This document shows positions 1-64,000 of a stretch of 64,000 bases of DNA, one piece after another (within the stretch, counting starts at the first letter, position 1; each line of letters starts with the position of its first letter). The stretch comes from Carallia brachiata. Taxonomy: Eukaryota; Streptophyta; Magnoliopsida; Malpighiales; Rhizophoraceae. Location: positions 186,001-250,000 of the forward strand of contig JADCRB010000161.1 in NCBI GenBank assembly GCA_021464245.1, read 5' to 3'. A program made the translations under genes and the position numbers. The notes beneath the pieces were generated by a model. It worked only from the letters and a program-made list of their open reading frames with translations, was not told the DNA's origin and ran no database searches.

Positions 1-1575
1 TACAGAGATCTACCTTCATGCCATACAGGATGTATCCCGTTGTAATGAATATAATTTAGGAAAAAATTAGACTTTCGGCAAAAAAAATAAAGTCCTATTT
101 TTTGCCCGAATGCAACAAAATTTTATTTTTCTTCAACTATATTGATACTTTGTGAAACAAAAATAAGAATTTTTTTTTGTTTCACATTTTATGAATGCTG
201 TTACAGAAAAATGAAAGTTTATTGCCATTCGGATAAAAATTTAAGCAAATTTTTTTTGAAAACGTAATGGCACCTATCTAGTTTATACGAATAAGATTAC
301 ACTCATTTGTTTGATAGTTTAAGATAATTAAATCATTTTAAAGTGAAATATAATTCCATATATCGAGATATTATAAATAAAATAAATTTTCATGTAAAAT
401 TTTAGTTTGACATTATAAATATTATAACTCTAAATTTAAAATTAAAAAAAAAAAAACAAAATCTTGGAGCCGGCTCAACGAATCAATCAATTCAATCGTC
501 TGTCCGACTAGATTAAGTGGAGATAAATCTGTCACAGCCTTTACTACTTCATATATTCTGGCGTGTTGAATACGAATAACTGCAAGAATTCAAATTCCCC
601 ACTTCTTCTTTTGCTTGTGCCCTTGGTAACTAAACCATTAGTCATTTCTTAGTCAAGCGGGTCAAGTTGCCACAGCCAACAACTGGTTTTTCGCAGTTAA
701 AAGTCTTGACCCATTTAACAAAAAAAAAAAAAAACCACAAAAGAAAAGAATTAAAATTCCTTCCAAATTGATTCAATCTCATAAAGAACAAAATCATACA
801 TCAAACTTAACAAAAGAGCATTTCCTTCTGTTCACACTTCAACCCAAGCACATGTACATCCCACACGACCAAACCTACCTTACGTGCATTAAATCTATTT
901 TCGACTAAAAAATGAAGGGTTAGGTATCGTAAATGTTAGGCTCATTTCTGCAATAGGGACCATCCTTTTTTTTCTTTGTTCCTTGTTTGATTGCTAAGGA
1001 TGCTTTAGGTGCTAGTTTAAGGAAAGATTAAGAGGTATTTGATACCTTCTTAATCTTGCTTTTCTTTATGTCTTGTTGTTGAATTACTACAAGTGGGGCT
1101 TGCCTTTTTGTGGAAATAATCAACCACGGGCTGGTAAACAGAAAGACAATAAAGTGCCTAGAAGCCACAAATCCCTACCTGGTATTGTGCTGAAGTTTTT
1201 GATTGAGCTTCTAGTGAGAACCTTAGTAGTTGATTCATGGTCCCAATCAGGTAAAAGAAAAAAAAATGTTTAAAATAAGTTCGTGCAAAACAATTAAGTT
1301 CCAAATTTTGTAACACGAGTTAGATTCAACTTGAAATGAGGTTGGTCACGAAAGTAAAATATGATTTGTTTTCATTCTAAGATTAAACTTTAACTTCTAT
1401 TTGATTATCCCACATGTTTAATATGCTGTTGATCATTGATCATAACATGAATTTGGACTCAAAATTCTTCAATCTTGAAAGATGACCATATTAATTTTGC
1501 GGATACAAGGGATGCCGAAGCCACTCATTTGTTAGTTTATTATAGGTTAGCAGGGAGGGGGAGCAGGTTCAAGAA
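1..1575. other. Intergenic, no gene recognised
   Basis: AT-rich sequence with several A or T runs. The short open frames here (for example 66 codons at 1073-1273) have no recognisable domain and no supporting splice or promoter context. Part of 60-250 has loosely inverted A/T-rich ends and could be an old foldback repeat, but this is weak. Confidence 0.6.
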
Positions 1576-2074
1576 TAGGGATATACAATTTAAAGTCCTA
1601 AATCTTTAGAGTTTTTTATATACGAGTCTTAAACATTTTTGAAATTTTATTTGAGTTTTAAACTTTTTGATTTCTTACCAAATTAGTCAATCTGTTAATA
1701 AAAAGTGATCAATTAATTAAAAAAATAATTTTGACTTTACAAAAATTATTTGAAAAAAGGTTAAATATACTAATTGAAATTTTTTTCCATCAAAAAGTAT
1801 GCATTTTGTATATTTAATTCATGTATTTATTGATTAAAAAAATATTTTATGTGCATATTTGTTAATAAAAAAATATTTAATTCATTTATTCGACATTTTT
1901 TTAATAATTTTCATTAATTTAAATTTATTTATTAATGGGTTGATCACTTTTTATAAATAAAAGGACTAATTTAGTAAGAAATCGAAAAGTTTAAAACTTA
2001 AATTAAATATTAAAAAAATTTAATATTTATATAAAAACATGTAAATTTTAAAATTAAAAAATTATATATCCCTA
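1576..2074. repeat. MITE-like foldback element, copy A
   Basis: The block starts with TAGGGATATACAATTTAAAG and ends with the near reverse complement (…AATTATATATCCCTA), so it has long terminal inverted repeats. Further in, the inverted pairing continues: a stretch reading 'accaaattagtc' on the left is mirrored by 'gactaatttagt' on the right. A direct AGAATA lies immediately outside both ends, which could be part of a target duplication. There is no coding capacity. A clearly related copy lies at about 30051-30548. Confidence 0.7.
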
Positions 2075-4350
2075 GAATACCGCAGGGGTGCAAGGCACCT
2101 AAGGCGACAAAGCCCACCAAGCTCCCGAATTGGGATCATATATATATTAATATTGACTCGAAACTTGATTGATTCAAATTATATATTTTTATGGGGATGT
2201 ATAAAAAATTAGTCCAACATCTTTATAAAATTTTATAATTAAATCCTAAACCTTTTTGAATTTTATGTGAGTTCTAAAGTTTAAATCCTTTCCAAATAAT
2301 TTGAAAAAGGAGTGTCGGGGAATTTGATGGTTTTTAGTATTAACATTTGGAAATCACGGTTATTTCAATTTGATGAGAAAAAATTGATGGATTTAGTTTG
2401 GACATAAGAAATATCTTAATTACCTTAAGTTTGACAAATCAAGGCCATGATGCAATCTTGGACGTGGTCTACTTTTCAAAGATCCGTCCTTCAATTTATG
2501 TTTGATTGTATCAGTATTTAGTGGTCATTTGGAGTGATAGTTTAATAATAGTCAGATATATTTTTTTTTATATTAATTCAATTGTAATTTTTTTACTTAC
2601 TCTCGCCCTCTATTAAAAGAGAGATTTATGTTGAGAGAGCGATATCAAATTTTAAACTCGTTAATATCGTGTTCAGACATGAAGGAGACCCACTTTAGTT
2701 TAACAGTGCTTAAATAGTAGGACTTTCCTTTAGGTTGGTTGAATGTATACTTCCAACAGTCATTAAACCAACCTTAGTTTATAAATATTATAATCAATAT
2801 ATTTACAAATATTTTTTTTTTCTGTTAAAAAAATATATTTCAACATTTAATGTTTTTTTTTCTCCTAACTTGAGATATTCCTATACATTGTTGCGTGCAG
2901 AATTAATCTTCACTCTCAACATTGAGGTTGTTGCTGGCCAAAATAATTTGACCCTAAGAAAATTTGAATAACAGAATTTATCTTATTATGAATTATTTTT
3001 GTACAAAATTTGACACATTTAATTATTATTTTTTTTTTTTTTCGAGTCAATCCATTGAGTTATATTAGCATTTATAGTGTGGTGTGTATCAGCATTTAGT
3101 TGTGATTACTTACTTTCGATGTGCTTATTTCTGGATTGTCTCGGGACCATAAGTCTAAGTTGCTTAGCCGAGTTAACTTTCAGGCTACAAAGGAAAATGA
3201 CCCCTGACCTAACCACAGGCCAAATGGAACGACACATGGGGCTCCACTACTTTGACAAAAGCCCGGATCATTGGGTGGCTACGATCATTAGTCTGGAAAA
3301 TTGGGGGCTTGGATGGAATTGGAACCTTTTTTCAAACATTGATTCCGCGCAGATTTTTGTTTCCTTCTTCCAAATTTCAATTGCCTTTGAAGGACAATCA
3401 TTAATTCTTCATCCAGCTTTCTTTGGCCGGGGATGAGTTCCTTTTGGCGGGTTCATGCACACTAATTTATTCATGGAAGTGACATGTCCCGCTACTCTTT
3501 TCCTCTTTCAATCGTTTTCCATTATGTTTCACGATCTTATTTGTAGTACTCAAATTACTCAATGGGGGCGCCTAATTTTCCACGTTGTGCTTCAAAATCA
3601 TGTGGGATTGGGATTTGGGATTGTTAGGAAACATATACATCTCCTGTACTATAGGCATCAATTAATTGAATATACATTTCCAAAACCATATATAGTTATT
3701 GCCACTTTTACCGTTTGGAAACTCTTGTTCTGGAGTACTAATACTTATCTTCAATGTCCATGCACATTATAAAATATAAAAGTAGGCATTAAGCTGGAAA
3801 AATGAATGGCATTCTTTGTATATAACTGAAGCACTTAAAGTCTAAATACTAAAGCAAAAGTGGGAGTGCTGCTTAGATCCCATCAATGTGTCTTCACCAT
3901 AGAGTATAAGAATAAAAAAATTGGCCACTAACTTTCATTTGGATATAAAGAAGAAAAAAAAGAAAAAAAATGACAAGAAAACTTAACAAAATGGTGTGAT
4001 CAGATGTATATGCATGTACTTTGTATTGGCAAAGTGTGCATCTTATTGCTCACGAGCTTAAGTAATCAAAAGCTTCCAATAGTTTAATTTGAAGAAGCAG
4101 ATCGAAGAAAAAAAGGAAAAAAAGATAGATCCCACAATTTCTTTTCAAGAAGATGGATTGGATATGCATGAATTACGTGGTAGAGTGATTAAAGCATGTT
4201 GAAGAAGTCTTTTATATATTCCTTGATGTTACACAAAGTGCCATATAACTAGCTAGTTTTAATTCTTTTTTTTTTTTTTTTACTTCAGCTAGTTTTAATT
4301 CACATCAATTGAAAGGAAAACATTAGATGTAGCTGCCTAGTCAATTATTT
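2075..4350. other. Intergenic, unidentified open frames
   Basis: Two consecutive open frames (3077-3436, 119 codons; 3455-3772, 105 codons) lie on the + strand in a locally less AT-rich block. Neither translation shows a domain, signal or repeat that I recognise, and they overlap no splice pattern. They may be a decayed gene or transposon remnant. The rest is AT-rich with nothing supported. Confidence 0.5.
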
Positions 4351-4380
4351 CTCTCTCTCTCTCTCTCTCCCCCTCCCCCT
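4351..4380. repeat. (CT)n microsatellite
   Basis: Nine CT dinucleotides followed by a C-rich tail (cccctccccct). Confidence 0.9.
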
Positions 4381-7300
4381 AAGTTCTGCAAAGAAACCAG
4401 TATATTCCAAATTAGAGCCAACGTTTCTAATTGGAGTTTGGACAAAAGGAATTGCTTCATTTGCATTTATGTCTATACATGGCGACAAACAATATTGACC
4501 TGGATTACGAATGAGCTGTAGTTCACCGGTACCAAAATTATCTCAAAAGATTTTGAGTTCAAGTCTAAGCGATTGAAAAGCAGTTGTTCACGGCAATAAA
4601 ATGGTTAGGGAAAAAAAAAATATATATAGCATCATCTGCGATTTCAATGTTCTTTGGTTATCGGTGACGCTTGGAGACTGATTCAACTCTAGGTTTCTAG
4701 CTAGCATTATTCTTTCTCTCGGTTTTTCCCCCATAATTCTATACTAATTTTCAAATTATATCCATATTTATTCATAAAAAAAATACACTGCCTGAGATTC
4801 CTCTTGATTGGTTTTTGTTCGAATTACAATAGATATTTAATTTTCAGCAACAACGATAGTACTTTCTGCAACTAAAAAAGTACAATTTATTGCTGTTTTT
4901 GTTGCAGAATGTACTTTCATCATTACAAAAAATTAAAGATTCCTTATAATTCAGACAAAAATCGGGTAAAAAATTTCGGATAGTGTACCCATGCCCTTTT
5001 ATTCATAACCGAGTGGTCTAGCAAAAGTGATAAATTTTTATCCTAATAATTAGTGATCAAATTTTGGCATTGACGAACGAAAGAATAATTATATAAATGA
5101 TTTCAACCAATAATTTAAACTAAAATTATTTAATTTGAAAATTCAAACTCTTAGCTAGTGCATCATATATTTAGCTTTAAAATATAAAAGGTTGGCACAA
5201 ATAAAATATTCATCATCGAATTCTTGCTTTACATTAATACAAACTTGCATGTTTTATAACCTTAATCATTCTACGAAATATGTTTATTAATCTTATCCAC
5301 AAAATTCACCTCAGAGTTAAGGCTTTTATTTCCTTTTTGTTTTAATAACGTTCGAGCATTCCATGGCGATCCCGTCCAATTGTTTTAAATTGTTTATTGA
5401 CGGTGTTTATGTGAGCTGTTGGGGGAATTCTACTTGCCCATGAACGTAATATTTTTTTGTCCGATCGAATTAAAGAGAAAATTTTAACTACGATTTAAGT
5501 TTCGAATCTGAATCCTAAATTTTATTTCGAGCTATATTTAACAGTGATTAGAATATGCCTAGCATCGTATAAGGTGGGAGAGTAGCAGAAAATCAATGTA
5601 TTTTCACATACGTGACTCGTATTCAAATTTCTAACCCCGCACTCTTTCTTAACAAACAAAACTAATGGTGGCTTCAGTGGAGTAAAGATTGAAGTGCATT
5701 ATTAGATTTTATATTTAATAATTGTAGTCGTCAACTATATCAGATTTTCGTTCCATCTTATAAATATTCAGACGGTGGCCCTGTTGTCTGCGAAATAATT
5801 AAATCAAAACGTTAATTAGTGATTTTCGATCATGACCTGCAGATGGAATCACCAAAACTTTTGCAGCGCACTTTTCGTTGTTTTAGCGGTGAATATATGT
5901 ATATATACACATACGTACAAACCTAGCACTTACACATATCCAAAAGACTATTTAAGTAATAATTTAAAATATAATTTGACACATATTTTATAATATAAAT
6001 TTAAATCTTAGTGTATGAAAATTTTAACTCTTAATTTCTTTAATTTGACGTGAACTGTACGTTATTAATTTTAAATTCGATAATTATTGTAACTGACTTA
6101 AAGAATTATGTTTAAAATTAATAGTATTTAAATAATAAATTCTTTCATATAAATTAAATTGAATGAAATTTTCAAATATACGGTACTTTATCCTCTACCA
6201 GCAGATCGAATTTTTTCTGATAAAAAATATATGTATACCCCCAGCAATTTTACGTATATAATAGTTTAGCGTAAAGATGCATACGGCTTACGATAGCGGG
6301 AATCATGGGATATTTGAGGCATCATCCCTTCAAACGAATCCCGATGCAAACCCCACAAAAACAGATGCTGTCGCTTTCGCGTCGTTGATTGTTTTATCAG
6401 TTATTTTCGAATAATATTTATTTATTAGGAAAAAAATTAAAAATAAAAGGCTACATTTTCAGTGCGTTATAGCTGGCCCGTGACGTGGTCTGCCCTTCGC
6501 TTATCTCGTTGACGGTTCTAAAGGAGGCATCAGTTAATTTAAAATTTTCTTGGAACAAACGATCAAAAAAACAAACAAACACCAAAATGATATAGGACAT
6601 AATAAGGGTGGGGTCCATTAGATTTCAAAAAACTTTCGTGACGTGGCGAGACAGTAAAGAGGTGGGAGGAACCGGAACCGGACCGGAGTGGGTACAGGAG
6701 GCGCCTATGTCTGAGGTTGAACTATCAATTCATTAGAGATGACGTGGCGGTGTTAAAATCGAACATGTGGTACTTTGTGGTTTCCCAAGAACTGTCATCT
6801 TTGTCCCTTGCTGCACGCGGTGCTAAATTATGCACGTTTCTATCGTTCGCGCCTCGAAATTGCAACTTCACGACATAGTGGGCCCGAGATTTGGACGGTG
6901 AAATTGCACTAACCAAGTATGCGTAGGGAACCACCACAGACGGTCGTGGCTAATTAGCTGGGAAATTCGTTTATGCATCAATTCAAAGGTTTAATTCGTT
7001 GTCAATGCGTTGGATGTTACCAAAGGCATCATAATTTTACACAATTTTAAAAATAATTAATAATTATTTTTTGATATTAAAATATATACTCTTTTATAAA
7101 TTTAATGTAACAGCCTAGTTTACTATATGATATATTTAATAAAATTTTTTTAATGAATATGTTGATTGCTACTTGTGCTCTCCTATTTTTGAGAGCAGAA
7201 AAAAAGCATGAACACCGACAGGCGAGCTTCTTAACAAGTTTTGATTCTGAAGTCATCTCCGAATTTTTTTTTTTCCCCCTTCTTCTTGAGTTTTGGTCTG

Positions 7301-7594
7301 AATAATTTTTGTTTGATGAAATTTAACAAGTGAAATAAGTCTATCTAGTGTTTCTAAAAAAAAAAAAAAAGAAATAAGTCTATCTAGTGAAAAGTCAGTT
7401 TAGGTTACTACTTGACTATTGAAATTAAAGGTGTTTGTTAATTTTACTTTTTTTTTAGTATATAAAATTAATTCATAATATAACATTATTTAAATATTAT
7501 TTTTAATTTTTTTATTTAAGTAAATTTCATTTATTGTATGGTGTAAAATTATAAGTAAGTTATACTCATTTAAAAAAAATATTCAAAATAGAAA
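4381..7594. other. Intergenic, one possible foldback repeat
   Basis: At about 4806-4965 the sequence begins GGTTTTTGTTCGAATTAC and ends with a near reverse complement (taattcagacaaaaatc). Internal GTACTTTCTGCA / TGCAGAATGTAC pairing suggests a small foldback element of about 160 bp. Between 6300 and 6960 the GC content is higher, but no gene is recognised. The remainder is AT-rich and featureless. Confidence 0.4.
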
Positions 7595-8250
7595 TGTAAA
7601 GCGTAAATTTCGAGCCTAAAACAATTAAACTCGAAAATACAAAAATAAATTACAAATAAAAATTTAAAAATAAAAGAAAATTTACGTGGGGTCGATCTCC
7701 GTAGATCCTCCGATTAGTGTTCCTTTTTTGACTCCGTCAAGGGCTGCACGAGCTTGATCTTGACAGAAATAAATTCCACAGATTTTTCTTGAACTAGGTA
7801 GACTGAAACCGGATCTGATTTGGACGTTTTGACTACGGTTAAGAACCGTAGAGACCAGATCTGAGCCGATCTGACTTAATTTCACCGAGAGTCGAAGAGA
7901 CTTGTTCTCGGATGAGCTGCCTGGATTTTGCTGAGGGCCGTATGAGGCTTAATCCCAGCCGGATTTGTAGTAATTTGATATTTTTAACTCTATATTCTCA
8001 TAAATTCAGATCTAGAACGATCCAAGAATATAAATTTAAAAATAACTTTAGAAATGGAAACAGCAAATTTTTTGGGCCTTACCCCTGAAATATCTCTCAA
8101 AACGGAGTTAGGAGAGTATACTGCTAAGTAAAAGCACGTAAGAAAAGGAGAAATTTTCTTGAGAGATTTTCAAATTTTCTTTTTCTCTCAAATTCTCTGA
8201 ATTTTTCTGTTACAGATTTGCTGAATGTATTTGAACTGGGGGGCAGGGGC

Positions 8251-8259
8251 CTATTTATA
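8251..8259 (-). promoter_or_regulatory. LTR TATA box (3' LTR)
   Basis: Sense-strand TATAAATAG within CCCTATAAATAGG. The same box is at 16780-16788 in the other LTR, at the junction between shared and unshared LTR sequence. That is where a U3 promoter is expected. Confidence 0.65.
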
Positions 8260-8321
8260 GGGTTCCTTTCCCATGTGAACATCACATGGGAAAGGAATCT
8301 TTTTTCCTTTAATTTTTCTTT

Positions 8322-8358
8322 GGCCGGCGTTGCCAATTCAAAATTGGCAACGCCGGCC
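8322..8358. repeat. Perfect 17-bp inverted repeat, 3-nt loop
   Basis: GGCCGGCGTTGCCAATT, then CAA, then its exact reverse complement. It is GC-rich inside AT-rich DNA and is found only in this LTR's U3. Confidence 0.95.
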
Positions 8359-8443
8359 ATTGAATTCAATGGCAATTGAATTCATTGAATTCAATGGCAA
8401 TTGAATTCATTGAATTCAATGGCCATTGAATTCAACGAATTCA
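8359..8443. repeat. GAATTC-centred palindrome array in U3
   Basis: Successive ATTGAATTCAATGG-type units repeat six to seven times with small variations (caattgaattcattgaatt). Each unit is itself palindromic. The array follows the hairpin directly and ends in the oligo(T) run at 8444-8471. Confidence 0.85.
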
Positions 8444-8484
8444 TTTTTTTTTTTTTTTTTTTTTTTTTTTTCTTTCTGTTTACA

Positions 8485-8500
8485 AATGCCCCCACTTCAA
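8485..8500 (-). other. Polypurine tract
   Basis: On the sense strand GAAGTGGGGGCATT lies immediately before the 3' LTR start (TGTAAACAG). This is the place and composition expected for the plus-strand primer. It fixes the element's orientation as - strand. Confidence 0.75.
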
Positions 8501-9179
8501 GGGTCGGTAAGGAAGAACTTTGTGGTCGTGATCCGATCCGAGCCTTGAAGTCCAGGTTGAAGTTGAATGTTGAAATCTTCTATCTCCGACTATGCCTGCT
8601 GTTGTTGGATCACAATAGGAACCCGATACGATCTTGAGAAAGTTAGCACCCCAGCCATATAAAAATTGAAGTCTTGGCTCCAGGTGCGTTCGAGCTTCCA
8701 TAGCCCGCAAAGGATTTTTTATATCTCTTAAAGTTCCAGAGCTCTGGTGAGGATGATCCGGTAGGCAAAGAACTTGAACCTCCCCAAGAGGAAGGCCCAG
8801 CACTTTGGAACTTTAAGACCTGCGCACAGAGAGACTGACTGTAGTGATGATTTCCAAGTCTGCTTCGACGTAAGGAGAGTAGTTGGAACTTCCCTATACG
8901 TCGCCGCATCCAAAGAAAGATTAGGATGATTGCAGCGTCTCATCCCTCTGTGGTAGTTGTGAACTAAGGAGAGTAGTTGGAACTCCATGACACCGATGGC
9001 GTTAGGGATCCCTCGAGGAAGACTACTCCTTCTTTTCTTAGCTCGTGCGCCTCCAACTTCTTGATCGAAGAATTCCTGAGACAAGTGCAGAGACTAGCCA
9101 TTTTCTTTTGAGAAAGAAGAGCTGAGGGGTGAGTATTATGGCTCGGACATGCAGGATATATATACATAACATAAAGAGT
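8501..9179 (-). other. 3' non-coding region between WOX unit and polypurine tract
   Basis: Several overlapping open frames of 80-118 codons occur on the - strand, but none has a recognisable domain and they shadow one another. A direct repeat of about 18 bp (aaggagagtagttggaac) occurs at about 8874 and 8967. Best regarded as untranslated retroelement sequence or a decayed insert. Confidence 0.5.
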
Positions 9180-9202
9180 TTTTTTTTTTTTTTTTTTTTT
9201 TT
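9180..9202 (-). other. Oligo(A) tract downstream of the WOX ORF
   Basis: On the sense strand a run of about 23 A residues lies about 180 nt after the WOX stop codon. The spacing and direction resemble the poly(A) tail of a captured mRNA. A plain T-run microsatellite cannot be excluded, because similar runs occur elsewhere in the element. Confidence 0.45.
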
Positions 9203-9282
9203 GAAAAGTCAAAGAAGGTACGCAGGGTCATCCACGTCCCTTTCCTGCATAAGAGACAAAAGAGGCAGCGGCTGACGCGTGT

Positions 9283-9363
9283 CACGAAAGTCGTTACCGT
9301 GTGTGGCAGAAGTCGTTGCCGTGTGCTGCGGAAGTCGTTGCCGTGCTGCAGAAGTCGTTGCAC
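9283..9363 (-). repeat. Four ~22-bp tandem units in the WOX 3' UTR-like region
   Basis: The core GCAACGACTTC (sense; one unit has GTAACGACTTT) recurs four times at about 20-23 bp spacing, with CACACGG-type linkers. It lies between the WOX stop codon and the oligo(A) tract. Confidence 0.85.
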
Positions 9364-9381
9364 CTTATCTTGTCGGCCGTC

Positions 9382-10011
9382 CTAGCGGGGCCCGAGGCGC
9401 AGCTCCAAGTCAAGCTCGACCTCGTCTGGTGGGCCGATGATGTTGACGTCGACGTCGACGTCGACGTCGCTTTCCAGCTGGTTGATGCTGTCGGAATATT
9501 CTGGAAAGAGAGGCAAAGTTTCACCGGAATAACTCCTTTCTGCTAGAAAAATTCCTCCTAGACTTAAGTATCTAGGAGGGATGAACCCTTGGCTGACTCC
9601 GTAAGACCACCAGGACCAGCGTGCATGCTCCCATGGGCTACGGCTTTGATGAACATACCGTGGAGAGACTATTGCGGTGGAAGAACTCGGACCTGCTTCA
9701 TTTGACGGCGAAGTTGTACTGGTGGGATCTACCATCGGAACAGCAGACTGTTCTTTGGAAAAATCAGCTCTCAGTGCTGGTTTCTTCCTGCTTCTCCGAT
9801 TCTGGAACCAATAAAACACATTTTTTCCTTCGATTGCCCCGAGTGGGCGCAATCGTGAGACAAGTTGGTAAATCTGAGATGCATTAGGCATAATACCTCC
9901 ATTGTTGTGGAAGACTTCCTCTAGAATTTGCAGTTGCGCCATGGTTGGTTGCCACCTTGTGCGGGGTGACCTTTCTTCTCCCTTGTCTTGAGGTTCTGCA
10001 ACTGGTTCCAT
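9382..10011 (-). CDS. WOX: Retrotransposon-borne WUSCHEL-related homeobox (WOX) protein
   Basis: An uninterrupted 209-aa frame. Residues about 16-78 form a WUS-type homeodomain: RTRW near the start, GAIEGKNVFYWFQN in helix 3, then RRSRKKP, which resembles the NRRSR form of WOX9/11/12-like proteins. Residues 165-170 are TLPLFP, the WUS box. Residues 200-206 (LDLELRL) give an EAR-like repressor motif at the C-terminus. Residues 182-189 are a DV repeat encoded by tandem GACGTC. WOX factors are nuclear DNA-binding regulators of stem-cell and meristem fate; the three motifs together fit the WUS clade. The gene is intronless although WUS-family genes normally have introns, is in the sense of pol, and lies between integrase and the polypurine tract. 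Unlike pol it shows no frame break. ATG 10009-10011 sits in a good context (AAAGATGG). Whether it is expressed is unknown. Confidence 0.88.
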   Translation of the reverse strand: MEPVAEPQDKGEERSPRTRWQPTMAQLQILEEVFHNNGGIMPNASQIYQLVSRLRPLGAIEGKNVFYWFQNRRSRKKPALRADFSKEQSAVPMVDPTSTTSPSNEAGPSSSTAIVSPRYVHQSRSPWEHARWSWWSYGVSQGFIPPRYLSLGGIFLAERSYSGETLPLFPEYSDSINQLESDVDVDVDVNIIGPPDEVELDLELRLGPR

Positions 10012-10097
10012 CTTTCTTGTGGCAGAGGAGCAAAGGTCTGGTGTGTGGTGAAGATCGATTGAGACTGATGCTGAGTTTCAGACTCAAACCCTCCGTT

Positions 10098-10140
10098 GCT
10101 TTTATATTTTTGGGCCGTTCACAGTTTATACTCATGCGGG
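10098..10140 (-). promoter_or_regulatory. TATA boxes upstream of WOX
   Basis: On the - strand AATATAAAAGC lies about 90 nt before the WOX ATG, followed by a 5'UTR-like stretch rich in C and A. Slightly further upstream GCATGAGTATAAACTG matches the core of the tandem units at 14139-14360 (GCACGAGTATAAAAGG). This suggests that the gene carries its own promoter-like region. Confidence 0.5.
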
Positions 10141-10400
10141 CCAGGAGTTGGATTGGATTTTGAACCTGGTTTCTGGACTGTGTTTAGAACTTGGAATTTT
10201 TTGGGTTTTGGGCTTTGAATTGAATTTGGGTTGATTTGGATTTGGGTTTTTGGATCGAGTGTTTGGGTTTGGACTTTTGGATTTGGGTTGAGTGTTTGGG
10301 TTTTGGACTTAAGTTTTGTGTTTTCTGAATTGGGCTCAAGTGTTTGGGTTTGGATTTTTGGGTTTGGATTTTCGCTTGGACTTTCAGATCGGGACTTCCG

Positions 10401-10437
<37 letters not shown>

Positions 10438-10452
10438 ATTTTTTGATTTTTT

Positions 10453-10500
<48 letters not shown>

Positions 10501-10509
10501 CAAACATAT
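10141..10509 (-). repeat. Low-complexity spacer and long oligo(T) tract
   Basis: 10165-10400 is a degenerate TTTGGGTTTGGA-type repeat. 10404-10500 is almost pure T (A in the sense strand), broken only by a few GA bases. A similar pair (GGATTTGGATTTGG repeat plus T-tract) occurs at 14520-14990, so the whole spacer seems to be duplicated in the element. Confidence 0.8.
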
Positions 10510-11810
10510 TTACACATAATATTGTTTCAGAAATTTACCATTGATTGGGCCGATTCGGACGCCTTCTTGGTCTGACAGCATGTAAGCGTTGTGAGTGTAG
10601 GCCTCCTGCACTAAGTATGGCCCGTCCCATTTGGAAGTAAGCTTGTCACCAGGCCGATGCTTCATGTTGATGGGCCGTCGCACTGCAAGAACAAGGTCTC
10701 CAACTTGAAAAGATCGAGGACGGACCCTGCGGTTGAACGTGTTGGTGAGCCGGGCTTGGTAGCACTCAAGTTGCTGTTGTGCTTCGAGCCTCCTTTCATC
10801 GAGAGCTTCTAACTCATCCAGACGTAGGCGAGCATTCTCCTCCTGTGTGAGTCCTTCCAGAACAGCCATGCGCAGGGATGGAATCTGTGTTTCCAACGGC
10901 AGTATTGCTTCGACACCGTAGACAAGTGAGTATGGCGTCGCCTGTGTTGGAGTCCGGTAAGTTGTACGATACGCCCATAATGCCTCCGGAATTCTGTCAT
11001 GCCAATCTCTTTTGGATTTAGAGACTACCTTCGCAACAGGTTGCATAAGGTCTTGTTGAATGCTTCAGCCAAGCCATTTGCTGGGGCATTGTACATGGAT
11101 GACTTGTACTGCTTGAACTTGAACTTCTCGCAGAGCTTGTCGATCAAGCTGTTGTAGAACTGCTTGCCATTATCAGTGATGATGAATCGAGGGACTCCAT
11201 AGCGATAGATCAGCTGAGTCCGGATGAAATTGGCAACATGCTCCTTCTTTACCTCTCTAAGTGGAATGGCTTCAGCCCATTTTGAGAAGTAGTCGGTTGC
11301 TGCGAGGATGTACAGGTGACCTAGGGATGACTTTGGCAAGGGCCCCACTAAGTCGAGACCCCAAGCTTCAAAGGGCCAGGATGAGACAGTTGGATGCAGT
11401 GGCTCCGGTGGTTGATGTATGTAATTCGCATGAAATTGACAAGCTTGACAGGTTTTAGCAAACTCAATTGAATCACGTACCATGGTTGGCCAGTAGTATC
11501 CCATCCTTCTGAGCTGGAAGTGCAACTTAGGCCCTGATTGATGTCCGCCACAAACACCAGAATGTGCTTCAGTGAGAGCCTGTTTTGCCTCTTCATTGGC
11601 TAGGCAGCGAAGTAGAACTCCATCAAAAGACCTTCGATACAGAGCATCCTTGAGATATATGAAGCGGGGAGCTCGTCGTTGAATTTCTGTCTTATGACGA
11701 CGATCTTCGGGCAGCTTCCCGTGCTGTAGGTAGTCAATGATTGGTTGACGCCAGTCCTCGTCCTCCGCGAGACGTACAGATACAGTTGGCTGCTGTAGTT
11801 TCTTCATCAT
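10510..11810 (-). CDS. Integrase part of pol, frame-broken
   Basis: Two overlapping open frames (11025-11810, 261 codons; 10510-11046, 178 codons) form one integrase. In order it has an HHCC zinc domain (GVCGGHQSGPK… then CQACQFHAN), the catalytic core with DLVGPLP and ITDNGKQF, and a C-terminal domain with KWDGPYLV. Integrase inserts the cDNA into the chromosome. The frame changes near 11030, where a short A run on the sense strand appears one base short and the protein resumes in the next frame without lost residues. The C-terminus ends just before the oligo(A) tract, and the WOX gene follows about 500 nt later. Confidence 0.88.
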
Positions 11811-12195
11811 CCTTTTGTGGCACTATCCATTTCTGGCATACGGCAACAACTGTAGCCTGGATTTCTGACTTTGCAAGAGAAGTGGCCAGGTTAGCCAACG
11901 CGTCTGCCTGAGTGTTTTCTCGTCGAGGCACATGCTCCAAGGTGATGCTTTCAAATTCATCCATTAGCTGTCGAGCAAGTTGATGGTAAGGTGCAAGGTC
12001 CTCTTTCTTCACATCATACAATCCTGTAAGTTGGTTGATGACGAGCTGGGAATCTCCATGGACTTCTATAGTTGGAATCTTCATATCGACAGCCATTTGA
12101 AGACCAATGATCAAAGCCTGGTATTCAGCAACATTATTTGAACATAACTCACCGAGATGATAGCATATGGTAGTATTTGTCGTGAGGAGTGACAA
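11734..12195 (-). CDS. Second (archaeal-type) RNase H of pol
   Basis: A 153-codon frame with NNVAEYQALI, IEVHGDSQLVINQL and RRENTQADALANLA. These are the aRNH motifs (E, D and terminal D within NTQADALA). Its place after the ordinary RNaseH and before integrase is typical of Tat/Ogre-group elements, where it is thought to be an acquired domain. It is out of frame with both neighbours (breaks near 12165 and 11815), while sequence similarity runs across the junctions. Confidence 0.85.
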   Translation of the reverse strand: MSLLTTNTTICYHLGELCSNNVAEYQALIIGLQMAVDMKIPTIEVHGDSQLVINQLTGLYDVKKEDLAPYHQLARQLMDEFESITLEHVPRRENTQADALANLATSLAKSEIQATVVAVCQKWIVPQKDDEETTAANCICTSRGGRGLASTNH

Positions 12196-12198
12196 ACA

Positions 12199-13835
12199 CT
12201 ATACCGGCACCAGCACCATCACGCCTTGCTGCACCATCAAAGAACATCGTCCATGGTGGCAGTGTCTCAATGTAAAAGACCTCTTCATCTGGAAGATCAT
12301 CTGTGAACTCCCAATCGATGGGATAGGGTGATCTGCAAGGAAGTCTGCTAGAGCTTGTCCTTTGACTGCTTTTTGAGGCACATAGACAATGTCGTAGCTT
12401 TGTAGGATTACTGCCCACTTGGCAAGTCGTCCTGACAAGATTGGTCTAGATAAGATATATTTGACAGGATCAGCTCTGGCAATGAGACGTACCGTGTGAG
12501 CCTGCATGTAGTGCCTTAGCTTGTCAATGGCAAAGAACAGTGCTAGACATGTCTTTTCAATGGGCGAATAACTCAGTTCCGGACCGTTTAGTGTTCTGCT
12601 CAAGTAATACAGGGCAACTTCCTTTCCCTGCTCGTTTTCCTGTGCAAGCAAGGCTCCCAAAGATCTTTCCTGCGCTGCAATGTAGAGAATCAACGACTTT
12701 CCTTGAATTGGAGCTCCCAGGACTGGTGGATTGGAAAGGTACTTCTTTATGCTCTCAAAGGCTTTGCTGCAAGCTTCGTCCCACTCGAAGTTGACATCCT
12801 TCTTCATCAACCGATGGAAAGGTTGACATCTCCCAGCTAAATTGGAGATGAAACGGCGAATGTAAGCCAGCTTTCCTTGTAGACTTCGCAGCTCGTGCAG
12901 GTTTTTAGGTTCAGGCATCTTTTGAATTGCCTCAACCTTTGACTGATCAACTTCGATTCCACGATGGCGCACCACGAACCCAAGAAACTTTCCTGATGTG
13001 ACACCGAATGCGCACTTGAGAGGGTTCATTTTGAGCTGATGCCTCCGAAGTCTTTCGAACACTGTCTTGAGATCCTCGAGGTGGTCTTTGCGCTTCTTAG
13101 TCTTTACAACTAAGTCATCAACATAACATTCTACAATCTTGTGCAGCATGTCATCAAAAATTTTTTGCATAGCACGTTGATAAGTGGCGCCAGCATTTTT
13201 TAATCCAAACGGCATAACTTTGTAGCAGTATATACCTTTTGGGGTGCGGAATGCTGTCAACTCCTCGTCTTTTGGTGCCATTCTGATTTGGTTATAGCCT
13301 GAAGAACCATCCATGAAAGACAATGCTTCGTGACCCGTTGTTGCATCGACTGTGATCTCCGTTATGGGCAACGGAAAGTCATCTTTCGGGCAGGCCTTGT
13401 TAAGATCTCGAAAATCAACACATACCCTCAACTGTCCATTCTTCTTTCTTACCGGGACAATGTTGGCAATCCACGTTGGGTAGGTGACCTCTCGGATGAA
13501 GCCGCATTGATCAGCTTGTTCACCTCCTCCTCGATTTGTGGAATGAGTTCCGGGCGGAACCGTCGTTGTGGCTGCTTGACAGAACGGACACCCTTCTTTA
13601 CTGCTAGACGATGCACCGCAATTTTTGGGTCAAGTCCAGGCATTTCTTTGTAACTCCATGCGAACACGTCCCTGTATTGACTTAATACCTGAACATATTC
13701 TTGCTCTTCTTCTGCAGTAAGTAAAGCACTTACAAATGTAGGTCGAGGATCTTCCGGAGAGCCAAGATTGACCTCCTTGAGTTCATCAACAGTTGCTTGG
13801 CCACCATCTTCAAGTTCCGGGGGAGCCTCCTTCAC
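12199..13835 (-). CDS. Reverse transcriptase and RNase H of pol, frame-broken
   Basis: Open frames 13449-13835 and 12199-13431 cover the N-terminal lead (VFAWSYKEMPGLDP), the RT fingers (VCVDFRDLNKACPKDDFPLP), the palm with the catalytic YVDDLVV, the thumb (KFLGFVVRHRGIEV), and the ordinary RNaseH (LYIAAQERSLGALL … LRHYMQAH). RT copies the element RNA into cDNA. Breaks near 13505 and 12321 fall at short G or C runs that look one base short. Around them the conserved sequence simply continues in another frame. No protease or gag is fused upstream. Confidence 0.9.
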
Positions 13836-14138
13836 TTCACCATCTGATGAGTCGAATCAGCCTCCTCGCTAATTGTGACATGAAATGCAGAACCTCTGAC
13901 TTCACCTTCTTTGTTTGACTGGATAAGCCTGTCTTCGAAGCACTTCTGACTCGGGTTGGGTATGTCCTTCCTCTATTTAAGATTAGTACAATAAAAAAAA
14001 GGGAAAGGGGGCTAACCTTCTAGACGTCGTGACTTCGACACATAGTGTAGGAATGGATGGTGCTTGCAGAGAGCCTCCTACAGGCAAAGTTCGGCAGGCT
14101 GTGGCTGCTTCTCACCTGTTAGGGTCTGCATTGTATTG
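13836..14138 (-). other. Remnant upstream of RT; gag-protease missing
   Basis: On the - strand 13836-13990 still encodes a short pol-like lead (FEDRLIQSNKEG) in a changing frame. Beyond that no protease active site or zinc knuckle is found. The sequence passes directly into the TATA-bearing tandem array. This is where gag-PR would be expected. Confidence 0.55.
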
Positions 14139-14360
14139 TCGCCTTTTATACTCGTGCGAGGCAGGAGTGTTGAATTGTGGTGTCGCCTTTTATGCTCGTG
14201 CGAGGCAGGAGCGTTGAACTGTGATGTCGCCTTTTATACTCGTGCGAGACAGGAGTGTTGAACTGTGATGGATTGATTATCGCCTTTTATACTCGTGCGA
14301 GGCAGGAGTGTTGAATTGTGGAGCTGTTCGCCTTTTATACTCGTGCGAGACAGGAGTATT
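14139..14360 (-). repeat. Five tandem ~45-bp units, each with a TATA box
   Basis: The core TCGCACGAGTATAAAAGGCG (sense) or a one-base variant starts at about 14141, 14186, 14228, 14281 and 14329. Each copy is preceded by a CAACACTCCTGC-type segment. Four units have TATAAAAGG and one has CATAAAAGG. A single diverged unit lies upstream of the WOX gene. Unit spacing is 42-53 bp. Confidence 0.9.
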
Positions 14361-14364
14361 TTGT

Positions 14365-14520
14365 TGAACTGGTGAGCTGTGGAGCCGGAGAGTTGGTGAG
14401 CTGCTGAGCTGTTGAGCTGCTGAGTTGTTTGAGCTGTTGAGGCTGAGCTTTGGTAGCTGCTGAACTGTTGAGCTACTGAACTGTTTGGTGAGCTATTGAG
14501 CTGCTGAGCTGGACTTTGAT
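14365..14520 (-). repeat. GAGCTGCTGA-type tandem repeat
   Basis: About a dozen degenerate 9-12 bp units (gagctgctgagctgttga) on the + strand. Every unit contains the palindrome AGCT. Directly adjoins the TATA-bearing array. Confidence 0.8.
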
Positions 14521-14909
14521 TCAGGGTTTAAGTTTTACCCTCGAATCTGGATTTGGATTTGGAATTTAGATTTGGGTTTGAGCCCGAGTTTAGCCGAGTT
14601 TATGTTTGGCTTTGAATTTGAGTCGGGATTTGAGATTTGCCCCCAATCTAAATTTGAATTTTGATGAAGGGTTCTGACAATGCACAAGAACTTCAGACAT
14701 TTTTTTTTTTTGGCCTTTTTGTGCTTCTCTTTTTTTTTTTTTTTTTTACCTTTTTTTTTTTTTTTTTGAATTTTTGGCCCCTTTTTTTTTTGTTTTTTTT
14801 TTTTTTTTTTTTTTTTTTTTGAGAATTTTTTTTTTTCTTTTTTTTTTTGTATTTTTTTTAATCTTTTTTTTTTTTTTTTTGGGATCTTTTTTTTTTTTTT
14901 TTTGCTTTT

Positions 14910-14953
<44 letters not shown>

Positions 14954-14995
14954 AGAATTTTTTTTTTTTTTTTTTTTTTTCTTTTTGACATAACA
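14521..14995 (-). repeat. Low-complexity spacer and long oligo(T) tracts
   Basis: A GGATTTGGATTTGG-like stretch is followed by about 290 nt of nearly pure T broken by occasional GA, GGC or GC bases. The composition and order mirror 10165-10500. The exact length should be treated with caution, as homopolymers of this size are hard to sequence. Confidence 0.8.
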
Positions 14996-15240
14996 GTAGT
15001 TCTGAAATTTACCTGCTTTATTGGGTCAGGTCGAAATGCATTTCTGACCTGATAACATGGAAGCATTTTTTTTTGAACTAGACATGACCCCTCCCACTTG
15101 GAAATGAGCTTGTGGCTGAGTCGGTACTCTCGTCCTTCTGTTGGTCCGATTGGCTAAAAATGTGCCCCAAATCGAGATGATTGAGGACGATCTTCGCGGT
15201 TGACTGCATCAGCGGGTTGGGCTTGGTGAAGCCCTTTGTT
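14996..15240 (-). pseudogene. Degraded second copy of the integrase C-terminal end
   Basis: Read on the - strand, this block aligns by eye with 10520-10750. In both, an acidic/basic stretch (NRxxRPxS) is followed by a conserved 'cccacttggaaatgagcttgt'-like segment, a 'catgttatcaggtcag'-like segment, and a final 'ggtaaatttcagaac' before the oligo(A) tract. The reading frame is destroyed. It shows that the 3' part of pol plus its spacer exists twice, once in the usual place and once where gag-PR should be. Confidence 0.7.
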
Positions 15241-15876
15241 AACGTCATCTATTTGCTGTCTTAATTCCTTCATATTTTCAATCAACTGTGCATATCCGCT
15301 AATCAGCTGTGAATATCCGCGGTTTAAATCTGCAAACATTTTTTCTATTCTGGTGGTGTTGGTCAGCCTGACATCAGCAGCGGTAGATGGTTCTCCACGG
15401 AAGACTGTTGTAGAGGGCCCGTCGGATCTTTCCTGACTTGTTTCAGCACAACGCGTTGGATTTTGCTGTTCAGCAGAATTTGATGCTCTATAGAAGACTG
15501 GAGTAGAGGGATCTTCTTCTTCCTCTGTGTTCGTTTGTGCAGAATAGGTCGGATTCTGTTGTTGGGCAGAATTTGATGCTCTACCCCTAACTTCGGTAGG
15601 GGTAGGTGATCGACTCCTCTGTTTAGTGACAGAGTCACGTGAGAAATCTAACTGCTGTGTGAGCTGCAAGTCCTCAATTTTAACTTTGTTGGTGGCGAGG
15701 AACTTTGTTCTTGCGCGAGTCTGTGGACTCAATTGAGTGGCAAGAAACTGTGTCCGTCCGCGGGTTTGTGGTCCTGCGTACCCAGGTAGGGTAGTTGATG
15801 CAGGCAATGGAGCCGTTGCCTTCTTTTTGTGGCAGCAGTTGTACTCCTTTTCGGTGCCATTTAATGTGCTGAACAC
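15154..15876 (-). CDS. Gag-like or hybrid ORF of unknown function
   Basis: A 240-codon frame just inside the 5' LTR. Residues 1-75 are basic and low in complexity, with two RxRTxFLAT segments. Residues about 99-155 contain two copies of a RASNSAxQQNPT motif. Residues about 175-215 (RIEKMFADLNRGYSQLISGY…) look like a coiled coil. The last ~30 residues come from the degraded integrase end, so the ORF seems to be a fusion created by rearrangement. Position and composition suggest a gag N-terminus, but no capsid or zinc-knuckle motif is present. Function not recognised. Confidence 0.5.
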   Translation of the reverse strand: MFSTLNGTEKEYNCCHKKKATAPLPASTTLPGYAGPQTRGRTQFLATQLSPQTRARTKFLATNKVKIEDLQLTQQLDFSRDSVTKQRSRSPTPTEVRGRASNSAQQQNPTYSAQTNTEEEEDPSTPVFYRASNSAEQQNPTRCAETSQERSDGPSTTVFRGEPSTAADVRLTNTTRIEKMFADLNRGYSQLISGYAQLIENMKELRQQIDDVNKGLHQAQPADAVNREDRPQSSRFGAHF

Positions 15877-15882
15877 CTTGTT

Positions 15883-15884
<2 letters not shown>

Positions 15885-15923
<39 letters not shown>

Positions 15924-15997
15924 TTTTTTCTTTTTTTCTTTTTCTTTTTTCTTTTCTTTTTTTTTTCTTTTTCTTTTTCTTTTTTTTTTTTTTTTTC

Positions 15998-16028
<31 letters not shown>

Positions 16029-16079
16029 TTTTTCTTTTTCTCGGCTCTTTTCTTTACTTTTTTTTTTTTTTTTTTTTTA
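15885..16079 (-). repeat. Oligo(T)-rich tract near 5' LTR
   Basis: About 195 nt of T with scattered C (A with scattered G in sense), separating the primer-binding-like site from the gag-like ORF. Confidence 0.85.
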
Positions 16080-16105
16080 AGGAACAAGAGATGGGAGGTG
16101 AAGTG

Positions 16106-16128
16106 TCCCACCGAGCGTGCCAAAAATT
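16106..16128 (-). other. Primer-binding-like site
   Basis: On the sense strand the 5' LTR ends CGCTTTACA. After a short AAATTTT spacer follows TTGGCACGCTCGGTGGGACA. It begins with TGG, as expected for a tRNA CCA end. I do not assign the tRNA. Confidence 0.55.
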
Positions 16129-16779
16129 TGTAAAGCGTAAATTTCGAGTCTAAAACAATTAAACTCGAAAATACAAAAATAAATTACAAATAAAATTTAA
16201 ATAAAAGAAAATTTACGTGGGGTCGATCTCCGTAGATCCTCCGATTAGTGTTCCTTTTTTGACTCCGTCAAGGGCTGCACGAGCTTGATCTGACAGAAAT
16301 AATTCCACAGCTTTTTCTTGAACTGGGTAGACTGAAACCGGATCTGATTTGGACGTTTTGACTACGGTTAAGAACCGCAGAGACCTGATCTGAGCCGATC
16401 TGGCTTAATTTCACCGAGGGTCGAAGAGACTTGTTCTCGGATGAGCTGCCTGGATTTTGCTGAGGGCCGTATGAGGCTTAATCCCAGCCGGATTTGTAGT
16501 AATTTGATATTTTTAACTCTATATTCTCAGAAATTCAGATCTAGAACGATCCAGAATATAAATTTAAAAATAACTTTAGAAATGGAAACAGCAAATTTTT
16601 TGGGCTTACCCCTGAAATATCTCTCAAAACGGAGTTAGGAGAGTATACTGCTAAGTAAAGCACGTAAGAAAAGGAGAAATTTTCTTGAGAGATTTTCAAA
16701 ATTTTCTTTTTCTCTCAAATTCTCTGAATTTTTCTGTTTACAGATTTGCTGAATGTGTTTTGAACTGAGGGGCATGGGC

Positions 16780-16788
16780 CTATTTATA
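16780..16788 (-). promoter_or_regulatory. LTR TATA box (5' LTR)
   Basis: Sense-strand TATAAATAG, same context as in the other LTR. It would drive transcription of the element toward pol and WOX. Confidence 0.65.
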
Positions 16789-16799
16789 GGGTTTCCCCT

Positions 16800-17000
16800 C
16801 TCGTGTGAAAGCACGCGTGTGAAAGGCATAAGTCGACTTTTCCGTGTGAAAGGCATAAGTTGACTTTTCCGTGTGAAAGCACGCGTGAGAAAGGAATAAG
16901 TCGACTTTTCTGACTTTTCCGTGTGAAAGCATGCGTGAGAAAGGAATAAGTCGACTTTTCCGTGTGAAAGCACACATGCGAAAGGAATAAGTCGACTATT

Positions 17001-17004
<4 letters not shown>
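16800..17004. repeat. ~40-bp tandem units in U3 of 5' LTR
   Basis: Five units built from GTGTGAAAGCACGCGTG, a GAAAGGAATA or GAAAGGCATA segment, and AAGTCGACTTTTCC. GTCGAC is a palindrome in most units. The sequence is absent from the other LTR. Confidence 0.85.
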
Positions 17005-17061
<57 letters not shown>

Positions 17062-17065
17062 TTGT

Positions 17066-17098
17066 ATAATAATAATAATAATAATAAATAATATAAAT
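17066..17098. repeat. (AAT)n microsatellite flanking the element
   Basis: Seven to eight AAT units directly outside the right LTR. This is ordinary AT-rich flank and does not match the left flank. Confidence 0.85.
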
Positions 17099-17333
17099 AA
17101 ATATTATTTTTATAATTTATATTTTTTAATTATAATTACACAAAAACATATTTATTATTATACAAATTATATAACATCTGAATGCCATTTAAGGTTAAAT
17201 AATCGGACCACCCCTTAATGGAAACCTGTCATCAAGTCTTGTTCTAGAATTAGGCCATTGCAGTCTCCATTTATCTTGCTCTTTCTCTCTCTAATCTCTC
17301 TCTTGATTTGGGCAGAGAAACCCCGGCATTTAC

Positions 17334-20153
17334 ATGGGGTCCATGCTTGGTGACTGGCCATCATTCGACCCTCACAACTTCAGCCAACTTCGACCCTCTG
17401 ATCCTTCCAATCCTTCTGTAAGTAAATTCATATCATCTAATCAACCAACCCCAGTTTGCAATTTCTGTTTCTAACTTCACTTATCACCTAAAGTTTCAAT
17501 CTTTAATGTGATCCGTGAAGTTTCTCTTTTAATTTGCTGTTATGTTTCTTTTTTCGCTCTTTTATCTGGGTGCTCTTGGAAGAAAGCGCCTCCTAGTTGT
17601 TTTGCTTCCATTTAGTAGGGAAGAGCAGTGCATTTTGATGATTTGTTTCCAGCCCAATTCTGGATTGGATTTCTGGGTGCATCCAGATACGTTATCGGGT
17701 TTTTTTTTTTTTCTGGTTTTTATTGGTTCAACAGGTTCCAGCTTGTGCAATTGTTAGTAAAAATATTGTTTTTGGCCACTTGGATATCTAGATTCATGTT
17801 TTGATAGCACCATGTTTTGGTGTCCAATAATGTAGTGTGTGTGTGTACGTGCATATGTATATATTCTCTGTTTTAGTTAAATTAGCATTTTTTTTTTCTT
17901 GGATGAGTGATCAACATTAGTATGTTATGCGTAGGTTATTGAGGAAGATGGGTTGCTCTGATAGTTTCAGAATTGAACAGGTTTTTGATGTTTGAATGGT
18001 TGTGGAGTAAAGCATGTCCGTAGTACTCTCATTACCTGCATCGATTTCTCTTCATGGGCATGCTTATCCTGTCTGTATGGAATTTATCTTTCATAGAAAA
18101 AAGGTCAAAGCTTTCTTTGGCATTGACAGAGTGTATGCTTCAAGGTGTGTCGTTTGTGGGTTGATAAGCTGGGATCAAAATTGTGTACCTTTGTTATTAA
18201 TAACAATATGGTTTATAAATACATCTTTAGTTTTCAGGGATGATGTGGCTTTCTGCAGTTAAATGAAATGATGGCATTTGATTATTGAAGAATCGCACAG
18301 CTGGCCCCATCTAGTTTTATTCCTAAGTTGGGTTATACTTGCCACTTGGCAAGTTGAAGTATTTGATGTTGATATCAACATTTATGACGGTTGTATTTAG
18401 CAACATGGTTTCTTAGTTATGTACAAATCAGCATCAAGTTTTGATCTGTCTATCTATATGCATGTATCAGCTTCAGAAAGATAGGAATTGTAAACTAGTT
18501 ACTAAACTAGGCATGTAAATGTACTTTCTTTTGAGTTTCATGGTTGATGTTTTGCCACTGCTTACATGCTATGTTCCACCGTTTTTGTTTTATTTTTTCA
18601 AAAAGTGTAGCCTGATCCTTTGTGGCACCATTTTCATCCCTCCCACTTATTCCACTCTACATTAGTGATATCTAAAGATGTTGCTAAAATGCTTGCAAAG
18701 TCTGCTGTGCACAATCCAGTTGTGTTTAATTCAGCTAGGTCATGGCACGTGACGTATTTTGTCAGGCAAGGAGATATCTAGATTGATTAAGTACTTCCTG
18801 ATGGCTACCAGGAGAAGATGCTTCTGCAGTTCTGTGTCTTGGTTTGGGAGATGTTAAAAACTTGCAATTTATCACACAAACATGCTAGCAGAAGGAATTG
18901 ATTTAGCTTTCTTGATCCAGACGACAACGATACAAATAATTGCTTTGATTGAAAGTGTTAAGTTATATGCCAGAACTAGGATTAGAAAATGCTTTACCTC
19001 AAATTCTCAGTTGTACTGCTGATCCTTATGGTCTCTATAATTGAGGTTTATAATCTGTTTTTTCTTTGTTTATAGAAATTGACTCCTGCCACCTATCATC
19101 CTACACACAACCGGACTCTTCCTCCACCTAATCAAGGTAAGGAACAAATTGTGTATCTTCTTTTCATTTCATCTATGGTAGTTTTCCTGTTTTTATTGTT
19201 ATTGATAAGCAATTAATTTGACTATATTATTTTGGTCACATGATGACCTTGTATCGCCACTATATGTTTTTCATGCCTGCATTTTGTTGTAGCAGTTCTC
19301 CTATTGTGTGAGTGTAGCATTTCTCTGTGTGGAAGACCTGCTTTTTGTGACCTGGCCGATTTACTATATTCCATCTATCAAGATATTGTTATAATAACTC
19401 TCATATGGGATATGGGAATCTCCTATGGTTGAAACATTTAGGAAGCTGGGCGAGCATCGAGTATATTTATAATATTCAGACATACCTCTGTGCTTAAACC
19501 TACATACTTCTCTTCTATTCCTTTTATCTGGCAATTATAAATTGACAACCAGGCTGAGCAAGGTTTGTTCATAGTGCAGAGACAATATGAAAGCAACACA
19601 GACTTGGGCCACTGAGCACAGGTCAATTGAAAAATCTAAAAAACGTAATGACTGGAAATGTAAGGAGATCGAGTTGAAATGGCCATGCATGAGGACAGAT
19701 TTAGCACTTGACTATATAAAACTACAAGCTTGTGCCAATTGAGGGCACTTTAGGAAGTGAAGTGTGTACTGGACTAAAACACCAAGGATATGAATACTTC
19801 CTTGAATAAGTTCATTTTTCCTTTATTGTTAAAGTCCAGTGCTTTGGTTTTTAGTTGGTCCGGTTACAATTGCCTTCAACTGTTGCTTCTTACTGTCATC
19901 CTCTTGGCAGTCATCACCACTGAAGCCAAGAATATTCTACTGAGAAATTTCTATGAGCGAGCAGAGGGCAAGGTTGGTCATTTGTACGCAATGTGCCATT
20001 TTAAACTTTTCACTTAGCTATGTTTGGACCCTATGTTTCTAATACTTGAGCTTTTTATTGTCACCATCTTCAAAGTCGAGACAAAAGAGAGCTGCCTCCG
20101 AACATCCAATACCTGAGCGTGGATGCAAGCAACCGAAGGGGTCTTCTTCATGA
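17334..20153 (+). CDS. DDA1: DET1- and DDB1-associated protein 1
   Basis: Four exons: 17334-17417, 19076-19136, 19911-19972 and 20076-20153, all with GT-AG borders and matching phases (0, 1, 0), giving 94 aa. The N-terminus [20 protein letters not shown], the middle [11 protein letters not shown] and [17 protein letters not shown] are the conserved DDA1 core. The tail is basic ([15 protein letters not shown]) and Ser-rich. DDA1 is a small subunit of the COP10-DET1-DDB1 complex on CUL4 ubiquitin ligases; in Arabidopsis it helps choose substrates such as ABA receptors. Expected location is the nucleus. No frame break. The first intron is long (1.66 kb), common for this gene. Exon calls were made by eye from splice sites and similarity. 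Confidence 0.9.
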
Positions 20154-21366
20154 CAAGCTTCAGCTTTTTTACTCAGAACTCCGGCATGTCAGCTGTCCAT
20201 GTAAATTTGAAGTCATGTCCCAAATCTGCCGATTAGTTGACCTAAAGGGACTTGCTCGTAGCTCTAAAAACTATAGAGCCATACGTATATATTTGGCTGT
20301 ATGAACATGATTCACATCTGGGTGATCATATGCGCCAAAGTTTGCATGCTTTGCTTTACCATAATTTGCTGATTCTTCATTGCAACTTGGTTAGAGTAGT
20401 TGCTAATTGTTAGCTGCATTCAAATTGCATGTTGCTATGAGTTTAAGTGCACGAATTGTTCAATCACAAAATCCTTATAGTGCATGAATTGCTATCTGTA
20501 AATGCTATTCAATGATGTTGCTCGGAGTATGACTTGAGTAAGTGTTTGAGTCTTGCAATTTGCTTCAGTAGTAATGGTTTCTTCCAGTCAAGTATTGTCA
20601 TTGACTGTATTGCTCCTTGTATTGCTCCTTAGTAAATTGGGTGCCTAAGTTGCAATATTTGGATTGAGACATCATTATACCAAACGATCCAAAGATACCA
20701 ACTTAGAAACTTATTATTCTGTTGTTCTAAGTCCTGTATTGCTCAATCTTTGACATGAGGCGTGGTAAAGCTGTGAAGTTTGAGCAACTTCAAAAGTTTG
20801 AACACTTAGTCAGACAAGTCGGCTGCTATACATATTATATTAAGTCTTTGATACAATATAAAGGATCAGTTATGGCGGATGTGTACTGAATAAAAACATT
20901 TTGCCCCATTAGAGGGAAAAGAGTCAAAGCAGGTCGGAATATGTATAATTCATTTGATCGGAACTAATCTGAAAGTCAAACCCAGTGAGCTGCATCAATT
21001 GCTGACCAAAACAAAAATAGCTTAGAATTCAACCCCAGAAAATTTTAATAAAGCCCATGAATTTCTATGCCGTTAGATTTAATGACTTCTATGAGATCCA
21101 AAGATTTAATGACTTTTTTTTTAGCAAGTTCATTAACAAAATATTATTGGAAATGGTCATCATAATTCAGTCAGCAAAGTTGTGCTCTAAAACCCCAAAT
21201 TAGACCAAAAAAAAAAAAAACCCAAATTACCAAAACCAGATCAAGACGAACAAACACGAAGACAAAATAAACTCGAATCTGGTGCCGAGACAACAGAAAA
21301 AAGAACAGACCCTGAAGCACACCCTCGCAATTCACACACATTTCTGTGCAGAAACTTAAGAGGGCA
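20154..21366. other. DDA1 3' UTR and spacer to ISPF
   Basis: No additional gene seen. 21110-21366 just before the ISPF start is A-rich with a run of about 14 A at 21209-21222 and may include the ISPF promoter and 5' UTR. No clear TATA box can be singled out. Confidence 0.5.
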
Positions 21367-23499
21367 ATGGCCACTCACTTATGCACAACCTATTCCCCAA
21401 TTTCCACCAACAAAATCAACAGCAAGACGCTTTGTTTTCCTTCACAGCCTCGTACTGGTAATAGTTGTTCCTCGTACCGGCAGCAGCAGCTTCTCTCTGG
21501 AAAACAGCCAGGCTTTCCATATCAGCAGCAGCTGCATCCACCGCTGTGCAAGTCGATGGACCCGCAACCTCTAGTAAGCCATCCAAGTCTTTACCTTTCA
21601 GGGTTGGCCATGGATTCGATCTCCCACCGTTTGGAGCCTGGGTACCCTCTGATTATAGGTGGGATTGATGTGCCTCACGAGAGAGGCTGTGAGGCTCACT
21701 CTGATGGTAAATTCTCTTGATTCTTGTTGGATATTCTTGCCTTTTAATCTGTACTCAATTCGAAATTTATGATTTTTATTGCCTGTTTGATAGTAGGTGA
21801 TTGAAAATTTGGAATCTTTATGTTAATTTTGCTGTAGCATGAAAACAAGGAAAAGGGTCTTCTTTTATATCGAAAAATTCAACCTTCAAACATTGGAGTT
21901 TAGCCAATAGTTGTGGCTGTGGGTAGGGCTTTCGCTCCTCTGTCTCGGGCGATCTGTGTGGACTTCGGGCAGCACAAAATGCACCACTTCCATATAGGCA
22001 GGTGGTAACCTAACCTTTAATAGTCTGTTCGAGTTGGAGCCCCTTATTAAAGAGATCTCCTTTTGCGGGTTTGTTTCGTGTTTAATTTAGAAATGTCAAT
22101 CAAGTGGAAGTTGGTTTATGTAATTGTTTTTTTATGGAGGTGTAATTGTGGTTTGCAGGAGATGTGTTACTGCACTGTGTTGTGGATGCAATTTTGGGGG
22201 CACTTGGACTCCCCGATATTGGGCAGATATTCCCGGATTCTGATCCCAAGTGGAAAGGAGCACCATCCTCTGTTTTTATAAGAGAAGCTGTAAGTTTTTG
22301 TTCTTTTGCACAGAATTCTTCAGGAGTTCTAATTTGCTTTTGATCTTGTTAAAACTGTTTACTTAACATTAAGCCCCGTTATCATTGTCAACAGTTAGTG
22401 TAGATTTAACTGCAAATTCACTAGTACCAAATTAGTAAAAGCTCAGATTAATTCCTCAAATATCATTCTTTGAACACTGACTTTTACAACATGAACCAGT
22501 CTGAGATCCTGTCCTTGTAGTTGACAAAGAATTAGCAGGATCTTTTGTAAGTTAGTTATGTGATATTTTACTGCAATGAGCAGAGCAATTTGCAAACGAT
22601 GGCACCTGAGTTTTACCTCACCTTTGTCAATCCGTCAATATGCCTACCTGAGCTGGTGTTTTAAGGTATGGCATGTGAGGGGATGCTCTTCTATGGGAGT
22701 TGTTCTTCTGAAATAATAGGTCTATAGCCTCGTCTTAAACAATGGGACTTGGCTTTTCTGAGTTAAAAGTTTACATTTAGATGTGTTGGTCAAAAAAAAA
22801 GTTTACAATTGCATTGAGATTAAGAGATTTGACTTTTTTCTTGCTTTGAACAATACATCTTGAAAAGAAGTGCTTCTAGTACTACTACGTAGCCATTGCT
22901 TGACATGGTGTTGGGAGTCTTGGGCCTCAACCACATGGGTGTAGACGTGTTGGGAGTCTTGGGCCTCAACCACATGGGTGTAGACAGCATTCATTTCATC
23001 AAAGGATAAGGTTGTGTCCAACCTATCCATCGCAAGGACTCCATATTGGTGGAATTATAACTGGTCACCGGCCTTTATCATTCTAATGCTCAGACTCCCG
23101 CATTATTTGAACAGTTTTATTCATCTGCTTCTGCATCATCTGAGCATTTGTTGTACGATATTGTTTCTGCATTCATTGGAATTTCACCTGATTCCATAGA
23201 ATCTTTAAACGATTCAGTTGATCTGCTCTGTTAAGTTGATCTTATGTGATATTAACTGATTCCAGGTGAGACTCATGCATGAGGCAGGTTATGATATTGG
23301 AAACTTGGATGCAACCTTGATTCTTCAAAGACCAAAACTTAGCCCATTCAAGGAGGCCATTAGGGCGAATTTGTCCGAGTTGCTAGGAGCAGATCCATCT
23401 GTTGTCAACCTGAAAGCAAAAACTCACGAGAAAGTTGATAGCCTTGGCGAGAATAGAAGTATTGCAGCTCACACCGTTGTTCTTCTGATGAAGAAGTGA
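21367..23499 (+). CDS. ISPF: 2-C-methyl-D-erythritol 2,4-cyclodiphosphate synthase, plastid
   Basis: Three exons: 21367-21706, 22159-22289 and 23266-23499, together 705 nt or about 234 aa. The first ~75 residues are Ser/Ala-rich and lack acids, as in a chloroplast transit peptide. The catalytic domain follows with GHGFDL plus the zinc-binding region, [39 protein letters not shown] and [18 protein letters not shown]. The enzyme makes MEcPP in the plastid MEP pathway to isoprenoids. Two frame shifts occur in exon 1: a T run at 21465 seems one base short, and a C run at 21623-21625 seems one too long, splitting the conserved GFDxH motif. The two compensate, so about 53 codons lie in another frame. 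Sequencing indels are the likeliest cause, since exons 2 and 3 are perfect. Confidence 0.9.
22909..22986. repeat. Two-copy 39-bp tandem repeat in ISPF intron 2
   Basis: The unit starts GTGTTGGGAGTCTTGGGCC and ends CACATGGGTGTAGAC. Two copies are identical and adjoin directly. Confidence 0.9.
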
Positions 23500-23814
23500 A
23501 AGAGGGAACTTCAAAAGACATTGTTGTATGGTGTTGCAGGAAAGTTTACTACCAATATTGTCGGTTCGCTCAAACAATTTCCTTAAACCAAGTTTATCGT
23601 AAACTCGATCGGTCTCTGTTGTAACTTAATAAAGAGTATCTTTTGCATGACGTGTTCACTTGAATGTTACTGAATTCCTAATCTGTATCATGCAAGTCAT
23701 TTCCCGATGACAATGTCCTCTATCTTGTTTGGCTGTGGGGTCTTTATGTTGTTTTCTTTGTGTTTTTTCACCTACTTGGGACGGATTCCCCTCAAAGTTT
23801 TAAGTAATGTATAA

Positions 23815-24080
23815 TTATAGGTAAAAAGGTTGCAAGAATCGGACCTTGGTGCAGCGGAGCGCGCTTTTTTTTTTTGGGTCCTTGACTCCCCGGTATTCGG
23901 AAGGCCCAATTGGGTCAAATTCCGACTAATTCGGTGCGGGGTCATGAGCAGCCCAGCGAACTGAGGTTTACCCCTCCCAGCGAGCGTTCTTTCCATCCGC
24001 AAGACTCGAACCTGAGACCTTACTTAAGGGGAAAGGAGCCTGCGTTACTCCTACCAACGCTCGTTTTAAGAGCGCGCTTT
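23815..24080 (-). repeat. tRNA-derived SINE-like element
   Basis: On the - strand GAGCGTTGGTAGGAGTAACG resembles a pol III box A, and about 55 nt further AGGTTCGAGTCTTGC is a good box B. The body continues as a GC-richer block (TGGGAGGGGTAAACCTC … GACCCCGCACCGAATT) and ends near oligo(A) (T-run 23867-23876). It is too degenerate and long for a functional tRNA. Confidence 0.55.
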
Positions 24081-24857
24081 TTGCCCGCGTGTTCGAGTCA
24101 TATAGGGTGCAATTTCAGTGTTTATCTTTTTTCCCTTTCATTAGCTCGTCTTTCTGTTTTTTTTTTTCTCCCCTTCATTTACGCCTCTTTCTTGTTTTTT
24201 CTTCTTTTATTTTTTTAAAGAAACCTGTAAATTTTTTTTATTTCTCTATAAACCTATTAATAATGTAGTTGTTAAAATTATTTTCATTTATTTTTAAATT
24301 TTTTCAATAATTTTTTTATATTTATATTAACACTTTTTTAAAAATACTTTATCTTTTAATAAAATAAATTATTAATAATGATTGTTATTAAAAAAAGAAA
24401 AATTATTTAAAAATATATTTTTTATTCAAATATATATTTGTTTATAAAATTGACATCAATTCTATTAGTTATAAATTTATAGTAATATTTTTTTATAACG
24501 AATATTATAAAAAATCTATTATACAATCACATAAGAGATAAATAATTAAATAATTACTTATACAGAAAAAAATGTATTTGATAAAAAATAAAAAATTTAA
24601 AACATTAAAATTTACAAGATATAATATTTATTATTCATAATAATTAACATAATTTTTTGTTTTCATTATAAATATTAGTTATTGTTATTATATGTTTATA
24701 TATCAAATTCGTCGCACTTGTAAAATTTTTTTGGATTCATCCTTGTTCATAATGGGGTGCTGAAGCCCAATGTGGTGAACCAAATTACCTAAGAATGAAC
24801 AACAAATTGGTGCAAAATGTATGTTGAACTCCATTAGCTATAGTTATCATCTGAATT
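24081..24857. other. AT-rich spacer, nothing recognised
   Basis: Very AT-rich with long TTTTTTATT and ATAATTAA tracts. No open frame, repeat boundary or gene signal is supported. Confidence 0.6.
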
Positions 24858-25295
24858 TAGGAGGGAATTTTCAAAATATAAAACGTCGTGTCCCCTAGTT
24901 AATTTGGTAGTTATGGAGATGCGTCCATTGATGAAGAAACACGCTAAAAGAGTAGTGTCTATAAGGCCCAAAAGACGCATCTGTTGACCAAATAACTACT
25001 GAATTAATCTCCTTATAAATATGTGATGTGGTCAGTCACATAGATACAGAGAAGACAGAAAAATCCACACATTATATAATAGCAATTCTGCAACACACAA
25101 AAGTTATTCTCGAGGTTGATTTCAGTAGTACAAACTGCAGTCAAGTGTTGCTTCATTTTATCCTGTGAGGGAATTCGCTATAACCTGCTTGCACCGATAT
25201 GAGGCGAATTTTGCCTTAAGGAAAAGTGGCATGTTACACGACTTGAAGCAATTCTTTCTTTCATTTCCAAACTTATCATCTTTCATGTTCCAACA
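24858..25295 (+). repeat. 5' LTR of non-autonomous element
   Basis: Ends TGTTCCAACA. Contains the TATA-like CTTATAAATATG near 25013, repeated at the same place in the 3' copy. No canonical tRNA-primer site follows; the next bases are atcttaaggc. Confidence 0.8.
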
Positions 25296-25956
25296 ATCTT
25301 AAGGCAAAATTATTCAATTTGTGATTGGATCGTTTGAAAGAATAGGCTTCTGACTTGTGGATAAAGGTGTGTTCCTTTTTCAATTGTGTGGAACTTAAAA
25401 AAATCCCAAAATAAGGTATGTTTTGTCCCTAATTGTGTGAAAACATCATATTTAAGATCCATGATAAAAAAATATAATATTTTATTGTTAATACATTAAC
25501 ATAAGGATTATGTTTTGCATTCAAAATATAAGAGCACGATGTACTTCATTTAAAATTGCTAGTTTCCATGCAAGTTAAAAAAAAAAATGATAATGATGAG
25601 TTATTTAACTGCATTATTTTCTTGTATCCACATATGAATGTGTTGACCAATTACAACGTTATGTAGTTATTAGAATCATTAAGCATGATGATTTATTGCA
25701 CGTTACATGCATGTATATATTTGGGATGATGGTCTGCATAGACATACTTGAAGATATCACGTTGAATTATTCATCTATAAACATAATCATATTTTATATA
25801 TATGGCATGAGACATATAAACTGTTTACACTTATGGAATGCCATTGGTTATATACTTGAATAATTGTTCTACTTGCACAAGAAACTTCTACATCTAGTAC
25901 AAAAAAGATTTGACTTTAGATGGTTTTTAATACTGATGTTGCATGGAAATACATGA

Positions 25957-25958
<2 letters not shown>

Positions 25959-25992
<34 letters not shown>
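25959..25992. repeat. (AT)n microsatellite
   Basis: About 16 uninterrupted AT units inside the element. Confidence 0.95.
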
Positions 25993-25994
<2 letters not shown>

Positions 25995-26084
25995 GTATGC
26001 TATAGATGGAGTCTCTAGAATTATAATTCCAATAGACATCAAATTAAAATGTGGAGGGGTGACTCTTAGTAAGAAAAGTCATTA

Positions 26085-26645
26085 CCATTGATGGGAAGAG
26101 ATGTGATTTTTCATGAGAAGAGACGTAACTCTTCAACGAAAAAAAGACGTTACTCTTAAATAGAAGAGACAAAACTCTTCAAAGGAAGAGACATGACTTT
26201 TCATAAGAAAAGATATGACCATTAGTGGAAAGAGACGCGACCCTTTATGGGAAGAGATGCAACCTTGCATGGAAAGACACATGACTTTTCATGGAAAGAG
26301 ATGCGACTCTTCATGAAAAGAGATGTGACTCTTCGAAAGAAAAGACGTTACTTTTCAAAAGAAGAGACGAGATTCTTCAAAGGAAAAGACATGACTCTTG
26401 ACAAAAAAGATACGATCTTTAGTGGGAAGAGTCATGACCATTGATAGAAAGAGACGTGATCTTCATCAAAAGAGATGTGACTCTTCAAAGGAAAAGACGT
26501 TACTCTTTAAGAGAAGAGACGAAACTCTTCAAAGGAAGAGACATGACTGTTGGTCGGAAAAGACACGACTCTTAATGGGAAGAGACGTGACCCTTTATGG
26601 GAAGAGATGTGACTTTTGTGAAGAAAGACATGTTTTTTCGAAAAG
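26085..26645 (+). repeat. Degenerate ~27-bp tandem array
   Basis: About 20 units of the type GAAGAGACGTGACTCTTCAT, spaced mostly 26-30 bp. Each unit has an AAGAG…CTCTT inverted pair that could form a small hairpin. Because many spacings are near multiples of three, two overlapping open frames (26247-26444 and 26398-26682) run through it, translating as repeats rich in K, R, D and T. These are probably a by-product of the array and not a real protein. Confidence 0.85.
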
Positions 26646-27297
26646 TCAATTACATGTTAAAAGAAGGTTAATCCTTAACTAAAAAGTTAACAAGAACTTG
26701 ATGAATGAGTCATCAAATGAGGGATGGGTTTAAATCCATAATTACTAATCACCCATAATGGACGCTCAACTCAACGCTTGATACAACGTCAAGTTTTGAG
26801 TTTTCAATGAGTTAAAGGACATCATTAGTGTGATTGAAGCACTATACTTAAATTATTTTCATCCCGAGTTACCTAGTGTTTGGTTCCCGCAGTTTACTTG
26901 AGATGATGAGTTTATACAACTCTTAACAGACTTTGTAAAAGTTGTCTTATCGCGGGGGCACTTAGTCTGCCTATATGAATGTGGAATGGTGCCGTTCCAA
27001 GAAATTTAAAGATTTGACTTAAAACATCTATGAAAAGGATATGGACACATGACCATACACGTGTCACATAAACTATAGAGATGTTTGTAGTTGTAAGGTC
27101 AATTGTGTGAAGTGGTTCTACAGCTCACCAATAAGAATATTTGGTTTCAAGGCATAGTCTACCATATTATTCGGGTTTGTTGTAACGTACACTTCACTAT
27201 GTAGTGGTTTCAAGGTGTAGTCTACCACTGCTTATGCAATTGACAATCATAATTACTAAAATTATTATATTTTCAAATTTTGAAAATGGCGGGGGAT

Positions 27298-27735
27298 TGT
27301 TGGGGAATTTTCAAAATATAAAACGTCGTGTCCCCTAATTAATTTGATAGTTATGGAGATGCGTCCATTGATGAAGAAACACGCTAAAAGAGTAGTATCT
27401 ATAGGGCCCAAAAGACGCATCTCTTAACCAAATAACTACCGAATTAATCTCCTTATAAATATGTGATGTGGTCAGTCACATAGATATAGAGAAGACAGAA
27501 AAATTCACACATTATATAATAGCAATTCTGCAACACTACAAAAGTTATTCTCGAGGGTTTGATTTCAGTAGTGCAAACTGCAGTCAAGTGTTGCTTCATT
27601 TTATCCTATGAGGGAATTCGCTATAATCTGCTTGCAACGATATGAGGGCGAATTTTATCTTAAGGAAAGTGGCATTATTATACGACTTGAAACAATTCTT
27701 TCATTTCCAAACTCACCATCTTTAATGTTCCAACA
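27298..27735 (+). repeat. 3' LTR of non-autonomous element
   Basis: Begins TGTTGGGGAATTTTC and ends TTCCAACA, giving a 6-bp inverted end (TGTTGG/CCAACA). Differs from the 5' LTR by scattered substitutions and small indels. Confidence 0.85.
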
Positions 27736-28734
27736 GCAAAGACTACAATGACTTGAAACTTACATGATTTGACGACTTTTGATCGTGACAATATGCGAAC
27801 CACATAATTTATGTGGCGGATAAAAATCATAAAATGTTATGGGTGCAGCCACATTTATTCAGAGAGGGAAATGTTAGAAGCACGGGTTTTGGGTGTTGGA
27901 CGGGTGGGGAAACGGAGACAGGGAGAAGAGAGACCCGATTGGTGGAATCCATAACTTTTTAATTTTTGTTTTCTTAAAATATATATCATGTGTGTAATTA
28001 TTAAACTCGATATGCAGAGATTTAAAGATAGAGATTCATTAAAGATAATGTAAATAAAAGCTAATATCGATATGCAATATATATTATATGTATAATGATT
28101 AAAGTTGATGTACAATAGATATGAATTAAAAAATAAAAAAAAAGAAAATTAACTCATATTACTCTGTTAGAATACCAGACCACACCTTGAGTAATTACAA
28201 GTGTCTAGCCATTTCAAAAGTTTATCCATGTTTGACCCTAGGCAATAATAATTAGGTTTTGGGACAAGTTCAAAGGGTTCTAGAAGAAGAACAGTTTCCA
28301 AAGATGCCAGCATTGTTACTTATTTGAAACCTGGGTCAGAATCCATACCTTACAACGTTGGCGGCAAGTGGCTTCAGACCCGAATCATTGAAACTTAGTA
28401 GCATAAGTTAAATGTTCTTCCTATGCTGATCATTCTTCGTTGAATATTGGTTTCAAACTGGGGGATCCAAGAACCACAGATTTTGAAAGTTGCAAGAAAA
28501 GCAACATATTCACAGGAGCTTATCACATAATTTGGCCATTGCTACTTGATTTGACATTGTTGAGCGTCCAAGCTTTCTTAAAGCAAAACTGCGGATGATA
28601 ATTGGACTTTCAACTCTCCACCTAACAGGAATTACAAAACCTGTTTGACTTTTGAATGACTGAAAAGATTCAACCCAAAAGGGTAAGATGAACAGCTAGC
28701 CGGTCCAATTAGCAACCATGGTGGCTTCAAAGGT
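27736..28734. other. Intergenic, no gene recognised
   Basis: 28150-28700 is less AT-rich and could be transposon-derived, but no protein similarity is recognised in any frame. Confidence 0.5.
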
Positions 28735-28935
28735 AAAAGGTAGGTTTATATAATAAGATAAAATAAAATTGTGCAAGTTTGCGCATAAACAATAAGAAAG
28801 GAAAATATTATAGCCAATCCCTGTTATGGCTGCGTAAAAGGTAGGTTTATATAATAAGATACAATTGTGCCAAGTTTGTACATAAACAATAAGAAAGGAA
28901 AACATTATAGCCAATTGCTTTTATGGCTGCGTAAC
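28735..28935. repeat. Two-copy ~101-bp tandem duplication
   Basis: Both copies start AAAAGGTAGGTTTATATAAT and contain CATAAACAATAAGAAAGGAA and TTATGGCTGCGTAA. The second has small substitutions and a deletion, so the duplication is not recent. Confidence 0.9.
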
Positions 28936-29947
28936 AATATGAGACCAAAAGCTATAACACTTTGAATTTTCTGGAACACCCATGATAAAATATACCCCTT
29001 TAAATCAGACCCAGTTAAGCAATTTATTGAATGTTTCTAGTTGAACCATGTATGGGACCTTCAGAATTTGTGAGTTTATATGATTTGGGTCTAATGTTTG
29101 TATATGGAAACAAGTATTATGATCATTAGATTGAATAGCTGCAAATTAAATGTGATCGTTGGATTATCTGAATGTGTTGTACAGTCTTTCATTCTAACTA
29201 ATATATGTGTAATTGAGATTTCAACCAACCCAGCTTGTCTAAACAGTGGACTCATGGCTAGAAGCTAGTGTTGAATAGGTCTCCTAGCAATATAATTGCA
29301 GGGGAAAGACTAAGTCTTGGATGGGTTTCATGGGTTATGCCTCCCTTCAATCGACAAAGCAATGACGCATTGATCAAGATTCATTTTTCTTCACTTGACT
29401 TGACTAGTTGAGGTGGGGTCAACGCCATTTGATTAAGGGTAGTGCCAAAACATAGTCGGCTCCAATTAGGAAAAAGTTTAGTATTTTTTATTAATGAATC
29501 ATAACAGCCGTTATATTAAATTTAATGAACATAATTATATTAATATTTTATGTAATAATTTTTTTATATTATATATTATGTGGTATCGTTATTTTAAATT
29601 TTAGAATATTAACTCTTAAATTTAATTTTATTATTTTATATTTTATAATATAATTATATTTATTAATAAATAATTATGTTCGTTGACTTAATAGGGGGGC
29701 ACCATGCCTTGTGCACCGTTTGGCTCCCTATGTGCGCTCCTCCAATTAATAGCCGTGGTCCCAGGGGTGCCTAGCACTCTAACTCGTCTTCTCTCTTTCT
29801 CTGTCCATTATAAATTCCGTACCTTTCCGATGTTGCAATAAGAATAAGGCACCCTGTCCGGAAAATATATTTATTAGAATATCTTAGTTTTGTTTTTAAA
29901 TTTTAGTAACTTTGTTTATTTTCGTGTCCTTTCGACCTCTCTGATAA

Positions 29948-29978
<31 letters not shown>

Positions 29979-30050
29979 GCACGCTGTTGGGGGGCATCTG
30001 TAATTAATGAAAAGATTTGACACTATCTAATACAGCACCATGTTTATAAG
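28936..30050. other. Intergenic with a small foldback repeat
   Basis: 29520-29684 starts TAATGAACATAATTATATT and ends with the near inverse AATAATTATGTTCGTT, suggesting a ~165-bp MITE-like element. 29696-29770 is a GC-richer island. No gene seen. Confidence 0.45.
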
Positions 30051-30548
30051 TAGGATATTCATTTTATAAGTTCTAAATTTTTATAATTTTTTTATATATA
30101 AATTTTAAATTTTTTTAAATTTTATTTGAATTTTAAATTTTTTAATTTCGTACGAAATTAGTCCATTTGTAAATGAAAAGTGATCAATCTATTAAAAAAA
30201 TAATTTTGAACTTCCAAAAATTATTTGAAAAAAGGTGAAATATATTAATTAAAAATTTTTTCTATCAAAAAATATGTACTTTGTATATTTAATTCGTATA
30301 TTTTATTGATTAAAAAATATTTTATATGCATATTTATTGATAAAAAATTATTTATTTATTTATTTGATTTTTTTTAATAATTTTCATTAATCTAAACTCA
30401 TTTATTAACAGATTGATCACTTTTTGTAAATAAAAGAATTAATTTAGTAAAAAATTAAAAAGTTTAGAAGTCAAATGAAATATTAAAAAAGTTTAAAATT
30501 TATATATAAAAAAATGTAAAAATTTGGGACAAAAAAATTATATTTTCC
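30051..30548. repeat. MITE-like foldback element, copy B
   Basis: About 500 bp of the same length and internal order as copy A (1576-2074): 'gaaattagtcca…aaaagtgatcaat…' on the left and '…gattgatcactttttgtaaat…' on the right. Ends TAGGATATTC / …ATATTTTCC are inverted. Flanking GTTTATAAG (30042-30050) and GTTTATAGG (30549-30557) look like a 9-bp target duplication with one mismatch, which points to a Mutator-like mobiliser. Confidence 0.7.
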
Positions 30549-31676
30549 GTTTATAGGTAGGGGACCATGTGGGTTACAAAATAAAAATGTCGTATACCCT
30601 TCTTTCACGGCAGTGGCCACTAGTGTAGAATTGTCCAAAAATTGTCGGAACAAATTTGTGTACGTCTTATTAAGGATGAATTGAAAAATGAAAAATTTAG
30701 AATAAACAGATCGTGTGAATCTATTGGAGAATGGACTCCTTGTTAGTCAAGAACTTACACATTTGTCTCATAAAATTAATTTTGAGAAGAAAAGTGTAAA
30801 ATTTTGGGATAATAATAATTTATCTTCGTTACGTAACACACAATTTAAAAAGTTTCCTAACATAAAAAAAAAAAAAAAGCAAAGGATGAGATGCAAATTG
30901 ATAATTTTTTTTTTTTGAGTTTATTATAAGGTTTATTGGATGATGAGAGGATATGAATCTCCCATTTCTTATATTGCAGTGTCTCCTTTTTAAAATTTGA
31001 TCTGAAGGTCTCTAATTTAAATTGTTAACCAATGAGAGTCACCTTGGAGACCAATTTTGGTTGTTAGGTATAAGTGCCCCCCCTGCCGCCACGCCATGCA
31101 GATGGTTTAGAAGTCATAATTTGTTTAAACGATTTGCTAGTAGGGACAAAATTGTGTGAAGAAATTTTGTTTTTCCATGTTCGGTCTAATTAAAAAATGA
31201 GTGGTCCTTCGAATTTCACTTTGATTAATCGAAGAATTTTTTAAAATTTCATGCTTCCTGAAGTCAGATCTCACGAATTTGTCAAAGAAGAACATTTAGC
31301 TCCTTCTTGGAACGTACCCTCGCAATTTTCCACTAAAATTTTCCAAGTAAGCGAATGCGACCATGACTTTAACTATGTGAAATATACAAATAGGCATGCC
31401 ACTTCTAAGGAAGCTGCAATCTCCACCTTACATGCCTGGTTTTTAATAAAAGACACCAGGGAGACGCAGAAAATAGATGAGATTAGAGATATGATTCTAA
31501 TTATAAGAGTTAAAATTATCTCCTTAAATAGAAAGACAAAAACAAATAATTTCATTCACTTTCTGTCGTCTTATAAATTTTTTATCTAAATTTTTTATTC
31601 TTTTAAATTACTTTTGACTCATAATATATCGCAAGCACTGACGACTACTGCATCCAAAGGCTTGTTTACTAATCTC
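30549..31676. other. Intergenic and ACS upstream region
   Basis: The 112-codon frame at 31251-31589 has no recognised domain and lies close upstream of the ACS promoter. It is not supported as a gene. Confidence 0.5.
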
Positions 31677-31684
31677 TATAAATA
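31677..31684 (+). promoter_or_regulatory. ACS TATA box
   Basis: TATAAATA, 71 nt before the ACS start codon, followed by a 5'UTR-like stretch without ATG. Confidence 0.7.
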
Positions 31685-31747
31685 CTTGGATATATCTCAG
31701 AACTCACCACTTGAGAACTTTGAAGCAAAATTAAGCACTTTTCCAAA

Positions 31748-34480
31748 ATGGTGTTCAAGTTGAACAATCAGCTGTTGTCTAAAATAGCGACCAGCAATGG
31801 ACACGGCGAAGACTCCCCATATTTTGATGGCTGGAAGGCATATGACACTGACCCTTACCATCCCACAAAGAACATAAATGGGGTCATCCAGATGGGTCTT
31901 GCGGAGAATCAGGTAAACTGTTAGTTTAATGCATGACATATATATATAGGTGTCAAGTTTGTGTTTTGGTTTAGAATTATAATAGTTTTTGTAGCTTATT
32001 TTCTTTCTTGGTGACATGCAGCTTTGCTTTGATTTGGTTCAAGAGTGGCTCAAAACCAACGCAGAAGCCTCCATTTGTACTCCTGCAGGAATGAATGACT
32101 TCAGGGATGTAGCCATCTTTCAAGACTACCATGGATTGGCAGAATTTAGAAAGGTAATACAAGCTTGTGCCTTTTGAGGCCTAAAAATATTGCTGGTTAA
32201 AGTAATCTTTGGTTTGATCACCAAGTTTAGTTGGTTGGAGACTTATGCTTCCAACCTCTAGGTCTGGAGTTCGAACTAAATCTCCTCCTTTACTTACCGC
32301 CGGCCGCTAACTCCGATCGATTTTAAAAAAAAAATAAATCTTCGGTCTGCTTGCTGCTAGCTGGTTGAATACTTAAGATGTGGGCATTTTGGTTCCAGGC
32401 TGTTGCAAAGTTTATGGGAAAAGTTAGAGGAGATAGAGTTGCATTTGACCCTGATCGTATTGTCATGAGCGGTGGAGCTACCGGAGCCAATGAGACGATC
32501 GCCTTTTGCTTGGCCGATCCCGGCGATGCATTTCTGGTGCCTACTCCTTATTATCCAGGGTAATTCCTCACTTCCATTTATGGTTAGTTATTTTTGTTAA
32601 TGTTGCTCTTCTTATAAATTTGGATTCTATATTTGCATGATTTAATAGATTTGTGCTTCTTTTGGAATCCTTTTATATGTGGAACTAAACATTATAATAG
32701 TGTAATATGAAAGCATGAGGTCTAATTTATTGTATATACGTATATTACTTTTTATACTTTCAAGTAAACTTAAATTAGAGTTCTCTGTTTTCTAACTTTC
32801 TATTGGCTTCCTTTCATATGGGCATTAAAATAATAAACATGTACAATTCATCAAAATAAAATAAACTTTTAGATAATGCACCAGATCTAGTCAAGAGCGT
32901 TGCTCGATGGCAATCACTTCTAATGTCAACATCCTAAGATAGTGGGAGCATCAACTGTTAGGTCAATCCGCCTTCAATCTCTATTATTAGTAACGAAAAA
33001 CTAAACACGACAGGTAAGAAGACGTGTAGATATGTAATTTATTTAGTAATATAAAATAATTTATATTTTTTTATTTTTTTAAATTTAATTATTTAAATAT
33101 TTATATTACTTTAATTTTTAATCATATTTTAATATCACCTGACCTATAAAGTGCCACCCCCATACCCACCAATTATATCACCTGATAGTGCCACCAAAGA
33201 AATATCATCCCTGTAACATGCATGTTTCAATTAATAAAAGGGCAAAATAGTATATTAAACCACTAAAATATCCTTCTGAGTGTCCACAAAAATTGTTTTC
33301 ATTTCATTGTTTATGTTTCTTAGTGTAATTTAATCTAAGCAATTTTCGCATGTAATGACTGATAACCTGAATTAGCCTTCTTTGTTCATGAGAAGTTGCG
33401 AGCTCAACGATGGACATTAAAATTTAATTGGATGAAATTTGAAGTGCATCTGCAAACAATTTCACTGAACGTGTAGCATTCCATTGCAGATTTGACCGAG
33501 ATTTGAGATGGAGAACAGGAGTTCAAATCATTCCTGTTGAGTGCGAAAGCTCTAACAATTTTAATGTCACAAGAGAAGCCTTGGAGTCTGCCTACGAAAT
33601 GGCACAATTAAACAACATCAGAATAAAGGGTCTGCTCCTAACCAATCCATCAAATCCATTGGGAAGAATCCTAGACAGGCAAACCTTAAGAAGTATAGTT
33701 AGCTTCATTAACGAGAAGAACATCCATTTAATATGCGATGAGATCTATGCCGCCACGGTATTCAGCCCATCTGAATTCATCAGCATTGCAAATATAATAG
33801 AGGAAGACGACATTCAATGCAACCTTGATTTGATTCACATTGTTTACAGTTTATCCAAGGACATGGGGTTCCCTGGATTCAGAGTAGGAATCGTTTACTC
33901 TTACAATGATGCAGTGGTCAATTGCGCACGCAAGATGTCGAGCTTCGGATTAGTATCATCCCAAACCCAACACCTGATTGCATCAATGTTATCAGATGAT
34001 GAGTTTGTTGACAGGTACATTGCTGAAAGCCGAAAAAGGCTAGCCAAAAGGCACAGGGTCCTCACTCAGGGGCTTGCTCAAGTGAAAATAAGATGCCTGA
34101 AGACAGGCAATGCAGGACTTTTTGTATGGATGGATTTGCGGAGGCTGCTCAAAGAGCAGACATTTGAGGCAGAAATGGCTCTGTGGAGAATGATCATCAA
34201 TGAGGTCAAGCTCAACGTCTCACCGGGCTCTTCTTTCCATTGCTCGGAGCCAGGCTGGTTCAGGGTCTGCTTTGCTAACATGGATGAATTGACAATGGAA
34301 GTTGCTTTGGGAAGAATCAGAGCATTTGTGCTTCAAAATAAGGAGGCCATGAAGCCTGTCAAGAAACTATGTTGGCAAGGCAGTCTTAAACTCAGCTTCT
34401 CCTCTAGAATATATGATGATTTTATACTGTCCCCTCACTCTCCTATACCTCCATCACCTCTTGTCCATGCTAGGACCTAA
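31748..34480 (+). CDS. ACS: 1-aminocyclopropane-1-carboxylate synthase, type 1
   Basis: Four exons: 31748-31912, 32022-32153, 32399-32559 and 33490-34480. Phases agree and the joined CDS is 1449 nt, 482 aa, normal for the family. Visible motifs are [31 protein letters not shown], and the PLP-lysine segment [17 protein letters not shown] converts S-adenosylmethionine to ACC, the committed and usually limiting step of ethylene synthesis, in the cytosol. The C-terminus has LSFSSR (a CDPK-type site) and [10 protein letters not shown] (three Ser-Pro MAPK-type sites), placing it in type 1 (ACS2/ACS6-like). In that class phosphorylation stabilises the protein under stress or wounding. No frame break. 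Intron 2 contains a SINE-like insertion. Confidence 0.95.
32200..32345 (+). repeat. SINE-like insertion in ACS intron 2
   Basis: TTTAGTTGGTTGGAGAC resembles a pol III box A, and GGAGTTCGAACTAAAT about 35 nt later a box B. It ends in an A-rich run (32324-32337). Confidence 0.45.
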
Positions 34481-35920
34481 AAAGAGTGGACATTCCTTTA
34501 GGCATTACTTCATATTATTTTTATTCTTTGGTGAGTTAAAGTTTCATTTATGTTTTTACAAAATAAGAAATAACAAACACATCTACCATCATTAAAAAAA
34601 AAAAAAAAATTGTTCTATCCCATTAGATTTTATTGGTTCATTTCTTCAATTGTAAATTTTTGCCCCTTTTTCACTAAGCAAATGTAAGTGAAAAGTGGTT
34701 TGATGTTTGAGAGCATTCCTCATGCACTTATTGATGTTACAACAAGTTGGTGGAATCATATTTGATCTCCAAATTTACCCCTGCTTTTCATTGTAATTGA
34801 CTTCTTGTAGTCATTGTAGATTTACATTTTTATATTGCTTCATATGCTCCATTCATTTAGCTTCGACTAAGATTGAAGCTAGCTTTAATAAGATTTCCAG
34901 TTTAACACAATTTAGAGGACTTTCTCTATAAATATAACAACTAATAACTTCCAAACTATCTGTCTCCATGAACGGTTAAGTTAAAACACAAAGCACCCTT
35001 TTATTCCGTTTATTTAAACAAAATCAGAAGAAAAAAAAAAACATGGAAAACGCAAGCCGCCTGTATCGACAAGTTTTTCTGTTACCCACTGTGATATCGG
35101 ACCCGGCAACATGGCCCATTATTTGGTGGCGTGGGTGCATGGAGCAAGCAATGCAACGGCGTCGTTTGGGAATATGGGAAACTACACCGTTTCTTATAAG
35201 GGCATTATGGGTAAAATTTTTGTCAATTTCACGAACTTAATAAAAAAAAAACGATAGTTTTTTTTCCACCTTTTAATCTTTTTTTTCTCCCTATGGAGAA
35301 GATGGTAAAACTATCGTCATATAATAGAAGCAAGGAAAGAGGCGGAAATTTGAACTCTAACCCCTAAATGAAAGTCCATGGGGAGTTTTTATTTTAACTT
35401 TTTTTTTAAATGAGTGTAATTTATTCATAATTTTACAATATATAATAATGAGAGTTTATTAAAATAAAAAAATTAAAAATAATATTTGAACGATATTAGA
35501 CCATAAATTAATTTTACTTACTAAAAAAAAGAGTAAATTAATAAGCACCAAAGTCTATGTTATTTTTATCAATCTAACTATGCTGAGTCTTTTCAATTTT
35601 TGTAAAATCGTCTTGCTTTTTTTTTTTTTCAAATTGCCTCTATTATTTTTGTCCAAAAAATGAAAGTATGGATGTTTCGAAAAGACCCACTAACAGGGGA
35701 ATAAATTCTCTGGCAACCAAAAAGAGTGATCAGCCTATATTTATTCTTAATGTAGATTCGAATCCATAACTTTCATAATAGGAAAGAATTTTTACACTAC
35801 TAAACTACAACGCATGGGTCCAATTGCCTCTCTACTTTAGTATCGTTAGCATGAATCGACCGACCATCCAACTTTTTGCGGCAAGCGTTTCATGAAATTC
35901 TTCTTTTTTTTTTTTTTGGT
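34481..35920. other. Intergenic downstream of ACS
   Basis: Includes the ACS 3' UTR. 35043-35240 is a GC-richer island. In one frame it reads GNMAHYLVAWVHGA, slightly like the end of a LINE-type RNase H domain, but too short to call. Confidence 0.5.
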
Positions 35921-35924
35921 TAAA

Positions 35925-36090
35925 AAAAGTGTAGGTGGGGAGATGCTTCCCTAATTCAGAGTCAGGGAAAGCCGCAGATCTTAAAAAAGATTTATATATT
36001 ACCCACCAAGAAAGACCACCAATAAAACTCGAACCCCAAACCTTTTAAGAAGAAGTCTAAAGTTTTACCAACTCAACCAACGGTGGTTGG
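35925..36090 (-). repeat. tRNA-derived SINE-like element
   Basis: On the - strand CCACCGTTGGTTGAGTTGGT is a box A-like motif and GGGGTTCGAGTTTTAT a box B-like motif about 35 nt further. The T-run at 35906-35917 (A-tail in sense) marks the 3' side. Confidence 0.55.
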
Positions 36091-38565
36091 CTCATAAAAT
36101 TCTATTTATGAATGATACGACCAAGACTGTTACACGCCGATTTAACATTCCCTGAAATATGAAATATGGATTATGGATGTTCTCGAATGATGGCCGACAG
36201 CCGCAGACCCTCGCCACAAATGGCTTTTCCAAACATCGTTAAAAATTATTGACCCGTCGTATGAGTTAAGCGGTCCATATCCGACGAAGCCACCTAGCTT
36301 GAGTTAAAAGGAAAAAGTTGGGATTGGAGACCATCGACACTAACGACAGTAAAAAAAAGAGACTGTTTTAAAAAAAAAATAAAAAAATAGATGAATTAGA
36401 GGAACAATTGTTGATTTTTAAGGAAAAAAAAACCACCTCAGATTAGTTCTTTTGTCAACAAGTGAAAAAATATGAGTGATAATTTACATAATTATAAAAA
36501 ATAATTGTATGTAGATTAAGTATTTAAACTGAGTTATAAAGAAACAAAACTCTATAATCAATTTGATTTTCTGTCTTTTCTTTTTTTTATTTATGTCAAA
36601 ATAAATCATGGTCTCAAGAGAGGTGATAATTTATAGATTCGACAGATCATGGTCCCAAAATCCCGCCTACCTCGAATTTAGGGTCCCTCACTTAAAACCA
36701 AGTGATTTAACTGATTAGACCAATAATTGCACATTGGACTTGACATTTGCGTTTGTTTAAGAATGGCCCATTATTTTTTCTATAAAAAAAACAAGAAGAA
36801 GAATGGCCCATTATTCTTCCCTTCAGAAAAAAAAGAATGGCCCATTATTCATGTCCAAAAAGAGCAATAATGTCAAGGGCCGAGTCGAGCAAGCTCAAAC
36901 GACCAATAATTATGGTTACGTACAATAGTTCCCCTTTTCGTCGTACAATACAAAAACAATTACGGGAGTAAGGATTATTGAGATCATCTGACTCATCTCG
37001 CATCAGCAACATTAATCAAATTGGTTGGCCTGTTTATTACACTTTGTTAGCAACGACCGTACAAAATTATTTAAATAAAAAAAGAGTTTTACTATACAAA
37101 CACACATAGTAAGTATATAATTAATTTAACGATATCAAACTGTTTATTTATTTTTTGTTTTTAAAAATTTAATATATTTTTTATAATTTAATAATCCAAA
37201 TTATTACGTATTTATGGCATTCTCTTCTATGCATTTCCATAAAGTTTTTTCGATAAAAAAGATAGTACTCAATCGTGGCAAAAGCAAATTAGAATCCGAA
37301 GAAGTTTGGCTAAGATCAGGAGATTAGCTGATGTTGTTGACCAACTGCCTTGAAGATGATATCAAGTAATTAGGTATGTCGAGTGGTAGTAGCTATGGCT
37401 CCATGAGCATGTAAACAAAAAATTATGGGCTAACTTCAATACAATAAAATTTTATGAGATTGTCGTATCCAAGACTAAGGTAGACCAAGCAATTCTGAGT
37501 GAATAGTGAGTTCTTTTCTTGGTCATTTTTTGCTTGTTCTAATCCAAACAATAATGAATGCAAAATTTAGCCTTTATTACAGCCTCCCCAATAGATTATT
37601 TTCCTTGTCCAATCAAGGCCGGTTTGGTTATATTCAGTTGGGATTAGATCATTATATCATGGTTAACCCAAAAAGGGGATGATCTGCATAGCATATTTAT
37701 TGCTACAGCTTTTAGTGCTCGTCAAAATCATCCCATGACCAACATAGGGGCGGATCTAAGTAGGGATCGGTGGCAATTGTCCCCCGACCTATATATATAT
37801 ATATATATAAACTAAGTATTTGGTGTAGTGGAACAAAGTCATGCAACGTAATTTGTTTTGCCCCCTTCAAAATGTTATTCTAGATCTTGACGAGCATGGC
37901 ATGAGGCTATACAACACCTTGTTAATGATCTACCATTACTTTATGAAAACATTCCCAATTGGATTTGTTTGTCATTTCTTAATAGAAACTTGGTTCTACA
38001 GTCACAATGTGTCCATACACACTAATAAAATGCAATCAGTCATTAATTTAGTATAATCATATTCGTGATTGTAAATCTCATATAATATGTGTTAAAAAAA
38101 TAAAATTTTTAATTTCACTTTTTATCTTAAAAAAAAATTTTACATAAAAAATTAACGTGATTGTATTTTATTAGTGATTGATTGCATATTCTTTTTTGCG
38201 TATAATTATACTATACACCTATATAATACGATGCAAACTTTTTCCATTCTTAATAATAATCCGGCCTAGCTGTTGCAATACTAAAACTGTTATATTCGGC
38301 AGTTATCATCCTAAGTTACCTGATTATATTAGTTTTGATGCGTGGCACAACTTTGGAAGTCAGCTAGTTAAACAATCCTAAGTTGCAAGACCTTTAAGAA
38401 CGGATTAAATTTAAAAAAGAAAAAAAAAAAACACTTCTGTATGACACAGTTGACGTAAGAGATGGGCTCATTCCTTTCTTATCAGAAAGTAATAGATAAC
38501 TAGAAATTATTAGGATAACGATGATTAACATGACTCCTCACCACTTATTAAAAGCCTTCATTAAT
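36091..38565. other. Intergenic, possible further SINE and (AT)n
   Basis: 36600-36740 has ACTTAAAACCAAGTG and GAATTTAGGGTCC segments resembling a degenerate SINE on the - strand. 37790-37809 is an (AT)n run. Three consecutive copies of AAGAATGGCCCATTATT lie at 36760-36850. No gene seen. Confidence 0.5.
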
Positions 38566-39059
38566 GGGATTAATACTATTTTAATCCTAAATTTTTTAAA
38601 ATTTTTTTAATTTAGTCCTATATCTTTTCTTACTTTCATTTTATTCTTATAACTATAATTTCAGCTACAATTAAGTTTTACATAGACAAAACTGTTAGTT
38701 AAAACCTTAAAATATGTATTTTGTAGCCTTCATATACTGTTAGAACAATCTCTATAATTTCAAGTCCTTGTATTTTTTTGTTTAAATTGTAAATTTATGT
38801 CTGCCGCGTAATCGATGTCTTTTTTATGAGAGTTAATACTTTACTTTATTAAGTAATTTTTACAAATATGTAAATAAGGTATTTACAAATTTCTTTAAAT
38901 CAAATATGCATTTTAATATTTTGATTAATAATTACGTCTATGTAGGAATTAATTACAGTTTAAATCATAGCTATATGATTAAAATGAAAGAAAAAAAAAA
39001 GTATAATAGTAAATTTAAAAAAATTTAAAAGATATAAGAGTAAAATAGTATTAATTTCC
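38566..39059. repeat. hAT-like MITE with 8-bp target duplication
   Basis: Terminal inverted repeats of about 23 bp (GGGATTAATACTATTTTAAT / inverse at …AAAATAGTATTAATTTCC). Exact TCATTAAT lies on both sides (38558-38565 and 39060-39067). An 8-bp duplication is typical of hAT transposons. The interior is non-coding and partly palindromic. Confidence 0.75.
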
Positions 39060-39868
39060 TCATTAATGTACGTTATTTTTTACTGTTTAAAAAAATTAAT
39101 GTACATTTTTTTAAGTTGTCATGTCACCTGAAGATGGGCCTGAAGTGTACGTCATATGGGCAGTGCAATTTCCACCGGCACTCTGTTTTGGAAATTATTT
39201 GATATGACGTCAACTTGTCAAGTTTTGATTTTTCTCGTACGTTTGCTATATAAATGCATTTAATGAAGCGTATAGGATATTTAAGAAAATTTTAATAATT
39301 TATTTATTTTTTTAATTTTATATATTTATAATTTAATAATTTAAATTATTATGTTTTTACTAAATAATTACAGTTGCATTGCAAACAAAGTTTTTTGTTT
39401 TCCCAAAATATATTCGATCCACAAACAACCTGAATGCACTGGACTTTTGGCTTAGACCACCCTCAACCCTTCAAATTGAGTTGATAAACCTATTGGGAAC
39501 TGCTTAAGGAAATGTGGAATCAAATCTCCACTACTTTTACGGCAACAGAGAGAGAGAGAGAGAGAGCGAGGCTATAAATTGTATAACTGGACATCCAACT
39601 AGTTTCCCAGTGGATTGCAAAATGACCATTTACATATGAACAAGTAAGCAAATTTCAGATGGGAATCATGTTCTAACACCAGAGAGGTCAAAACTTCACT
39701 TGTCTCATCTATTGCCTTTACAAAATAGTAAAACCACCCCTCAAAACCCAATCCCCTTTTCTGGATTTTCTCAAATGGGTTCCATCACCAAGTAAAAACA
39801 ACTTAAAAAAACTAAAAGAAAAGGGTCCCAAGTAACTCAATTATATGATTTTTTCCACCCTCACAAAT
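39060..39868. other. Intergenic and HIPP 3' flank, with (GA)n
   Basis: 39547-39566 is a (GA)10 microsatellite. The rest is AT-rich; 39590-39868 probably holds the HIPP 3' UTR. Confidence 0.55.
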
Positions 39869-40858
39869 TTAGCATATGACACAGGCATTTGGGTTCTCTT
39901 CAGCACTCACCACATGGTAATACTCAGTCATGTGGGGATTATAGGCCTTGTAAGCCTTGACAAGCTCAGCAATCAGTTCATTTGGATCCTTCTTTTTCTC
40001 CTCTTCTTTCTTCCCCTCTTCCTTCTTCCCTTGATCTTTCTTCTCCTCTTTTGCTGGTCCAACTGTCACTATCTCTGTGACCCATTGTTTCCTTAACTTG
40101 CTCACCACAACCACCGGATCAACATCCCCAATTACAGTCAGTTGGTGCTCCTTCATGTTCATGGCAATTGAATCAATCCTGCATATAAAATATGGGTAAA
40201 CAGATTGAACAACTAACAAGTAGGATTTAGATCCATCTTGTGGGTATTGAAAATTACACAGATTGAATTCAAGTCTTTAAATCATGGACTATTGCTAAAG
40301 GAAAGAATGAAATTGAACAAGGACTAAACCCCAAATTGTAGCAGACCTCCAAGGCTGGAAACTGCTTTCAAGGCCTTCTTCTTTTCCTTGTCATCATGCA
40401 AGTCCAGTTTCAACACCAACTTCTGCAACAGAAACAAGAGAATCAATAAGGAGTTGGAAACAACAAAAACCTCCTGGTTGCCCCCAACAACTTTTAAAGC
40501 TTTTCAAGATGATTAAAATACTGAATGAAATTTCCTATAAAATTCTCAATACATCCTCAAAATCCAAGGTAGGAATTGCAAGGAATCCACAGAAGCTCAC
40601 AGACCCATTTATTTAGTCTATAGCTATACATTTTCATATCAAGAAAAAATAAACCAAAACCACACACATGTAAGTTTTTATATAGAAATATCATAACACA
40701 ATAAATGTGATTGACATTAAAAGGAGACCCAGATGAAATTTGAGGAAAAAAAACCTCAATTTAAAAGGAAACCAGATTTTATGACAAAAAATACCCAAAA
40801 AAAACAAAAAAGAAAAAAACAGAGCTTGGATAGGACAAGAGGAAAATTTCACCTTCAT
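39869..40858 (-). CDS. HIPP: Heavy-metal-associated isoprenylated plant protein
   Basis: Three exons: 40853-40858 (only Met-Lys), 40347-40422 and 39869-40178. The predicted product is about 130 aa. An HMA-type fold is suggested by [20 protein letters not shown] and [20 protein letters not shown], but the metal-binding CxxC is absent (LDLHDD in its place). A Lys/Glu/Gly-rich linker ([20 protein letters not shown]) follows. The protein ends CVIC, a CaaX box for prenylation, so membrane association is expected. HIPPs take part in metal handling and in stress or pathogen responses; the loss of CxxC argues against classical metal binding here. The exon 2-3 junction is one base short of frame: exon 3 starts after GCAG with one A where two would keep the frame, another homopolymer-type break. 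Confidence 0.85.
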
Positions 40859-42880
40859 TTTCAGTCCCTGGCTTTGAAGGCTGTACAAATTAAGGAAAAG
40901 GCAGATGGAAATTAATAAGGAAGCAGCGGTGAAGGAAATACAAGAAGAATGGTTTGTAAGCTTTCTTGGTGGACAAGCAGTGGGAGATGGACAGACCCAG
41001 AGTGGTGGCAGAGGGTCTTGATATAGATAGAGCCAAAACAAGTCAAAGTGTCAAACAAGTGATTTGGCAAGAACCAAGGAAATGGGTTTTGGTTGGACAA
41101 GGAACCCATTCGGACCACGAAGCCGTGGACTTGGAACTAGTCAGCATAGACCCAAGAACAAGAACAAGTCCTTAATTTGGTCGTGATGGGTTTTACGTTT
41201 CTTTTTTTTTTTTGTTTTAATGGGTCGTTGTTGATAGACGAATTCAATATATTCAATTTTGAAAACATATTCAATTTTGAAAACGACTCTAGTAACAATT
41301 TAGTCGTAATTTATTGATTTTTAGTTTTCTAAATACTTTGTTATCATGCTATTGTTATAATTGTATAATTTTAATTTTTTTTAATATATTATCGCAATTA
41401 AAGATACACAATAATTTATATTTCACGGTCATAATTGCACAACCTAGAATTGCATCTATAACGCGTAGAATGAATTTGATGATACAATTTAAGTTTCTCT
41501 TTCGTTAAAAAGAAAAAAAAAACAACAACAACAACAACAAATGCCTCATTTTAAGTCCTTGTGGTTGCTTAGGTAGGGTCGGGATTTCCACTTTTTCGGC
41601 CATTTTGAGACTCTGGACATTTTCCTTTCTTCCTTTGATATTTTGAAATGAAGAAAAGTATGCACGTGTACATTTCAACCGGTGAAATTGTAAAGAAGGA
41701 ACTGGAATGTCATTCATGTCTAGAAATGAAGTTAATTCAAAGGTAAGGTTATAACTATGGCAGGATTAGCGAAAGGGGGCCCGGGGGGGGGGGGGGGGGG
41801 GGGTGTGGGGGAACTACCTATTTTGGGGAAAAAAATTTTCCTTTCCCTTACTGGTTACAATGCTAGGAAATCTTTGTTCATTGTTTTCTTCAATTGAGCA
41901 AATTTCGATATAATAATAAAGTTATTCTATTATTATGTCTTTCTTCAGGTCATGTGGAACACTCATTTATTGAGACGTCTTTTTTTTCGTTTTTTGTTTT
42001 TTTTTTTTATTCTTCAGCCCTATTGAACAAATGTGAATTCCTTGCATGGATAGGTTGGTTCTTTCTGTAAATAGTTCTAAATAATAGAATGGAAAATGGA
42101 ATAAATCATTTGTGGTTTTGCTCGTCTCCAGCCGGAACCGTTCCTTTCTTCTTTCTTATTGTGACACTATCACACAGAGCACATTTTGTTATTCACTCAA
42201 GTAGCAAATTGGAAATAGCAATAACCTCCTTTCCCTTTGCTACTCTGTCAATTTCACTTTCCCTTTGCAAAATCAATCCAGTATTCATCAACCCGGACAG
42301 CATTTGCTATGACTGTTTTTATAACTTCACTACGTAACTTAATTTTAAGTAGAGACAAAATAATCATATAATTTATATAATAATATCTAATAGTTAATCT
42401 GTTTTTTTTTTTAAATTTCAATAATCTAATGATACATATCACTTTATCGTTACTTAATATTTTTTTTGTTTTTATGTTTTTTTTTTTGGAAGGGTGTAAG
42501 CATTAATTATAGATTTATTAAAATTCTTGTAAGCATTAAGGGTTATCCATGGCCTTCCAATTTATGCTGAGGGCAGCAAGACATACCAACAATTTGTTTC
42601 GTTAATTAATGTTTGTTTTAAGAATGTGACGTTGGCTTCGAACAGCCTCCTAAACACACCTCCTCTTTTGTGTCATGTAAAAGTTGTATGGTTCGAACAC
42701 GGTTCCTGTAAAAAAACTTTCAATGCACATATACACATAATCATGCTAAACCTTGCATCAATGACATCTAAAGATGCCTCAATGGAAAGAAAAAATGTTT
42801 TAGTTCTGAGCAAAATCCTGACTAATTTTTTGTAGCGGGAAATTTTTTTCAACAAACTCTACGATATGCGTATAATATCA
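40859..42880. other. Intergenic upstream of HIPP, with poly(G) tract
   Basis: No gene recognised. 41521-41541 is an (AAC)n run. 41775-41811 contains a 21-base G homopolymer flanked by GGGGG blocks. The rest is AT-rich. Confidence 0.55.
41775..41811 (+). repeat. Poly(G) tract
   Basis: GGGGG, CCC, then 21 G in a row (41783-41803), then TGT and GGGGG. Such runs are rare in plant DNA and can form G-quadruplexes. They are also a known failure mode of sequencing. Confidence 0.9.
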
Positions 42881-43130
42881 GGATAATTAATTTTTTAAAT
42901 TTAAATTTTTATAATTTTTTTTATTTGAGATCTAAATCTTTTAAGTTTTATATTTAAAGTCTAAACTTTTATTTTTTTTCTATTCAAGTCCTTTTATATG
43001 ATTGATTTTACTGTAAAAGGATTTGAATAGAATAAAAAATAAAGATTTAATCTTTAAATAAAAAATTTAAAAAGTTTAAATCTTAAATAAAAAAATTCAC
43101 AAAAATTTAAATTTAAAAAATTGATTATCC
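42879..43130. repeat. Small MITE with ~10-bp flanking duplication
   Basis: Ends GGATAATTAATTTTTTAAAT and the inverse …TTAAAAAATTGATTATCC. Pairing extends inward over most of the 250 bp. CGTATAATAT occurs at 42869-42878 and again at 43131-43140, consistent with a 9-10 bp target duplication as made by Mutator-type transposases. Confidence 0.75.
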
Positions 43131-44630
43131 CGTATAATATTTATCGCTGCGACTCTCACTTGAAATATAAAAATCACACGAGAGAGAGTGCGATTATTTA
43201 ATGAAAATGACATCCGCGAGTTGATTATCCATATGTGCAATCAGTAATTGGATCGTGCAATGGTAGATGGTTTTGATACGATTCTATTTTTTATTTGTGA
43301 CGGGGTGACAGTCCAAAAAATAATGAAATCCCAGCGTGGAAAGTCAGCCGAATAGTTTTAATTTAAAAGGTACAAAGACAAAGGGAAAGAATTAACAATA
43401 TTAGTGTCAAGTTGCAGCTTAACAGTTGAAAATTCTTTTGAACGATTTAAATCACTTTCGATAATTTCGCTTTCAATTAATTAGACAGGGTGGGAACCTA
43501 CAAGAGAATAATTAATTTATGCTCTGCTAACTGGATGGCTACTTCTCATCCGTCACTGCAGTCCAATAGAAATATTTTTTCGTAGAAATATTTTTTTCGG
43601 AGTAGTTGGATACTCTATGGCTAATAACAATCCCTTATTAATGTTCGGTCAAAAAAAAAAAAAACAATCCCTTAATGTTGATTACATACTGCTTTTTGTT
43701 AGTGTTTGCTCCGTCAATTTATGATGATTTAATTTTGGTCTATGATTCGAGAATTATGATTACAAACTAATCCCCGACCTGTCCAATGTCTAATTGAACG
43801 TATAGTCTGCATATAAGGTGGTGGCCACGAGAGTGGTACTAAAACGAGACAAACTCTAAATACTAGATATGAACTCAAAATAACAGGAATTGGCTGAGAC
43901 AAGCTATGTTTCCCGACCTTTAGCCTTCTTTTCGTTTTTCTTCCTTGTTAGTTTTCCTCTGATGTACCAAAAAAATAAAAATAAAAATATTACATTTCTG
44001 TTAATATAACTGGAAATTCCAACTAACAAAAACCCTTGCTTCATTAATAAGTTTACAATTCGATTGAAAAAGATCAAAAATCTTCGCGCGAGACTCCCAC
44101 CTTAAAAAAATTTGAAGAGTTAGATCTACGTAATTTTACTTTCATTTTACAAGAATGTTATTTCTCGAACATGATATGCCTAGCATTGAACATAGGTTTT
44201 AATTGGATGGCAAGATACCGTGATTATATGAATGTCAAGTTCCACATGTTCAAGTTGGTCTGCCTCCTGTAAACGCCGGTTCTTTCCAACATTTTATAGC
44301 ATTTCACCCAAGGAATCATAAGAAAAGAATTAATCTGACCTAAGATGCACTTAAATTTTTGTTGGAAATCATGAGGAAAAAAAGACAATTACGGGTTATA
44401 ACAGCATAGCAAATGTGCTAGGACGCTTTAAGACATCGTTAGCTTACAAAATTCATGTGCTATACATTGCCGCCTCTCTCTTTCTCTCTACACGGAGTAG
44501 CATCTGCTACAATTATTCCATAAAACAAAAGGACAGCTTTTCAGGACATTAAACAAGGAATCCCCGGAATGATGATTATTGAAACTGTTGGCGCTACGAA
44601 ATTTCTGCTGGAGGAAAAGTAAGTTTTGGA
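43131..44630. other. Intergenic downstream of MDHAR
   Basis: AT-rich with scattered A runs (43650-43664 is 14 A). No gene is supported. 44460-44630 is probably MDHAR 3' UTR. Confidence 0.55.
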
Positions 44631-49296
<4,666 letters not shown>

Positions 49297-51047
49297 TAGT
49301 TTACGAAAAACTGCGACAAAATTTTGTAAGAAAACAAATTCAGAGGTTTTTTTGACGGTCGAAACGACGACAATTGATCGGAAACAAAAGTAAATTAAAG
49401 CGAACCTGAAGGAGACATTGGGATCAATATTCAAGTAGACTGGCCCGACAGACTATATATTTTTTTATTTTTTTATTTTTGTTTCTAAAGAGAGAGGAAT
49501 TAATAAATTACAGAAAGACAAGGAGAGAGATTGGAGTTGGCCTTAGGAGAGCTCGAAAGGGCGTCGGTTCAAGTAAGCGGACGGACAACATAGATTGTCT
49601 GTGTGTCGTGTTTTCCTAGGAGTATGGTCGCGTTTCTCAGTAGAGTGGAGCGGGTCTTCTTCTTTGCCATCATGCCGGGGAATGTCCAACGAGGACGATG
49701 TCGTTTTACACGATTTTCCCTTCTTTTTTTCTTTTTTTTTGACTCCGTGAGAAACATTGCACCTATTAGAAGAGGGACAGTTCTATTTAGCACAAATCAA
49801 ACATCACGAGAGAGCCGCACGAAAAAACGGTTAGGAGAAATTCAATGGTTTTGATTTGGGTTTTAATTATTTTTGTATAAAAATTAAATTTTTATAAAAA
49901 AAATAAAATTTAAGTAATATTTAGTGTTACAGTAAATCTTATTACGATTAAATTAAAATAAATTCTTATAAAAAAATAAATTTTAAATAATACTTAATAT
50001 ACTTTAAATATATATAATATTACTTTATCTCATGATTTCAAAAAAAAAAAAAACCCTTTTGGGTGGGTTTTGAATTTGAAAAAAGAAACCTAAAAACACT
50101 AGTCGTGCGCTTTTGTGAATTTGGTTTTCGTGCGATTTAGCTTTATTCCTAGAAGAGTACATTTTGTAGACGTAAATTTAATGTTATTGAGCATATTTTT
50201 ACCGTTAAGCTATAACAATTGGTGGTCAAGATTTTAGACTTCCAACTCTAGATTCAATCATAGTCTCATTTATTATATCTCCCTCTCTAACTAAGTTAAG
50301 GTAGGGAAATATTACAGCAACAAGTAATAAACCAAAGGTTAGCCCAAACTAACCGTTTTTGCAAGACATAATGTGTTTTCTTGGACTGTCTTAATGGGTA
50401 AATATTATGTGTGTTTTCTTCATTTATTCATCAAAAAAAGATTAAAGATTTGATTTTACTAAAACGAAGTGATCGGTATCACCTTTTTTTTTTTGTTTAG
50501 AGGAGAGTTAAATTCATATTAAAAAAAAAAATGAGAGAGATGTGGTAAAAATTGAATTTTCTGACTACATCATTAACTAATAAAATCAGTGATTACTTAC
50601 TCACCAAAATCGTTGGTACCACTTTAATGGGTATGATTTTTCTTTCTTTTTTTTTTTTTTTTTTGGGTAATTAATGGGTATGAAATTAAAATTCTTATTA
50701 GTCTTTGGGTTCAATTAAGAGAGTTTATGGGGCTTTATGGAAAAATGGGCAGAGAGGACCAAAAATGCCACGAAACAACCTGAAGTATTGCCCTAATGCC
50801 CTTCAAGGCTTTCGAAACAGCTCGAGATCTGGCTAGGCCCAATTATATGCGAAACGAAGTTCATAATTGGACCGTACTGTTAAAAACACCGCTTTGCGTG
50901 GTCTCAAAATAAGTAAAAATATTCCTAATGATTAAGCATAGCTCGTTGACAACAGCGCTGCCAATAGCAATTCTCCTTTCCTACCGCTATTTTAATAGTT
51001 TATTTGGACTCGCAAACAACTGAATAAATAAATAAAAATAAAATAAT
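49297..51047. other. MDAR 5' flank and spacer
   Basis: Contains the MDAR 5' UTR and promoter. 50195-50330 has AATTGGTGGTCAAGATTTTA … box-like segments resembling a degenerate SINE. No gene seen. Confidence 0.5.
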
Positions 51048-51210
51048 GTTAAGCATCTTAAAAATTATATCATAAAATATTTTGAATATATAATTATAGA
51101 AAAAATTATTAATTTTTTTAATTTAATAGTATTAAAAAAATTAATAATTATTTATAATTATACATTTTAAAATATTTTATAATACGATTTTTAAAATATT
51201 TAATATTATT
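51048..51210. repeat. Small palindromic MITE-like element
   Basis: The left half (TATATCATAAAATATTTTGA … TATAATTATAG) pairs with the right half (…TATAATTATACATTTTAAAATA…). Almost entirely A and T, no coding capacity. Confidence 0.55.
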
Positions 51211-52984
51211 TTTAAAAATATTCTAAGTTGCTTGTGTTGGGCTCACTTACATGGCAGCTAATTAACCGTCTCCAGGGGGAATAATAGGACCGAAATCCCG
51301 TGGCAAGCCTTGTTTTTTATCCTGCCATCACCATCAGCAATTTGTACTATTCTGGTTTTGTTTGGAATGGGCATAACCTACTTGTAGCATCTATTTTGTT
51401 TATAATCTCTCCATTCTGTAGCTTTCAAAACTGGACCAAACATAATAATCAGACCAAAAAAAATCAGTGAATGGATCATGGATTACTCCGCTTTGGCAAA
51501 ATAGTTCGTTATTAATAAAATGAAAAACTGTTCGACTCAGATTGATCTGTACGGTTCAACCATATCGGACTAACAAATTATAAGTAAAAAAAAAAAAAAA
51601 AAAAGACTTGCTGGTCCGACCTCTCATCTTGTGGTAAAACTGACTAATCGACAGATTGAAGCCTTGTTCTGTCAGGTCCGTATGGTTTTTAAAAACTTTG
51701 CTCTGGCCACAAGTAAACAACGATTTCAATTGAACAAGACGCGGCGCAAAATATTATGCAGAGCACAAAGCAACAAGCAGATGCTGCCTATTAGTTCCAT
51801 TTAAGTTTTTCACTCCTCCATGATTTGCAATTAATTATTTAACTCCTCCTGCAAAAGGACTTCGGGGAGGATACTTAGGACAGTGACATCAACTGAAAGT
51901 GAGGGAACCAAGAAAATTAGGATGGAACCTGAGAAACAATCAACATGGTAAATTCCAAAACATAAACTGTTAGATTTTGTTTTTCATTTATTATTCTGTT
52001 TGTTATTTGGAAAGATAGCATCGTAATTTGTATGTTTTTTATTTTGTTTCAATGGAGTATAGTTAAAGTAGAAGAAGAACTCTAATTAGTTAGTAACTGA
52101 GGTAAAAGACTACATGAATATATTACTGCAGCTTAGATAACACCTCACACAAAGATCATAGAATATATGTACCTTAACAGTCAAAGAGAATGCGTGATTC
52201 GCCATCCAATCTGCCACACCGTTTCCTTCCTTAAATACATAAGATATGTGAACAACTCATTACTGCCGTAACAGCTCCTGTACGTTACAATCCATTACAA
52301 TCCCAATTTAGGGTTGTGGGCTGAAATTTGGGGTTCGACCACAAACCTCATTCATAAAATATAACCTCCTCCCCAATCCAATTAGACCAACAAAAAAAAA
52401 AATTTGATAGAGTTGGGCCTTGCCATTCCCCTAATCAAAGGGATCGGCAGCAAAGAGGGTAAGTTCAGCAAGATGATCCCATGCAATCTGCAAAAACAGC
52501 TGCAAAATGATATGAATTACCTTCCCATATCATAAATCTAGAAAGAAAAAATTACATTCCTCTGATGGAAAAATAAGCAAGAGAAATGGCATAACCATCC
52601 AAATTGTGAAGAAATTTACATTCAAAATACACAATTGAAAGCCATCAGACCCTCCTCTACATATAAGCAGAAACTCAACTGAAAAGTAAATACATTTCTC
52701 TTGATCAAAAGCACATCAATACTCCACAAGAGATTAAGTTAAAAGACAAAAAAGAGTACATTTCACATTTAGAAATGTAAACCTCAAAACCTGGCAATTA
52801 ACCCAATTATATCTAAAAAAGATTAAAGAAAGAGAAGCTTCATGTATACAGACAGATTAACATTCTAGGTTCAAAATTTCCTTGCTCGTATTATTCATGA
52901 ACAATTTGAACCCAGAATCATTAAGTTACCTACGAACTTGGGCCCCAAAATGCAGAACAATTTTAGAGGACACTGTTGTTTTGT
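51211..52984. other. Intergenic, ROH1 3' flank
   Basis: 52290-52400 contains GGGGTTCGACCACAAACC, a box-B-like motif of another degenerate SINE. No gene recognised. Confidence 0.5.
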
Positions 52985-54231
52985 TTATATCAATGGTTGA
53001 GAGACTTTTCCAGCATTATCCAACAATTCAAGAACCTCAGTCCTGCTCCTGACAATTCTATGGAAAACCTCCCTGATTTGCTGCTGCAAAGGCACCAATC
53101 CCTCTTCCATTCTCTGGCAAATCTCCGACAGCTCCGCCACCTGCCCCATCGCCTCCTCCACTTTCTCTGTTTCCCCTGGAAACTGATAATTATCACAAAA
53201 TTCACCCAAGCTCTGCCCCAATTTCTCCATTCTCTGCATCTCCTCCAGCAATCCGGCGGACCCCTTTTTCTCCTTCTTCTTCCACTCGTCCCCAATCTTC
53301 TCCTGCAAACCAATCATGCTCTGAGCCCACGCCAGTTGCCTCGGAATCTGAAAATGGGTAGACAATCCATTCCTCTCCTGGCAGGGTATGGCAGCCACGA
53401 GAGCCCACATGACAAAAACCATCACACAGCTCATTATATAAACGGGGAGGCCAAGCGGTTGGTTCTCCGCCGCGAGGCGCCACTAGGCTAGAAACACATG
53501 GCCTGAATCTGCTTGGCTGCAGACCAGTTCTTGGCCACCACCATTGACAATGACCGGAACGATCCTGCAACCCTGTCCTTGTGGCCTCCACCCTGATTCC
53601 CTCTTCTTCCAAAGGACCAAGCTCGCTCCGGCGACTTGTAATGATTGTTCTCCTTATCATCACCGGTCATGGCAATCAGCAAAGAACCCAAAGCCCTCTT
53701 GGCTCGCTTAGCTTGGCCGTCGGTAATCGGCTTCTGCTCCAGCGCAGACACCGCAATTTCCGCGAATTTCTGGCAGTGACGAACGGAATCAACCCCACTA
53801 GACACAGCATTACAGATGTCAAGAACCTTAATGGCCCGTTCCAGGAGCTCGGGAATCAGCCGATCGAGCGGGGGCTTGGAGATTTGAGAAGGGTCCCGAC
53901 CCATGATAAGAACAGCCTTGAATTCCGCCTCACAGCACAAGAAAACATCCACCAATTTCCTCAGCCATGAAATCGACAAAAGGGCGGGGGCGGCAGCCGC
54001 GGCCTCCCCAGAAGCAGCAGCAGCAGCAGCAGCAGCACCATCCTCCGCCGCCGCCGGAGCAGGAGCGGGAGGAGGAGGAGGAGGAGACAGCAAATCGGAA
54101 AAACGATCGGCCACGTGCTTCTGGAACAGCTCGAGGTCTTCCAGTTCTTGCTCGTGGTCCATCGACATCACCTGGTTCCGGCGAATGCTGATCCTTCCAA
54201 GAAACGACTGCTGATTATCTGTCGCCGGCAT
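52985..54231 (-). CDS. ROH1: ROH1/BYPASS1-like (DUF793) protein, frame-broken
   Basis: Single-exon gene, about 415 aa if read through. N-terminus: SFLGRISIRRNQV, then a Pro/Ala-rich low-complexity stretch (residues ~50-75), LRKLVDVFLCCEAEFKAVL, ERAIKVLDICNAVSSGVD, SLSMVVAKNWSAAKQIQAM. After the break: MSCVMVFVMWALVAAIPCQ (hydrophobic, possibly membrane-active), a long helical region and REVFHRIVRSRTEVLELLD. ROH1 was found as an exocyst EXO70A1 partner in Arabidopsis, and BYPASS1 relatives control a root-derived signal; the role here is inferred. The middle (53440-53500) changes frame three times: a T run one too long (53492-53494), a G missing (53455) and a C run one short (53444-53447). The protein sequence itself is conserved across all three. 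Pseudogene or sequencing error; the latter is favoured. Confidence 0.88.
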
Positions 54232-55689
54232 GTTTTTTAATTTTTTTTCCTCCTTTTTTCAAAAAAATATTTTTTATCTATTTTTTTTTTCTGTGTAAGA
54301 TTGTGACTGTGAGAGGAGACAGACTATAACGAAAATTGGCAAAGTGATCGGAAGAAAACAGGGAAGAATGAAGGAAGTCAAAAAAAAAAAAGAAAAATAA
54401 TAAAATAAAATAAAGGAGAGGCCTAAAGATAAAGAGACGGTTCGGACAGTTAATATACGAGCGAAATTCTTGGTACTATAAACGAACCGTGCCAAAAAAA
54501 CATGGAGATGCCTTTGGCTTGTCTTGGACGAGACCGTTTCCTCTTCCTTCTTTTGGACGCTGACTCAGCTTTTGGTCCTCTTTTTTTTTTTTCTTAAAGC
54601 ATTTTTCCCATCTTGCCCACCATTTTTTCCTATTATTACTAGTATCAATTTTTGCTTTTTTTTTTAATTGGAATATTTTCTTCATTTTTTTTCCAAAAGT
54701 ACATTTGTTAAAGAAGAAGTTTGGTGGTTTCGATTTTATTCTTCCAAATTCTAGCAAAAGGTGTGTTGCACAAATCTGGATAGATGATTGCTACGTAGAT
54801 ATAAGTTAAAAAAATATAAGTGAGAAAAATAATATAGTAATAATTTTGATTAGTTACTTTAAAATTGTGCTCCTATGTAATATCTTCGTGTTAAGACATT
54901 GGCCAATGATTAGTGGGACCACCGTTGATAGAAGGCATGAAATTAATTCATAGCTTTATTTTTTATGAAACACTAATCAGTTAATTAGTGTACGCCCGTG
55001 CTGTTGCTACAATGTGTTTAGTTCATCATTTTCCATCCAAAGTAATAATATGAGCTAATATATCCTTTCAAAGGAAGGGTTTTATTAACTATAATTTTTC
55101 CGTCAAAAAAAATTAACTATACTCTTGTTTAAAAAAAAAAAAAGTAATAAGTAGAGTAAACGAAAATTTTGAAAAAAGAAATGGACGTACAAAATCCCTT
55201 GCCTCGCTTTGATTCTGCATTTCTCTCTCTATATGATTAATTAGTCAAGGGTTTTTTTTAACAGTAACAGAAAATTTATTATAGATATATTAGTTATCGG
55301 ATCTACTAATTGAAATTAGATAAACTCTCGTTTGTATGTTTCATTCAATTCAACCTATAGAAAGTGACCATTACCAGAACACTATTAGATCTAATCGAGC
55401 CTCTCCCAAACTGATTACGAAAATTATCGAGTTTGAAACTAACGACGCACAGCAAACAGTTAAACTGAACAAAGTTGAAAGCCAAAATCTTAAAACGTTG
55501 TCATTGACACTCAAACTCCAATAGTTAGTTAAATTATAAGCTATATTGAAGAAGTTTTTTCTTTTCCGTGTAAAATGTACAATTCAAGTAAAAGAAAAAA
55601 AGGGAAGGAACCAATTATATATATAAAGTTAGAGTACTTATTGGTTTTTTCTTTTTTTTAAGCAAAGGAAGATTCGAATAATAAATAAT
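54232..55689. other. ROH1 5' flank and spacer
   Basis: ROH1 5' UTR and promoter region with several A/T runs. No further gene seen. Confidence 0.55.
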
Positions 55690-56360
55690 TAAATTAAATA
55701 TAAAAAGAGTCAGTCCAAAATGAAGTTCACAAGAACTTTACAAGACCACCAAAACCATACAGATATACATACATAACAGAGTCATAGTAGGTCCAACCCA
55801 ACCCAGAAGCCCTATAGGAACTTTGCAGTGCACATAGTCTGAGAAATCAACCCACAAAGAAGATTGACAAAGACACCAAAAAGATTATCTTCTCCGGCCA
55901 TATGCCGCCTCCAGGTGATAGTACCCCTAATCATCCGGAAGAAAGGCTAGCCCCCAAAAGGTCGTTGGCGGCCGGAACCTAACCCACAGCTGGTCGCACG
56001 TCGAACACACTAGACGCAAACAGAAAGTACATACAACATCAAAACACAGCAAGACACAAGTAGGCAGGACAGAAGAGGTTAACTAAAAGGCGATGACTAA
56101 CGGCCGATTAAAGGCTAACGGGAAGCACACTATACTGTATACGGCGACCCTTGAATCAAAAAAACACCCCTCCCTCACTGTTAAAAGTGGGGGATACCGC
56201 CAAGACACTCAACGCCAAAGTAGGCACAACGCAGAAGAAAACTTCGATTGAAACAACAACCCACACCAACCACTAGAAACGAAGCACACTAGGACCATCA
56301 AAAGGAATGAGAGCCCCTACCAAACTCACAAAGGGGTACTAAAGCTCATAATAGAGTACA
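55690..56360. other. GC-richer block of unknown origin
   Basis: About 670 bp of markedly higher GC and C/A-rich composition (GGCCATATGCCGCCTCCAGG, GGCGGCCGGAACCTAACCC). No long open frame on either strand and no splice pattern. Probably the end of a transposon or a retroelement untranslated region; not identified. Confidence 0.4.
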
Positions 56361-58417
56361 TAATGCTCAGATTGAGACCAATCGAGTGACAAAAATGGTA
56401 AAATTGTTCTTGACACACTGTAGTAATTCTCGCCTTGCTCTTATTTGTTGATGTGAGTACTTACTGCTTTTTGTACGTGAATTGTAGTTGCTGTATCATA
56501 GAGTAAAGGTACTTCCCTCTAATTTACTTTCCATTATTAAGATGCTAAATCAATTTTTTAATGTCGGTAATCCAGTTAAAGATAGAACAGAAAATTATCT
56601 TATTATTAAAAAATCTCAATTACCGAGTAGATATTTAATTATCTTATTGCACGCTTTTTTTTTTTGACAAATAAAATAGTTCGAGAAAAGATCTCTTCAA
56701 TTTTTTTTTTGTTTAAAATATTAATTCACTAAAAAGAAAGTAGTGATATAAAATATGTGAAAAGAGTATTAGCAATATAATGAAAAAAAATGTGCAATAA
56801 TTAATCATTAATCACAATTACTACAACAACAACAATAACATCTTAATTTCAAATTTATTTAGAGTCGCCTAAATGTATAATTATTTACTATTTTTTGTTT
56901 TCTACGACGAACAAAAATGGGGATGAATCTAATTGTTATAAAATCTTTCTTAGTTGGAGATTCCTAAATCAATCCCCAACATCACATAGGTCTATTTTTG
57001 ACATAACAAAATTAATGCGAACATCAATTCATCAATTTATTTTCACTTTGTTCCTTACAACATTTCAATTATTTAAATTTTTAATTTTAATCATAAAAAA
57101 AATATATAATTTATAGACATGGATTGAACTACTCTGAAAACGGTGTTAGCGTTACATGAATTGAGTGACATTTCGGTGGTTTCTGTTCACTAAGAAGGGC
57201 AGAAGCGGGAGGAGATTGAATCCTGTACGCGCTAGCCTGGTTGATCGAGGCTTGGTCCGGGTCTACGCGCCATGTTTGCGATAAGGGTGAGTCCGACAGT
57301 CGTGGAGTTCCAGAAACAATGGACCCAAAACCGCAAAAAGAGAAAGATTAATGACGAAATAATGCTAAAATCTTCACTAGACTTTTCGTGGTTAAAAATT
57401 CGAATTATCATATTAAAGTATGATGTTTTTATTCTAAAAAAAAAGTATTAAAATTATCTGAAGACGTGATTACGTAAATACATAACTACAGTACATAAAA
57501 AAATATATAATTAATTTAATAATTTAATTTTTAAAATTTAATATACTTTTATAATCTAACAATTAAACGGTGACAATCCTTTTTTGTTTACATAATTCAT
57601 ATTAGAATAGACTTTAAAATGAAATAATTAAAAAATAATTAATGATAATAATAATAATTTGGAAGAGGAAAAAGCCTCACCACGTCTTTGCGGCTTTGAC
57701 CGGGTCGAACCCAAGATCCCCTACGACGCGACCGCACGATCCAATTTATTCGGTCCAATCTCTATCCCATTGCCAGCCGCCCACACCTCAGGTTGATGAT
57801 TTTTAGACCTGCCAAATGTGTCGCATATATCACAATAATCCTACGTGATTTCTACTTCCTCATTTTACTTCGAATAATTTAGTCCTTTTTTTTTTCTAGT
57901 GAGATTTGAGTTTAATTTATCTTAAATTTTGAATGCAGTAAGTACTGTACTATTTATGATTTATTAAGGCTAAGTATGTCATAAATCGGTCGATTAAAGC
58001 CAAGTATGTCAGTTTGGTTCAAAGAAAAGCCAAGTATGTCAGTTTCCTCATTGTACTCTCTATTTGAGTTTCCATCATTTGAACTCTTGACTTCAAGTAT
58101 GGTCAATGCTATGGCCTCCAAGCAACTATTTAGTTTAATTTATCATTAAAAAATTGTTCAGTTTTTGGACATAGACATGCATACTTTCCACAAATTTGAA
58201 TGTGCTCGTGCCCTGATATTCTCTTACGAAAACAACATAATCAGCTATAAACAAATCAAGAATTTAAATGCTTTTTTTGGACTTTTGGCTTAAACAGAGA
58301 TGCGTAATGACATAGGACACAGTCCTAACATTTATTCTTTACTGTCCTGGTAATTTGATTGTAATTTTTAATTATTTTTATTTTATAATATTTCATCTTA
58401 CTAAAAAATTTTACTTT
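56361..58417. other. Intergenic, no gene recognised
   Basis: 57180-57340 is another short GC-richer piece without coding signal. 57970-58045 has three direct copies of AAGTATGTCA with A/G-rich linkers. The rest is AT-rich. Confidence 0.5.
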
Positions 58418-59645
58418 AGATTATTTTAAAATATTTGTTCATTAAGTATTAAGTATTTTGTACTAGGGAAATATTTAATAGTGTGATTTAGTTTCTTTTA
58501 TAACTTTTACTTGTTAATTGAGTTTATTTAGTCAGTAAATTTAAAAATTATTATAAATAAATTTGTTAGTCTAAGGGCTGAAATAATTCTGATTAATTTA
58601 TTAATATCGGTTAATAAATGTTTTGTATTGAGACTAGTTATTCTTTTTTGGTGAATTCTAAAAACCCTCTTAAAGGCTCAACCGAGTATTGGCCTTTAAT
58701 TATCCTGTTTTTTGCACTTTCGTCCCACGTCATTTGGTATTAGAGCAGGTTTGGCCAGTGATGATTTCATCTTACAGAGTATGAAGCAACTTCTTCAACG
58801 AAGATAATCGTGAAGGAAAGACTTTATTTAGAGTGTCATCGGTGGATTGCAACTAGAACAAATCTTGTACTGGAGGTATTACTTTTAGTCAATTTATTTG
58901 TAGATGCGTCCCTAATTTTAAAGATATTCCTGTCATAATTGGAGATTTCTTCATAAAAGATTTTGTAAGATGGATTTATGAGCTTGATGCCTATTTTGAG
59001 TACAATTCTATTCTTGAGAAAGAGAGAATGATTTTTATTTATTCAAAACTCAAAGATACTGCAATCGATTAGTGGAATGATACTCAATATTCTAGTATGT
59101 CAAAAATTCGATCATGGGTAAATATGAGAAATTTATTAGTGCTTAAATTTTATGGCAGTGATTTGTCCAATAAGATTTTGGAAAGAGTTGAAGAACGATC
59201 TTCAACTCTTATTGTCTTTTTGTTGAGATTATTGATACAAGTTTGAAGTTTGGGAATGTGTTGTCTCCTCCCTACACCAAAATTATCAGTGGAGCACTTC
59301 TTCTTGATCGCGACGAGATGGGTCAGAAACATAATACTTGTTCATTATAGATTATCTAAAATACTTGTTCATTAAGTATTTTGTATTAAGAAAATATTTA
59401 ATAGTTTGATTTAATTTTCTTTATAACTTTTACTTGTTAATTGGGTTTGCTTAGTCAATAAATTTAAAAAATATTACAAATAAATTTGTAAGTTTAAGTA
59501 TTGAAATAATTTTGATTAATTTATTAATATCGATTAATAAAAGTTTTTTATTGAAACTGATTATTCTTTTTTGAAATCCTCTTAAAGGCTCAACCGAATA
59601 TTAGTCTTTGGTTGTCTTATTTTTTACACCTCTGTCCCGTGTCAC
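58418..59645 (+). mobile_element. Short LTR retrotransposon relic with gag fragment
   Basis: Direct repeats of about 300 bp (58418-58734 and about 59350-59645; both contain TTATAACTTTTACTTGTTAA and CTCTTAAAGGCTCAACCGA). Directly after the left repeat comes TTTGGTATTAGAGCAGG, close to the initiator-Met tRNA primer site. The 0.6-kb interior translates in part as a gag fragment (VRWIYELDAYFEYNSI … KERMIFIYSKLKDTAI) with in-frame stops. No pol is present. The LTRs are perhaps 85% alike, so it is old. Confidence 0.75.
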
Positions 59646-61776
59646 GTAATTTTCAAGTAGGTTTTGCTATTCCATAACGATGAAATTTTCAGGTACGTTA
59701 TTTTCTTGGATAAGGAACACTGGATTGAATTATTGGACTGCGGTTAATCTCTAAGTCCAATTCGAACGGAATTCTAAAGAATAAAGAACTATATGACTGT
59801 ATTTTAAGTACTTCTAATGTAATTACTTAATTTATTAAAGAATATTTAATAATTTATTTTTATTTTTTAAATTTTAATAATTAAATAATTTATACCACTT
59901 TAAATTTACTTTAATCATATTTTAAGAATTTTATTAAATATTTCTCATAAAGTATTTGTGGTGAAAAAAAAGTCAAAAGGCTCTTAAAAGTAAGACCATG
60001 CTCAGGCTCAAACAAAGTTACAAGAGTCACGACGTGTTGGCAGAAAACACGCCCACTTGGCAACTACTTCTACATCTCAGGGTATCATCTAGCCGGCCTC
60101 ATCCTTTTGGGGCCAAATTATAAGAATATTTAAACCCCATAAAAGCATTGCGGCCATTAGCGTAATTTATGGCAAGAAAATAGGAAAAGAGAAAGGAAAC
60201 GCAGGCAATCAAAGATCAAGAAACGAGAAATCCTTAGTGATTAAGACATGAGGGGCTTATGTCGCGCTCATAATAATTTTTGTTTTGAATACTTTATAGA
60301 ATTTTTTATATAAAATTAACGTAAGATCAAATTATTATATATACTATCAAATAATTAAAATTAAATAAAAAAAAATAAATCGTTAAATGTATTAGATGAA
60401 TTATATTATTTTTTTTACGACTACAAAGTATTTTAAAATTATTAAAATTTAAAATGCATTTTTTTTTTTTTTTAACTTCATGATCATGTTATCATATATT
60501 GACAAAATGGACCGCCTATGTGTGAGGTCAAGTGGTCAAAAACAAAATCTTTAGAAATATTGTATGACATGAATGACAGATGAATTTACACCATACACGG
60601 GTAAGGTCGTTGGCTAGAGTGCAGAATCAGCATGTGCAAACACATGTAATGAAAGCGTTGTTAATCATGAAGCACTTTAATTATCCTTTTGGCTTAGTTT
60701 ATTGTTAATTTCCGTTATTATCGTTAATTACAGTTACTGATATAAAGTTAACAACTGCGTGGTGGCTGGTGGGGATGGTCAAGTGCGACAAAAAAAATTA
60801 TCATGCGGATGGAGGGGATGATTAAAGGGACTTTGTTCTTTGAAAATATGAAAATTAGTAAAGTAAAAGATTGACAATTACAAACTTTCTATGACCACAT
60901 GTACAATCATTACAATTGTAAGTCTAATTTAATTAAGAAAAATATCATACAGTAATATATAGATAATAATAAAATATCAATAAAAGTCTCTTAGCAAACG
61001 TTTCAGTTATTTGAATTTAAAATTTTTATTTTAAAAGTTTTGAGATCAAAATTTGAGAAGGGAGGAGTGAGATTTATGAGAAGGGAGAATTATCTCCATT
61101 GTGTAGCTCATGGGCTAATGAGCCTCTTAATGAAAAAAAAAAAATCAATAAAATAATATATGTCGAATAAATTGTATAATTGTTTTGTTAATACTTATAA
61201 TTAAATTATATATTAAAACTCTTTAATTAATTTGTTCCAAAAGGGGAGGCATTAACTTGGGTTTAATTTGACCCATCTTCAAAGATTTGGTTGATATTAA
61301 TGCTTGCTAATTGTTCATTCGCCCACAGGGCAAAGGATATTTTAATTATTTTTGCAGCCCTTGTAAGTATCTTATTGAGAATCTTTGTTGTCCCCATTGG
61401 GGATAGCATGATGCCCCAATAAGTTTGATAAGTAATTAACTGAACTTTAGACTTTAAATATTATTTTTAAATACAATAAACAGAAAAGAGATTCTTACAC
61501 GTAATTTAGTTCCTCTAATTAGATCTCACACGAGTTGTCACATAGCACAAAATCTTAATTCACATCACGTACACGTCACAAGAGTCAACATTTAAAAACA
61601 AATTGACTGGTCTGAAATAAACTGAGAATATTATATCAAAATAAATTAACTTGAGCCCTCTGCTATCCAATATTATATCAAGAACTAAGGTTTGAATTTT
61701 AAATATGAGATTAAGAGATTAAGTAACTCTACTATTGAATCAAATCGAATGGCTGCTGGTAAATTTAGCACTTTAG
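59646..61776. other. Intergenic, no gene recognised
   Basis: AT-rich. 60000-60130 is a GC-richer island without coding signal. Confidence 0.55.
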
Positions 61777-62114
61777 ATCAGTCACTAACCAGTATTGCTG
61801 TAAATTTTTTTTAAACCCAAAAAATTATCATACAATTTGGCTTAAAACAGTAAAAACTGAAAATTGTAGACTTGATTTCTATGGGAAATTTTTCATTGTT
61901 TTGGTCTTGGATTTCTACGAGAAATTAAGTGGCGGACCATTGCCAATCAGTCACTAACCAGTATTGCTGTAAATTTTTTTTAAACCCAAAAAATTATCAT
62001 ACAATTTGGCTTAAAACAGTAAAAACTGAAAATTGTAGACTTGATTTCTATGGGAAATTTTTCATTGTTTTGGTCTTGGATTTCTACGAGAAATTAAGTG
62101 GCGGACCATTGCCA
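61777..62114. repeat. Perfect two-copy 169-bp tandem duplication
   Basis: Copy 1 (61777-61945) and copy 2 (61946-62114) start ATCAGTCACTAACCAGTATT and end GGACCATTGCCA. I see no difference between them, so the duplication is very recent or an assembly artefact. Confidence 0.92.
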
Positions 62115-63190
62115 ATGCTAGTACGTAAGCTGGGCTTCATGTTCACAGATGGTGGGCTAATTTAATGATCTGGGCTGGATTGCTTTATTTTATTGTACGG
62201 GCCCTCATCGAGAACAAATATTTGAGATTTGGATTAATAAGCTTATCAGAAGCCCAATTTGCCAGATAGTTTTCAATTGTCTTGACCCAAACCAAAAGGG
62301 TCCATTCTAGGAAAGTGTTGCTTTCTACTGAATTGTCAATTTCACAATCAAATGTCATTAACCACAAGATCTAGTAGTAGAATACCTGAAATTTAATTTT
62401 AAGTCTAGGGTTTCCTTAATCTCTACAATTAAAAAAAAAAAAAATCACAATCAAATGCCATGTTTGGAAAGAAGGATTGGAAGAAGCTGCACACAAAGCC
62501 AACAGTGCTAGAGTGGCCTGACACCTCCTCTTAGGAACAACCTCAACATGGTTCCTATATGGATTAACTAAGAACTTTTTTTGCCAAACCACTTTCTATA
62601 AAGCACCAAACTATCTATTAACAAAAATTTCTTTGGCACTTTTGTTGGAGTCATATGCTCAATTACTTGCATTTTGATGATCTGTAAACATGGAAGCAAA
62701 GCAAATGGCAAAAGATAAAAGTTCGTGAATGGTTGAACTTATTTTCATTGTTTTGTCAGGGTGGGATGAACCCAACAAACATAAGAAATATCTTAAAAAA
62801 CCCTTAGCAGACACCCTGATACTTAAAAATTTAAATCTCTGCCTTTACGTTTTAGATTATAATTTTAAGGAGGGAGTATGGGGTTTATGAGAATAAGAAA
62901 AAGTTATCTTTGGCTAGATAAACTAATTGCAAACTCACACTCGATACACATGCTTCAGAAGAAATTATTCAATTGGAGAGTATTTTTCTTTTTGGAACAG
63001 TAAGATTTCCATGTGTTTCATTGTTGCTTTGGCAATGTTCGCAAACTATAATGCAGCTTTACCTGCAGCAACAGATTGTTTAAGGTGTCTTGTTCATGCT
63101 AACAGCCACAGATTTGTAACATAAATCTGACTAAATCATTAATAATACGTATAGAAACAAAGTTTCCAGGTTCAGGAACATGGTTCCTAG
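62115..63190. other. Spacer and 3' flank of the GH28 gene
   Basis: No gene supported. The 78-codon frame ending at 62165 simply spans the duplication, and that at 62927-63124 has no recognised motif. Confidence 0.5.
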
Positions 63191-63900
63191 TCACAAGGAC
63201 TTTCTGCTGTAGGAGCACATCTGAACTTCAATATTCTCAATTGGCAGGCTTTCTTCTGGAAAGTTGCAAGCAGCAGTCTTCTCAGGCCCCTGGTCTGGTA
63301 ATAGGTCGCAGGGTTTTGGAGTTACGCCGCTTGAGATTCCTGCAACATCAGTGCAGTTCCATTGAAGCTTCTTTGGCTTTGCTGTGAGTCCAATGGTCAC
63401 ATTAGATATGCAAATTCCAGTGAATGGATCACCAGCAATGCCCTCCAGCCTAGCTGCCATTGTTACATTTTCAGCGACCATGTCATGATAGTTGATATTT
63501 TGAATCACGGGAATCGCATTAGGATCATAGTTGTTGTCCGGATGAGATCCATAATTTCCAGTCATCCAAAATGCCCACTTCATTGTATGCATCTTCATCC
63601 CTCTCACATAAATGTCTTTTACAAAGCCTCCTCTTCCCACAGCTGTTTTTATCCTGACACCTGATTCTGAGTTAATGGCTGTGATGTCTTCTGCCCTAAC
63701 ATCCTGGATCCCACCAGACATCTCACTTCCTAATGCTATTACAGCGCTGTCTGGAGAAATGCAGGTGAGCCTTCTTATGACTAGCTGCTTGGTAGGCATT
63801 CCAAAGGCAATACCATACTCATCCCAACCACTCTTAACAGCTACACAATCATCTCCAGAAACAATGTAGCAGTCCTCAATTCTGGTGTTTGTGCACGAGT
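63191..63900 (-). CDS. GH28 polygalacturonase-like protein, 3' exon (partial)
   Basis: The last exon, about 236 codons, starts after an acceptor (TCGTCAG|AC) and ends at 63191. Upstream exons lie beyond the window. Motifs: DSCTNTRIEDCYIVSGDDCV, with the catalytic GDD, then SPDSAVIALGSEMSGG where classical polygalacturonases have GHG, and GVRIKTAVGRGG carrying the RIK motif. Five candidate N-glycosylation sites are not all conserved, but NVTM and NVTIG are plausible. GH28 enzymes hydrolyse pectin in the cell wall. This subgroup with SGG/GSE in place of GHG is common in plants and its activity is poorly defined. No frame break in the visible part. Confidence 0.9.
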
Positions 63901-64000
63901 CTGACGAAGTTACAGGATGCATAAATCGGACCGTCAGTTTTGTGTTAAAAAATGTTCAGATTCATAATTGAAAATAGAAGATAACAAATGCTTCAAAAAG
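63901..64000 (-). other. Intron of the GH28 gene, cut by the window end
   Basis: AT-rich sequence upstream of the acceptor; no coding similarity. The 5' exons are outside the window. Confidence 0.6.

Follow-up and report, generated by a model that had tools for sequence, protein, structure and literature searches.

A WUSCHEL-type homeobox gene probably kept as an accessory gene by a Tat-clade Ty3/gypsy retrotransposon in Carallia brachiata

Introduction

Elements of the Tat clade of Ty3/gypsy retrotransposons carry extra open reading frames (eORF or aORF), which are often antisense and mostly of unrecognised origin (PMC11963269; PMC7264820); in one survey, 21.4% of eORF proteins matched a known domain. 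Described examples are ORF4 of Retand (Transposase_28), gene23 of maize Grande and the plant mobile domain (PMD) ORF of Ogre. An antisense TRP28 ORF lies between pol and the 3' LTR in 97% of clusters of the Retand lineage (PMC11963269), and the plant mobile domain eORF is found in 57% of elements of the Ogre lineage. For Grande gene23, a promoter of its own and a nuclear product have been reported (PMC7264820). The angiosperm Tat elements, Ogre and Retand, are marked by an additional RNase H (aRH) located between the RNase H and the integrase (PMC6317226). The function of the extra ORFs of plant LTR elements is an open question, partly because most of them have no recognisable origin.

Here we analyse a stretch of 64,000 nucleotides of the Carallia brachiata genome (the window), in which a reading frame encoding a WUSCHEL-type homeodomain (the WOX ORF) lies inside such an element. 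As with the Tat extra ORFs mentioned above, the carrier is an aRH-bearing Tat element and the ORF is located between pol and the 3' LTR throughout the copies checked; like Grande gene23, for which an own promoter is reported, it has a putative promoter of its own. It differs from them in its sense orientation, in its recognisable origin from a host transcription factor and in encoding a WUSCHEL-type homeodomain in place of TRP28 or PMD. The region between pol and the 3' LTR measures about 2.0 kb in the window copy, compared with 2.9-6.6 kb in the Retand survey. The sense env-like aORFs of Athila and Bagy2 and the eORF-3'F of SIRE occupy the same place downstream of pol in the same orientation, but are described as env-like or heterogeneous, whereas the WOX ORF encodes a predicted DNA-binding protein whose fold matches that of WUS. 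Transduced host genes, such as maize Bs1 and the captures in rice and sorghum, likewise constitute host-derived coding sequence within an LTR element. According to reviews, however, these sit in one or a few copies, whereas the WOX ORF was present in every one of the 61 copies checked, is old and is constrained on internal branches.

The literature searched, supplementary tables aside (the domain table of the 2019 survey, for instance), yielded no description of an eORF of the WOX, WUSCHEL or homeodomain type, and term searches within PMC11963269, PMC6317226, PMC10508981 and the 2026 capture review PMC13317346 returned none. Extra Tat ORFs are already known, and for one made from WUSCHEL no report was found. 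Both the origin and the likely biochemistry of this ORF are recognisable: it goes back to a master regulator of plant stem cells, for which the contacts with DNA have been described at atomic level, and this makes the question of function directly testable. We consider it probable that a Tat-clade Ty3/gypsy element captured a WUSCHEL-type gene of the host lineage long ago and has since retained it as a permanent accessory gene.

Results and Discussion

Organisation of the element

All features of the element lie on the minus strand of the window. The 5' LTR (16129..17060) is followed by the primer binding site TGGCACGCTCGGTGGGAC (16105..16122), called by its place and its TGG start, and the polypurine tract AAGTGGGGGCA (8487..8497) adjoins the 3' LTR (7595..8484). 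Between them, profile matches identify an ORF for reverse transcriptase and RNase H (12199..13431), an additional RNase H of the RVT_3 type (11734..12195; E 8.5e-24) and an integrase ORF with an H2C2 zinc finger and the rve core (11025..11810). An integrase C-terminus ORF (10510..11046), which matches PF24626 weakly and under its cut-off, is found upstream of the WOX ORF in the family. It is separated from the promoter-like block of the WOX ORF by a spacer containing a poly-A tract and CCAAACCC-type repeats (10149..10509). The position of the aRH between RNase H and integrase assigns the window element to the Tat clade. Its pol is spread over several reading frames. At the place of the antisense TRP28 ORF of Retand, between 8487 and 10510, the window copy has no plus-strand ORF of at least 150 aa.

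Scanning of six window ORFs revealed neither a gag capsid nor a protease domain. The corresponding place is occupied by an apparent integrase C-terminus remnant (HKLISKWEGSCLVQ...; 15000..15126), a poly-A tract and, behind the remnant, a tandem array of five TATA-bearing units (14130..14357) akin to the block that precedes the WOX ORF. We compared the upstream stretches of four copies (L079-L082), all of which belong to carriers of the WOX ORF (L002, L005, L037 and L029). One of them (L081) displays a gag domain (PF03732) ahead of pol and another (L079) has weak aspartyl-protease matches there, under their cut-offs, while L080 and L082 are collinear with the window and represent the same gag-less form. 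The WOX ORF is therefore present downstream of gag-bearing and gag-less forms of the element alike.

The two LTRs of the window copy are 96.1% identical in their U5-R part, but their U3 parts are unrelated, and no target-site duplication borders the copy (flanks AGAAA and ATTGT). The window copy thus lacks the matching LTRs and target-site duplication of a single intact insertion, and the unrelated U3 parts together with the missing duplication indicate a recombinant. Dating of this copy by its LTRs was rejected, as the two stem from different subfamilies.

Normal reverse transcription should yield two equal U3 parts. Yet this pair of differing U3 types recurs in another copy (L080 with L005), where they are 97.8% and 96.1% identical to their counterparts in the window; the 5' flank of this copy is unrelated to that of the window copy. 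The U3 part of the window 3' LTR (about 8280-8484) contains a 25-bp tandem repeat with TGAA/TTCA motifs; this repeat (8358-8443), which belongs to the U3 of one LTR subfamily, is rich in TGAATTCA and resembles WUS-type TGAA motifs.

Sequence and predicted fold of the WUSCHEL-type protein

The WOX ORF (9382..10011) is intronless and runs from an ATG at 10011 down to a TAG ending at 9382, encoding 209 aa. The homeodomain comprises residues 17-82, the WUS box TLPLFP residues 165-170 and the EAR-like end LDLELRL residues 200-206, the latter two being named according to the domain map in PMC7203112. A first-pass annotation of the DNA had described this ORF and its three motifs, and had placed it in sense to pol between the integrase and the polypurine tract. 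The description is borne out by the translation, by a match to the Pfam Homeodomain family (PF00046, E 2.3e-12) and by two PDB sequence matches, WUSCHEL (6ry3, E 2.7e-18) and STENOFOLIA (6wig, E 6.7e-16), which identify a WOX-type homeodomain; the location is equally confirmed, with the pol ORFs upstream on the same strand. In the AlphaFold model the homeodomain forms a block with a pLDDT of about 93-95, and the remainder of the protein is modelled as disordered. A Foldseek search with the modelled homeodomain returned the WUS homeodomain bound to TGAA DNA as the best PDB match.

The resemblance extends to features that distinguish WUS from its relatives. Where helix 1 ends, the element protein has the extra residue (Y54 in WUS) that is stated to be WUS-specific inside the WOX family (PMC7203112), as H instead of Y. 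The alignment with WUS is ungapped through the loop, where seven non-WUS WOX homeodomains of the host align with a one-residue gap. The base-reading residues of WUS, R38, Q89, N90 and R94 (PMC7203112), correspond to R19, Q70, N71 and R75 of the element protein. These are retained in 85, 83, 87 and 82 of 87 copies, respectively, and of 20 randomly drawn copies (see below) all have N71, 19 have Q70, 18 have R19 and 17 have R75, with two masked. The position of WUS S36 is taken by an arginine (R17) in 83 of the 87 copies. The S36R variant of WUS shows a monomer shift typical of TAAT binding, while its binding to TGAA is not disturbed (PMC7203112), and the element protein is accordingly predicted to bind both TGAA and TAAT. 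Outside the homeodomain, 56 of the 87 copies but just 4 of the 20 drawn at random have the exact WUS box; for the LDLEL.L end the counts are 78 of 87 and 18 of 20.

The element protein thus shares with WUSCHEL the extra helix-1 residue, the base-reading residues, the WUS box and the EAR-like end, and is distinguished from it by R17, a basic helix end (QNRRSRKK), the lack of introns, a short linker and its residence in an element. The product is most likely an element-encoded nuclear regulator.

The ORF is a mobile feature of the element family

The host genome (337.5 Mb in 164 contigs) was searched for further copies; the 2288 and 2183 candidates of the first look are not copy counts. At least 150 scored matches to the WOX ORF were obtained, with identities of 87-100%, of which 111 are stop-free inside, a proportion biased by the choice of the best-scoring matches. 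Among 37 further places listed, six represent the element ORF by DNA (L020, L021, L023, L031, L034 and L035), and the remaining 31, which match by the homeodomain only, are probable. Together with the 20 random copies described next, the element ORF is confirmed at a minimum of 176 places (150 + 6 + 20). Such recurrence across the host genome excludes a chance origin of the ORF.

A sample independent of the WOX sequence was obtained by way of the integrase C-terminus, which yielded 149 copies besides that of the window. By coordinates, 41 of these have a listed WOX match 317-935 nt downstream; by sequence, the ORF is present in all 20 copies drawn at random from the other 108. It is therefore found downstream of the integrase in 61/61 copies checked, out of 149. 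In the opposite direction, 57 of 67 copies picked by their WOX ORF have an integrase C-terminus of like orientation upstream, and a polypurine tract motif followed by the start of an LTR is found 720-972 nt past the ORF in 23 of the 27 copies with enough flank.

One copy on contig C113 (L082, L029 and L104) carries the WOX ORF and is bordered on both sides by ATAAT, a 5-bp target-site duplication. Its LTRs differ by no substitution in an aligned piece of 254 nt and by two in a piece of 727 nt, with 6 and 7 gap positions, respectively. A substitution rate of about 1.3e-8 per site per year gives this insertion an age on the order of 0.1 million years. Among seven copies derived from one burst, pairwise differences amount to 0.2-2.4% across about 2.6 kb. 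The WOX ORF moves together with the element, as the young copy bounded by LTRs and a target-site duplication demonstrates. The first-pass annotation had suggested a capture by a Ty3/gypsy element and had proposed a search for further elements with the ORF in the host genome; many were found, and the capture is supported both by the integrase-anchored copies and by the C113 insertion.

These data bear directly on the reading that the ORF is a host WOX locus hit by element insertions, which the same annotation had named among the findings that would overturn its claim, or a segmental duplication of such a locus. The mismatched U3 regions of the window copy and its missing target-site duplication speak in favour of it. 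Nevertheless, the ORF has a fixed position after the integrase, it occurs at far too many places, the host's own WUS genes sit elsewhere and differ greatly from it, and the complete C113 insertion refutes this reading unless that copy is misassembled. We consequently reject it as next to impossible.

Constraint on the protein

Selection was assessed by counting substitutions on a parsimony tree and comparing them with a context-matched random placement; all P values are uncorrected. A first test used the 67 copies picked by WOX protein similarity, a choice that favours conserved proteins, and its internal-branch ratio for the homeodomain (0.14) was replaced by the weaker integrase-based estimate. 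The main sample (n=33) was taken from the integrase list and consists of the 20 random copies and 13 others with known WOX loci, the window included; the two groups are represented out of proportion (20 of 108 and 13 of 42).

On the internal branches of this sample, 88 nonsynonymous, 62 synonymous and 0 stop substitutions were counted against expectations of 98.6, 45.1 and 6.3. The N/S ratio is 0.65 of neutral (P=0.003-0.009 in three runs) and the deficit of stops has a P of 0.001-0.002. When seven copies with a divergent homeodomain (type B, see below) are removed (n=26), the internal ratio is 0.55 overall (P=0.003), 0.58 in the N-terminus and linker (P=0.026) and 0.28 in the homeodomain (P=0.007), for which a value of 0.53 (P=0.024) is obtained when the type-B copies are retained. 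The C-terminal 47 residues, which contain the WUS box and the EAR-like end, show no constraint, with internal ratios of 0.93-1.11 (n=26: 0.93, P=0.48). The terminal branches do not deviate significantly from neutrality, either overall (0.88 for n=33, P=0.19; 0.89 for n=26) or by region (0.74-1.09 for n=26). When the same changes are read in the two wrong frames, the internal ratios are 1.66 and 1.52 for n=33 and 1.96 and 1.38 for n=26, and stops are as numerous as expected. Restricted to the 20 random copies, the test gives 0.57 for the homeodomain (P=0.048) and 0.65 overall (P=0.013); a single stop falls on an internal branch, where 5.3 are expected, and the homeodomain has a terminal ratio of 1.80. 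All 87 copies give an internal homeodomain ratio of 0.44 (P=0.003) and one internal stop against 11.4 expected. For comparison, the internal N/S of the integrase C-terminus, computed from 55 WOX-picked copies, is 0.15 of neutral. The WOX ORF therefore looks constrained while its lineage was active, although less than the integrase, and neutral after insertion. It seems to have been maintained by selection in those lineages that continued to transpose.

Five of the 20 random copies have neither a stop nor a frameshift, and one of these five lacks the ATG. Eight others (L083, L084, L087, L090, L091, L093, L095 and L097), whose DNA is 94.5-99.3% identical to that of the window, contain 4-10 frame-breaking indels each, mostly of one or two bases, and just one of the eight has an in-frame stop. 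These small indels look like uncorrected errors of the long-read assembly, and a broken frame in a single copy is for this reason weak evidence. The first-pass annotation had inferred selection from an open WOX ORF beside a broken pol and had suggested a comparison of nonsynonymous and synonymous changes among element copies. The comparison reveals purifying selection on the internal branches and no significant effect on the terminal ones, so that selection itself is supported by the integrase-based sample and the wrong-frame control. The argument from the broken pol does not carry it, given that constraint is stronger on the integrase C-terminus than on the WOX ORF, that few random WOX copies are intact and that many indels look like assembly errors.

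The same figures allow for a less functional history, in which a single capture rode along with a successful family, the residual constraint is that of a few master copies, and the protein is useless to the element. The unconstrained C-terminal motifs agree with it, as do the overall ratios of 0.55-0.65, which are much weaker than that of the integrase C-terminus, and the stop or frameshift in 15 of the 20 random copies; captured genes in one or a few copies are, moreover, known in plant elements (PMC7264820). A useless protein is difficult to reconcile with the complete lack of internal stops in the main sample (P=0.001), with the low type-A homeodomain ratio, or with wrong frames that show neither a low ratio nor a stop deficit. 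The presence of the ORF in each of the 61 copies checked and behind both gag-bearing and gag-less forms, and the retention of N71 and, for the most part, of Q70 and R75 (19/20 and 17/20, two masked) by both homeodomain versions, likewise speak against a mere passenger, which we regard as unlikely.

A second version of the homeodomain

The type-B homeodomain occurs in 7 of the 20 random copies (L085, L088, L092, L094, L096, L100 and L102). Its core (codons 31-92) is 81% identical to that of the window at the DNA level, and the flanks are 90-94% identical. In one pair of a type-A and a type-B copy, 19 codons of the stretch 17-92 differ nonsynonymously and 10 synonymously. N71 is kept by both versions. 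The pattern looks like a homeodomain core that was exchanged between element lineages.

A putative internal promoter

The sequence preceding the WOX ORF is strongly conserved. Among the 67 WOX-picked copies, 65 have GAGTATAAA at -122 to -114, within the best conserved block of the 220 nt upstream. In blocks of ten bases, conservation is 0.94-1.00 from -140 to -51, 0.92-0.98 from -50 to the ATG and 0.81-0.94 from -220 to -141. In the window this block (10100..10148), which precedes the ATG by 89-137 nt, contains ACTCCTGGCCCGCATGAGTATAAA at 10148-10125 followed by a second TATAAAA at 10106-10100. No ATG lies between the GAGTATAAA TATA and the start of the ORF in the window copy, and a transcript from that TATA would therefore have the WOX start codon as its first. 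The near-invariant block suggests a putative internal promoter, and the distance of about 7 kb between the ORF and the element's 5' end likewise points to a promoter of its own.

In the gag-less copies, a TATA unit (CTCCTG.C.CGCAYGAGYATAAA) is repeated in tandem, 5 times in the window, 4 times in L080 and 14 times in L082 (at 14130-14357 of the window and, in element orientation, at 5807-6020 of L080 and 5095-5800 of L082). These arrays are possibly amplified promoters. They also bring in the reading that nucleic acid was kept and not protein, the TATA-bearing block serving as a promoter inside the element or as a signal in its RNA, with an incidental ORF behind it. In favour of this reading, the unit lies within the best conserved upstream block and was amplified in three gag-less copies away from the WOX ORF. 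It would not account for constraint at the codon level and the absence of stops on internal branches, both confined to the true frame, nor for the retained homeodomain contact residues, and we deem it improbable.

Origin of the captured gene

The host has two WUS genes (C90:2365714-2367417 and C65:259892-261392), which are 97% identical over 60 homeodomain residues, with a pS of 0.16. Each of them matches Erythroxylum WUS in three separate pieces, consistent with a coding sequence split, as expected, by two introns in the linker. An ACC synthase ORF has its nearest matches in Erythroxylum (83%) and in Euphorbiaceae (80-82%). The element homeodomain is 53% identical to those of the host WUS genes over a 60-residue stretch, with a pN of 0.31 and a pS of 0.79-0.84, which is saturated. 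Because of this synonymous saturation the capture must be old, and it looks far older than the split between the C90 and C65 genes. The continuous ORF of the element, compared with the split host genes, fits a capture by way of spliced RNA.

In the homeodomain tree the end branch of the element measures 2.77 changes per column, and neither the donor clade nor a grouping with WUS is resolved. Two protein searches revealed no close relative of the element protein among the 120 listed of 423 and the 120 listed of 452 matches, a result that transposon-masked annotation could influence by hiding relatives. PF00046 is present in every match listed, and the majority bear the name WUSCHEL or hypothetical. 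Scans of IMG/VR with the WOX, integrase and reverse transcriptase ORFs found no relative. In a single genome, two ordinary WUS genes are thus accompanied by far more than a hundred WUS-like reading frames, of which some may be expressed.

A possible role in transposition

Our preferred explanation starts with an ancient capture of a WUSCHEL-type homeobox gene of the host lineage, most likely through its spliced mRNA, and its retention between integrase and polypurine tract as an accessory gene. Transcription of the gene would start from an internal TATA promoter of its own directly ahead of it, as the conserved block suggests. Its product may enter the nucleus and bind sites of the TGAA/TAAT type, and could there regulate the transcription of the element or a host cell state favouring transposition, for instance in stem cells or germ-line precursors. 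The unconstrained C-terminal 47 residues, the scarcity of the exact WUS box in the random copies, the small number of intact random copies, the divergence of type B, the weaker homeodomain constraint in the random copies alone and the limitation of the TGAA excess to one subfamily count against it, and the homeodomain tree does not place the donor.

A special case of this explanation is a device for the meristem niche, in which mimicry of WUS keeps cells stem-like so that new copies reach the germ line. The preserved WUS base-reading residues favour it, along with the EAR-like end found in most copies and the arginine at the S36 position, since S36R gave WUS the TAAT-type shift (PMC7203112). 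The WUS box, however, is poorly kept in the random copies, and we rate the device as rather unlikely. The fullest version, a domesticated WUSCHEL that is expressed from the internal promoter, binds TGAA as well as TAAT, activates the element and holds or targets the stem-cell state on the way to the germ line, is put forward tentatively, as a possibility that falls well short of probable. If true, it would be a plant counterpart of the accessory transactivators of retroviruses, built from a developmental regulator of the host, and the type-B homeodomain would be a shift in target preference.

Binding of the protein to the element's own LTR was considered as a family-wide feature and dropped, as the excess of TGAA/TTCA is limited to one subfamily. 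The U3 regions of six copies of the window subfamily (L001-L005 and L007) contain 11-15 such motifs against a Markov expectation of 4.8-6.9, and no clear excess was seen in the U3 of the other 17 readable copies.

Other repeats in the window

Elsewhere in the window, positions 61777-62116 constitute a perfect 171-bp tandem duplication. Two stretches of about 490 bp each (1579-2067 and 30053-30543) are 84% identical, and the second has self-complementary halves (75.6%), which gives it a MITE-like appearance.
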